Assembly: GCF_000787575.1 (NCBI RefSeq)
Contig: NW_012236513.1
Span: 62,001-126,000, forward strand
Length of the DNA stretch: 64,000 nucleotides
Direction: 5' to 3'
Origin: Acytostelium subglobosum LB1
Taxonomy: Eukaryota > Evosea > Eumycetozoa > Acytosteliales > Acytosteliaceae
Shown here: piece by piece, positions 1 to 64,000 of the stretch
How the letters are laid out: each line of letters starts with the position of its first letter
How positions within the stretch are numbered: the first letter of the stretch is position 1
Made by a program: the position numbers and the translations under genes
Notes under the pieces: model-generated
The model's input: the letters and a program-made list of their open reading frames with translations, nothing else
Databases searched by the model: none
Told to the model about the DNA's origin: nothing

Positions 1-15
1 AACACTTTACATAAG

Positions 16-416
16 ACTATCTTGAGGGTAAGGTTGTACTTGACTTTAGTGTAACAACAACAGATAGAGATTCATATCAGTTCACAGGTATTGTAAAGAA
101 TCATCTTCGCAATGAGCTTGACTTGTTGGCATTCAATGTATACCCTACGGATGGTGGCAATCCCAACAAGATTGACATTAGCAATCCTGCCAACTGTACA
201 TACGATCAATCCAATGGTGAAGTATACATTCCAATCAACGGAGGTATATTTCACTATGAAGAATATCAATTCGGGTATGTTATGTCTCTTTATTCATTCT
301 CTTTATTCATTCATTGACACATTGACATTGACACATTGACATCAACCAACCAACAAAATAGATTCATTGCCAATGTCAATGTTACATTGGCATTGAGTGT
401 GTTGGCTGTGAGCTAA
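16..416 (+). CDS. 3' end of an unrecognised gene (partial, two exons)
   Basis: The gene runs off the left edge. Exon 16-274 reads from an apparent AAG acceptor (13-15) in the frame beginning TYR-LEU-GLU-GLY. A GTATGT donor at 275 and TAG acceptor at 359-361 join it to 362-416, which ends in TAA. The visible product is about 105 residues. It contains a stretch like FNVYPTDGGNPNKIDIS and ends in a short hydrophobic tail (VTLALSVLAVS). The intron holds repeats of TTGACACA. I do not recognise the family. The beta-rich sequence and hydrophobic end would fit a secreted or GPI-anchored protein, but that is a guess. Confidence 0.5.
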
Positions 417-550
417 ACACAAGCATTACCATCTTTGGTAATCTATAGATCGTCTCACATCTACTCTCTTTTTATATCTCTTATAAATAACAGTTAATGA
501 TGTTTAATGTTATTGGTGATGTGCTTGAAGACAATTCGATGAATTAGTGT

Positions 551-1897
551 TTGATTTGTGATTCCCAGGTCATTCGTCACACCAACCCCAAGCCAATAAA
601 GAGACACACACAGATAAAACCAAGTCAGCCAGCCTTCTCACTTTCATCTGACTTTGACTGTTCGATGATCGTATCACAACTTATACAAAGACTGAGACCG
701 AGACCATTACTTAAGCATCATCATCAACTTAATCATTTATCATCTGTTGTTCTAACTTCAAAGATCAACCACAATCAATCAAAGACTTTCACTTCATTGT
801 TTAACCATCATCGTCATTACGACATCATTACTACATCTTACAACTCATTTCAACTATCGATGATGACTACTGCTACAAGTACTAGTACAGACACTACTAC
901 AACTACTGCACCTGCACCAACACCAATAACTGCATCTAGAAGAATGTTACCAAAGTCAATGTCACAGGACTGGGAGAGATTCCATACTCATACTCTGGCG
1001 GGTATATTCCGAGGTGTACCCGATATATTCGAAGGTATTACCGTCGAGGACACCACCCAGTATCCAGACGATGTAGCCACCTTTGAGCAACAACTCAAAG
1101 ACACCCTCAAGTATTGGATTGAGAACAAGCGTCGTGGCATTTGGATCAAGATCCCTCAATCAAAGTCACAATTCATCCCTGTCTTGGTTGCTGTATGTCT
1201 TTGTTTGGATCATCAATCAATCGATTAATCAATCAGTCCTTCATACTCACGCAATCAATCTTAGGAACAATTCTCTTTCCATCATTGCCAAGAGGACTAC
1301 CTTATGTTGACAAGATGGTTGCCAAGCGATGCCAACCGTCTACCGGACTACACGTCTCACTTTATTGGTTGTGGTGGCCTGGTCATCAATGAGAAGAATG
1401 AGATATTGTTGATCACTGAGAAGCAGAGACCAGACCGCTGGAAGATCCCAGGCGGTGCATTGGACGCCGGCGAGGACATCTGCAAGACACCAGTGCGCGA
1501 GGTGTTTGAGGAGACGGGTGTGCGCACCGAGTTTGTGTCGGTGCTGGGCTTCCGCCAGATCCACAACTATGCATTCAACCGTGGCGACATCTATTATGTG
1601 TGCGCACTGCGCGCCCTGTCCACTGAGATCAACATCGACCCCAATGAGATTGCCAAGTGCAAGTGGGCGCCCGTCTCAGAGTTCATCGCCATGGGCAACA
1701 AGGAGTCGTTCCCACTACAGCGCTCGGTGGCCCGTCTCGCACACGAGTACGTCTACAATGGCTACAAGGGATTCAAGGCTAGCGAGGTTGCCAACTCCCT
1801 CATCGCAGGCAACTCCTTTGTCTACCACGGCTCCGACGCCGACTTTACCGACTTGATGTACAAAGAGCCTGCTGCCCCCGGCGCCCAATCACACTAG
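551..1897 (+). CDS. Nudix hydrolase, NUDT6-like
   Basis: Two exons, 551-1192 and 1265-1897, joined in phase 0 (GTATGT donor, TAG acceptor). The C-terminal half carries a complete Nudix box, GALDAGEDICKTPVREVFEE followed by TGV, fitting GX5EX7REUXEEXGU, so it probably hydrolyses a nucleoside-diphosphate derivative. Ahead of it is the region typical of NUDT6 and plant NUDT2/7-type proteins: W...R.GIW.KIP, then F.FHH, then LPDYTSHFIG. The start is uncertain. The ATG at 551 gives 424 aa with a His/Thr/Gln-rich leader, while the ATG at 860 gives 321 aa, closer to the family length, and may be the real start. The Nudix half is clearly richer in G/C at third positions than the leader. Substrate cannot be told from sequence. 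Confidence 0.9.
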
Positions 1898-1979
1898 GAG
1901 TCCACGTTGGACTCCCGTACAGATTACAAACTGATAACGTCGCGACACCAATGTATTAAACTAATATATTATATATATC

Positions 1980-3835
1980 TCAACTGATTTGGCCATCTTC
2001 ATCTTCTATCTCCATCTCACAGACATCGCCTCCAATTATCGACTTGACAGGTTGAGTTGGAGGAGGTTGTTGTTGGGGTTGTGCGGATGGAGGTGGAGGT
2101 GGAGGTGGCACTACGACGTTGGATTTGCTCGATACAGAGTATTGAGGAGGTGAACGGACATGTGGTGGTGGAGGTGGAGGTTGCCAGGATGACTCCTGTC
2201 CATAATAATACTGCTGATGTTGTTGTTGTTGATACTGTGGATATGGATGATAATGATGAGATTGATAATAGTCTGATGGTGGTTGTGGAGCAGGAGGATA
2301 TTGATATCCATATCCATAGTACTGTTGTTGTTGATGTTGGTATTGGCCATGTGGATAAGCAGCAGCAGATTGATGAGGTTGTTGACGCGCTTGAATGAAT
2401 GTGTTGATTGAGTTGGATACCTTTTGTTGATAATCATGTGAGAGTAGAATGTTGTTGTTTGGATGTCTTGAGGATGATGATCCATCATTGAATGATTGTG
2501 ATGGTGAATAAGGTCTGTTTGGATCGTCCTCGTCACCACCTTCCTTATTTGATTCAATCCTGACAAAGTCCATGTTGTCCTCAATGTGTCTGTCGTCAAA
2601 GCCACCGCCTGATGCAGAGGTGGTAGTCGTTGCAATGTTCTTCTTGATAATATCGAATGTGGAAACTGTTTGTTTGTCGTCTATTGATGGTGATGATTGT
2701 GCAGTGGTGCCATTGTCTTTGTCATTATCAGTGCCTTTGCCAGTGTCTGTGCCATTGCCATTGCGATTGCCAGTGTCTGTTTCATCATGTTGATGTTGTT
2801 GTGAAGATGTGTCTTTGTTTGATGATGTAGAGCTTTGCCCACTCTCACCATCATTGTTGTTAACAGTTGCCGCGGCAGCTGCAATAGCAGCAGCCTTGTT
2901 CTCGCCATCAACAAAGTAACGACTCCTGTATTGTGTGAGTATCTTTGTTAGTACTCTCGCTCCATTCAATCACACCCAAGGATGTTGGACATCGACTACA
3001 CAACATACATTACTGGTCTTGAGTCCAAGAACTCCTGTCTATTCGCTCGTATCCTTCTATAATCCTTGTACTTGGTTGATTCAATGTAGGTATGTACACG
3101 TTAGACTCAAGTGTTGATTGAATGAATGAGAATGCAACATACGTAAGGACATTCACTCAATGTATGAGCCTCTGAACAGTTGAAGCAACTTCTGGTATCC
3201 TTCTTGTCCTTCTTGTCGCCAGTAGCATTGTCATCTTCATAGAGACTCTGTCTGTCCACGGTGTATTGCGGCAGACGTTCAAAGTTGTATGGTATGGAAG
3301 TGCCAACCCTCTGCAACTCTGGCACGCAGTCCCTCTTGATGGTGAGATTCTCATTATAATAGTAGACCAAGTTGTTGTGTGTTTGAGATGCCAATGCCCT
3401 TGAGCTCGATGCATTAGTCTTGAAGAACTGAACGATATAGTCCTCCAACATCATCAAACGTTTGCTATCGTCAAACAATGAATGATTGATTGCGAACCAT
3501 GGCAATCTATCATCGAACCTAATCTTCTTTGTCGACAACTTCCTCTCCAACATTGCAATCCTCTGTCTCAACTCTTGTATCTCTGTATTCAACGATCTAA
3601 TCTTCTTTGTCATTTGTTGATGCTCATAATCATCTTCATCACCATTGAACAATGAATCATCAATCATATCCATGCTCGTATTATTGTTATTGTTGTTGTT
3701 GATGTTATTGTCTTCGGGTGTGATTGGGAGGAGTGTGTCTGCATCATCGTCACCTGATGAACATTGACCTTCTTCCTCCTCTTCTATTTGTTTGTTATCA
3801 TTATCATTATGTTGTTGTTGTTGAGTTGTCGTCAT
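1980..3835 (-). CDS. CCHC zinc-knuckle protein, ZCCHC8-like N-terminal half
   Basis: Three exons on the minus strand: 3835-3143, about 3070-3009, and 2925-1980. Residues 1-75 are acidic and Asn-rich, about 75-100 form a coiled coil (TEIQELRQRIAMLERKL), and about 215-230 hold a zinc knuckle CFNCSEAHTLSEC. After the knuckle comes RRIRANRQEFLDSRPVMSRY, resembling the RIxxxRxEF...RY segment that follows the knuckle in ZCCHC8, the scaffold of the nuclear exosome targeting complex. The last exon is a low-complexity Asn/Gln/Tyr/Pro tail, and I see no PSP domain. The knuckle spacing is CX2CX3HX4C, one residue shorter than usual. The middle exon needs an AAG acceptor; its far end uses GTATGT and the next exon a CAG. 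Family assignment is tentative. Confidence 0.7.
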
Positions 3836-3930
3836 AGTTATGTCTATAAGTACATGTATGAGTGATAAAGAATCTTGAATGAATAGACTCTAAGTTCAAT
3901 CAAAGTGTTCCAAAAATTCAAAAAATTAAC

Positions 3931-3955
3931 GGAACCAAAGCTTTTGTTTGGTTCC
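3931..3955. repeat. 9-bp perfect inverted repeat in a divergent promoter
   Basis: GGAACCAAA and TTTGGTTCC flank a 7-base centre in the 190-bp space between the minus-strand zinc-knuckle gene and the plus-strand brf1. It could be a dyad binding site for a factor serving both genes or a small hairpin. No function is shown by the sequence. Confidence 0.6.
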
Positions 3956-4026
3956 ACTTTCATTCACAATTCAATCTATTCATGCACAAACAGATAGTAT
4001 CTGTAAACACAAACAACAAATAAGAC

Positions 4027-6307
4027 ATGTCTAAACCAAAGATATGTACAAAGTGTCAAGGTACACAGTTTGATACCTCCAACGATGGAAGTACAGTCTG
4101 TATTCAATGTGGTTTCGTATGTATCTCAATCATTCAATCATCTCATCCCATCACATACATACTAACTATGACAATGATGATGATGATAGGTTGTCGACTC
4201 AACCAATATAGTGACAGAGATACAGTTCAGTGAGACATCTGGTGTGATGGGTACCTATGTGAGCAAGTCTAGTAAGAAGTATCATAGTCTTGGAAGTGAC
4301 TCGAGAGAGTTGACATTGGAGAATGCACGTCGTCGTTTGTTTCAGGTGGCTGGACAGGTCAATCTGAAGCCTCATCACGTCGACATGGGTCTGAGAATGT
4401 ATCAAATGGCAATCGAACACAACTTCACAAGAGGTCGACGATCACTACAAGTCGCTGCAACCGTACTCTATGTTGTGTGTCGAAGAGAACAGACACCTCG
4501 TAAGTAGTTCAAACGATATTTATTGATTGGTTGATTGATTTATTGATCACTAACCATACATACTGTGTAACAGACCTTTTGATCGACTTCTCTGAGGCAA
4601 TCCAGATCAATGTATTCACACTGGCATCAACATTCATTGCCTTTGCCAAATTGTTCAATATACAACTTCCCATTGTGGACCCATCATTGTTCATTCATGT
4701 ATGTGATTGATTGATCAGGTTAAACACACTCAATCTCTCGCTAACCCAATGGCTCGCTGACTCGACCAATCAATCAAACAGAGATTTGCAACAAGTCTGG
4801 AATTTGGAGATAAGACACAGGATGTTGCTAATACTGCATTGAAGTTTGTGGCAAGGATGAAGAGAGATTGGATGGCAACAGGTAGAAGACCATCTGGAAT
4901 ATGTGGTGCAAGTCTATTCTTGGCATCAAAGGTACATGGATTCGTCAGGACGATTGAGGAGATTATAAAGGTGGTCAAGATTGGAGAGAGTACTCTGACA
5001 AAGAGATTGGATGAGTTCATTAGGACTCCTGCGTCAGACATGAAGATTGCAGAGTTTGACTCGATCGAGATGGATACAGAGTGTGATCCACCAGCATTCA
5101 CAAGGAACAGACAGTTGGAGATGGAGAAAGAGCGTGAGAAGAGGAAAAAGGAGAAGATAGCCAAGCAAAAGAGGAGAGAGAATGGTGAAGATGTCTCTGA
5201 TGATGATGATGATGATGATGATGATGACATTGATGATGGTGCAAAAGAAAAGATCAAAAAGACAAAGGATAATGAAGATAAAGGCGAGGATGACGATGGA
5301 TTGGAGGACTCACAGACAGGTGGATCAAAGAAGAGGAAGGCAAAGCCAGATGACCAAGAAGGTGATGCTGATGATGAGCAGGCATTGAAGAAACCCAAGA
5401 CAGATACACAGACAGAGATAGAGACTAGTGAAAATATAGCCGAAGAGATAGAGTCTATACTCAAGAATGAGTCAAACATGTTGGACAATGGAACACAATC
5501 AAACTTAGACTCTTGTATGTAATCATTGGATTTATTATTGGTCCAACACCATCACTAATAATCATATTCAATCAGTTCCTTCAACATTGTCCAGTACATC
5601 AACAGTATTTGGTAGCAGCAGTAGTGGACGTAGAAAGACATTTGAGGACTTTGATGCACCTCTACTACCATTAGACACTCAAATAGATGAATATCCTTAC
5701 ATTGAACCAGAGGTTGATCCAGAGGTGTTTGCACCAACCGCCACCCTGTCTGATCTATCCGACGATGATATCGAATCATACATTGAACATGACCAAGACG
5801 CTGTATGTTACCTCCAACAACAAAGTACAACAATCATACTGACCATCTATCACACATCAGAGAAATGTAAAGGAAACCATTTGGACAGAGTTGAACATTG
5901 ACTGGATCAGGAAGCAAGAGGAAAGGAGTAAGGAGATTGCTGATGCACAGGCTGCTGGTGTACCTTTGAGAAGAAAGCGTGCAAAGAAGGCGGTGCATCT
6001 GACGCCAGAAGAGGCAGTGGCATCAATAGCCGCCGAACAAAAGAGGAAGGATCGTATCAGGAACCTCGTCAAGAACTTGTTGAATGCTGGTGACGATGTC
6101 AAGGAGGAGCCAAGTGGCTCACCTACGCGTCCCTCAATGGCACCACCAATGCAAAGACAATCGACTACAACTCAATCTGCTGCGGCTGGAGCCCAGCATC
6201 GACATCCATACACAGAGCAGTATGAGGAAGAGGACCGATACGCCTCACAGAGTTTACTTAGACAACAGTATGGTAGTCACGACGACTCGTATTATGATGA
6301 CGATTAA
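4027..6307 (+). CDS. brf1: Brf1, TFIIB-related subunit of RNA polymerase III factor TFIIIB
   Basis: Six exons: 4027-4116, 4190-4499, 4574-4698, 4782-5514, 5576-5802, 5861-6307; 643 aa, close to human BRF1. All junctions keep frame with GTAWGT-type donors and CAG/TAG acceptors. The N-terminus is a zinc ribbon (CTKCQG...CIQCG). Two cyclin-fold repeats follow (YHSLGSDSRELTLENAR; GICGASLFLASKVHGFVRT). The Brf1-specific segment CDPPAF comes next, then a charged linker with an Asp run. The conserved C-terminal block has ESYIEHDQDA plus a helical piece containing IWTELNIDWIRKQEERSKE. The protein recruits Pol III to tRNA and 5S promoters in the nucleus. It converges on a TFIIIC subunit gene, with 89 bp between the two stop codons. 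Confidence 0.95.
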
Positions 6308-6396
6308 ACTAGAGAGAGAGAGAGGGAGCAAGCACAAGTTGGCTGCAGTGGGATCGTCCCATTCTATGTGTATATATACAATCAATCCAGTCTGGA

Positions 6397-9221
6397 CTAG
6401 TCCTCGTTCATTTCCACATCCTCGGATGTGACCGCAACTGATCGTTTGTGGCCACGCTCGTGATGATGTGCCATCCTGACTCGAAGCAGGCCTAGCGTGC
6501 CTCCATAGGCCAACAATTTGGAGTGGTCTTTGTTCTTGTTCCATGCGACACTGTTGATTGAATGTTGGATTGTTGGAAACTGATTGGAGGCAAGTGAGGG
6601 AATCTGTGCCATTCCAATCGATGTCTTGTTTGCCGGCATCTTTGGCTCCAACAACATATCCACTATGCGATCCTCTTTGGCAAACTCGACCACCTCCTTG
6701 CCATTCTCATCCTTGTCACTCACTGTCATGCACTCTATTTGTAAATGTGTAGGTTGTTGCTGAACAAACAAAATGTTAGTCAACCGCTATGTACTCAGTT
6801 CACTCAGCAAGCGACCAAACTTACCTGTTTCCTCTTGGCCTCGCCGTAGATGTGAAACAGACACACCTCACCACCAGCACTGCTCGACACGAATGTCATG
6901 TTCTGTGATTGATCGATGCTCTGGATCTGATGTCCATCCTGGAACAGTCTGTGCTCGGAACCAATATGAGTGACTGGGTCATATATCTTGAGGCAAGAGT
7001 CCAAGGCAATGACATAGAGTGGAAATAGAGTTCTTGTCCACATGATTGTTGAGGTCCAATTGAACAGTATGGGGATGACGTGGGCGGCCTGGAACGAGTC
7101 TCGACGATCCCATAGACAGGCACGTGTGACGTGCATCGTGAGAAAGATGTTCGAGTCGTAGGGACAGAACTCAATCTTTCGCACCTGCTCCTTGTCCTTC
7201 TTGACGAATATCGGCAGTGTCTTGTTGCGTTTGATGTCGTATATCAGTATGTTGCCATTGTAGTATCCAATTGCCAACAGCACCTGATCGTCGTTAACTG
7301 ACCAATCGATGGTCATAGCCCTGTTGCCTCGTGGCACAGTGTCATGATTGTCATTGGCATTGCCGTCCTGATTAATGGGGATCAATGCATTCGAAGTGCC
7401 CAGTCCTGTGCACTCAAAGAATGGCTTGATGTCCACGATGTGAAAGTTGTCTTTGTATGGACCATAGCTGGCGAGCAGGGGCAGCTTGTCGGGATGCGGC
7501 ACACTCCACGCCTTGACGCTGCCATCGCCAAGCACTGCAGCAAGTACTCCTAGCCGTGAGCCATTCTTCAGTGTGCCATTGTTCATCCAGTTCATGTCGA
7601 CGACAAAGTCGCCAGAGTGTGCGATGCCCATGACCAGTCGTGGCATGCTGGCATCGCTGGACATTGCTCCAAACTCCCAAATTTGAATCATATTCTTGGC
7701 TGTGTATATACCATCGACAAAGTGTAGTGACTCTGTATCTCTGTTGCAACCAACTGCCAAGTATTGCTTCTCGTAGGACCGAGGCAGAGGACACCATTTG
7801 AGCACCCTTATCGCGCCTCCTGTGAACATCACCATCTCGTTCTTCTTCAGTTTGTCATCAAACACATGTGCACCGAATCGGTGAAGAGTGACCTTCTCGA
7901 ACCCGTCCCGCAGCAAGAACTGTGACGATAGAGTATGATTAGGATAGTATTCCTTTTGCTCCACACTAAAGAATGTGATCATGATGATGATGATGTTAGC
8001 AATGTCCTATGGAAGAATGAATGGGATAACATACGGCTGTATCAGATTGAAGCACTTTGTATTGATTGGATCATGTTGTGATAGTAGCTCTATGTTGTCA
8101 TCAGCGTAGAATGGTTGAGCAACTTGTTCTGTGATGTCAAGCTTGTCCACTCGTGATTTGAAAGAGATTGGCGTGTTGCCCTTTCTCCTCTTGAGTGGTC
8201 TCGTGTCGCCAGTGGATGAATTCTGTGTTTCTGTGTCGCTGTTGTCCTCTCCGCTCGAGTCTGAACCACGAGCAGCCTTCCCGCCCCCTTTGCCACCTCG
8301 TCCTCCTCGACTGCCTGGTCCTCCACCTCCTCGGGCACCACGTCCACCTCTGCCTGGTCCTCCTCCGCCTCTGGACCCACGTCCACCTCTACTGCTTGAC
8401 CCTCGAAAAGGCCTAACACTAATGATATGATCTTGTACTTCCTCTTCCTCTGATGATGACTGATGGTCCGACTCAACATACTCCTCATCACTTGACAAGT
8501 CTGTGTCGTCCTCACTGTCCTGTGTCTTCTTATTCTTCTTCTCTTTCTGTTGTTGTAGTAGTTCTTGTTGTCTGATTGCAGTCGCTCTTCTGATTCGTGT
8601 CATTGGAGTTGTTGGTGTTGTCTGTGTTGTGGATGGATCAGATGTTGATTTTGTTGGCATTGATTTCTTCTTTGGTGTCGTTTGTTTCCTTGAAGTCTGT
8701 GATGGCTCATCGGTGATCACCTCAATGTCCTCAAACATATCGACATCATTACTGGCTGGGACATCGACGTCCGAGTCTCTAGCCCTCTTTAATCTGTTGA
8801 GCTTGTTTGCTGCTGATGCTGCAGTGCCTGTTGACTGTTGCTGTTGTGATACAACCTTCTTCTCAAAGTAGTTACTGATCAATCCATTCTCGTTGCCCTC
8901 CTCCTTCTGTTGTTGTTTCTTTGATGCTGTTATCTTCTTTGCACTTGGTTTCTTAGCAGTTGGTTTTGGTGCCTTTGATGTTGGTGTTGTTGTTGTTGAT
9001 GCCGTAGATGTAGTTGACGTAGTTGATGTAGTTGATGTAGTTGATGACAATATTGATGTTAGATTAGATTCTGCTGCAGCCACTGCAGCTGCTGCCTTTG
9101 ACAAGTTAAGTATGCCATTGTCATTGTTGTTATCGTTGTTATTAGATGTTGATGATGAAGATGTGCTTGAGCCAGTTGAAGAACGGCGTGCTTTACTCAA
9201 CAACTTGCTGAAGAAGTCCAT
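6397..9221 (-). CDS. TFIIIC WD40 subunit, GTF3C2-like
   Basis: Three exons on the minus strand: 9221-8035, 7965-6825, 6759-6397; 896 aa (human GTF3C2 is of similar size). Residues 1-395 are low complexity: an (STT)n tract, basic Lys/Thr runs and an RGG-type Gly/Arg block near 280-320. From about 400 on there is a WD40 propeller with blades such as VKAWSVP, NILIYDIKR, ACLWDRRD and GGTLGLLRVRM. The order of blades and the segment HSINSVAWN...YGGTLGLLRV match the C-terminal part of GTF3C2, the TFIIIC beta subunit that helps bind the B box of Pol III promoters. The donor between exons 1 and 2 is GTATGT and the acceptor TTTAG. It could be another nuclear WD40 protein, but the length and N-terminal charge fit well. 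Confidence 0.75.
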
Positions 9222-9524
9222 TTAAGAGCGAGTGTGTTGTATATTCTAATACTCCATACATATATAAATATGTATTTGTAAGTGTTTGTTGAACATATAA
9301 ATGAAGAATGTCAATGTTCATTCATATTATTAGCGCGCCAACCCCACTCTCCACTCTAGATCTTGAAGTTCAAACAAATAAACAAACAAGAGACAAATGA
9401 ACATGTGTAAGTGTAATAGTGTATCTGTTGGACATGTCCAACATTTATTAAGATAGATCGATCGATTAGACTACAGGTATGATGAGGGCAGCCCGAGAGA
9501 AATGAGAGGAGAGGAGAAGAGTGA
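9222..9524. other. Spacer between two minus-strand genes
   Basis: Holds the 5' flank of the GTF3C2-like gene and the 3' flank of the ATPase gene. It is AT-rich, with TATATAAATATG-like sequence about 20-50 bp upstream of the start at 9221. I see no RNA gene. Confidence 0.5.
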
Positions 9525-12500
9525 TTACCAAGCAACCCAGGCAATGGGTCCCTTGGGGAAGAGACGGACGATCAACTTGCGAATCTCATCCAACAAGAGG
9601 ATGGCCGCAGCGAAGGGCAATGGCAGCAACCAGTACTTGATGGGCACGTCGCCAGTGAGGAAGATCGTCTGGATCCAGGGCACCTTGGTGACGATGAGCG
9701 CCACGATCATCGACAGCACCCAGCTGCCAAAGATGTAGTAGTTGCGGCGCTGTGGACGGATTGGGTCGGCGGTAATGATCGACATGCGACGGTTACGGAT
9801 GGCCAGGATGTTACCCCACTGCATCATCATCAGTGCGATGAACGTGACACACGTACCGGTTGGCACGTAGATGTTGTTAAAGTCGTCGGCAGACACCTTG
9901 GCCTTGGTGAAGTCAATGTCACCGTAGGTGTAGGCCAGGTCGTACCACGACAGACCAGTGTACTCCTCGATGTACAGGAAGAACAGGAACATGGACACGA
10001 CAGACTGGATGGTGCCCATCAGGAAGTAGGACTGGGCGTAGATGCGCATGGTGATCAGATGGTCCTTCTTGGCGTTCCTGGGTGGCATCGACATGAGGTC
10101 CATCTCTTGCTTCTCCATGATCAGCGACAGGCATGGGAACACATCGGTGAAGCAACAGATGATGATCATCAGGAAGGAGGACAGCGGAGCGGGTGTACCA
10201 AAGAACGAGTTGACGACCACTGGCATGATCTCGGACCAAGAGCCGGCTGGCAGCAGGAATGAGATGACCTTCTGCAGGTTCTGGAACACGAGACGGCCAA
10301 GACGCATGGCCTCGGTGATCTTGTCGAAACTGCCCATGAGGACGAGGTCGGCGGCTTCAATGGCGACATCAGAGCCAGAGACGACGGCAACACCGACATC
10401 GGCAGCCTTGAGGGCGGGCGCATCGTTCACACCATCACCAGTGACGGCAACGACTCCTCCACGCTTCTGGAGCTCGGTGACGATGCGCAGCTTCTGCTCT
10501 GGTGTCGTACGGGCAAAGACGATCTCCTCGTACTTGCAGGCTGAGTCCCAGCCCTTGTCGTCGAGCTTGGCAATGTCACTTCCCGTCAACAGCAGGGAGG
10601 TGATCTTGCCAGCGGCAAAGTGCGACTCGTCCGGTTGCAACAGGATGTCCTCGTAGGTCTCTGGCTCGGGGTCGTTCTGAGTGAAGATACCAATCTGGCG
10701 GGCAATGGCGGCAGCGGTCAGACCAAAGTCACCGGTGACCATGAAGAAGCGGGCTCCGGCACGGCGCACGGTGGCAACAGTCTCGGTGATCTCGGGGCGG
10801 GGTGGGTCCATGATGCCCAGCAGACCGATGATGGTAAGGTCGCGGACACTGTCCTCCATCTCTTGCTGCAGCTCGGCGCTGCCCACGGCGGACACTGGAG
10901 TGTAGAAACGACGGCAGATCAGCAGCACACGCTGGCCTGAGCGCGACCACTTTTGTTGGATGGCCTCAATGGTCTCTTGGGCGTCGAGGTTGAGGGGTGC
11001 GACAGTGTTGGTGGCGGCGTTGACAATGTTGATGCAGCGGTGGAGCAGGACGTCTGGGGCACCCTTGACAAAGACCAGGTGCTCGGACTTGCTGGCGCCG
11101 AATGGACGGCCGAAGATGTTGATGGAGGGGTCACTCAGCGAGTCGTCCTCGTCGACGGCAATGCTGTGCATGGTGAGCATCCACTTGTTCTTGGAGTTGA
11201 ATGGGATCTCAAACACACGGGGGAAGGCGCTGCGAGTGTTGGAGCGCACAGCCGTGGACATGGTCTCTCCAAAGCGGAAGATGGCTGCGTCGGTGGCGTC
11301 TCCATTGATCTTGCGCTCAGAGAGTGGCAGGGCGATGGTCGAGGCCTCCCAGGTCGAGTTGTTGCAGAGTACAGAGGCCAGTTGGATTTGTTGGTAGGCA
11401 CGTGAGGTATTGGTGTCATTGTCGCCAGCGATGCAGTCGCGTACATGCTCTGGGATGGACTGATTGTCGATGAAGCCGACCGATGTGACAAACATCTTGT
11501 TCTGGGTGAGTGTGCCAGTCTTGTCCGAGCAGATCACATTGACACAGCCGAGAGTCTCAACGGTGGTCAAGGCCTTGGGCAGGATATTGTTCTCCTTCAT
11601 GCGCTTGGCGACGATCAGCAACGTCAGGGCGACACAGATGGGCATGCCCTCGGGGATGAAGGCGACAACACATGACATGACATTCATGAGCATGCCGACG
11701 GTGGTCATGAAGTTGGGGTGCTTGATGCGGAGGAAGGCGGCCCACTCGATGGCAAACATGGCGGCGAGGGCCACGGTCAGGATGACGATGATCATAACGA
11801 AGCGAGTGATCTCCTTCTGGATGATGGACACCTTCTCGCCGCGGCTGTTAGTAAGCTTGTTGATGCGGCCCATCACAGAGTTGTTGCCCGTGAGCACGAC
11901 GACACCGGTGCCGGTGCCGTTGAAGACGTAGGTGCCCATGAAGGCCATGTTCTTGGACTCGAGGAAGGACTGGTCGGTGGGTGAGGTCTGGACCGAGATT
12001 GGCTTGTTCTCGCCAGTCAGCACGGAGTTGTCGACCTTGAGGTCGCCGGAAGTGTGGATGATGACCATGTCGGCGGGCACCTTGTTGCCCATACTCAGAT
12101 GGACGATATCACCAACCACCAGTTGGTTGGTGTTGATACGGGTCATGTTTCCATCACGCACCACAAGGCACTCGGCTGGCAACATGTTGAGAATGGACTT
12201 CATCACTCTGGCCGTGGACCAGTCCTGGAACGCAGAGAATGAAGCTTGAAGGAAGATGACAATCATCTGTTCATTCGCGAGAGGGTTGGAGTTAGAGAGA
12301 GAGAGAGGGAGAGAGAAGAGAATGGGAGACGAGACAAGAGAGGAACCAGAGATGGAAGTTAAAGGGGTTAGTGACCTGGGTCGAGCTATCATCACGAGTT
12401 TGTTGGACGTGGAGCTCTCTTTTGGAATGGGAGGCACTCAATCAAACAGGGAAGAGGGGGTTATGCGATGTGATTGAATGATTGATTGTACACATATTCC

Positions 12501-13337
12501 AACAAACGCAACAATTACAACAACAACAATATAACAAACAAGGTGTGATGTGTTATATCGATGGTGTCTGACAAGACGAGTCGTTTGTTCATCATCAAGC
12601 TTTACAACCGGAAGGCAACGGACCTGGGTTGGGCGAGACTAGACACGGGAGGAGGGACAGGGGGGAGGGAGCTTTGATGGACACGTACTCGCCTGCCAAA
12701 CGACACCAATCAATTGGTAACAACAATCACAAACAACTGGAATGTGTACAATAACAACAACAACAAGCTACTAACAACATACGACTAGGATGGCAAGTGC
12801 CAGGTTGGTCACGTTAGGGGGGTTGCTCAATGGTTGCCAGCACAAAAAGAAGACGATAACGCCTACCCACAGGACACTACAAAAGCCTCCAAACACATAA
12901 AACAGCAGCTTCTTCACATAGTTGGGACGATGGTGATCAAACACGTTGGCGCCATTGGCCTTGAAACGGATGGCGCACTCTGGGGTGGCCAGACCATGGG
13001 TGGCGTTCGTGTTGAGACGTCGGGTCAGCTCGTCCTCGCCCAGCAGGTGGTAGTCCAGGCTGGCAAAGAACGACGAGTCGCTGCTGCTGTTTGTGGAATC
13101 AGTGTCGGAGGAGGTAGCGCTCGGATGAGCGGTGGGGACAGGGTGAGTGGGTGCGTTATAAAGCACGGCAGCTGGCGTGGTGTGGGAGGCGGCCAAGGCC
13201 TTGGAGTCATGGCTCATGAACTGGAACTCAGCGGGGAAGCTGCGGTCGAGGTCGGACAGTGCGGCACCGTTGCGATCCAGGACCGCAGCGTTATCCTGCG
13301 TTTTAATATCAAGTTGGATGTCGGAGTCAATATCCAT
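9525..13337 (-). CDS. P-type cation-transporting ATPase, Na+/K+-ATPase-like (type IIC)
   Basis: Two exons, 13337-12783 and 12266-9525, joined in phase 0 in the second transmembrane helix; 1098 aa. The N-terminal exon has an acidic Ser-rich leader and the cation ATPase N-domain (LTRRLNTNATHGLATPECA), then TM1-2. Exon 2 has LTGEN, PEGM in TM4, the phosphorylation site ICSDKTGTLTQNKM (about residue 430), MVTGD and GDGVNDAPALKAADVGVAV, then TM5-10. It should move cations across the plasma or a vacuolar membrane using ATP. TGES is TGEN here. TM6 reads ICCFTDVFP where animal Na,K-ATPases have IDLGTDMVP, so the second Asp is kept and the first is Cys. Transport specificity is therefore unclear. Codons are strongly C/G-ending, suggesting high expression. 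The 516-bp intron is the longest coding intron here. Confidence 0.93.
12647..12669 (+). other. Canonical G-quadruplex motif within the ATPase intron
   Basis: Four G-runs of at least three (12647-12649, 12654-12656, 12660-12665, 12667-12669) with loops of 4, 3 and 1 bases lie on the plus strand, which is the template strand for this gene. The same intron has a long pyrimidine tract (sense strand, around 12290-12360) ahead of its CAG acceptor, unlike the other introns. Confidence 0.7.
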
Positions 13338-15043
13338 AGTTGGTTTGGATTGTATGTGGCCGACGCGGAACGTAGGAAGCTGGAGAGAGAAAAGAGAGAG
13401 AGAACTTTGTAGAGATAAAGAACCAAAGAGATATGATTTGAATGGAAATGATTGGAGTGCTTGGATATGTTATAGGTCACGTAAATGCTCATGAGTTGAG
13501 TTAGGATGCCCGGGCATTTATATCGAACGAGTTGATGTTGTGTTTGAGAAGGAAACAAACAACGCGCATCTGTTGTTGATGTTGGATATCTGATTGTTTG
13601 ATTTGAAACCCACCCATCCATTCATGTATGGAGTGTAGTCGCCACATTTCATCAGAACAAGGACTGTTACATGTTTGGTCATTAGAGTCAGTTGACAGAC
13701 GAGGCGAGATGAATGGATGGTGGCAAGTGGTGGCGCGCTTTGATCAGAGGGTGTGCGTGTGGGGGTGTGGAAGTGGGAATTGTCACCCCTAATATGCACT
13801 CACATGAATGACCTTCGCTTTGATGAATAGTCTGAATGTCTGAGGTGCAGGCACAAATAAATCAAAAAAAAACAAAGAGGTAACATAACGGCCAGGTCCG
13901 ACATTATCGGGATGGATGGATTGATGGAAACTGTACAGAACTGTGTTGTGTACTTGTACAACTTAATTCGTCTCGTTAATTAATAATCAAATATTTATTT
14001 TTAATTTTATTTCCGTTAGTTCTAAGGGTTTGTTGGACCGACTGAGCGATTGACTTTGGCATAGATACTTCAATCCACAGAGTCAACCAGGTCTGGTTGT
14101 TGGTGTTATGTTTATTTGGATTAATGATATAATACAACTCTGGAACACGTAGCAAAGGCATGCCCTAGATACCCATCCTCAATCATTTATCAATTCATTC
14201 AATCGTAAATCGTGATGGTGGGCCACAAGTGCAAACGATAATATCAAATGGCTCAAGCCCGACAATGGTGTAGTTTGAGTGCACTCTTTAGTCGGTCATC
14301 ATTGTTCATACCAATTAGCCAGCAAACTACCGACTGGCTAACAGACCAAACAGGATTTGTTCATTCATTCAATTATTCAATCATTCTTGATGTCAATAGT
14401 TATGCGTGTTTGATGTATCTGTAGATGATCGTGTTGCATTGACTTGATTATGTGAGGTTCGCGAGCCAAAGGCAGGAATGAATCAAGGTTAATTATTATA
14501 AGCATCGCCTTCATCCATTCATGTAATAACATTCAAAGTTAACTTTTTTGACAGTATATTTATTTTTATCACACCACCATCAAACAGTGAGTTGTTGTGA
14601 ATGGATTGGATTGGCCCTCCACTCGTGACAAGATCCAACAGGGTAATCCTTCACATCAATCATAAATCAGTCAATCAACTAGTGTTCTGTTCTTCTTCTT
14701 GTCTTGGTAATCAATTCCCTTTCATATTCATACAGATAACAGATAGTCAGTGTAATAGTAATAATTAACACATTCAACATTCACAATTACAACTACTACT
14801 ACAAACTCATCAAATCAAGTAAGTGAATCAAACAGGTTGAGGTTGAGTGAGTGACAATGAATGAATAGATGAATGGATGAATGGATGATGCCCAAAAGGG
14901 GTCAATGAAGACATTCACACAACTCATCCCATTACCATTGTGTTACATCCAAACACACAACACTAACATCTTATTACTATTTGTAGACATTTAGATTGTA
15001 CATACATACACATACATACCATTTAATATAATATAATATAATA
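13338..15043. other. 1.7 kb divergent intergenic region (ATPase / Rac)
   Basis: No coding sequence is supported. It holds the 5' flanks of both genes, AT-rich stretches around 13970-14010, and TGAA/ATTC tetranucleotide arrays near 14860-14890. A noncoding 5' exon for the Rac gene is possible: GTAAGT occurs at 14820-14825 after oligo-CTAC sequence, and TAG occurs just before 14987. This is unproven. Confidence 0.4.
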
Positions 15044-15886
15044 ATGTCAACTACTGAAGCTGCTGTAGGTTATTGGAAATGAACAATGTGAACAGAGACA
15101 GAGATGGACAACAACAGATACTTACACAACAGATAAATGAATGAATGAATGAATTGAATGATATAGGATGCTGGAGCAACACGTGTCAAGTTGGTCGTCG
15201 TCGGTGATGGAGCCGTCGGAAAGACTTGTCTGTTGATTAGTTACGCTCATAATGAGTTCCCAACTGACTACGTGCCAACTGTATTCGAGAACTACACAGC
15301 GACTCGCAAGAGAAATGGAGACGACATAAAGATACATCTATGGGATACCGCTGGTCAGGAGGAGTACGATCGTCTCCGTCCACTGTCCTACCCAGGCGCC
15401 GATGTCGTCCTGCTCTGTTTCTCAACAATCAGCCAAGCATCATACGAGGCCATCAGAGACAGAGTAAGTTATCCTTAGTGACGAGGTAGAAGACGAATGA
15501 CTGATTGACTGACTGAACAATCACCTCCATCATAACAGTGGGCACCAGAGGTCAACCATTATATACCAGACGTTCCACTCATCTTGGTAGGCACCAAGAC
15601 TGATCTGAGGGAGGCTCAGCACCCTGATCCAAACTCTGGCAAGTTCGAGCCAGTCACTGCAGACATGGGTACATCGATGGCCAAACAGATTGGAGCACCA
15701 TTTTATTTAGAGGTATCGGCCAAGACTCGCACCGGTCTGGAGGAGGTGTTCAACACCGCCATTGATCAAGTGCTCAAATCACGAGGCGACACCAAGGTGG
15801 ACACTGCCAATGCTCCAGGTGCTGTTCCAACCGATAAGAAGGACAAGGCTGGCAAGAAGAAGAAGAGTGGATGTCTCATTCTATAA
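15044..15886 (+). CDS. Rac/Rho-family small GTPase (RacE-like)
   Basis: Three exons, 15044-15064, 15167-15463 and 15539-15886; 221 aa. It shows the P-loop GDGAVGKT, switch [27 protein letters not shown], the guanine-specificity TKTD (Rho/Rac TKxD type) and the SAK motif. A polybasic tail ([12 protein letters not shown]) precedes a CLIL CAAX box, so the C-terminus should be geranylgeranylated and membrane bound. The insert region with [17 protein letters not shown] resembles D. discoideum RacE, a cytokinesis and cortex regulator, more than Rac1, but I could not compare the families. The first coding exon is only seven codons, separated by a 102-bp intron. The start is the only ATG in frame with that leader. 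Confidence 0.95.
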
Positions 15887-16175
15887 GGATACTTATTATC
15901 TATCAATCAATCATTCATCCAGTTACTATAACATAATCATCTAATTATTTAAAACAATCCACCTCATCATTCCTCCTTTATCCATTCATTTCCTTTCCTT
16001 TCCTTCATCTGTGAAGGTGCAAGCAAGACTACGATAAATAACATCCATCAACAATCATTGTTGATTGAGAGAAGTAAACAATTAATTGGATCAGATTCAT
16101 TTTGTTTGACAAGACGAAGGAGGAGTTCATTCACATGTACACGTTGAGATAGAGATAGCAAGATAGATAAAGATA

Positions 16176-17092
16176 ATGATGAGTATTATTACAATACCAG
16201 GTCGTTTCGACTTGGTCAATTCCAAGTTTGAGTTCATCGACCGTGATCAGTTGACAAAGAACATTGACGAGTCAAAGAAACAACAGTTGACAACTTATCA
16301 TGTATGATTAATTGAATATAACCATCTTTTAGCCGATCTATCACTAACTCACTCGCTCAATCAATCAATCAACCAATCAATAAGATACTAGACATCTCTG
16401 GCAACTTCATAAATCGTATTGATTTAGACTCGATAACATATTACTTCCCTCACATCTCTGAGCTATACCTTATAAACAATGAGCTGAAGGACATACCAGC
16501 CGAGATCAACAGGCTGATACACCTCAAGAAGCTATATCTTTCAAAGAACAAGTTGACAAGTGTAAGGGACATAACATTCTCTGTGGACATTCATCCATCA
16601 CATGCTCACTCGCTCATTCATTCATTTATTCATCCTTAGATAACCAACATCGATCAGTTGGTCAACTTGGAACTGCTTGACTTGCGAGCCAATCGAATAA
16701 CTAACTGCAATGGAATGTCAACTAACATCAAGTTGAACTAGTATGTTGTCAAGTCGCCAAAAGGTCGCGCTACAACCATAGCTAACAATCCAACTCCTAC
16801 CAACTCAAGTCTATCACTATCCAACAACCTTATAACAGATCTTACAACGATGCCATCACTGGAAGGTTTAGAGTCATTGTTCTTATTCTCCAACAAGTTG
16901 GACAATCTGGAGGAAACATTCTCAATCTTGAAACAGCGCACGCCAGCTCTAAAGAAACTACTGCTCGAGTGCAATCCAGCGACGCCACTTAATCGATCAC
17001 CACAACAGAATCAACTATATCGCCAGCTTGCCAAAGAGAAGTTGGCGCAGCTGGTAACGCTGGATTGGAAGCCAGCAGCCGTCAAGCAATAA
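16176..17092 (+). CDS. Small leucine-rich-repeat protein
   Basis: Four exons, 16176-16301, 16385-16561, 16640-16740 and 16810-17092; 228 aa. At least five LRRs of the SDS22/LRRC type are visible (LDISGNFINRID, LYLINNELKDIPAEI, LYLSKNKLTS, LDLRANRITNC, LSLSNNLITDL, LFLFSNKLDNLEE), followed by a cap with PLNRSPQQNQLYRQ. It is probably a cytosolic or nuclear protein-binding scaffold. Two of its three 3' splice sites must be AAG rather than CAG or TAG (ending at 16384 and 16809) to join the repeats in frame. Its stop codon lies 11 bp from the stop of the convergent dehydrogenase gene, so the 3' UTRs must overlap. Partner unknown. Confidence 0.85.
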
Positions 17093-17103
17093 TAAATGTA
17101 CAT

Positions 17104-18260
17104 TTACTTGTCTCGCAGCTCATCCATGCCTTCGGCAAAGGTGATCACATTGCGATAGGCAAGCTTAGTACGTGCCTTCTTGTCGTTGATGGTGAAGCTC
17201 TTGGAGCAGTAAATGACGCCAGTCTTGGTGAGGATGGGCAGGCCCTTGAGTCGGAACACGCGCCACACCAGTGCCATGATCCACACCATCGCCCACGCCA
17301 GCCACACTGGTAGCGTCATGTGAAGCTTCCACGCGGCCACACCCATCTTTATGAAGCGTTGTGTGAAGAATGGACGCAGCTTGACGGGTTCGCCGTCTGT
17401 CAGATGGAAGATGTCACCATTGTCGCCCTTTTGTCCAGCCAGCACGATGCCCGCAGCAGCATTCCTAACGTGAACGATCGACAGCTTGTTGTTGCCACTG
17501 CCAATCCAGAACCAGCTGAGTCTGTTTGCCATCTGTGTGAGCTGCGTCAAGACATTGTCGCCCTTGCCCCATACAAGAGGTAGGCGTACTATCATTGCTC
17601 GCATATTATGTTGTTGTTGTTGGTTGCATTGCTCAAGAATGTAGTTCTCTGCCTTTGCCTTTGACTCGTTGTACCATCCAAGCTGTTCGAGAGGTGGCAA
17701 AGGCATGTCCTCTGTCGCATCGATCACATCTTTGCCATCCATCAACACGCCCTCTGTGCTGATGAACACAAAGGACTCGACCTTGTTAGTTCTTGATGCC
17801 TGTGAGGGTGCGCGAGTGAGTGTCTGGTCGCTGTTGTCTGATCACATCGTCTTGCCATGTCAATCATACATTGTATATCAGTTGAGTCGCTGTGATGTTA
17901 TCTTTATACAGGTCTTGGACACTTGATGCGTTGGTCTCTAACTTGGCTGCACAGTGTATCACCATTACACAACCCTCTGTCGCTTGTTCAAGCTGTGCTT
18001 CATCAAGCATTGAACAACGTGTTGGAGTACCACCCGCTGCCGTTATAGTTTTGTCCGACTCTGCAGACCTACTCAAAGCCTTGACACGGTAGCCATTGGC
18101 AACAAGTTCACGAATAATGTATTGACCAACGAATCCACTACCGCCTGTTGATCGATTGATTGAATGATTGAGTAAGTGTGCAACGTTCAGTGATGGAGTG
18201 AGGTGATCAGATGTACATACCAGTCAAGAAGACATATTTGCTTCGATTATGTATCTCCAT
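17104..18260 (-). CDS. NAD(P)-dependent 3-beta-HSD/epimerase-type SDR, membrane anchored
   Basis: Three exons on the minus strand, 18260-18221, 18144-17870 and 17799-17104; 336 aa. The Rossmann nucleotide-binding motif TGGSGFVG sits at residues 13-20, split by the first intron. A VIHCAAKLE block follows, then the catalytic YxxxK as WYNESKAKAENY, and the substrate-side IVHVRNAAAGIVLA. These place it in the extended SDR group with 3-beta-hydroxysteroid dehydrogenases and sterol C4-decarboxylases. A hydrophobic segment near the C-terminus (LPVWLAWAMVWIMALVWR) suggests membrane association, as in sterol enzymes of the ER. The final part resembles the FTINDKKARTKLAY motif (KA...LGY) of these enzymes. 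Substrate not determinable. Confidence 0.88.
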
Positions 18261-18433
18261 TCATTCGTTTCTAAGATCAAGAATGAAAAGGGCATGGTCC
18301 CAAGTGTTTCCACAAACTGAAGCTCGCTTCAGTCATTCATTCAGTCAATAAGATTAAGATTGATTATGGCTGTGTATTGACTTGTGGAAGGGACGAGAGG
18401 AGACAGGCCAATTCGGCATACTGTCTATCACTC

Positions 18434-20578
18434 CTATTGCACCAAGTTTATTATACACATCTTGTCGTCACTTTTACCCTCATTGCCACTGCCACTGCCA
18501 CTGATCGATGGTGATACACCAGTCGAAGAAGAAGAAGAGGATGTTGATGTCGACTCTTGTATGTTCAAATGACTGAGAAGATCACGCATCGATGGCAATG
18601 TCATCTTTGAACCAATGTTGTTGTTGTTACTCTGTTGTGAGTCTCTATCATCAAAGATGGACTCTGCTGGTTTGTTAGGTAATAACTGTGTCTTGGCTGT
18701 CATGGGATGGTCCAATGAGGATGAGGAGGAGGATAGGGAGGAAGAAGATGTAGGGGGAGGAGAGGTTATATTCGTTATCTTTGTCGTTGTCGTTGTCGTT
18801 ATCTTTGAAGGAAGTGTTGTGGATGTTGCCGCTGCTGCTGCTTGATGATGCTGATGCTGGTGTTGAGGAGAAAATGGGGGCTTATGTACATTGACACCAC
18901 TGCCGATGGAGGACATTGGCCGATCGTAGCCAATGCCACCGTGCATCATCATGGCGGTGTAGTTGTTGTTGTTGTTGTTGTTGGGGGAGGAAGTGTCATC
19001 CAACACCTGAGTTGGACGCAGCGAAGACCGTCGAGATGGCGATGGTGAGGGTGATTTCGAAACAGGGTTGTCGCCTGTTATTGGTGATAGATGGTGCTGT
19101 TGTTGTTGCTGTTGATATACATGGTGCACCAGTTGTGGTTTGGAGCCATATGAAGGCGAGTAGGGCGGGGAGGAAGATGATTGTGGTGGTGGTCCACTTG
19201 GCCACAGGAATGGCGAGGTGCCTGTCGATATTGGTGATCCCGTGACGCCAACTCCAGTTCCGGGGCCTCCACCTGGCATCTTTGGTGAGTGACTGTCCAC
19301 GCCGCTACCTCCAGATCCCTGGGCATGTGAAGGGATCTCGGGTATTGTGTCCAGGAAGGTCGTCGATGACGACGACAATGAAAGTGGTGATGATGATGGG
19401 TGAAGGCTTGGTGAGCCCCTGAATGGATTGTTCGGAGAATAGTACTGCATTTGTTGTTGTTGGTGTTGTTGTAACTGTTGCTGTTGATGTACCATATGAT
19501 GTGGGTTTTGTTGTTGTTGCTGTTGGTAGGCAATATATATATCTGGCAATGCTGGTAGTGAGTACCTTCTGTCACTGCGTGGAAACATGGGCGGGTGACC
19601 AGGGTAGGGTGGTGCCAGTGCCTGAGGATGTAATGATCCAACAACATCAGGAGGTGTGTGTGAGTGGCCGCCAATCATGATGGGAGGCGGAGGTACCGGA
19701 AGCGTCGACGATCCAGGAGGTGTCATGTGATTGGGCTGTGAGGATGCTCGACCACGACCATAAGGATGGAATGGTTTGAACATTCGTTGTTGAGTGATCT
19801 GATCAGGATGATAGTCATCATGACTGAATTGTTCCAGTCCATGTGAGCTCTGCATATTCTTCATATATATCTGTTGATGTTGTTGTTGGATGAAGTCGCT
19901 GTTGTGTTGTTCATTGATGGCGGTCGGGTGTTGTGGTCGAAGATGTGGCTGTGGCAGATGTTGAGGTGATATGTTTCCAATTGGTGATGAGTTGCCACTA
20001 ATACTGATTCCGCCACTACCAGTGCCAGAACCAGCTCCAGACCCAGTGCTAGTGCCAGTGCTTGGCTCACTGATCGAACTCTTTCTCTTTTGATTCATTT
20101 GGAATTGATGATATCCAATTATCTCCTTTTGAAGCTGTTTCGTCTGATGTGCCTTGGGATCATAGCGCCAATGTCCAACAAAGTTATTGATCGATGGTGC
20201 TGAGTTTCGACGCCTCTTGCTGTTGAACTTGGTGGGCTCACCACCACCGCCTTCATCTTCATCTATGAGTGGTTCCTGTTGTGAAGCGTCTGGCGAAGAC
20301 TCCGACTCTCCAGAGTTGCCACTGATACTGCCATCGACTGGTTGTAATAGTCGCTGTGAGGGATTGGCCTGGTGGACCTTGGGAGGGTGCGAAGGTTTGA
20401 ACTTCCAGTGCTGGACATATGATAACTTCTTTGACTTGGCCTCCCTCTTTGCAACTGCTGCCGGTTTGCCTGGTGATGAGGATGACGATGACGAAGAGGT
20501 ATTTGATGAAGTGTTGGCCTGTGATTTGTTGTTGTTGTCCTGAGACAGGTCATCCATCTTGCCAGATTGGTAGTCCAT
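18434..20578 (-). CDS. 714-aa low-complexity protein with repeated HW motifs and basophilic kinase sites
   Basis: A single exon on the minus strand, rich in Ser, Gln, His and Pro. I do not recognise the family. Near the N-terminus two related segments occur about 75 residues apart: YVQHWKFKPSHPP and FVGHWRYDPKAHQ; a looser relative, MFKPFHPYGRG, follows later. At least four basic-directed Ser sites are visible: RRRNSAPS, QKRKSSISEP, DRRYSLPAL and SRRSSLRP. Two of them (RRNSAP and RRYSLP) fit the 14-3-3 RxxSxP consensus. The conserved-looking islands lie between Gln/His/Asn runs, suggesting a regulated scaffold or transcription-related protein. The ATG at 20578 is the first in frame; a second Met lies seven codons further in. 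Confidence 0.8.
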   Translation of the reverse strand: MDYQSGKMDDLSQDNNNKSQANTSSNTSSSSSSSSPGKPAAVAKREAKSKKLSYVQHWKFKPSHPPKVHQANPSQRLLQPVDGSISGNSGESESSPDASQQEPLIDEDEGGGGEPTKFNSKRRRNSAPSINNFVGHWRYDPKAHQTKQLQKEIIGYHQFQMNQKRKSSISEPSTGTSTGSGAGSGTGSGGISISGNSSPIGNISPQHLPQPHLRPQHPTAINEQHNSDFIQQQHQQIYMKNMQSSHGLEQFSHDDYHPDQITQQRMFKPFHPYGRGRASSQPNHMTPPGSSTLPVPPPPIMIGGHSHTPPDVVGSLHPQALAPPYPGHPPMFPRSDRRYSLPALPDIYIAYQQQQQQNPHHMVHQQQQLQQHQQQQMQYYSPNNPFRGSPSLHPSSSPLSLSSSSTTFLDTIPEIPSHAQGSGGSGVDSHSPKMPGGGPGTGVGVTGSPISTGTSPFLWPSGPPPQSSSSPPYSPSYGSKPQLVHHVYQQQQQQHHLSPITGDNPVSKSPSPSPSRRSSLRPTQVLDDTSSPNNNNNNNYTAMMMHGGIGYDRPMSSIGSGVNVHKPPFSPQHQHQHHQAAAAATSTTLPSKITTTTTTKITNITSPPPTSSSSLSSSSSSLDHPMTAKTQLLPNKPAESIFDDRDSQQSNNNNIGSKMTLPSMRDLLSHLNIQESTSTSSSSSSTGVSPSISGSGSGNEGKSDDKMCIINLVQ

Positions 20579-23500
20579 GTTGGACCTTATATAATGTTAT
20601 ATATTATAATTTGTTTGATTGATTGATGATGTAGTTGATTGATTGTTTGATATAATGATGAGTTAAGTGATTAAAGGATGTTAAGAGAGTGTGTTGGAGT
20701 GATGGTCCTTCCTTTGAATATATCCGTTGGAATGGAGAGAGCCTAGTGATGTGGTGGAGGCCCTATTCTACAAACACCAAAGATTGATAACTTTAGATTA
20801 GATTAGATTATGGGTTTGAAATGCAAAGATTTGATGATTGGACTGATTGATTGATTGTCTCTGAGGTGGCACAGTCCAATGAATTGTAAATGATTGGTTG
20901 CTTAAAAGATTGATTGTCGGGGAAGGTCGTGTATGTCGGGGGGAGGCGTAGGTAGGAAGGGGGAAGGGGTTCGATTATATATCTTGATTGATTGATTGAT
21001 TGAATTGGTGTGTGTGAGTTGTGAATGTCGCGCGATGAACTATCTAATCCAATCTTTGAACTTCTCTCTGTCACTTTATACATATAAATAAATATTAATT
21101 TTCTGGTTGGCCTATTAATAAATAAATAATAATATTATGGATGCATTAGTAAAGTGTTCGATCAATCTACTACGACTACATTGGTGGATAATTAATTGAT
21201 TGATTGAACGAATGAATGAATGAATTAATGAACGACGGTTGTTCGAGCTCAGATATGATTGATTGATTGATGATGATGTTATCTATGTATGTATGGATCA
21301 TTAAATATACCAAGTTTAGTTAAAGAAAAGGGTAGGTAACAACATATTTGGCTTGGATTGGATTGTGAGTTGTGACTGTTACTGGAGGTTGGTCGAGATG
21401 GACGGATGGATAGTTGGATGGATAGATGTGTTTGATGGATGAATGATGGCAGAAATTGCGAAGTATTGTGTGTGTGTGTGTGTGTGTTCATGGCAGCAAA
21501 GGGCAAGGTGTACCATGCCTAGAGGGAGTTGTTGGCCCTCTACATCTATGTGTCTGTGAGTGTGTGCCTTCTCCCTTCCCAACAAGAGTTACAACAACAA
21601 TAAGACTTGATTTCAACCACCATACTTATGATCCGTCGAGATTTACAAAAATGTCGGTACCCTGCACTTTGGGGGCACCTCTTCAAGCTAGACTGGTCCT
21701 TGAAGTGAAATGCATTGGGAAGGGGGTAGTGTTTGTGTGTTGGATAGGGGATAGAGAGGGAAGGGCTTGTGTGTTTGGTCATGTGTGTGATGATACAAAG
21801 AGGGAGTGTGATGATGGATGGAGTGTCTTTGATTGGTTGTGTGATGTGGTCTGTCGGGGGTTGCCCTCTGATGACGTCTTTGCGTTCTACAGGTTATGTA
21901 AATCGAATAACCATTGATTTGGCAATTCAGGTAAATTCGAGTGTAGTGTAGGGATAATGAAGGCTGACGAGAGGGACTGGTCTTACCTCAAAGTATAAAG
22001 TTCAGATAAGACAATTAGACACAAAGTAGTGATTGAAAGATGTGAATCCAAATGAGTAAGAACTTGACTGATTGATTGATTGAATGAAGACTACGTGGTA
22101 CGAATATGGAGAAAGAGATATGTGTCGGTCTTGACTGAATGGGATAAAGTTGCCAAATGTGGAACAAAGAAATGACCTTGACGTCTCTGCCTTTTGAATC
22201 AAGATTTGATATTGGGTTCCGGAAACACACATCGTCGTCGTATCACTCATTCATTGAAGAGATTGGATGAATGGGCTTGCCCTCTATCATGGGCTTCTAC
22301 CTGTTTTTTCCCTGACAATCAATGATCGATCGTGCTTCGTGAAGTTGGAGAATCGCAATATTCGAATCGACAAAGTGGTGTGTGTGTTGGGAAGGTGGAT
22401 TTGGGATTGGTCCTTACTTTGGATCACGTGATCGGTTATCTTCTTCGTGTCTGTGTGATTGATTTATCTCTAATTATTATTATTGTTGGTTGATGGAAGG
22501 AGAATGTAGAGGGGGGAAAATGATTATAAATGAAACGAAAAGACGAGTGTAGTGTGGTCCAGGTTTAGGATAATAATGACTGAGTGACTGAATGAAAGGT
22601 GGATGACTATGACCTATGATGGATGGATGGATGGATGGAGGTGTGATGATCAGTTAATCATCAATCAGACAGAGAAGAACAAGAAGAAGAGGTAGTGTGG
22701 AGGAGAGGGGAGTCTATGAGATGGACAACAACGGATCATCACAATCATCATCATCATCGTAACATTTGTGATATATTTGGTACAACCACTTCGTAAACAT
22801 TAGACTGGCCTACTCGTATACCTCGGGTAGGCTTGGAGGGTCGTCCGGTGGTTGGTGGTCCTCATCGAGAAATCATTATTATGATCATGGACATACAACA
22901 TGTGAAGGACACGGTCCTCTCCTTGCCTGTCTAATTCATTCATTGTTGTGATCAGAGTAGAGAGAAGTATATTTCAAAGTTCAAAGTGAGCGGGAGAGAG
23001 CAAGGCCCAAGGACCAGTCAGGTGCCTATTACTGATTTGGGGTACCCCATTATCAATGTTGGACCACACACCAAACAAGGTTTTTTTTTACGCAGGCGAT
23101 CAAATCAATAACTAGTTTGATGAAGCTAAAATTGGATCCTACCCAATCAATCACATTGTCAGCTCCCCTCTTTAGACTACGGTGTGAGTGTGTATGGTAC
23201 CCATTACATTAATTAAGAAAACTAGTATTATTAGGAGCCACATCCAGCCTTATCTTGGTCCTTTTGGATTCATCGATGCCTTTGAAATGGATCGCCTTTG
23301 CCCTCTTCCCTTTCTTTATTTCAATCATTGATTCGTGTGACGTGTGTCCGGTGGCGTAACTTTGCTTCACCATTGCGCAACACCCGTGTCAATTACACTG
23401 TCTATTGCGCAAGTCAATGAACTAGTCGACCGAGTGTGCCAGGGGGAGGATGAAGGCATGCCCTGCCAACAACAATCCAACCTGACTGGTCATTCGTGAA

Positions 23501-23890
23501 AGTACACATACACATAAATCCCCCTGTCGTTTAATACAACCTAATCCGACCTCTGGACTTTGTAGACGAGAGACGACTCGTGGGTCGCAAAGATAGTTCT
23601 AGAGCCAAAGGCCCTACCTCGCTTTCCAGATCAGGTAACTTGGCCCGTTCGCATGGAACCATCGACCCAACCCAGGCGTCCCATCATCCAGCCACAATAG
23701 AAGCCATTGGCAATTTGGTTTGCCTAGGAAGTGATGGCGCAGTGGCTGTGTCCACAGTGCCAATGGAAGGTGAAGGTGAGTGTGACGACATTGTGAAGTG
23801 AACACTTGCCAAGTTGATGAATAGTTTATTGAACATGATCCATCCATTCATCAATTCATACATTCATCCAAACCAATTATTCATTCGGTC
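20579..23890. other. 3.3 kb intergenic region without a supported gene
   Basis: The largest spacer in the window. It holds ATTG/GATT tetranucleotide arrays (for example 20984-21003, 21258-21272, 22067-22083), a (GT)n run near 21467-21487, GGAT repeats near 22619-22640, and a G-rich patch at 20925-20970. It also has a 12-bp perfect palindrome GATCACGTGATC (22422-22433) with an E-box core. Open frames here (for example 21456-21917 plus) are Cys/Val-rich readings of repeats and look non-coding. It probably contains the long 5' regions of the 18434-20578 gene and possibly a noncoding transcript. Confidence 0.5.
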
Positions 23891-25526
23891 TTAAGTGGAG
23901 GATGATGCATTCATTGTAGGAATAGTCTGCACTGCAGTTGTGGTCGTGGTTGTCGTCGTTGGTGTCGTGCTGGCGATGGAGGAGTTGCTGATGCAGCTGG
24001 GATACAAGACAGCCTTATGTTTGTCGTCAATATATGTATAGCGGTGGTTACTGGAGTAGGAACCATCATAGTCCTCATCCTCGATCTCATCATATTCTTG
24101 TTCGTCCTCGTCATCACTGGCAAAGTAAACACGACGAGTATTATTATTGTGGTAGTTGTTGTTGCCAGTGAACTTGAACACCTGTGGTGATGGTACTCCT
24201 CCAGATGATGATGTTGTTGTCGAGGTGATAGGCTTGGACTTGTCATCATATACAGATGTGAATCTTGAGTCGTCCTTGTACTTCTTCTTAATTGGCTGCT
24301 CGATATCTTCCATGTCATATGCTCGTTTATGATTTACGATCATGGAAGGAGTGGATACTTGTTGTGGTGATTGTGATTGGTTGGATGTGTTGGTTGTTTT
24401 GGTTGTGGGGGCAGTTGATGTTGTGGACGTTGTGGATGTTGTGGATGTTGTGGATGTTGTGGATNNNNNNNNNNNNNNNNNNNNNNNNNNNNNNNNNNNN
24501 NNNNNNNNNNNNNNNNNNNNNNNNNNNNNNNNNNNNNNNNNNNNNNNNNNNNNNNNNNNNNNNNGTGGATGTTGTGGATGTTGTGGATGTTGTGGATGAG
24601 GGAGGTGGAGATGACAATGATGATGATGCCAGACTACTGCTATTGCCAATGTCAATGTTTTTGTTACTGATGCTGGCGACACGATCATTCTTTAGTCGTT
24701 TTGAGAGTTCATGAATGGCAGAGGCCTGATCGAATCCATGATTCTTCAAAGAGACAATCTCATTCTTGAGCACAAGTATCCTTGTGGCCTCCTCCTTGGT
24801 GAAGCCACATAAATCCATGACAAGCTTTAGATCCTTTGCCGATTGTGGTGCCACACTCGGTGTCCCTGATGTGGGGGAGGATGAGGACGACGTGATAGTT
24901 GATGGGTGAACTGCAGAGATTGATGAGTCTTGAATCTTGACGACGAGCTGCTGAACAGCGCTTTTCATTGACAGGCCATCCCGACAAAGTCGGCCAATCT
25001 CAATGTCGGCAGTGTGTTTGAACTCAGAGATGGCCGCTTGAAGGCCTGGGTTTTCGATATGTACAGAGATCTTGATCTTCTTGTTCGAACTCGTCGACGA
25101 GTCACTCGCGCTAATGTTGTTGTTGTCCATAACAACCTGTTCGTCATTGTCCCTCAGCCTCTTGCCAAGTATTGAATTTGCAGTTGATGATGATGATGAT
25201 GTCGTTGTCGTTGTTGTGGTTGTTGTTGTGGCAGTTGGTGTATACATTGGAAGGTTGTCATAATCTTCGTTTTCATCATCATCATCATCATCGTTATCTT
25301 TGTTGTATTGATGATTATAGTAGTTATTATTGTTTTGAACAAAGTAGAAATCATTCTCATATCCTTTCTCTTTGTTATCATTATCATCATCATCGTCATC
25401 GTCGTCGTCTTCATCTTTATGTATACTTCTGTAATGATCCATTTGTTGTATACGAGACGATGAAGAAGAGGTAGATAATGATGATGATTCGTTGATCGTT
25501 TGAATCATGGATTCACTCTTCCACAT
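23891..25526 (-). CDS. Ser/Thr/Asp-rich protein with two related helical segments, interrupted by an assembly gap
   Basis: One minus-strand gene. Residues 1-320 (25526-24565) precede the gap and about 190 residues (24464-23891) follow. Both flanks of the gap read (STT)n, so the frame is kept only if the true gap is a multiple of three bases; the 100 Ns are a placeholder. Outside low-complexity tracts there are two alike segments: EIGRLCRDGLSMKSAVQQLV and EIVSLKNHGFDQASAIHELS, an internal duplication with the pattern G(L/F)...A(V/I)..L. The C-terminal part has a nuclear-type basic stretch (EQPIKKKYKDD), an acidic run, and RVYFASDDED. Probably nuclear. I do not recognise the family. Confidence 0.75.
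24465..24564. other. Assembly gap (100 N) in a 9-bp coding minisatellite
   Basis: Exactly 100 Ns, flanked on both sides by tandem copies of a 9-mer, GTTGTGGAT on the plus strand, which encodes Ser-Thr-Thr on the minus strand. The length is a convention, not a measurement. Confidence 0.97.
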
Positions 25527-26438
25527 CCTTGGAATAAATGTGTAAATATATATATGTATCTATATATGATGATATATCTCAATGTATCTAATGATGATGT
25601 TGGTGTGTGGTGCTTGATTGTACTTTCATAAAGTATAAGTATCTCTGTGTGTGTTTACCAAATATATATATAATTATATATTTATCTATTCTAAGTATAA
25701 TGAATGATTGAATAAGTGAGTGAGGAATAGATTGACAAAGTATTATATTGTTGATTGATTGTTTGTGTTTGAGTAAGAGTGTGTTGTTGTTGATGATGAA
25801 AGTGGGGTGATTGATGGAAACCCTTCAGTCAGTCAATGTTGTTTGTTTACCTTGCCATGGCATTGGACAAGATCAATGCACACAAAAATTAATTCAATTG
25901 AAAACAAAACAAAAATAGAGTTGATTAATTGACTGAAGGTGACTTTGATTGACAGGATGTCACTTCAACACCATCCTCAATCTATCGTCAATAAAGGCAT
26001 CGTCAATAACATCTTTATATTATTATGATATTGTTGTTTTAGTTTGCATATTTATTTGACTTACAGTTGTTGGATGGAGAGAGATATATATAGAAGAAAG
26101 AGATACTACTAGTTTACAAGTATTTGTTTTGTTTGAAAATGGTCGTGTTGAGGTGGTGCAATGTGAGTTTGACAAGGCAAGTCCTCTTGGAAACCAAAAC
26201 ACACATTGTTTGTGGGAACTGATCATCATCCTACATACCCTAGATTGTGTACTTGACACCTTTGACTGGAAGGTACAATTAAAAATGATTCCAATTTCCA
26301 GTCTTGGCTTCAAGTGATTAAACAAACTCACCAAACAAATCATAATTTATGGGACAAACTTGGTTATATTGAACTTCCCGATGAGGGTCTATTCACTCTC
26401 TGTTCTTTCCTACTTAGATAAACTTACCCTTACTACCC
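25527..26438. other. Divergent intergenic region
   Basis: About 0.9 kb of AT-rich sequence with TATATATA runs near 25545-25570 and 25665-25685 (flank of the minus-strand gene) and GAAAACAAAACAAAAATAG-type A-rich sequence near 25900. No gene is supported. A 62-codon frame at 26129-26317 lacks any recognisable feature. Confidence 0.45.
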
Positions 26439-27344
26439 TTGCCTATCCTTGCCCTGACCCATCACACCATAATGTTGTTACATTTAACTTCAAAAAGGTT
26501 CACCTTTCAGATCATTCGATCAATCAGCACACTCTCTCCAAGTCATAACAACGAACAACCATCATTAAAGATGAATAAAACGATAGGAGATGACACATTG
26601 TTGATCAACCAACAACAACAACAGACTCAGGAAGTATCTACTTCTACTACAACTACAACAACATCAGCATCAGTAGTAGCAGAAACACCGATGACATTGA
26701 ACATCTTTGACTTTGATTCCACATTATTCAAGTCACCAGAACCCAATCCAGCTCTTTGGAACTATCACAAGATTGGAAAGCTCAAGTCAATGACTTCGGA
26801 TGGTGGTTATGGATGGTATCAAGACACACTCACACTTGATGTTCCCTTTGTCCCTGAACAGCCATCACGTCGATGGTTCAATGAGGAGATTCTCGACCTT
26901 GCTTTGAGTTCATCGCACAGTGAGGACCATGTTTGTGTACTGCTCACAGGAAGATCGACACTCTTTGGAGACATCATCAATCGTATCGTTTCGTCGGTGC
27001 AGTTGGAGTTTGATCACATTGGATTGAAGCCCATTGGACATGACGCACCCAATACCTTTGACTTTAAGATCGACTACATAACACAGTTGCTCGAGACTTA
27101 TGGCGAGCGAGTGGACAAGCTGGTGATATACGAGGATCGCAAGAGACATGCCGAGAGATTCCAACAATGGATAGATTCGCAACTGATCAAGAGCAGGCGA
27201 CTGAGTGCTGGTCGTGTCATATTGGTGCAGCCCATACCCAAGTACCTGCCAGCAGATCTTGAGAAGCAGCTGGTCAATCAGCTGATGAACAAGCAACATC
27301 AAGGAGGTGGCGGTGGAGGTTACAAAAGAAGAAACTACAAATGA
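26439..27344 (+). CDS. HAD-fold 'Swiss army knife' RNA-repair-like protein
   Basis: Single exon. The core starts with LNIFDFDSTLFKSPEPNP, the HAD-type nucleophile motif DxDxT/S, and continues with W...GGYGWYQ, VPEQPSRRWFNEE, VLLTGRSTLFGDII, FDFKIDYI and YEDRKRHAERF. This is the pattern of the SAK HAD domain seen in fungal and protist RNA-repair-like proteins. The C-terminus is a Gly/Lys/Arg tail. The ATG at 26571 gives 257 aa. Starting at the in-frame ATG at 26472 would add MLLHLTSKRFTFQIIRSIST, Arg/Ser-rich, hydrophobic and free of acidic residues, which looks like a mitochondrial presequence. The protein may therefore act in mitochondria, with 26571 as an alternative start. Confidence 0.82.
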   Translation: MPILALTHHTIMLLHLTSKRFTFQIIRSISTLSPSHNNEQPSLKMNKTIGDDTLLINQQQQQTQEVSTSTTTTTTSASVVAETPMTLNIFDFDSTLFKSPEPNPALWNYHKIGKLKSMTSDGGYGWYQDTLTLDVPFVPEQPSRRWFNEEILDLALSSSHSEDHVCVLLTGRSTLFGDIINRIVSSVQLEFDHIGLKPIGHDAPNTFDFKIDYITQLLETYGERVDKLVIYEDRKRHAERFQQWIDSQLIKSRRLSAGRVILVQPIPKYLPADLEKQLVNQLMNKQHQGGGGGGYKRRNYK

Positions 27345-27375
27345 TCAACCAGTCGGTTGGTTGGTCGATGACCTT

Positions 27376-28241
27376 TTATACATTCTTTAGAGTCAATACT
27401 GCAAGACGCATTGATAGATAGGTGAGGTCGTCCGAGGAGGTGAACCTAAGTATGTACATGCGCGCGAAGAATGTAAGATACCAGCAAACACCAAAGTTAC
27501 GGCCCAAAGTACTTACCCAAAGTCCCAAGTTACACCAGGTTGAACAGTATATTGACTCTGGTAATATGGCTACATTGATTGAGCAGTCAGTCAGGACGTG
27601 TCCATTCATCAAGCATGGGATGGCTACATCATGGATACTTACAGCAAAGATCTGATCCTCGATGAATGACATGTTGTAGAGAGATGTGTACGTCTTTAGA
27701 TTTGTGTTGAACACTGCATATACGACATCAGTGTTCTCAGCATGATTCTCTATCGAACCAATAAACTCTGTTGGATCATTGGCAGGTGTCAACTCCATTG
27801 TAATCTTGATATTATTGTCCTCAAGCCATGCTACATTCGCAAGTTGATGATGTTATAATGAATTCATTCGTTCTTTCAATCATTCATACAGGACACCCTG
27901 ATTGAGTACCTACATAGATCTACACACTTTCCAGACCTTGGTATTATACTCTTGTAGTAGAGACAGATTTGTAAAGATGTACATTGTTCTGAACAAGGGT
28001 AGTAAGACGATGAAAGGGTAGCAGACACCCACATCATTGAGAGCAATATTAAAGATGTTAGTACTTGTTGATGATTCATTCTGTATTACTTGTTATAGTA
28101 TAGAATGATTGAATATGAATGATCTAGATACCAACCTGGACGTCTTTTGGTCTTCCTGTTCCTTGATTCCAAAGTGAAGAGTTGGACAAAGTCCCGAATA
28201 GGAAGTGTGAACTGGACCCGCCAAATTTGGCACTTGAACAT
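27376..28241 (-). CDS. Small unrecognised membrane protein of five short exons
   Basis: Minus-strand exons 28241-28136, 28088-27924, 27830-27643, 27569-27517 and 27445-27376 give a continuous 193-aa frame. Splice sites are mostly GTAAGT/TAG, but exon 2 needs an AAG acceptor and its 3' end (GTAGAT donor) is uncertain. A hydrophobic stretch, VCYPFIVLLPLFRTMYIFTN, suggests a membrane span. After it comes a soluble part with TMELTPANDPTEFIG and VVYAVFNTNLKTYTS. The protein begins with a basic segment (RNRKTKRRP). I do not recognise the family. The individual exons are too short for simple gene finders, and the longest open frame here reads through two introns, so existing models may be wrong. An upstream noncoding or coding exon is possible. 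Confidence 0.6.
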
Positions 28242-28317
28242 CTGACACGTTCATTTCATTCATACTTACATACATACATACATACACATATACATAGAAC
28301 ATCAATAGATATATACG

Positions 28318-28554
28318 ATGTCAACTCCAAAGAAACCTAGACCAACTATGGCAAAGTCTAAACCCAAACCCAAAGTACCTGTTACAACAACAGGCAAACG
28401 AAAGAAGAACAAAGATGATAAAGATGACGATGATGATGTGATGGATGTGGAAGAAGATCAGGTTGTATCTAGTAGTAGCAGTAGTAGTAGTAGTAATAGT
28501 AGTGATAGTAGTGATTCAAGTAGTAGTAGCGGTAGTGGTAGTGGCAGTAGTGGT

Positions 28555-28589
<35 letters not shown>

Positions 28590-29474
28590 TAGCAGTGATA
28601 GTGGAAGTAGTAGTAGTGCAAGTAGTAAAGATGTAGAGGAGGAAGAAGAGAATTATGAAGTGGAGTCAGGAGAGGAAGATGATGAAGACATCTTTTATGA
28701 TATGTCAAGTGAAGATGAGGCTGTTGACAATGGTGATGAACAATATGAACTGGATCAATCAGAGATCATTCAACCAGATGACCAACTGATACTAATCGAG
28801 GTCGTTGGTGAAGACCCCGGTATCCTAGTCAATAATCAATACTCATTGATTGTAAGTAGTCACAATCAATCAATCATTCAATCATTCGATCAATCATACT
28901 CATTGGTATACACCTGAACATGTAGGGATTGGATACTCCAACACCTTTATTACAGATTGGAGAGAGGATGTATAGAGGTAGATACCAGGATGTAGTTGGA
29001 ACACAGCTATTCTTTAGGAATCCAAAGAGACAACATCAACCACATCGACCAGACGCTGCAGCCGCTGCAGCAAACTTTGATGATTTACAACTGAACATAG
29101 ACCTTAACAACAACAATAGTACAGAGCCAACAACAACAACGACGACGACGTCGGAAGATGGAACCACGAATACTACCACGACACAGACACAAGAGACACA
29201 ACAGATAGATACAAACAATATACGATTGCAATACGAGATACCGAGACTGGATCACTTGGTCTATGTAAATAAGACACAGAAGCGATTGGTGTTCCAAAGC
29301 GTACAGATCAGAGAGAAGAACTCTGCTGCGATGCCAACTAGTGTGTATCGACATTCCATGCCAAGGACTCCTGCCAAGAGTACAGCTGCTGCTGCTGATG
29401 AAGTTATGGGAGGCGGAGTTGGAGGTGGAGTCGACCATTCAATAAACAGTCCAGAGAAGTCTTCAGCTGGCTGA
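28318..29474 (+). CDS. TFIIIC small subunit, GTF3C6-like (tau triple-barrel domain)
   Basis: Two exons, 28318-28851 and 28926-29474, phase 0; 360 aa. A basic N-terminus is followed by Asp and Ser runs and an acidic stretch. The conserved core spans the intron: DQLILIEVVGEDPG, then GLDTPTPLLQIGERMY, then GRYQDVVGTQLFF. This matches the LVLVELSG...GIDTERPILQ...F.GEYEDTLGT core of human GTF3C6. A later block, LVYVNKTQKRLVFQSVQIREK, also fits the end of that domain. The protein would pair with the large tau131/GTF3C3-side subunits of TFIIIC on Pol III promoters. It is the third Pol III factor in this window. The Ser/Glu repeat (codons 60-100) is encoded by an AGTGAGAG-type microsatellite. Confidence 0.85.
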
Positions 29475-29595
29475 TACGATACATAGATGCATGGGGAAAG
29501 AAGTGAGAGCACCGGCGAGAGTGCACTCTCCTTTAAATAATAATATATAGTCTATCTGTGTAGACGGGTTGGAATGTACATTGGGAGGCCGACCC

Positions 29596-30757
29596 TCAGT
29601 TCAAGTTGTCCAGTTCGTCCTTTTCGTTGGACTCGTGCACTGGCTTGTAGAGTACGGTCGTGACGAATTTGGTCTTGTAACGATTGGTGACGCCTAGGAT
29701 GGTGACCTTGTCCTTGCGCGGCAGTGAGTAAAGGTGATTGAGCATGACATGATGAGGAAGTGGCAGAAGAGTTGGGTCCTCAGTCGATGGTTGTGTGTTT
29801 AGCAGTGCTCGTCTAAGATGTGGAGGCAACGAAGGTGGAGGGAGCTTCTGGAACTCCTCCGCCGGTATGCTCTTGGTATATGATCCAGGAGGTGTTGATG
29901 ACACTATTTGATTGTGATTGTTTGATTGATTGTGATCAGTTAGATGTGTATGATCAACGAGGGAGAGAGAGCTAGACGGCGACACTCACTCTTGAATGAA
30001 CTTAGCTCACTGGACAGGTCCTTCGACTTGACCTCGACAAAGTTGATTAGGTTGCCTTTGGTGTCGGCGGCCACTGGCTGCTCGGATGAATGCACCCACT
30101 TGCCATCGACGATGAACTTGTACTGATGAACGCCTGGCGGCAGATTGTATATCAATGTGAAGTCCTTCTCACTGTGCGACAATGGTATCTTCTCCTTCCA
30201 ATTGTTGAACGATCCTGCGATATACACCTCTTTGCCGCCTCCACTCCATGTGAATACTGTAGGCACTGCTTCTTGACTATTAGGTATACCCATAGAGTTT
30301 GCCAGAGGTGATGATGGAGGTGACACTTTGATTGATTGATTGATTGTTGAACAGTGTTAGCAACTCTTCATCCTTTTCATTATCATCGTCACTATATATA
30401 ATGATATCTACTTAATACACTAAAGTCCAATGCAGCAGGTGTTGTACCTGGTTGATAGCGTGATGATTGACCATAGGATTGTTTGGTGTTTGGTTGATAG
30501 GACTGAGAATAGATCTGTGGATCTGTTATCTTTGGACCAGCGGGCATCGATGAGGAAGTCGTATGCTTGCCAATTGATGTAGTAGATTGTTTGTTCTGTG
30601 GAGGCTGTTGCTGCTGTTGTTGCTGTTGTTGTTGCCTATTATTGCTGCTTATGTTTACATTGGCTGTTGGCAATGAACTTGCCGACGAAGTACTCGATGA
30701 TCTGCCTCTCTGTTGATCATTACTTCCTCTCTGTTCTGTTGATGATGTGATACCCAT
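29596..30757 (-). CDS. prkab1: AMP-activated protein kinase beta subunit
   Basis: Minus-strand exons 30757-30412 (end approximate), 30325-29990 and 29903-29596; 329 aa. It starts MGITSS, fitting N-myristoylation. A Gln/Ser-rich linker precedes a complete carbohydrate-binding module: VFTWSGGGKEVYIAGSFNNW, then PPGVHQYKFIVDGKWVH. The C-terminal ASC domain that binds alpha and gamma is intact: IPAEEFQKLPPPSLPPHLRR, VMLNHLYSL, GVTNRYKTKFVTTVLYKP. AMPK is the cell's energy sensor. Both introns are phase 1 and join A|TG; the second exon uses an AAG acceptor after CAAT repeats. The first donor is ambiguous between 30420 and 30411. It faces the GTF3C6-like gene tail to tail. Confidence 0.95.
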
Positions 30758-31022
30758 TCAACTCTATATCTATCTATATCTCTTTATCTCTATGTATATA
30801 TATATCTATGTTTATCTATATTTATCTGTACAACAGTTGTTTGATTAATCTCAAAATACTTGTGAACTTGTCGGCTGAAGCAATTTCGAGTCAAGTGAAA
30901 GTGTTGGACATGTATGAGGGTCAGGGCAAGGGTGAGGGTAGGGTAGTGTAAGGGTAAGGGTATGAAGGTTATGAGATGGTGATCAATAACGTCATTGATC
31001 ATGTGATCATGCAACAACAGGA

Positions 31023-31511
31023 ATGAATCTGGTACTCGTTCCAAAACAAGACTTTGGAAATCAAAGTGTTGAGTGTGACGATCAGCTGATCAATCGGATG
31101 AAACTTTCATTCACTCTTGCATTCTCTCTATCCATCAGTAATAATAATAATCTAGTAATAATGCCTTGTCCTCCTGAGATGACATGTGCTCATGAGACAG
31201 CCAGATACTTGCAAAAGGAGTATCCAGCTTTGAATGCTGGTGCAGGCGGTGATGGAAGAATTGAAGGAGGTTTGTGCAGATGTCTTTGTGGTCTGGCTAT
31301 AAGAGCAAAGGATATACGTACTTGGGCAATATCGATTGGAAGAAAGGTCACCAGTCCAGCCACCCAAGGACTCTACCTTGTCTATGAAGAGCGTAAACGT
31401 GATGGTCAAGGACACGTCTTTGTCATCCACAATGGCACGCCACATGGAAATGGCAACTACAACTGGCCAGACGCAGACAGTCGAGAGTACTACCATCTAT
31501 CCAACAACTAA
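31023..31511 (+). CDS. Unrecognised small Cys-containing protein
   Basis: Single exon of at most 162 aa. The first ATG (31023) gives a leader with no evident signal. The ATG at 31098 gives MKLSFTLAFSLSISNN, a weak signal-like start, and the ATG at 31161 begins MPCPPEMTCAHETARYL. The body includes YPALNAGAGGDGRIEGG, a cysteine cluster CRCLCG, and GHVFVIHNGTPHGNG. The dense Gly/His pattern near the end suggests a compact folded domain, perhaps an enzyme, but I recognise no family. It has no intron and no low-complexity tract, unusual for this window. It converges on the GFA-domain gene, 60 bp apart. Confidence 0.6.
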   Translation: MNLVLVPKQDFGNQSVECDDQLINRMKLSFTLAFSLSISNNNNLVIMPCPPEMTCAHETARYLQKEYPALNAGAGGDGRIEGGLCRCLCGLAIRAKDIRTWAISIGRKVTSPATQGLYLVYEERKRDGQGHVFVIHNGTPHGNGNYNWPDADSREYYHLSNN

Positions 31512-31570
31512 CCAAATACAATAAACATGTAGATTGATTGATTGAATGAGTGTATTTAATGTATGATCGA

Positions 31571-32005
31571 TCACAGGTGCTTGGTGAAGATGGGTGGCTC
31601 CATGTAGTTGTCTTCGGCACCATCAACATAATGAATGGGAATTGCAGCGAACTGCTCTTGGGTGAGTCCTTGGATACAGGTGATGCTGACGTAGAAGATT
31701 GGACCAAAGCCTGGGAACTCACCACGGACATACACCTGGGTACCACAGGTCTTGCAGAAGTAGTGACCAATCTGTTTGGAACCATGTCTATAGTCACCAA
31801 TGTTGGACTCTGGCGTCAACAACTTGAATGATTGTGGGTCGGTAACTGGATGCTCCCATAAACGAGTAGCAAAGCATGATGAGCAATTGCATCTCTGAGA
31901 TTGGCCCAGATCACTGTCCAAGTTGCAGAGGAACTTTACGTCACCGCAGTGACAGGAGAAGTTGAACAACTTCTGTTGAGGTGTCTTCTCTTCAATGGCC
32001 GACAT
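31571..32005 (-). CDS. GFA/CENP-V-domain zinc protein
   Basis: Single exon, 144 aa, start at 32005. It has the zinc-binding pattern of the glutathione-dependent formaldehyde-activating (GFA)/CENP-V fold: FSCHCGDVKF, then RCNCSSCFATR, then YFCKTCGTQVYVRG. These supply the seven Cys typical of the two zinc sites (CxC, CxxC, CxxC). The end, HYVDGAEDNYMEPP, is also typical (DG.N). Such proteins may bind glutathione adducts, but most eukaryotic members have no proven reaction. The gene is compact, with no low-complexity inserts. Confidence 0.9.
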   Translation of the reverse strand: MSAIEEKTPQQKLFNFSCHCGDVKFLCNLDSDLGQSQRCNCSSCFATRLWEHPVTDPQSFKLLTPESNIGDYRHGSKQIGHYFCKTCGTQVYVRGEFPGFGPIFYVSITCIQGLTQEQFAAIPIHYVDGAEDNYMEPPIFTKHL

Positions 32006-32427
32006 TATCTGTATATGATGATTTATTGATGGGTTGATTGATTGAGTGATTGAGTTGAACATGACACCAGGTGTCAAAAAGTGTCAAAAGTTGGGTCAAC
32101 CATGTCATGAGTGGTTTCAGTCAGCTGATTTGGCTTCCTAGAAATTCAAATGATCAACATTGTTTAGGTCAACTAATATTCCGGATTGGTGTCTCAATGA
32201 ACTTCAAACTGTCCTTGCTTCCAAACCCAATGATGGTCATCTCTCAACAACATTTATGATCGAGGCTCGACGAAGAGACCTACCAATGAGCAAATGAAGT
32301 CAAGATTAGCTATTGTTCATCTCACATCCCTGACTTGCCAAAGACAATCAATGATTACTCAAACTATCTGTTTATTCTTGTCCATGAGATTATTTGGTTG
32401 CATCCATGTCGTGACCAGACATTGAGC
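32006..32427. other. Short spacer, no gene seen
   Basis: Holds the 5' flank of the GFA gene and the 3' flank of the secreted-protein gene. A near-direct repeat, GTGTCAAAA(A)GT, occurs at 32072-32090. Nothing else stands out. Confidence 0.4.
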
Positions 32428-33717
32428 CTAGATGTTGCCAACAAGAAGTTGTCCCCAGACATAAACAGAAGCATCATCGCTCACTTTTGTCACGTTGTAT
32501 GGACTTGTAGTGAGGTCAATGGTGGTATAGAAACGATCTTGAGTGATCTCCTCTGACCATGAGTATAGTGTCGATTGGCCAAAGGCTTGAGCGGCCAAGT
32601 ATACATTACCATCACCAGTGTTGATCAAATCTTTCGTGTTGCCAGTGGTAGGGTCGAACAAAGAGAAGTTGCCACCAACTGCCACCACCATCGAGTCAAA
32701 GTATGGCATGTATTGGAACTCACTGTAAACTATACTCGAGCCATCAATCAATCAATCATTGTTGTTAGTAAATGTGCGAGGTGATTCCATTGTTGTTGTT
32801 GTTGCTCAATGATTCAACAAGGGTGGTAATACTTACTATTAGAGATGTTCACAGAGGACACCAAACGACCAGTGGACGTGTCGTATTGTCTGATTGGTAC
32901 ATTGTAGGAGTATTGATTGGGATCATCACCCACTCGCTCAGGACTCGAAACAATGTATGTATTACTGGGTGGATAGTATCCAGCTGCCAGGAAGCCTTGG
33001 TATTCGTTTGGGCCAAAGAAATGGAATCTCTATGATTGATCGATCGATCGATTGTTAATTTATCTATATGCATGTTGATGCTGAATGATACTAGCTTACA
33101 TCATAGATGACCAATTCACCTTCCAAGGTCAGATGACCAACCATCATGGTGGTGCTGTAGAGATCAACCAAGATACAGTTCAATACATTCAATTGAGAGA
33201 TTGTAGTCAATCTCGACAAAGTATGTAGAGTTGTTGAGATTGTTGATTTGGGTTATACAAGTGCTGTTGATCAACGACTTGGTGTTGAGATCCACCAAGT
33301 ATAGGTACTCATCTTGGATTGTTTAGTGTTAGTATTATGATAACGTATCGGGTCGACTCCACCAACATACATCTTGGAGCTGTGATGTTTTGGTCAACAC
33401 CATATACATGAAGTTGTCTTTTGGATTGATCGTTGCCGACAACATGCTATCTCCATTTGGTGAAACTGGAGTTAACTCCAGAAATGATGTTGATTGAGCT
33501 ATATGTTGTTGTTATTATACATTCTATGATAAGTTGTTGTTGTTGTTAAGATTGCACACATACTAGTTAAGGGATCAATAGTTGCAACATATGAGTGGAA
33601 TACAAAGTGTTTGTCAGGCATCATCGTCACACCTAACAGTGTTTCAGCGCCAATAGAGGGTAGTGTTGCCATCTGATAAGACAGGAGCAAGATACAAAGA
33701 ATATGACAATGTCTCAT
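32428..33717 (-). CDS. Secreted multi-exon protein, possibly beta-propeller-like
   Basis: Minus-strand exons 33717-33564, 33498-33371, about 33307-33100, 33029-32833 and 32734-32428. It begins with a signal peptide (MRHCHILCILLLSYQMATLP). Repeated segments of one pattern follow: MLSATINPKDNFMYMVLTK, YLYLVDLNTKSLINSTC, LTLEGELVIYD, FLAAGYYPPSNTYIV and GNFSLFDPTTGNTKD. These are alternating strands with a D.N.K/TG turn, as in WD- or YVTN-type propellers. Several NxT/S glycosylation sites are present. In exon 3 the frame appears to slip by one base between about 33215 and 33195: the upstream frame reads to STYFVEIDYN and the downstream one resumes at LNVLNCILVDLY. This may be a sequence error or a real lesion. 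Two acceptors (33308-33310, 32735-32737) are GAG. Family unknown. Confidence 0.65.
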
Positions 33718-33776
33718 TGTTTGTTTGTTTGTTAATAAAGTATTATTACATTTAGTAGTGATGGAACTGAAACAAT

Positions 33777-33896
33777 AGCTAATCAGACCGTGTCTTACAA
33801 CAACTCTGGACAACACAACTACTTCCCTCAGTTTGAACATGTTCCACAATGCGATATTGTTGTTCAGAGTTGTTGTAAGACACGGTCTGATTAGCT
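33777..33896. repeat. 32-bp perfect inverted repeat with 56-base spacer
   Basis: Arms 33777-33808 and 33865-33896 are exact reverse complements (the left arm starts AGCTAATCAGACCGTG). Pairing stops at both ends: the flanking bases do not match and no target-site duplication is seen. It lies about 60 bp upstream of the start codon of the secreted-protein gene, so it may sit in the promoter or 5' UTR. A transcript would fold into a long double-stranded stem. Confidence 0.95.
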
Positions 33897-34072
33897 TCCG
33901 TAACTACCAATCAAAATCAATCAATGACGGCATCCCTAATTTCCACTTCACAAAGTTTCAAAATATCTAAAGTGCAGCAGAGGATAAGACAATCAAAGGT
34001 TCTTGGACTTGTTGATGTCTCCGCTCGCGCGAACTGTTTAATTATTCATATTATGTCGTAACAAGTATAGTA

Positions 34073-35013
34073 TTACAATAAGATGTAGGTCAATGATAGC
34101 ATTAGCACTATGCTTAGACTTAGTGAAGCTTGAATGAAGCTGGCAGATGAACCAATTGGATAGAACTCGGGGTTGTCAGAGGTTGGCATCTTGGTGAATT
34201 GGTAACCAGTGTCGACGACTGAATCACTAACTGGATTGTTGATGGTTGTCTCTATGGTCTCGCCCAACACCGAAGTGATCCTCAGTTTGAACTTGTTGCC
34301 CAATGGTCCCCAAGGATTATAAGGCTCCCAGAAGTTATAACTTCTCCTTGTCAATGGTTCGAAAATAGTCTTGTTCTCACGTTGCACATCTACTGTTGCT
34401 ATTCCAACTGTACATAATAGAGTAAGTTAGTATAAATGTATGATTGGTCGAGAGAGAGAGAGAGGTGTGTATTGTACTTACTATTATGATTGAAGACCAT
34501 CAGAGAGTTGTAGTAGTATGTCCAGCCATCTTTGAAGTAGACCTGGAGGTTGCCTGGACGGTTGCATGGTATCTTGTGGAAAGTCATGTTGCTGATGGTA
34601 CCTTGTACGTTGGGATCTTGGAGGAAATTGAAGGCCTCGGTGTACAGGTCAAAGTGGGTATGACGAGCATCACACCAACCAGGGTCGGGACAACGATCGG
34701 TGACGGTAACAACTAGCCACTTTTGATTCACAGTTACATTGTAGCATATTCCACATTGACTGGAATCATTGAATAGGTATGAGTTGAGTGCCGCGATGTT
34801 TAGGGTCTTGGGTCCGAGTCTGCCCATCAGATTGCCATAGCCACAATTGCCATGATGGGGGTCGTTGTAATAGGTACCGGATGCTTCACCTCCAGAGTAG
34901 TACTTATAAGGTGGTCCAGAGTATGGTGGATAGTACGCTCCATCAACTCCAATTGATATATTATATATTAAAAATACAAATATTATTATTACAATATTAT
35001 TTTTCAGTGACAT
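34073..35013 (-). CDS. Expansin-like protein with a probable GPI anchor
   Basis: Minus-strand exons 35013-34482 and 34407-34073, phase 1; 288 aa. It has a signal peptide (IVIIIFVFLIYNISIGVDG). The DPBB domain of expansins follows: SGTYYNDPHHGNCGYGNLMG, QCGICYNVTV, VTVTDRCPDPGWCD and the HFDL motif. The second exon holds the CBM63-like beta-sandwich (RRSYNFWEPYNPWGPLGNKF, FKLRITSVLGE). The C-terminus ends SFIQASLSLSIVLMLSLTYI plus two Leu, a hydrophobic tail after small residues that fits GPI anchoring. Dictyostelid expansin-like proteins are thought to loosen cellulose in the stalk and slug matrix. The neighbouring upstream gene is a paralogue with the same intron position. Confidence 0.92.
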
Positions 35014-35786
35014 TATTATTATTATTTGTTGATGTTATCTCTATTTGTTTTTTAGAACGAATAAAAATATTAATTGAAAATGAATGATTAAATGATGGTA
35101 CCCAACCAAGACAAGATATATTACTGACTGACAATGATGATCATGTTCTGTTAATTTCTCTAACGAACCACCATCTGGCGAGATGAATAGCCAGCTTGAG
35201 AATTATTGCTCACCATGATTGTGACCTGACCAGATTGGTGTAACACGTTCGTCAATTGTGTCGTGCTACTCATCCATCCATTAACCCCGAATCGTTGTCA
35301 ACAACTCGTGGCTGTTTAAAGTATTGACCATCACCTAAAGTGATCACCTGTTCAATCTATAAATACTAACACACACTATTCTATTACTTACCCCTTTAAC
35401 ACAACACACTCACTCACACTATCACACACAAGGTAGTGATTGAAAGGGTGTGTGTGGGTTTGTGATTGATCACAATCAGAAATAATACCAATCACACTGA
35501 GTATCCACCCACCTAGATAGTCATAAGTTGCCAATGTAACTTATGTTAACTCACCATCTTAGGAAGATACATCTAAACGACTATATGTCGTATCTAAATT
35601 TATTATTACATTGTTAACAACATACCTACAATATGTATAAGTATGGTATGATTGATTGATACAATTACAACAAGGAATAGTTCATATTATTATAATAATA
35701 TGAAAGAATAAATGAATGATTGAGTTGAGTGAAGTTACCATATCCAAAGGGATGGAAGGATTGTGCCTAGTTGGCTATTGGTATGT
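35014..35786. other. Spacer between tandem expansin genes
   Basis: AT-rich promoter-type DNA for the downstream expansin gene. It includes an A/T tract just upstream of 35013 and GTGTGTGTGG near 35448-35458. An 8-bp pairing of AAGTTGCC and AACTTATG-type sequence near 35524-35546 is weak. No gene is supported. Confidence 0.4.
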
Positions 35787-36893
35787 TCAACAGAAAATAC
35801 TGAACAGATTAGCGAACCAATGTTGTCTACAGTATTCAGATACTGGCTTGGTAGTGGGTGTCGGTGATGGCTGGTTAGATGAACTTGGATTATTATTGGT
35901 TGGAGTTGGTGTCTGAGTTGGCTTTGGAGTCTGGGTTGGAGTAGGTGTTTGTGTGGGAGTTTGAGTCGGAGTTGATGTAGGAGTAGGAGTGGATGGCTTT
36001 GAAGTTGGTGTAGGGGTTGATGGGTTTGAAGTAGTAGTTGTAGTTATCACTGGAGGTGGGAGGCCACTAGGGAACTTGGAGAACTGGACTCCAGTATTGA
36101 CAATATTTCCAGCCACCACCAATGATTTACTGAATGATGATGTAGTCAATACCTCACCAAGGTTGGATGTGAATCTCAACACAAAGTCATCACCAATTCC
36201 ACCACCATTAATTGGTAACCAATAGTTATATGATGTTCTACTTAATTGAGTGAATCCACCTCCTCCAATCTTAATCTCAACATTTGCCAATCCAACTAGA
36301 ATGATTCCAAATAGTATTAGTAAATAATATTATTATAAATATAATAATTATAATTGATACATACTGGTATGATTGAATGCGAGGATTGCAAAATAATATT
36401 GAGATGTACCATCTTTGAACGAGACGTTGATCGGGGTTGAGGCGAATTGGTAACATGGAACTTTCTTGAAGACAAGGTTATTCATCGTACCACCTTGAGT
36501 GGCTTGATTTTGTAGATAGTCAAAGGCAGGCTTGGCAAGGTCAAAGTGTGAACTGTTCTTGTTACACCATCCAGAGTCCGGACATTGATCAGTAACAATG
36601 ACAACAAGTGATTTGTTATTGATAGTTGCATTATAACATACACCACATTGATTGGTGTTGTTGAAGAAGTAGGTGTTGACGGCAACTATAGAATCAGTCT
36701 TGGGACCCAGAGCTCCAAACAGATCCTTGTAGCCACAGTTTCCATTTTGGTAGGCCAAGTAGAATGTTCCGGATGCTGAATCTTGTGATCCATAAGAGTA
36801 TGGTGGACCAGGGTAGGGTGGATAATAATTCTGAGCTTCCAACCCAGAAGCAAGGTATAATATTGTAATAATAAATATTAATATTGATGACAT
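35787..36893 (-). CDS. Expansin-like protein with Thr/Pro-rich linker
   Basis: Minus-strand exons 36893-36365 and 36295-35787, phase 1 at the same place (after FNH) as in its tandem neighbour; 345 aa. It has a signal peptide (MSSILIFIITILYLASGLEA), a DPBB domain (SGTFYLAYQNGNCGYKDLFG, QCGVCYNATI, VTDQCPDSGWC, SHFDL) and a C-terminal sandwich (RTSYNYWLPINGGGIGDDF). In place of the neighbour's GPI-type tail it has about 70 residues of TPTP/TQTP repeats, a mucin-like linker likely to be O-glycosylated, ending in EYCRQHWFANLFSIFC. That end could be a small Cys-containing tail or a remnant of a further module. A cell-wall role is inferred from the family. Confidence 0.92.
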
Positions 36894-37954
36894 TATTATT
36901 CTATATATTGGATATTATTACAAATAATAAATAATTTGATTGGTTGATAGATTGATTGATTTGATACAAATAAATTATAATTATATATTTATAATGTTAC
37001 AGTCGGTGAAGCTCTTCAAAGATTGTTGAAAGGTTGGGTTCACTTCATTCAATCTTATTAAGAATATTATGATTATTGGGAGAGTGATTGACAGACCTAG
37101 GTTGACTATTAATACCCATTAATATAAGTGTGTGACGGCCAATATTTGCCACCATCTATCAATCAATCAATCAAACAATCAACACCATATCAATCAAACA
37201 TAACACACTCAATCAATCAATCAAACAACACGTTTAGGAAAGCGTTTGTAGAGGCAGATGATGACAACTCTAACATCGTGTACAGTAGTATTAATACACA
37301 CTTGGTAAGTTAAGCTAACTGGTGCAAGCTTGTTGCGGCCTCACTAACATATACCCCATTACGGGAGAGGGTAAAGGTTCTTCAGTGAAAAGGCATTACT
37401 AATACTCTCAGAAGGCGTACAGTATTGATTGTCATGGCACTGAATGATACCAGCTGATCATAAGATGATGTGTGAATACATCGATAGTGTGTGCTGGTGT
37501 GAGGCCTACCACACTCTATCATTGCCATCATCAACTGACCCCTCACAATCAAACACACACAGATTGATTGATCCACCCATCAATCAGTTCAAACGAGTAC
37601 CTATTTGAGCTTATTATCAGAATAGAATAAATGATTAAGTGTTGATGAGTTATCTCTCTACTAATATTTGACCTTGAACAACGACAACAACAACAACAAC
37701 AACATCATCAGTATTGATTGCTATTTGAAAATCATCAACAACCAATTGATTTGATGGGTAACAAATGGTTTCCACAGTCATTTATTATTATTACAATCAG
37801 TAACTGATTATAATTATTATTGATTATGTGATTGATTGTTTGATAGATGGTTGGTTGATGTTGGTTGGTTGGTTGTGCACAATGTTTCCAAAACATGTGA
37901 TAATAAATAAATAATAAGATTGATTATAAGTATGAATGAATGATAGGACATCCA
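36894..37954. other. 1.06 kb spacer, no gene supported
   Basis: CAAT tetranucleotide arrays at 37158-37230 (CAATCAATCAATCAAACAAT type) and CAACAACAACAACAACAAC at 37682-37703. AT-rich flanks. An open stretch at 37128-37313 is a reading of the repeats. Confidence 0.45.
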
Positions 37955-39140
37955 TTAACAGGGTGTGGACGAACTCATCGTGGTCAGTTTGGAACGTAGA
38001 TGAGGTGGAAGTGGAGGTGGCGTGTGAGGAAGCGCGGGTATTGGTGGTGCGCGACATTTGTACATGAGGCTCAGTGACTCTGACACTGAGTTTACAGTGG
38101 TCTGCAACTCATCACTGAGTGCGTTGCAGTTGGACATGGACAGTATACGAAGTGTGTCGCCCAGTTGAATGGTGTCCTCCTTCTTCTGAACGTTGAATGA
38201 ATAGTTGTGAGTCTTGGTGGACACCATCAAGATGTATTGATAGTGTCCAGATTGCTGTTGTTGTAGTTGTTGATATTGAGAACTGTAAAGTGTTGGACTT
38301 GATTCTAGACTTCTAGGTGATGATGTGCCTCCACCTGACATGCCCATGCCCATTGATTGTGACAACATTGAACCACTTCCAACTCCAATGCTTCCATATC
38401 CAGTCATCTCTCGCAGGTTGGTCTTGCTGTCTGATCGTGTAAATGTTCCAAGTCCAGTGTGTTGCTTTGATTTCTTGCCACTACTGCTACTGCTACTAGT
38501 GCTGGGCGATGATGGGGCAGAGTCTAGACCAAGGAGTATATTGGCCTTGCTTGGTCTAGAGGTGTTGTTGGATGAAGGTGTAGATGGTGACATTGGAGTT
38601 GGATCGAACATTCCCAACAAGTGACTGGCTTTGTTATTAGATCTTGTTGGTGTGGCCTCACCAGAAATCTGTGCCCCATTGGCTCTGGAAATTGTACCAC
38701 CTCCCCTAGGTGTAGATGGAGGTGACACATTGACCTCAACATTCACTATACTATCAATCATAACTTTAATATAATGTCAAATGTTAGTCGATTTGAATGG
38801 GTCTGTGGGGTGAGGTGGGGTGGGATAGTTCCAGCCGAGGCCGATACATACTGCTGTCAATTACTTCATGTCGTTTGTTTAGTAGGTCATACTTTTGTGA
38901 TGTACCAGAGTAGCTGAACATGCCATATTCCACATCAATGTTGAATGGCTCTGATAGATGTAATGGTACTTTGTTTCCAAATTTAGATGCCATATAATGT
39001 TTGAACATCAAAATGGTCTCCTGTTTGGTATCGACCACTACAGCAGGTTGTTGTTGTTGATCAATCATTCGTTTACTACCACTACCATTAGTAGTTGTAC
39101 CAATGTTCATACTTGTTCTGTTGTTGATGTTTGGAATCAT
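37955..39140 (-). CDS. Unrecognised protein with conserved ends and Ser-rich middle
   Basis: Minus-strand exons 39140-38852 and 38763-37955, phase 1 with an AAG acceptor; 365 aa. The first exon ends in a well-structured block (ILMFKHYMASKFGNKVPLHL, EPFNIDVEYGMFSYSGTS). The middle is Ser/Pro/Gly-rich with SP and TP sites and two similar pieces: SHLLGMFDPTPMSPSTP and NILLGLDSAPSSPSTS. These suggest a repeated LLGxxDxxPxSPSTP docking or phosphorylation motif. The C-terminal block (YILMVSTKTHNYSFNVQKKE, LGDTLRILSMSNCNALSDEL) looks folded. It ends with TPPPLPPHLRSKL, which resembles the PPPSLPPHLRRAL of the AMPK beta subunit encoded 8 kb away. Function unknown. Confidence 0.75.
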
Positions 39141-39901
39141 TATTACTAAAACTAAATTATTACTATATTATTACTATATTACTATCGATTATTATTATTA
39201 CAATCATTACATGTTGGTTACCAAATAATGATTGAATGTGACCGATCAAATAAACAAACCTTATGGTTAAATGAGGACCCTCACTCTTCCCATTTCTCTG
39301 CAGCACATCAGCAAACAAACAACAACAACTTTAAATTTACATCATCATAAATGTCACAGTCACACAACAACAAACAAGTATCGTGTGTCGGTGATCCATC
39401 CAATCGTGCGGCCAGATTTTTTCTCTCTTCTGATTGCTTAGAGTTCAGCCACTGAACTTGCCAACCCTGCACCTTTTCTCCTAAAGGGGTTATCGGGCGA
39501 CCACTACTTTCTCACTAACTTACAAAAAACAAGAGAGACGTAGACCACTGATTCATGGAGTGAGTCTTGTTATTATTATTATCATATGTTATTGTTATGT
39601 AATTATGTAAAGTGTGTGGCTAGTCAGATCGACGAATGTAACGACGATCTCAAACACACACATAAAGCCTAAGTCTGGCCTGCCTAACACAATCCTGGTT
39701 TCTGTTGACAACAACACACACGCCTTTCAAAAACACACTCAATCGACACAAATGCTAACAACCACTCAACACGCGCTACATTGCCAAACACATAATAATA
39801 ATACTTTTATAGATATAGAGATAGATAAGAGATATATATAAATAAAGAAGAAGTAATAACATACAAACATACATATATACATACAGAATAAATAGAATAA
39901 G
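39141..39901. other. Divergent spacer
   Basis: Promoter region for the unrecognised minus-strand gene and the RING gene. It has ATTATT arrays at 39165-39200, CACACA-rich sequence at 39650-39730, and an AT-rich run directly upstream of 39902. No gene seen. Confidence 0.4.
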
Positions 39902-40902
39902 ATGAAACCATCAACAAAGACAAAGAAAACAGATAATTTCACAGGAGATAGTGCATTACATAACTCTGAGAAAGACTTGTTCACACCAAAGTCACCAACA
40001 AAGGGATTCTTTAAAGGTGGCTTCTTTGGTGGATCATCGTCGTCGTCAAGCAACTCACCATCATCAGTATCGACATCTCCTAAATTACCTTCACAGTTGG
40101 CTATGAATGTTAGCCATGCGATGCGTATACCTACAACACCATTAAGCTTACAAGGTGCAAACAATGCTGTCTTCTCAGGTTCACCAATACTCACTTCAAC
40201 TACATCTACAACATCTACAACATCAACGACATCAACAACATCTACATCAACTACATCCACCTCACCAATGCTTATCAGGAACTCACCTCCACTTATCAAT
40301 ACATTCCAAGAGTTGCGAAAGTATGACAAAGAGAATGAAGATCTAGGTAACTATCAATCTTTCAATCAATCTATGATCATTCAACTAACAAACTATGACT
40401 CATAAACAGTGAACAAACTGTTAGAAAGAGAGTTGATGGAGGCAGAGGATAGGGAGCTAGCGAGGAAGATGCAGGAGGAGATGCAGTTGAACTTTGAAGC
40501 GAATGCACAACTGTATCAAGAGGAGGGAGAGGAGGAGGTGGATCTCTCTTATGAAGCACTCTCAAAGTTGGAGCCTGTAAAGGTGGGCGCCACTGAGAAA
40601 CAAAAGAAACTCATCAAGGAGAAGAAGTACACCAAGCCAATAAGATCATCGATCACCTACGAAGAGCAGAGGTATGTTCATTTCATTTGCTCTAACGACA
40701 CAACAAGGCCACTCACTCATTCACTCAATCAATCAACTGCGATCAATCAATTAGATGCGCAATATGCTTGGAAGACTTTGATGAGACTACAACGGTCAAG
40801 GAGTTGACCAACTGTCAACATCAATTCCATCCAAATTGTTTGGATCATTGGTTGCAAGCGAGCAAGAAATGTCCATTCTGTAGAGTTGAGTTGCCTTCAT
40901 GA
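39902..40902 (+). CDS. RING-H2 finger protein (probable E3 ubiquitin ligase)
   Basis: Three exons, 39902-40346, 40410-40671 and 40755-40902; 284 aa. Exon 1 encodes a Ser/Thr-rich region with an (STT)n minisatellite. Exon 2 is a charged helical stretch (ERELMEAEDRELARKMQEEM) like those in E3 ligases that contact substrates or ubiquitin. Exon 3 is a complete RING-H2: CAICLEDF, then NCQHQFHPNCLDHWL, then KKCPFCRVELPS and the stop, giving C-C-C-H-H-C-C-C ligands. It should bind an E2 and transfer ubiquitin; the substrate is unknown. The last exon is only 148 bp, so models based on long reading frames would miss the RING. Confidence 0.93.
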
Positions 40903-42327
40903 GAGTGAGGTGAGCAAGATAGATAAGCATTTGGTCTCATCTTCATCTTTATCTTTATCATCAGCGTCAACATCAAGATCGACACGCACAACAATATATA
41001 TAATGGATTGTACACACGTGTAATTATTATCAACATTATCAGTATCAACACAACTTGGCCCATCGTCCCCGTCTCAACATACATCAATCATTCAACAACA
41101 GTTATTTGGCCAGCCACCTAAACAATCAATCAATCACAGCCAATCACAAATATCATGGAGAGACCACGACAAAGACGATATTTATTACATTTACATTTAC
41201 ACAATAACTACAACTACAAGAACAAGAATGGCCAACATGGTTTCAGAATTGAATGTCATAATGATAAATAAATTTTTTGGAACCATTCGTCAGCACCATC
41301 AGTATCCATCTCGAGCACCATCAGTATCCATCGCCAAGCCATCGGTAGACTGGGCTGATGTCCCGGAGTGTCTCGTCGCAGAGACAACGCGAAATACTTT
41401 ATCGCGAGATGCGACAATGCTCGTGGTTCTACCAGCCGTGTCCTCTAATTTGATTAATTCCCACCTCACACGATTGATTGATTTGAAAAACAAGTTACAG
41501 TGTGATGGAGGACACTGGCCTTTGGTGGGGTAGGCTTCCCAAAACAGTGATCGTGGTTCGTTCTACCCCAGCAGCTTCAATGAAATTAGTCGTGTGAGAA
41601 GATTATGGAGTGCTCCACCGATCTAAAGTATCTCTCTTCTTGTCACCACAACACACAATAATAAATAACAATAACCAGAACAATCATAAGGTTGCTGTTG
41701 TTGTTGTTCTACCGCACTGGCAAGGTGGTGACATTGTTGAGATAGAGTCAGACTTCGAATGAGTGAGTGTTGAGTTGGATGGGGCAACAACCAACCTCTT
41801 TTGCTAATAGTTTGTTGTTGGTTGTTGTGTTAACTTGTTGTCGTATTGTTAATGGGACATCCCTTCCTACCTACCTATCTACCATCCAATCACGTAACAT
41901 ATTCTAGTGTGGACAATCTTTGATCGATCAATCATCATCCACATCCACAGACAGGTTCAGAACAACATCAACATCATCAGTTCAGTTCAGTTCATACATT
42001 CATACAATCATTCAATCATTCATATAGTAGACGCTTTGGGACTCACTGAGAATATTCTTACATCAACCAATCCAACATCCAACAACACAACATAATATCA
42101 ACCAATCATTAGGTCCAGCCAATCAGTCAATCAAACATTGTACATATAATTATCAAATATATTGGGCCAACAGCGATCGCCCAACAATCCAGATTCCAAT
42201 TGTTATGAACAATTGAATTACTGGTCATCCATCATATACTTTCCCCTTCTTCATCAACACAATCAATCAAGTCAATCAATAAGTCAGTCTGTCAGTCAGT
42301 CCATCAAACTAATCAATCAATTAAAGA
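40903..42327. other. 1.4 kb spacer with a 22-bp tandem duplication
   Basis: A 19-base sequence beginning AGCACCATCAGTATCCATC is repeated with a 22-bp period (41292-41313 and 41314-41335). An open frame at 41228-41533 covers it but has no recognisable domain and no good upstream context. CAAT arrays precede the next gene (42260-42320). No RNA gene recognised. Confidence 0.5.
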
Positions 42328-45117
42328 ATGAACGTTATAATATCCAAGTTTATGGAAAATCAAGGCCAACAACAACATGGACACTCAAGTGGCGGTGGAC
42401 AGAACGCGGAAAAGAACGCAGCAATATTGGCCGCAGCATCATCACTTGGTGGATTTGTTTCCCCAATCTTAACTTCACCATCATCACCTTCATCATCGTC
42501 TTCTCCGCACAGTCCACACAAGCCAAAGTTAAAGTACAAGAATTGGTGCGCACAAGTCGAAAAGAAGTCCAATGCAATCTTATTAATGATGCCACAACTA
42601 GAGTTGATTGGCAGCACCGAGGAAAGGAAGCGTGAGAAAGCCGCTGGATCACTGGGCAAGGCCAACGGCCTCCTTCAAGACATGATCACATTGTTGGAAA
42701 TCGTCACCTACAAGCCAAGCAAGAAACAGCCGCCTGCATTGGGCGACATGGCACCAGAGATGAATACATCATCCTCAAGTTTAAAAACTTCTGGAGGCAT
42801 GCCAGCACCTCAATCTCAACAGCAAGGCTCATCACAATCACTCTCATCGTCTGGGAGCAGAGTGCCCCCTCTGCAGACAGCATCATTGTCATCATCGTTT
42901 AACGACCTCCCAGTTGGTGGAGGTTTGATCAGCACATTCAACAGCCTCAAGGAGCAGCGCGAAAAGGAGGCAAAGGAAGCGGCGGCAAAGGGCGACGCCA
43001 ATGCCAATGGCAAGAACTCGCGTATCATCTCACAATCGTGCAGGGAGGCAATGTTGACGCTCTGGGGCTCACTCATCAATTTTGCCGAGAAGAACTATAA
43101 CCTGGACAAGGACTTCTCCTTAGTCTATCGTACTATATTACTACTTGTTGGTCGCAAGGAGTTTGACACGGCCATCTCTTCAATTGATCCACAGACCTAC
43201 AAGCGATGGACCGCTGACTTTCTGACCAAGTATCGAGTCAAACTGTACAAAACATTCACCTTTGTCGCCTACCTTGTATCATCAACGCCCTATCTCAATC
43301 TCCAACTATCACAGTTCTGTGCCAAAGTAAGTTAGCAACCCTCCGGCCACTTTTGGGACTATTCCAAACTAACCCAATCAATCAATAGTTTCTTGTTATA
43401 TCATATCATAGAATACCTAGAGTTGCCAAACAATTGTTGGCCGCACTGACTCCACCAGAGTCAGAGACAGAGGATATCTTAAAGTACTATCCATGTCCAA
43501 CAAAGTCATTGCTCACTGAACCTGTGTTGGACAGACCCGACAAACTACCATTCCATTCATTATTAATGCAACATGATGCATGTGAGAAGGAGTTGGAATC
43601 AATATCACAAGGGTAAATAGCCAACCAGCCAACTCCAATCCAAACACTCAATACTCACAATATCAATCAATCAATCAATCAAACTAGTTGGTTAAACAAC
43701 CTGGCTAGGAAGGAGAGCGTATTCTTTTTGTTTGTTAGAGAGTGGATAAATATGACCAAGTGCGCCTTGGGCGAGAATGTCGACTTTAGGTCAGTTCCAG
43801 GCTACTTCTCGCTGGTCTATGCAGTGCTGCATGAGATCAAGTGTAAGGAACAGGTGGCTCCACCACCTCCACCAGCCAAGCCAACACCATCGGCAGAGGC
43901 TCATATAGCATTGATACATATAGCTCGTGTTGAGACACGTCTTCTCGACGCCATGGTCAAGGTGCTGTTCCTAAAGACGTGTGTGTTTGACTTGGAACTT
44001 GTGGCGGCAACACTCAGCATCGTTGAACTATGGATACGCGAGTATGGTATCCTGCCCAACTCATTCGACATTGACTTCTTCTGCAAGGGCATCGATAGTA
44101 TCATCTCGGCCGATCACCATCAGTTGATCATACGCTCACTCAACATGGTCTACAACGTATCGGATTCATTCCAAGGTCGCAACAGACGTGCACTCTTCTC
44201 CGATCTCCTCTTCCACAAATGTTTCAACCAACTATTCCTACATTGGGACCAGCCCGTACGCAATGCCTATCATCATATATTATTATACAGGGTAAGTACC
44301 ATACTCCAATATAGTCTGGATCTATCCCCTAACACAAACAAAATATTGATCATAGATGGTGAGAATCAATCGAGGTATACTCAATCAGAGGGGATTCACC
44401 CTGGCAGAGTATAGTAAGTTGACACATAATAATACAGTGTTGACTACAACAAAGCAGCTGGCACCGATCAAATATCCAGAGAGGGAGAAGGAGAGGGACG
44501 ATAAGCCCCCTGCAGTGATGGCAGCATCATCACCAGACCTTTCACTGTACAATACTTCATCGCGATTGGCCTCGTCCGCCGCCTCAATATCTAAACCACC
44601 TGGAACACCTCGCCCGGTCAATCTGCCAACCGTGCCAATAAGGAAGGTGCGTCCACCTGTGCCTCCAAGGAGGCCACTCACCGCCTCACAGGAGATCGAG
44701 TCGCAGACGGCGACGGTGCAGCAGGAGTCTTGCCCCACGAGTGGCGAAGACCATGGAGCGCATGAGGACGACCACACATCAGTAGTGGCTTCATCTTTGT
44801 CATGTTCATCAGACGACAAGGACATGACTCATGCCGCGGCAACACAGGCAAGCGATATATTTGTTCAGTTTGGAAAGGAGTATGCCATTGATGTGGAACT
44901 TTTCCTAAAGATTGAACTCAACATCAAGAATGTGTCTGATCAATTCCGCTCGCCTGACCTAAAACACTACGACCTGGCACTCAACAACTACGTGGCGCCA
45001 TCACTCAGCGAGTTCAAGACATACATCGCCATCAGCAACCAAGTCAACTCTACACCACCCAAGATTATTCCACTTATCCTTCAAGGTCCAACGCCATTGA
45101 ACTTCCTCAAGGATTGA
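42328..45117 (+). CDS. DUF1765-type large helical protein
   Basis: Four exons, 42328-43326, 43389-43612, 43688-44291 and 44356-45117; 862 aa. The start could also be the ATG at 42352 (MENQGQQQHG). Conserved helical blocks (SCREAMLTLWGSLINFAEKN, FLVISYHRIPRVAKQLLAAL, VFFLFVREWINMTK, FLHWDQPVRNAYHHILLYR) alternate with Ser/Pro-rich inserts. The pattern around FVREWI.MTK and W...VR..YH..L.YR is what I recall for DUF1765 proteins of fungi and amoebae. A Pro-rich segment, RKVRPPVPPRRPLTA, is a candidate SH3 ligand. Exon 4 begins ATG GTG but is internal. Molecular role unknown; no signal peptide or TM segment. Confidence 0.8.
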
Positions 45118-45348
45118 GTTGATCAGTCCATGTACATACCCTTGTCTCAAACATACATATATAAACATGTTGTGTCATCATATATTGATTGGATTGGATT
45201 GGTTTATTGTTGTTGTTGGATTGGCGATGGTTGGATATGTTGGCTTGGATTGAGTATGTGTCAAGGCTGATCAATCAGGATGGACATCTTCACTAGCGCT
45301 GGTAAATGGAGTAAAACCAGTGATGTAGATGATCCAAACTCTGATTTG

Positions 45349-45412
45349 ACCATTGTTTCAAACATAGACGACAATATGATTATTGCTACCGACTATGCTG
45401 TCATTACATGAT
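45349..45412 (-). promoter_or_regulatory. Candidate SECIS element in the SELENOF 3' UTR
   Basis: On the minus strand, 64-127 nt past the SELENOF stop. The quartet is A-UGAC (45404-45400) opposite UGAA (45360-45357). Between them AGCATAG pairs with CTATGTT (one G-U), then a U-U mismatch and CG/CG, capped by a loop rich in A (GTAGCAATAATCATATTGT). Below the quartet AUCAUGU pairs with ACAAUGGU with one bulge and one G-U. Two unpaired A residues precede UGAC. The apical AA lies about 15 nt from the quartet, slightly far for a typical element. Folding was done by eye. Confidence 0.65.
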
Positions 45413-45475
45413 ACACTCTCTATATCTCTTGTCAACTTATATCCCATCGCACATGTATATATATATCAGGTTATT

Positions 45476-46153
45476 CTAATTCTTCAATTCTCTCTCCTTC
45501 AAGAACTCTTCAATGTTCTCATTCTTCCATTTATCGATACTATTTGTTTGATTGTTTGATTGATCAAGTTAGTAATGGTGATCGTCAATGTTAACATCAC
45601 GCTCAACTTACGCGATAGTCTCAGCTTTGCCTTCAGAGTCAGTCAACTCAAAGATAGGGGATGCTCCAGATTGGTACTATATTTGAATGAATGAATGAAT
45701 GAATGAGTGAATGATTGACGCGTTGGCATGGAAATTACAACAACATACTCTAACGGTAACCTTGTACTGGCTCATCTTGTTATCAATGAAGTCTTTGACC
45801 TGAGGGTAAGCGTTCAACTTTCACCTACATATCACGACCTCTGCTTTGGTGTATGTTTTCTTTTGATGGAGTGCCTCTACTGAACAGCACTTCTTGCACT
45901 CATCGACCGCATCTGAATTGCCCATGAACTCTTCGAATGCCTGACAGGAGGAGCACAGCAGTGACTCTGTGAAGCCTAGATCATGGCAGTTGACTGATAG
46001 TTGTGTCGTTGTTGTTGTGGATGGTGGAGACAATGCCGTTGTAGTTGGAGGCAATGTCGCTGCCATACATAGACACAACAACATAAATAGCTGATGGAGA
46101 CCAACATGTGAGGACATCATCTGTAGACGTCCTCGCGTCGTCACCCTAGCCAT
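45476..46153 (-). CDS. sep15: 15-kDa selenoprotein (SELENOF/Sep15) with in-frame TGA
   Basis: Minus-strand exons 46153-45749, 45676-45612 and 45539-45476; 177 aa if the TGA at 45823-45821 (codon 111) is read as selenocysteine. A signal peptide (MLLCLCMAATLPPTTTA) is followed by the Cys-rich UGGT-binding domain: CHDLGFTESLLCSSCQAF, then ECKKCCSVEA. Next comes the thioredoxin-like part. The redox site reads VIC-R-U-KLNAYPQVKDFI, matching C-G-U-KLGRFPQVQAFV in human SELENOF, with Arg for Gly. After the TGA the frame continues through two canonical introns (GTATGT/TAG, GTAAGT/TAG) to YQSGASPIFELTDSEG and AIDKWKNENIEEFLKE, ending TAG. Continued family similarity beyond the TGA and a SECIS-like hairpin downstream support recoding. 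It acts in ER glycoprotein folding. Confidence 0.92.
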
Positions 46154-47108
46154 ATTATCTTGTTATATTTATATATATTTATGTACAAATAATTAAATAA
46201 CAAATGAATTGAAACAAAGACAACAAGACAAAGTGGGTGACGCGACATACTGAATGAAAAGTGTGAAGATCCAGTCTGTTCATTCATTCTTACAACATTC
46301 GTACAACATATACATATACAATGAAGATCAGATATCTGACAAGGACTTGATCAGCATTGACCTTATTTGGTGTTTAAAAGATATGTGGTCGACAATGATC
46401 TTGTATGTTTGCATGACCAAGTGAGACCATTGTCGAGTGGGGGATGAAAGACACCTTCATCTCGCCAACACCCCCACCTTGTTCAACAATTGGACTACTA
46501 CTCGGCACCTATCCTAATTAGGAGGGAGGGCTCAGTCGACCCCAACACTACTACTGTTGTCTTATGCATAAGGTACATATCTTCCAACAAACAGTTATAT
46601 AATTATCCAGAGAGTAACAATTTATTAACAGCTGTAGAGATATATTATTATATTAGTATCTACTAAGATTTTGAGATTTTAAAAGATAGAGATATCTCTT
46701 TACCAAAGGTAAGTTATCCACCTCCATTCAACCTCAACAGCTGATTGATTGATTGCATGATTGAATGAATGAATGATGTTGCTTATGTCGTAGAACGTTG
46801 TTGTTGTCGCCCATAACCCCCAATTGACTGAACATGCATGGATGTAAGCAAGTTCCCGGGAACCGGGTGTGTTGCTGTGGTGGTTGTTGTTGTTCAAGAT
46901 TATCATCTTGCAATGATGATGGGTGGATTGAATGAATGAATGAATGAATTACAATTCAAAGACATAATTACAACTTATTGAACATCATCCAATCTATTCA
47001 ATCATACTCAAATCATCAAACATTCAAACAAACAACAACTTGTAATATTAATATAAACATAATATCAACCAACATTAAAGTTTAGATCATATATAGTTTG
47101 GAAGAAGA
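46154..47108. other. Divergent spacer (SELENOF / ACC) with a 12-bp palindrome
   Basis: A perfect palindrome GTTCCCGGGAAC (46852-46863) stands in AT-rich DNA about 250 bp upstream of the ACC start and is followed directly by a further CGGG. The sequence CGCCCATAA at 46809-46817, about 35 bp upstream of it, resembles dictyostelid small-RNA promoter elements only loosely. No gene is supported. Confidence 0.5.
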
Positions 47109-50100
47109 ATGGATGCATCAACCTTGATTGATCCAATTGAGGAGTATGTCATTGGTCATGGAGGAAATAAGGTGATACAAAAGATATTGATTGCCAATAA
47201 TGGAATAGCTGCAGTAAAGGCAATTAGATCGGTGCGTAAATGGACTTATTCAACATTTGGCAATGAACGTTTGATCAAATTCGTTGTGATGGCCACGCCA
47301 GAGGACTTGAAGGCCAATGCCGAGTACATTAGAATGGCCGATCAGTTCATAGAGGTACCAGGCGGTACAAACAATTACAACTATGCCAACGTGGACATCA
47401 TCGTGGACTTTGCCGAACGAGCTGGCGTGCATGCCGTGTGGGCGGGCTGGGGTCATGCTTCGGAAAACCCTCGACTGCCCGAGTTATTATCGCGCACCAA
47501 GACTCAGATCGCATTCATTGGTCCACATGCCAGTGCCATGCGAGATCTAGGCGATAAGATTGCATCGACCATTGTGGCGCAGTCGGCCAAAGTCGCGTGT
47601 GTGCCATGGAGTGGGAGCGGACTGACTGTGGAATACTCAAAGACTGGTGTCTCGCCAGATGTATATCGCCAGGCCAACGTAGCCTCTGTCGAGGAGGCCA
47701 AGACCATCGTCGAAAGGATAGGTCTGCCTGCCATGATCAAGGCGTCAGAGGGAGGGGGTGGCAAAGGTATTCGCAAGGTCACAACAATGGAGGAGCTGGC
47801 GGCATCATTTCGCCAGGTGCAATCCGAGGTGCCAGGCTCGCCGATCTTCATCATGAAGCTGGTGCCAAACGCACGTCATTTGGAGGTACAGATCATTGGC
47901 GATCAGTATGGCGAGGCAATATCATTGAATGGACGTGATTGTTCTGTTCAGAGACGACATCAAAAGATTATCGAGGAGGGTCCTGCATTGGCACCACTGC
48001 CAGAGCTCTGGACAGAGATGGAGCGTGCTGCAGTACGTCTGGTCAAGGAAGTAGGCTACGTTGGTGCTGGCACAGTCGAGTACCTATTCCAAGGTGGACG
48101 ATACTATTTCCTCGAACTCAATCCACGTCTACAAGTCGAGCATCCAGTCACCGAAGAGATCACTGGTGTCAACCTACCAGCCACTCAACTTCAAATAGCC
48201 ATGGGTATTCCATTATACAGGTATGTCTGATGTGAGCTGGTGGAACTATCCCTCCCCTAACAAACAAAAAATCAATCAAATACAGGATACCAGATATAAG
48301 GAAGCTTTATGGACATTCACCATTTGATAACACTCCAATAGACTTGCAAGAATTATCAATAAGGATACCACCAAAGAGTCATTGTATCGCTGTGAGGATA
48401 ACGGGAGAGAATCCAGATGAGGGCTTCAAGCCCACTTCAGGTGGAATCCAGGAACTCACATTTAGGAGCACGCCCAATGTATGGGGCTACTTCAGCGTCG
48501 GTCCACATGGCGGCCTACACGAGTATGCCGACTCACAGTTTGGACACATCTTTGCCAGTGGCAACACGAGGGAGGAGGCGAGAAAAGCCATGGTTGTGGG
48601 CCTGAAGGAGATATCGATACGTGGAGACATTCGTACACCAGTCGAGTACATTATACATCTGTTGGAGACCGATTCATTCAAGCGCAATGATATAGACACG
48701 GGCTGGCTGGACAGACTCATCGCCGAGAAGATCATCACTGCCAAGCCCGACTGCATGCTAGTGGTACTATGTGGCGCACTCACCAAGGCTTTCAATCAAT
48801 GTGCACTCCGCTGTCAGGAGTTCATCCAACAGATCACTGTGGGTCAGCTACCAAGCATCGAGTTGCTGGCCAATGTAATACCCGTGGAGCTCATCTACAA
48901 CAACATCAAGTATCTGTTTGAAGTGCGTCGAAAGAGTCCATCAAGCTTTATGATTGCGCTACAACATGAGCGCAACAACTTTGTCGATGCCAATGTCATT
49001 GCCATGGCTGATGGCGGACTGCTCATCATGCTGGACGGTCGAATGAATGTTTGTTATGCACGCGAGGATGTCACTGGACTGCGAATGACCATCGACTCAA
49101 AGACATGTGTGTTCAGCCAGGAGTACGACCCGTCGATCCTGCGCACGTCCTCGCCAGGCAAGCTCGTCCGCTATCTGGTGGACGACGGTGCGCATGTTGA
49201 GAAGGGTGCCTCATTCGCCGAGATTGAGGTGATGAAGATGTACATGCCCCTGATCGCCCCAGAGTCTGGAACAATCAAGTTTGCCCTCTCTGAGGGCAGT
49301 GTGATGGCTGCCGGCGCCATCATTGCCCATCTGTTGTTGGACGACAGTGCCACAGTGCTCAAGTCAACTGTGTTTAATGGACATCTCGGACCAATGTTGC
49401 CACCCACATTGATTGGTGACAAGCCACATCAACTACTCAATCACACCATTCAGAGCATCAGACATGTTCTTGGCGGATATGAACATCCTCAAGTCAACGC
49501 CCTAGTCGACGAGTTGTTTGCACAGATTGAGACGTCTACACTGCCATTCTACGAGTTCCACGATTGCCTCAGCGTGATCACCAATCGCCTGCCTCCATCA
49601 TTGACCACATTGGTCTATGGAGAGTTGGCCAGATTCAAGTCCAACAACATTGTCGAGAAACTTGGATGGCCACCACAGCAACCCCATATATGGGGCGAGG
49701 ATGAATGCAAGGAGGAGTGCTTCAACAGTATGGCTTTGCAAAAGACGATCACAGTGTATATGAACAAGGCGGCGGCAGAGAATGAGTCAATCGCCAAGAC
49801 ATTGGCCACGACTATCGCGCCACTGATGGACCTCACCCAGAAATATATTGATGGAATCAAAGGATCGAGGACAAGCACAATCAGATCAATCTTGGATGAA
49901 TTCATTGCAATTGATGCATTGGAACATCGCGCAATACAGACCAGTCTGAAGAATCTGCGACATATCTACAAGGACGATGTCACCAGGATACTGGATGCAT
50001 CACGATCCATTCATCCACAATCAATCAAACATCAACTCATCCTATCACTTTTGCGCAAGATTGATCAGACCAACACAGTGCCAGACTACATGGTCCAGCT

Positions 50101-53100
50101 TAAACGACTGTCTCAGATGTCTGGCAAGAGCATGGACATATCACTCAAAGCCAAACAGATTATCGTCAACTCACAACTACCAACGATCAAACATCGCATG
50201 GATGACCTGGACGAGTGCATCCATCATGTGCTCGGACTTGAGAACGATGAGCGCGAGAAGGAGATACAGGTCGTGTCCAAGCAGTCGGCCGACATCATCG
50301 ATGTTCTCATTCCAATGTTTGACTCGAGTGAGGAGCACATCAAGCGAGTGTCTTTGGAGTTATATGTACGCCACAGCTATCGATCGTACAACGTTCAGAC
50401 GATCCGTGTGTGTATTGGCCAAGATCCACTAGCAGTCGAGCGAGGATTTGAGTGCGTCGAGTGGCACTTCTATATCTACGCACCATCAACTGTTGCAGCG
50501 GCCAGCTCAACATCTCAGTCACCATCACCACACACCACTCCCGATGGGCGACGTCTCTCAGTCATCTCCAATGTGCTTTTTGGCGGCACACGTGTCGACT
50601 CGATGGACAACCTCTCAGCGATCGAAGACCAAAATCTACTTCGCTACGGCATGATGGTCTACTTCCACACTGAATCGATGTTTGAACAACAGTTGCCCGC
50701 GATACTAAAGTGCTACAACAAAGAGGACGACTTCAATCTTGGCAGGATGCGTCCGCCCAATGACCCCACCGATGTGATGTCCGTCGTGATCAAGACCTAT
50801 CCCGAGACGATCGCTCAAGAGAACGCGTGCACCACACGCCTCAGCCAGATACTCAAGGCCAACATCAAGGAGCTGTACCAGGCCAGAATCAGACGTGTCA
50901 CCTTTGTTTGTTGTGGCAGCATTGGCCAGAACCCCAAGTTCTTCACATTCCGTGAGCGCCACAACTTTGCCGAGGACTCAATCTTCCGCCACATCGAGCC
51001 GTCGATGGCCTACCATCTCGAGGTGCGCAAGCTGAGCAACTTCAACATCACCTACATCCCCACTCAATCACAACGTATCCATCTCTACTATGCACAAGAG
51101 CGAGGCAAGAGCGAGACCGACGTCAATGCCGACAGATGTCTATTCGTGCGATCAGTGATCAGCTACAGTGACCTTAGTCGTGGAGACAATGAGATCAAGA
51201 TCGTCGATATTCTGCTGTCACAGATCGAAGCGCTTCTGTCAGAGTCGATCGAGGCGCTCGAGATGGCCATGGCCACACACAAGTCAGCGCAGAACCACAA
51301 CATCTTCCTCAACATCATACCCGAGGTCATATTCGATGAGCGAATGATCAACTATGTCGTCCAGGAGATTGGTGATCGAGTTGGTACGAAGCTGTGGAAA
51401 CTACATGTTGGACAGGTCGAGGTCAAGGGTCGTCTGAGACGCGGCGACAACCTGACTGCCATCAGATTCTTCATCCAGAATCCAACCGGCTATGCATTCC
51501 AAGTGCAGTGCTACTATGAACAGTTCAACCCATTGGGTCAGTGGACGTTCACCGCCGTGCCAGGCAGTCCAAGAGGCATCTGGGATGGCTTACCAGTGGA
51601 CACGCCCTATCCCATTATGGACGCAGTACAACGCAATCGATTCAAAGCACAACGATTGGAGACAACGTACATCTATGACTATCCCGACCTCTTCAACGAA
51701 GCACTTCAATCACTTTGGTTGGAATATGTCGAGCTGAACAAGGACAACCCAAATCGCATACCTCTGCCATCGCGTCGAGTTACCGATGTCGTTGAACTCA
51801 TATTGACACCGGGACAGATGACGGGCACTGAATGTCCGCCCACAGTACCATTCGATCAACTGCCAGAGGACAAAAGACCACGCATCGAGGAGACATTCCG
51901 TCCAATTGGCTACAATGATATTGGAATGGTGGCGTGGAAGATGACGCTTTACACACCCGAGGTGCCACAGGGCCGACAGGTAATTGTGATTGCCAACGAC
52001 ATCACATTCCAGATCGGATCATTCGGACCTGCCGAAGATCTGCTCTTTAACTTGGCCAGCGAGAAGGCCAGATTGGAGGGCCTGCCAAGAATATACATCT
52101 CTGCCAACTCTGGCGCGAGGATTGGTCTGGCCGACGATGTAAAGAGCAAGTTCAAGGTGCTGTGGAACGTGCCAGGAGACCCAAGCAAAGGTGCACGATC
52201 ACTCTACCTCACTGAGGATGATTATCAACTATTGTCGGCTTCACACTCGGTCCAAGCGGAGCGTGATCGTGAGGGACGATGGGTGCTCACAGACATCATT
52301 GGCAGTCTCAATGGTATTGGCGTGGAGAATCTGAGCTGGTCGGGATTCATTGCCGGAGAGACATCACGTGCCTACAAAGATACATTCACAATCACACTGG
52401 TAACAGGTCGATCAGTTGGTATTGGCGCGTATCTTGTGCGACTTGGACAGAGGACCATTCAAAACGATGCACCAATCATACTCACTGGCGCTGGTGCACT
52501 CAACAAGGTGCTTGGCAAAGAGGTCTACTCGTCCAATCAACAACTGGGTGGAACCCAGATCATGTACTCCAATGGTGTGTCGCATCTCTGTGTTCATGAT
52601 GAGCTCAAGGGCATCGTGTCCATTCTGCAATGGATCGCATACATACCCAAGGCGAGGGGCGAGCCACTCCCAGTGCTGAACAATGGTGACTCGGTGGATC
52701 GCGACATTGACTTTGACCCATGTCTCACGGCCAAGTACGAGATCAAGGATCTGATCATGGGACATAGCTCTGATCTTGATCCCATGGTCTGGATCAGTGG
52801 ACTGTTTGACAAGGGCTCATTCATCGAGACACTCGGCGGTTGGGCAAAGACTGTTGTATGTGGCCGCGCAAGGCTAGGCGGCATTCCAGTTGGTGTGATT
52901 GGCGTGGAGACCAAGACCGTCGAGAAGGTGGTGCCGGCCGACCCCGCCAATCCCATCTCTCAAGAGGTGGTCACTCAACAGGCGGCACAGGTCTGGTATC
53001 CAGACTCATCGTTCAAGACTGCTCAGGCCATTGCCGACTTTAACAATGGCGAGGAGCTACCTCTCATCATCCTGGCCAACTGGCGAGGCTTTAGTGGTGG

Positions 53101-53968
53101 CATGCGTGACATGTTTGACGAGATACTCAAGTTTGGTGCGCTGATCGTGGACAACCTGCGCAACTATCGACAGCCTGTATTTGTCTACATTCCTCCCGAT
53201 GGAGAACTGCGTGGCGGTGCCTGGGTCGTCCTAGACTCGACAATCAATCTGGACATGATGGAGATGTACGCATCGGAGAGTGCGCGTGGCGGTGTCCTCG
53301 AGCCCAACGGCATCTGTGAGATCAAGTACCGTGATCCCGAACTCATCAAGACCATGCACAGACTAGATGACCGATTGCAAACATTGAACCTGGAGATGCA
53401 ACGTGCCAGCGCAGCCAACGACCTACCACAGACAATCACACTCAAGCAACAGATACAAGTACGCGAGAAGGAACTGCTGAGTGTGTACCAGCAGATTGCA
53501 ATCAAGTTTGCAGACCTGCATGACACTCCAGGTCGTATGAAGGCCAAGGGTGTGATACACGATGTTGTTCCATGGAGGTCGGCCCGTCGCTACTTCTATC
53601 ACCGTCTTCGTCGCAGACTCTTGGAGGAGCAGCACATCAAGGCGATGCACGCGGCCAATCCTACGCTTAGCCGACAGGAGCGTATGAATCTGCTCAAACA
53701 ATGGACGGCAGAGATAGAGTTGAACAACAACAACAACAAGAAGACAATCCTCTTGGAGAACGATGAACAAGTTGCCAATTTGCTAAAGAGTTGTGAGGAT
53801 GCATTGTCACAACGAGTGATACAATTGAAGAAGATGTACAATCAATCACAACTAGTTGACTATGCTCAATCATTGGACCAAGAGACAATGTTGGACAACA
53901 TCATCAGTCTAATCGAGACACTATCACCAGATAAGCGAAAGGCACTTCAAGCTAAGCTAAAACAATAA
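47109..53968 (+). CDS. accA: Acetyl-CoA carboxylase, multidomain eukaryotic type
   Basis: Two exons, 47109-48220 and 48286-53968; 2264 aa, the normal length for cytosolic ACC. Residues 1 to about 500 are biotin carboxylase ([31 protein letters not shown]-grasp loop, [15 protein letters not shown]; the intron falls just after this). The biotin attachment motif EVMKMYMPL lies near residue 686. A long ACC central domain follows. The carboxyltransferase domains occupy roughly 1480-2130 ([47 protein letters not shown]). It makes malonyl-CoA from acetyl-CoA, bicarbonate and ATP for fatty acid synthesis. No low-complexity insert interrupts the core. The last 120 residues are helical with an Asn run. 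Confidence 0.98.
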
Positions 53969-54204
53969 TATTAGTATTATTACATGTAATAAAGATATCT
54001 GCATGATGTACAACTGTAAATGAGTTTGAAAGTGCAACCGTGGTTCTTCACCCTGGGGACTTCAAAGTTTGAAACTGAGGGGTCGACCCACACACAGAGA
54101 CTTGTTATCTTTGTTCATTTATTCATTCATTCAAAGATAGTTATAACTTTACATTATATATACATACATAGCTACGACATAGATACAGAGAAGAAGAATA
54201 AGAT

Positions 54205-56203
54205 ATGTCTACTACACCGACTACTACAGCTGCTTCAGCAAAGACGATGAATGTGCGAATTGCTATTCAGGATTATATCAATAAGATGTTGAATAATGTT
54301 CAGGGAATGAAGGTGTTGGTACTGGACAAAGAAACTGCTGCTATTGTTGGTCTGGTATACTCTCAATCCGATATATTACAGAAGGAGGTATTCCTCTTTG
54401 AGAAGATCGATGGTACCTCCTCAGAGAAGATGCCACACATCAAGGCCGTCTACTTTGTACGACCAACTCAAGACAATGTACATCGCATCGCTGACGAGAT
54501 CAGGAATCCAAGATTCTCTGATTATCATCTATGTAAGCATCCAAGTAGTACTAGTTGCAACTCAGTGACTAATACTAATACATCATCATAATGACAGTCT
54601 TTACAAACTCAATTGGATCGGGATCACTGGAGGACATTGCCAAGTATGATCAGAGTGACAGTGTTAAGGAGGTACAGGAGTACTTTGGAGACTTCTACCC
54701 AATCAATCCAGATACATTCACACTCAACATACCAGGTGTGCTCACAAGAACAACTGCTGCATGGCAGACCAACATCAACAGAATCATTGATGGTCTCACT
54801 GCATCACTTCTAGCACTCAAGAAGAAGCCCATCATCAGACACTCTGCCAACTCTGAGGCAACCAGATATCTCGCACAAGCAATGACCGTATGTATCATAG
54901 TCTCCGTCTGCAAGGGGGAGGAGTTACTCACTCACCAACTCAATCAAACAATGTAGGAGAGGATCAGTAAGGAGAGAGATGCATTCGACTTTAGAAAGCA
55001 TGAATCATTGTTGTTGATTCTCGACAGGAAGGACGACCCAATCACTCCACTCTTGCATCAATGGACTTATCAATCAATGATTCACGAGTTACTCTCGATC
55101 AACAATAACAGAGTCAGCTTGAATAGGAAGGGCGAGTCTGATCCCAACAAGGAGGTCATACTTAACGTCGACCACGATGCCTTCTACAGAGACAACATGT
55201 TTATGAACTATGGAGACCTTGGTGCCAGTATCAAGGACCTCGTAGAGACCTATCAAAAGAGACAAGAGAGCAGTGCTAACATCAATACCATCGGTAAGTG
55301 ATCATGAGTGGGTTAGTGTCCAACTCCAATGACTAATCAATCAATCAATCAATCAATCAAACAGAGGACATGAAGAGATTCATTGAGAGTTATCCACAAT
55401 TCCAGAACTTCTCAACAACAGTGTCCAAGCATGTCAACTTGATGGAGGAGATATCAAAGAGGATTAGTGACGATCATCTGATGGAGGTGTCAGAGATGCA
55501 ACAGGAGTTGGCGTGCAACAATGATCACGGCAGTGCCTACGCAAGACTGTGCGAGATGCTCGACAGCGAGAAGTTCACCAAGGAGGACAAGCTGGTGATG
55601 GTGTTGCTCTACAGTATTAGATACGAGGAGGGACATGTTTGGGAGCTGCAAGAGAAGCTGTCACGCTGTGGATTAGAGCCCCACCACATCAGTCTAGTGC
55701 AGACACTCAAGGACTACGCCGGCAAGAATCAGCGAGAGGGTGATCTGCTTGGCACCAAGAACATCCTGTCACACTTTATGAATGGCGTCGTCAAGCGTGG
55801 TCTCCAAGGTATCTCCAACATCTACACACAGCATGCACCACTATTGTCCGAGATCCTAGAGCAGTTATCCAAGAACAAACTTCGCGAGCAATCATATCCA
55901 TATTACACAACAGGTCAGCCAACTGAAAGGTATGTTGTTGTGTATCCAATCAATCAATCAATCAATCCATCAGTCGACTGACACACATCCACCTCACCAA
56001 TCAATCAATCATATAGACCATCAGACATTATTGTATTCATCATTGGAGGCATCACTTATGAGGAGGCCTATAATGTATTTAAGTTCAACTCGATGAATGC
56101 CAACCAAAAGATCCGTGTCGTCTTGGGTGGTTCTACCATTCTCAACTGCAACCAATTCCTGGAGGATCTGACTCACATGAAGATTCTTAGCAAGAATAGA
56201 TAA
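54205..56203 (+). CDS. vps45: Vps45, Sec1/Munc18-family protein
   Basis: Five exons, 54205-54532, 54598-54887, 54957-55293, 55365-55929 and 56017-56203; 568 aa, as in yeast and human Vps45. Diagnostic blocks are MKVLVLDKETAAIVGLVYSQ, IKAVYFVRPTQDNVHRIADE, FFTNSIGSGSLEDIA, LLILDRKDDPITPLLHQWTY, MFMNYGDLGASIKDLV and DIIVFIIGGITYEEA. The protein binds a TGN/endosomal syntaxin (Tlg2/STX16 type) and controls SNARE assembly in endosomal traffic. All junctions are GTAWG/CAG-TAG and keep frame, and each intron carries CAAT repeats before its acceptor. Start at 54205 gives a short Thr/Ala leader before the conserved MNVRIAIQDYI; the ATG at 54247 or a later one cannot be excluded. Confidence 0.97.
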
Positions 56204-58171
56204 TGTACTGCACCCTGTCCCATACAGAACCAACCAACCAACCAACCAACCATTGAGCAAATGCAATGGCATTCATTCCACTTCTTTGTGATGTTGTTGA
56301 TGCTTCCAACTACCATCATCCTGCCGCCGTCTCCACATTTGCAACAACACAAACACAATAATAATAATCATAACAAAAGCCTTGTCATCATAACCTTTGA
56401 GAGGTCAGGTCCATGTTTTCGTCTGCTCTTTGACTCATCCATCCAACCAACCATCAATCAATCCATCCGCAATGGGCCACAGCGCAGAAATCGAGTGTTG
56501 AAAAAAACAACGGACCGTTTTTGGGGGTTCGCGATCGTAGATAACAAAAACCCAAGTCGCAGAGGGGATTTATTATTGAGAATGGCCTCAACAAGTCTTG
56601 GGCACAACTAGGAATGAGCTTGATTGATCATTGTTGGGGCGGCTGATTAAAACAACACCTATCATCGACTAGTGATCACTTTCTACTTTCAAAATTAATA
56701 TACATCACATAAATATACCAGTTTAGTTTAGATAGATAGTTATTATTAGTAGTATTAAGTAAACAGCAACATATCAAGACAACTAGCAATACTTGATTAT
56801 TGGTATGAAGACAACATTGTTACAATCAATCAAACAATCACAACCTTTGGCGCCACAACATTTAATGCACTAGTCCTGATTGATAGCTTTACATCTTAAA
56901 TGTGGGCCACATTTTTCATGATCACCAATAAGAATCATTGGTCTCCATCAATCAATCAATCAATCAATCAATCCATCCATCCATTCATATTCACCTCACC
57001 TTTAACTTTATCAATCAACCAAATCGATTTCACACTATCAGGGCAGGTCACATCATCCACACATTCACACTTTAATCCCCCACATATGAGGCGGGGTGTG
57101 TGATGGACCAACACGTTATATGTACATATTTGTATTTTTGTTTGTGTGTGTGTGTATGTGAGTGAGAGTGAGTGTGTGTGTGTGGATGAATTCTCCCCTC
57201 ATTTCCACTCTCTCTCTCTCTCTACCTCTCACTCACTCACTATCACTCTATCTATCACATTCAATTCATTATTCACATTCATTCCAACAACATTCATTCA
57301 TTCAATCATTCACAGCCATCATCCATTATATAGTGTGTCCATCCAACCATCCATCAATCATCGTGTAAATAGTAAGTCGAACTAGTTCACGCTCATGCCT
57401 CCAAAAGGCATATAATTATGTGTTATGGATTTCAATCAACAACAACAGCATCAACAACATCAAGACTGACTGGTGTGGAGTTTCGGGAGATGAATTCATT
57501 CGACCAGGCAGTAGCAGCAACAGCAGCACCATCTTGCGAACTCCACATTGTTGTATAAATTACACATCACTACACATTACACGCATCCTCCTCACTCATT
57601 CATTCATTCACTCACTCAAATCAATCACTCCATTTAATCACCCACTCACTCTATCTTGTTGTTGTTATTGCATTGATGAGAGTGAATGAATGCAAGCCAA
57701 TCATCATAGAGATATCACTATCTTTTCTTTAACCTCACAACAACAATCATCTTTTTTTAACCTCCCTCTTTTCATCAATCACCTCCCTACCTCCCTCATC
57801 AAACTCTCTCTTTCTCTCTCTCTCATTGTACAACCTATTAACAATCCATAATTATCATTACCTAAGCGTAGTATATTGACCATCACCTTGGGCTACAGCC
57901 AGCAGCAGCAGCAGCAGCAACAAGACATATCGACATCGACATCGACTGCGATCTCGACCACAATCAACCTCATCTCGACAACGACAACGACGACAGCCAC
58001 CATCACCCACACCAACCATTAGGCCATCTGACTCGAGCAATCTACAATTGCAATAACAATCAAAGTCAGTCAATCACAATCAATCACAATCAATCAATCG
58101 CAATCCAATCCAATCAAATATCGGCAGTAGTCAGTCGTCATTAAGTCAGTCGGTCAATCTTTGATTCAGAA
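56204..58171. other. 2 kb spacer upstream of the kinase gene
   Basis: No gene is supported. It contains CAAC/CCAA repeats (56226-56250), CAATCAATCAATCAATCAATC (56947-56970), a (TG)n/(GTGA)n patch (57142-57185), a CT tract (57210-57225) and AGC/AAC triplets at 57900-57925. The last 100 bp are CAAT arrays, probably the kinase 5' UTR. Open frames here are repeat readings. Confidence 0.5.
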
Positions 58172-60616
58172 TTGCACACAGACGACGAAAACAAAACCCT
58201 GTCAACTACTACTAGCTCGATTCAATATTATAGAATGCAAGGAGGCTACTATCAAAGCTACCAGAATGGCTTTTATGGTACTTCCGCCCCTGTAATCGCT
58301 GCAGGCGGCGGCGGCATTGGCCTGATGGGCGTCGGATACAACCCAGCTCCAATGCCAAATGGCGCCGGCGGATTGTCACCAAACGTGCCCTACATGGCCA
58401 ATCAGCAGCAGCCGGTATCACATCAACGATCAAACTCATCGCCAAACAATCTATCACCGGCAGCTGTCATCATGGTACAACAGCAACAGCAACAACAGCA
58501 ACAGCAGCAGCAGCAACAGCAACCTCCTCCACAGCCACAGCCACAGCAGCACAAGTCCCCTCCCTATCAACACAAGAATCCAATGCACAATCGAATGCAT
58601 CAGCACCAGCGAAACAGCTCCACGGACAACAACACCAACGTTGCCGTTGTGGCCGACACATCACTCCAGGTTGGAACATACGAGGACTTGACATGGGAGG
58701 AGATCTATCTCTGCTATCACCACTTCAACTCGATCGACACTGAGGGCCGAGGCGTCATCACCACGTTCCCCCAGCTCATCCAGTACATCTCGCAGCTGTA
58801 CCCAATCGCGACTCCACCCACATCCCAATTCCTCTTCTCGATCGGATTGTTGTTCCCTGGCGCACTGCCCACACAGCAGGGCGTCAACGTGCCGCTGTGC
58901 ATGTCGCTCAAGCATCTGATATTCGCGTACTCGCACTCGAAATCACTGCTCAACAGCAACACGGCCACATCGCTCGCCAGGAAGTTCTCACCACAACAGG
59001 CATTGTACATGATCGAGGTGTTTAACTCTGTCAAGGACAAGAACGGAGGAGTACCAACACAGAAACTAGCATTGTTTGGCGCTGATCGATCAAAGTTGCC
59101 CGCCACTACCCTTCCCTTCCATGAATTTGTACAATATATAGGACTTAACTTTATACCATTCGAAAACCTCTATGTAAGTAGTAGTACAATGGAGCAAGTG
59201 GATGACAATATAGGAGGTAGCTAACATGATCTACACCATCAATAGAAACTGCAACAATCACCAACGATCGAACCACAAGCATTCATACAGGAGGTTGAGG
59301 ACTTTGAAACAGACTTATTCTTTACGACCGCCACCAATAATAATAGTGGATTCAAGAACAATCCAAATAACAACCTAGTCAACAACAACAATAATAACAA
59401 TAATAATAATATAGTAGTAGTCAATCCAAATAACCTGCAGCAACAACAACAACAACAACAACAGCAGCAGCAGGGTAACTTTATAAATATAGTCAACTAT
59501 AACAATGGCGGTCCGAACCCATTCAACAACAATATAACAGCAGCCAACTTTAATAATAATATAGTCAACTACAGTCCCAACAACAACATCCCTAATAATA
59601 TAGTACCATCAAACAACATATCACCTTATCAGAACAACGCGAATAACTACAACAACAACAACTTTAACAACAACAACAATCCGAACAATGTATACAACAA
59701 CAACAACCAAAACAACAACAACAACAACCTGAATCAGATGAACAACAACGGTGGCGGTGGTGTTCTGAAGACCAGTGGCAACAGCGCAGTTATCAATCAC
59801 AACAATCAGTCTGCATTCTCGGACATTGAGATACAGTTTTCAGAATTGCTGATACAGACCAAGTTGGGCGAAGGTACATTCGGTGTCGTCTACAAGGGCA
59901 CGTGGCGAGGCAGTACCGTCGCCATCAAGCAGATCAAGATCAACGAGGATGTCACCACGCAGGTGCTCGACGAGTTTAGGAAGGAGCTGACCATTCTGAG
60001 CAAGCTGCGTCATCCAAACATCGTACTGCTGATGGCCGCCTGCACCGTGCCGCCCAACCTCTGCTTCGTCACCGAGTTCCTCAACGGTGGCTCGCTCTAC
60101 GACATCTTGCACTCAAAGAAGATCCGCATGAACATGCCCCTCTACAAGAAGCTGGCAATTCAGATTGCACAGGGAATGAACTATCTGCACCTGAGCGGCG
60201 TCATTCACCGCGACATCAAGTCTCTGAACCTGCTGCTTGACGACAACATGAACGTCAAGATATGCGACTTTGGTCTGTCTAGGCTCAAGTCCAAATCGAC
60301 GGCGATGACAAAGTCGATTGGATCACCTATATGGATGGCGCCCGAGCTGCTCGTTGGTGACGACTATACAGAGAAGGTGGACGTCTACGCATTCGGTATC
60401 ATCTTGTGGGAGCTTGGTACCGGCGAACTCCCCTACTCTGGTCTTGACTCTGTTCAGTTGGCATTGGCCGTATCGACCAAGGGTTTGAGGCCGACCATCC
60501 CATCGGCTTGGCCATCAATGCTTAACCAGCTGATTCAATCATGTTGGAATCACGAGCCATCACAGAGGCCATCGTTCACTCAAATCCTGTCCATATTGGA
60601 GAAGATGCCAGTATAG
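58172..60616 (+). CDS. TKL-type protein kinase with N-terminal helical domain
   Basis: Two exons, 58172-59173 and 59246-60616, phase 0; up to 790 aa (the ATG at 58235, MQGGYYQSYQNG, may be the true start). After a Gly/Gln-rich leader, residues 165-340 form a folded region (WEEIYLCYHHFNSIDTEGRG, FPQLIQYISQLYP, FHEFVQYIGLNFIPFENLY) that looks like a pair of EF-hand-like helices without clear calcium ligands. About 150 residues of Asn/Gln repeats follow. The kinase domain (about 530-790) is complete: GEGTFGVVYKG, VAIKQI, HRDIKSLNLLLDD, CDFGLSR, SIGSPIWMAPELL, VDVYAFGIILWEL. The HRDIKSLN and WMAPE motifs place it in the TKL group common in dictyostelids, likely Ser/Thr specific. Substrates unknown. 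Confidence 0.95.
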
Positions 60617-60791
60617 GACAACTCTCACTTGATTCCCATCATCATCACCAAACTACCAACCTAACCCTTTCAGCTTACTGCCTGCCTGCCGACTCACATA
60701 TCCGAAGGATTTTGTTAATAAATATGACATACATTGATTCATTCAATCAGATAACTTTGTTGTTGTCCAACAGAAAGACAATTACTTCGAA

Positions 60792-60998
60792 ATGATCCCT
60801 CTAGATATGGTTGGAATTCACCACCCATTCATTCATCTCCCAGAGGCATCCATTGGAACGATTGGTGCTCTGTTAGGAGACCTCTGGGAGACCATGGATG
60901 CCAAAGCAAAGGAGCCCTATGAGAGGATGGCTATTTTGGACAAGGAGCGTTGGGAAAGAGAGAAGAAGTTCTATGAGGAGAAAAAGGAGAATGATTAG
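60792..60998 (+). pseudogene. Truncated HMG-box gene
   Basis: The readable part, 68 aa from the ATG at 60792, contains the second and third helices of an HMG box: EASIGTIGALLGDLWETMDA, then KEPYERMAILDKERWEREKK. A full box should begin P.RP.SAY..F. Upstream, in another frame at about 60657-60710, TLSAYCLPADSHIRR resembles that missing start, but no ATG, exon structure or promoter space is visible because the kinase stop lies at 60616. It may be a decayed gene, or a real gene with an unusual short upstream exon. If expressed it would bind DNA weakly at best. The basic/acidic tail (KKFYEEKKEND) is typical of HMGB proteins. Confidence 0.5.
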
Positions 60999-61665
60999 CT
61001 ATCATCTAGAGTAATCTCTGATTAGGCCTCCCTGAGTCTACCAACTAGATCATAAGCCTCCATAAATTTAAACAATAAATTAATCAATCAACCAATCATT
61101 AAATCAATCATTCAATCAATAAATCAAACCTTCAAATCGTTCCATTGTCTGTGCTACACTACTACAGTAGTTTATAATGAAATTTAAATCTACACCATTA
61201 TTCTCTTTACTGACACTTGTTGATATTGGATGGGACAGCCAGCTGACATCCATCCTGTCTTGTGTCGGAAGATGGATTAAGGGGTGGGGGTGTTGAGTTG
61301 AACAAAGAGTAACTGCTTGTGTACAATGTAATGTCATTGGAAGAGTCATACACACACACACTACCCTAAACAACCACGCACCCCTCCCTTGATCATTATC
61401 ACTCTGATGTAGTGTAGAGTTAGAGGTTATAATCTTCCATAATTGGGTTTCTTCTACACAAGGCTCATCGGGTGGATAATGAACACAATCAAACTTGGAT
61501 CGTGCCGGAAATTGAATCAATTGATCGCAGTTCCCTATCCCCTTTCCTTCCTTCAACCATAGTGTTCATTCATGGTGTGTGATAGCAGTGAAAGATCAAA
61601 GGACGTTCCTCATTCACAATGATTAATTAATCTTTGTATTATTAATATTAGTAATATAAGAAACA
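60999..61665. other. Spacer, no gene supported
   Basis: CAAT/ATCA arrays at 61083-61125, an AT-rich run at 61620-61665 before the next gene, and a minus-strand open frame (61116-61556) without recognisable features. Confidence 0.4.
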
Positions 61666-62235
61666 ATGAATAATAACTTTCTAAATTATTTATTAATATT
61701 TATATTTATAATATCTATATCATGTGTATCGAGTCAACACAATAAATATTATTGCCAAGGTATAAAGTGTGATCCAGGATTACTATGTAGGAACATGTTT
61801 GGTTTAGAACAGTGTGTACCTCAATGTATGTTCAACTATTCATTCAATCGCACTTTAAACATAATCTAACAAGTATAAATATTACCCAACTTCAAAGATG
61901 ATTCATTTGTAATAATAGAGACACAAGCTTTAGAGAGTAGTGTTACTGAGGATGGACAACTTATGACCTTATATGTTACAACAATCGATAATATCAATGA
62001 GGTTCCAATCCATCGATTTACTTTAAGTATTGGATTCCTGGATAATGTCATTAATGGAACAATGGCCGGAATGGAGGTTGACGAACAAGATGATCCATCA
62101 CTCCACCTAGTACATTTACCAAAGACTGTTACACGAGTTGGACACCATTACGAATTCTCCTATATTGTATATGGAGTTGCTATTGATGTCCAATCAGTGG
62201 ATGTATTTACAATTGGATTTGTACCAAGACGATAG
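61666..62235 (+). CDS. Small secreted Cys-containing protein
   Basis: Two exons, 61666-61825 and 61898-62235, phase 1 with a GTATGT donor and AAG acceptor; 165 aa. It has a strong signal peptide (YLLIFIFIISISCVSSQ). A short Cys motif follows, C.GIKCDPGLLCRNMFGLEQC, like the CxxxxCxxxxxC repeats of dictyostelid extracellular matrix proteins. The C-terminal 110 residues (VIIETQALESSVTEDGQLM, YVTTIDNINEVPIHRFTLSI, HYEFSYIVYG) form a beta-rich domain that might be a CBM49-like carbohydrate-binding module; I am not sure. No membrane anchor follows. A role in the matrix or cell wall is inference. Confidence 0.75.
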
Positions 62236-62314
62236 AATGTCTCTACTTCAACATCAATAATCTTCCAACTTTCTGGACGACCAGAAATTAATTAATATAA
62301 AATCTATTGATCGA

Positions 62315-63687
62315 TCATTTACTCTGTTGTTGTTGACTCTTAACTGCCTTTTCTTGCCTCTTCTTCATGGACACTAGATAGTATTGTACCAGTTGTTGTT
62401 TGAACATCAATATATCATCTTGATGTTTTCGATATAGTTGTACAATGTCATCTGCCTTGTCATTCAGCAACAGACGTGATATCAGTTCATCTCTGATCTC
62501 TTGTGAGAGTGGCCCTGAAGGATCGTGCTCCAACAGTTCCTGATCGGTTGGCATCGGTGTCTTAAAGATGTTGCGCCAAGAATATGGGGATGAAGAAGAA
62601 GATGATGATGATGTATGTTGACTGTTGTTGGTTGACTTGCTGCCACTACCCGATGGTTTATAATCGCTCAGAGGTGGACCAAACAGTGATATCAACTTAA
62701 TGATCCTGTCAATCTCTGCATTCTGGCTATATCTCATGAATAGTTCACGATCCTTTATCAGGGCCTTTAGTGCCACCGATTGTCTTGGTATCTCAAAGTC
62801 GGCCCTATGTTGAGATGTTAGTCACGTCCGTCCTCAACCAGCCACATGGAGAATGAACATACTTTGTCCAAATGACGTATCCACCATCATCAATCAATCT
62901 GACATGTCTATTTGTTAGGATTGGTTCTGTGAAGTTGGGATCGATGAATGCACTGGCCTTGATATCCGCCACATCAAGGTGAACTCCAGGGTATATTGGT
63001 GGTTGATGTTGTAGTATCTGTTTGAATGATGGTAAGGAGGGAGGGTCAGCTCTTTGCAATCTGGAGACAGTGGATTCCAAGATGACTTACAGTCTTCTTT
63101 AGGGAGCTGACACGATTTGCACGTAGTACAATGGTAGTAAGATTACCATCTGGAATCTCAATCGCTCTAATTGTCTTGCCAAAGATCATTGTTCGAAAGG
63201 CAAAGGACACAAGTGAGGCACCACCCAACAACAAGAGTATCTCATTGAGTCTCTTTGGTTTAATATGAAAGTAGTCAGAGATTACCTTCTCTGCGTGCTC
63301 TATCTGATGTTCTAAACTATCAGACACTGCAGCAGCGGCAGCAGCAACATCAGTTGTGTGCTCTGTAGATTGTTGATCGATTGGTTGATGTTGTTGTTGA
63401 TGCTGCTTGATATCATTGTTATTGTTGTTGACAGGGAATGATGCTGATGTTGATGATGATGGATGAGGTGGTGCCCACTTTGATTGAATGAACTGAATGA
63501 GTGATGATACAGGACCAACATGTCGACCACCAGTTGTACCATCATCTTTATCTGATCCAATATCATTTATCAAACGATCAATAAAGTCATCATTGTCATT
63601 ATCATTGTCATCTATATTATTGTCTACATCATCGACAATATCATCATCATAGTCATTATTGTCATATGTATCATCATCACCACTCAT
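62315..63687 (-). CDS. One-TM protein with acidic N-terminus, unrecognised
   Basis: Minus-strand exons 63687-63091, 63017-62863 and 62804-62315; 413 aa. The N-terminus is an Asp/Asn run of about 35 residues, followed by a His/Gln region and an Ala run. A helix (HQIEHAEKVISDYFHIKPKR) precedes one hydrophobic segment, LNEILLLLGGASLVSFAFR. After it come VHLDVADIKASAFIDPNFTE and HVRLIDDGGYVIWTK, then a helical C-terminus (ELISRLLLNDKADDIVQLYR, ending in KRQEKAVKSQQQQSK). Splice sites are GTAAGT/CAG and GTATGT/TAG. The single membrane span and helical tail would suit an organelle membrane adaptor, but I do not recognise the family. Confidence 0.75.
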
Positions 63688-64000
63688 GTTTCATTATTAT
63701 ATATCTGTATGTACTACTTCTCTTCATCAACATATATATATATATAACAAATGTTATTATTATCTCTTTTGAAGTTACATTTCATGAACAAACATTGGAC
63801 CTTGGTATAATGTTTCATTTTATTATTACTTCTGGATTATCGATATTCCTACATTGTAATACTATATATTATTATTATTTATATATTTATATATATTTAT
63901 ATTTATATATTATTATTATTATTATTATTATATATTATATATTAACAAAATCTTCCAACACCTGCACATAGAGTATTTCTCTGTTGTACCGAATAATTAT
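63688..64000. other. Right-edge flank
   Basis: Very AT-rich 5' flank of the minus-strand gene, with ATTATT and TATATT runs at 63865-63945. No gene seen. Confidence 0.4.

Follow-up and report, generated by a model that had tools for sequence, protein, structure and literature searches.

A three-exon SELENOF gene with a predicted selenocysteine codon in Acytostelium subglobosum

Does the TGA at codon 111 of a SELENOF-like gene in Acytostelium subglobosum encode selenocysteine (Sec), or does it end the protein after 110 residues? The gene lies on the minus strand at 46153-45476 of the window (the whole 64-kb stretch of DNA that was analysed) and was modelled with three exons and two introns. In proteins of the SELENOF family a Cys-rich domain binds UGGT in the endoplasmic reticulum (ER) and a thioredoxin-like domain reduces disulfides.

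Exon 1 (45749..46153, minus) encodes a hydrophobic N terminus, a Cys-rich region of the UGGT-binding type, the C-R-U motif and the start of the thioredoxin-like domain. Exon 2 (45612..45676, minus) encodes YQSGASPIFELTDSEGKAETI followed by a split codon, and exon 3 (45476..45539, minus) ends with a TAG at 45478-45476. Intron 1 (45677..45748, minus, GT-AG, with a TTCA repeat inside) and intron 2 (45540..45611, minus, GT-AG) were predicted, and the exon joins inferred, from splice sites, reading frame and family similarity. The joined coding sequence of 534 nt yields 177 amino acids plus the stop, and its sole internal stop is the TGA of codon 111 (45823..45821, minus), the predicted Sec of the C-R-U motif. 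The first-pass annotation had the coordinates, the number of exons and the codon right and did not give the strand; it had also warned that gene callers would truncate the protein at 110 amino acids, which is the length obtained when translation is stopped at this TGA. The start was set at the first ATG, with the in-frame ATG codons 12 or 13 as possible alternatives. Either of these would still leave near the N terminus the hydrophobic stretch LHQLFMLLCLCMAA, which was picked out by eye as a candidate signal peptide.

Both introns are exactly 72 nt long. Runs of a TTCA/TGAA unit were seen by eye in intron 1 (45748-45677) and in a spacer (e.g. 46929-46949). Downstream of the gene and convergent with it, a 253-amino acid open frame ending in TGA occupies 44356-45117 on the plus strand of the window; it gave no Pfam match at E 0.01.

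PF08806 (Sep15_SelM) matches residues 106-173 of the 177-residue read-through protein, with 71.7 bits against a cut-off of 26. The family match is more than chance; it takes in the TGA and both exon joins, in agreement with the similarity through two more exons that had been claimed from the letters. Three further Pfam matches were all under their cut-offs. A phmmer search of PDB sequences found Drosophila Sep15 (2a4h, E 4.7e-13), aligning the TGA residue, with no gap nearby, to the second Cys of the fly CTC motif. Six other PDB matches (6i5b, ‘Uncharacterized protein’, E 0.0089, residues 50-100; five at E 0.91) were taken as chance. An exon-wise search of the whole genome with PF08806 returned one match, the present locus, at 24.5 bits alone and 34.6 bits with its in-frame neighbours, with 1 TGA inside. 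No SELENOF relative was found among 7 pattern matches in viral contigs or 16 in prokaryote genome contigs, in a search with a single-protein query that detects close relatives only.

Six Cys precede the redox motif, at residues 56, 67, 70, 86, 89 and 90. Their spacing is 11-3-16-3-1, followed by 19 residues to the redox Cys (Cys109) and 2 to Sec111; positions given for human SELENOF in the available text of PMC8360269 yield a computed spacing of 11-3-15-3-1, then 20 and 2. A single residue separates Cys and Sec in C109-R110-U111, and CxU is the pattern of SELENOF as opposed to the CxxU of SELENOM (excerpt of PMC9304195). As far as the excerpts of PMC8360269 and PMC9304195 describe it, human SELENOF thus shares with the present protein a UGGT-binding domain of six Cys at near-identical spacing, a CxU motif and a thioredoxin-like domain. 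The human protein is also described there as having a signal peptide, where the present one has a candidate seen by eye. Drosophila Sep15 (2a4h) is likewise built on a thioredoxin-like domain, but has CTC and no Sec in place of CRU with a predicted Sec.

Parts of the Sec machinery were located elsewhere in the genome. A tRNA-Sec scored 68.2 bits against a cut-off of 47, and its anticodon loop, as aligned, contains UCA; a second, weaker tRNA-Sec match proved to be an ordinary tRNA. SepSecS was matched at 594.2 bits, and the single TAG in the matched stretch is its opening codon. On contig C49 an open frame was identified as eEFSec by its best PDB matches, which are named selenocysteine-specific elongation factor or eEFSec (E 3.2e-110); the next PDB match is a SelB (E 7e-46). 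In the selB search this frame scored weaker than the best match, L004 (187.5 bits), which was ruled out as eEFSec because the PDB chains that it matches are EF-Tu (best E 1.9e-128). A SelD-type protein, selenophosphate synthetase (SPS2), was found at 128.1 bits (cut-off 125). The first-pass annotation had named tRNA-Sec, eEFSec, SBP2 and SPS2 as the components to look for, and had held that a genome lacking all Sec machinery would speak against its reading; tRNA-Sec, eEFSec and SPS2 were recovered together with SepSecS, and SBP2 was not.

SBP2 was absent from the six L7Ae matches returned by the exon-wise genome search, which correspond to Snu13, eS12, eL30, NHP2 (by PDB match) and eL8, with a second eL8 exon (L020) assigned by eye. 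Exon-wise searches may miss divergent, intron-split genes such as SBP2 and PSTK, and SBP2 is reported in slime moulds in the available text of PMC2746813, so a divergent or intron-split SBP2 may have been missed here. For PSTK, TIGR03575 had no match in the genome, and the sole match of PF08433, tried as another route to it, is a KTI12-type protein. The search for SelK gave no match in this genome or in any control genome and is uninformative.

Two other genes carry a TGA within the frame. In SPS2 (G000:C45:55863-56583, minus) it stands in G-U-G-C-K, and in a deiodinase homologue on the window's own contig (G000:C37:224017-224547, minus; 122.5 bits) the one in-frame TGA stands in SYT-U-PPF; we take these to be the usual Sec sites of the two families. 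A SECIS candidate follows in each case, containing TGTAATGAC after the stop of SPS2. None of the 26 GTPase-family matches and none of the 6 L7Ae matches in the genome contains an internal stop, which argues that TGA is not generally read through.

A candidate SECIS element was also seen downstream of the SELENOF gene (45358..45408, minus). It has a TGTA-ATGA core (45408-45401), a long helix with a U-U mismatch, an apical loop containing AA and a closing TGA. Counted past the last base of the TAG, the TGTA prefix starts at 68 nt and the ATGA core at 72 nt; after the core come a C, a helix some 15 positions long that includes the U-U mismatch, the loop CAATAATCATA and the TGA. On both strands of the window TGTAATGAC occurs once, in this candidate, and GTAATGAC has one further copy beside the one here, at 820 of the minus strand. 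Among the loci examined, GTAATGAC lies at three places, downstream of the stops of SELENOF, SPS2 and the deiodinase homologue; in the last it is preceded by A, not T.

A SECIS scanner scored the SELENOF candidate at 9 and the SPS2 candidate at 7. It missed the deiodinase candidate, which was seen by eye and has a bulge in its helix. On both strands of the window it returned 23 hits, some overlapping, of which 8 scored at least 9 with the SELENOF candidate the lowest; the seven others all lack the GTA prefix, and among the 23 only the SELENOF candidate has GTA before ATGA. When the 476-nt region was shuffled 200 times, 12 shuffles reached a score of 7, 1 reached 9 and 0 reached 9 with TGTA, a control that was not blind, as the candidate had been seen by eye and the published UGUA read before the scanner was written. 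Five Rfam matches were obtained for 44900-46400 at E up to 10, none of them SECIS and all under their gathering scores. Folding gave an unremarkable z of -1.40 for the SELENOF candidate (its stability was equalled or exceeded in 22 of 200 shuffles), -0.42 for SPS2 (63 of 200) and -2.56 for the deiodinase (6 of 200), whose candidate thus folds better than most shuffles. The helices of the three candidates were not brought into register by MAFFT.

The excerpt of PMC2375036 assigns the SECIS elements of Dictyostelium discoideum to type II: UGUA precedes the core, a U-U mismatch follows it directly (but lies further up in the deiodinase), and AAA is left unpaired. The SELENOF candidate shares the UGUA ahead of the core. 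It differs from that description in having AAUAA instead of AAA, a C-U after the core with the U-U further up, and no clear type II mini-stem. Taken together, 45358-45408 is a plausible SECIS element. A 43-amino acid open frame from ATG to TGA (45280-45411, plus) runs antisense over the candidate; it had no Pfam match at E 0.01 and is probably due to chance.

We are highly confident that the locus is a three-exon SELENOF gene whose TGA encodes Sec. The family match, the position of the TGA, the spacing of the Cys, the presence of tRNA-Sec, SepSecS and eEFSec, and the two other TGA-bearing genes all support this. At the level of sequence the gene structure, the family membership and part of the Sec machinery are established, and the in-frame TGA is most likely read as Sec. 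Ribosomes would decode UGA codon 111 by means of the genome's tRNA-Sec and eEFSec and the candidate hairpin in the 3' UTR, as expected for the family. By the same analogy, the product would enter the ER, its six-Cys domain would bind UGGT, and Cys109 and Sec111 in the thioredoxin-like domain would reduce non-native disulfides of glycoproteins. A UGGT-type gene is present in the genome (75 bits, cut-off 26.2).

The same TGA could in principle have arisen by decay or by a sequencing error, the locus then being a former SELENOF in which a Cys codon became TGA and nothing past residue 110 is translated. Such a Cys form is known in the fly, but the frame is otherwise open across three exons with GT-AG splice sites, the TGA falls exactly on the Sec site, and the genome holds Sec machinery as well as a TGA at the Sec sites of two further genes; a pseudogene or an error is accordingly very improbable. 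Sec insertion depends on selenium supply, and a part-time stop may therefore be considered, giving a 110-residue Cys-rich form of the UGGT-binding type under selenium shortage and the full-length protein under ample supply. The truncated product would retain all six Cys of its domain. The sequence after the TGA is, however, conserved as coding, and we give this reading hardly any credence.

With the TGA of the SELENOF gene most likely read as Sec, the residue between Cys109 and Sec111 is the remaining peculiarity. It had been noted that the motif is CRU where animals have CGU. This agrees with human SELENOF, which has CGU in the available text of PMC9304195, but does not extend to all animals, the fly having CTC. 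According to the excerpted part of PMC7539508, the motif of algal SELENOF is CxU, although some algae carry CMR or DQW, and that of land plants is CMR. The middle residue of the SELENOF motif is thus already variable, and CRU is a minor variant in which Arg is one more such residue. No published description of CRU was found in the open-licence literature, which does not show novelty. The redox potential is given as -256.3 mV for the human SELENOF domain (excerpt of PMC9304195) and as -225 mV for the fly CTC Sep15 (excerpts of PMC9304195 and PMC6266307). It could be supposed that C-R-U is a lineage-specific redox motif, in which the positive charge of Arg would lower the pKa of the selenol and shift the potential or the choice of substrate away from those of the CGU enzymes, making this a functionally distinct SELENOF; we regard this as unlikely.

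In D. discoideum, Sep15 was reported in 2007 among five selenoproteins, and one of the four 75Se bands seen there fits its size (excerpt of PMC2375036). The only tRNA-Sec gene of that species appeared repressed at all stages analysed, according to the available text of PMC13063481. The present genome resembles that of D. discoideum, as described in the excerpt of PMC2375036, in having a predicted Sec-containing Sep15 alongside predicted selenoproteins of the SPS2 and deiodinase families; this set and the SECIS core are consistent with a dictyostelid, though no proof of one. The gene is real but ordinary, the same protein being already known as a selenoprotein in D. discoideum, and its small oddity is the Arg between Cys and Sec. 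It adds one more modelled selenoprotein gene, liable to mis-annotation as a 110-amino acid protein, to a genome that also carries its companions, SPS2 and a deiodinase homologue, and in which several components for Sec insertion can be demonstrated. The picture of selenoproteins drawn for D. discoideum is extended to the present genome, and the sole new question is what Arg does in the redox motif.
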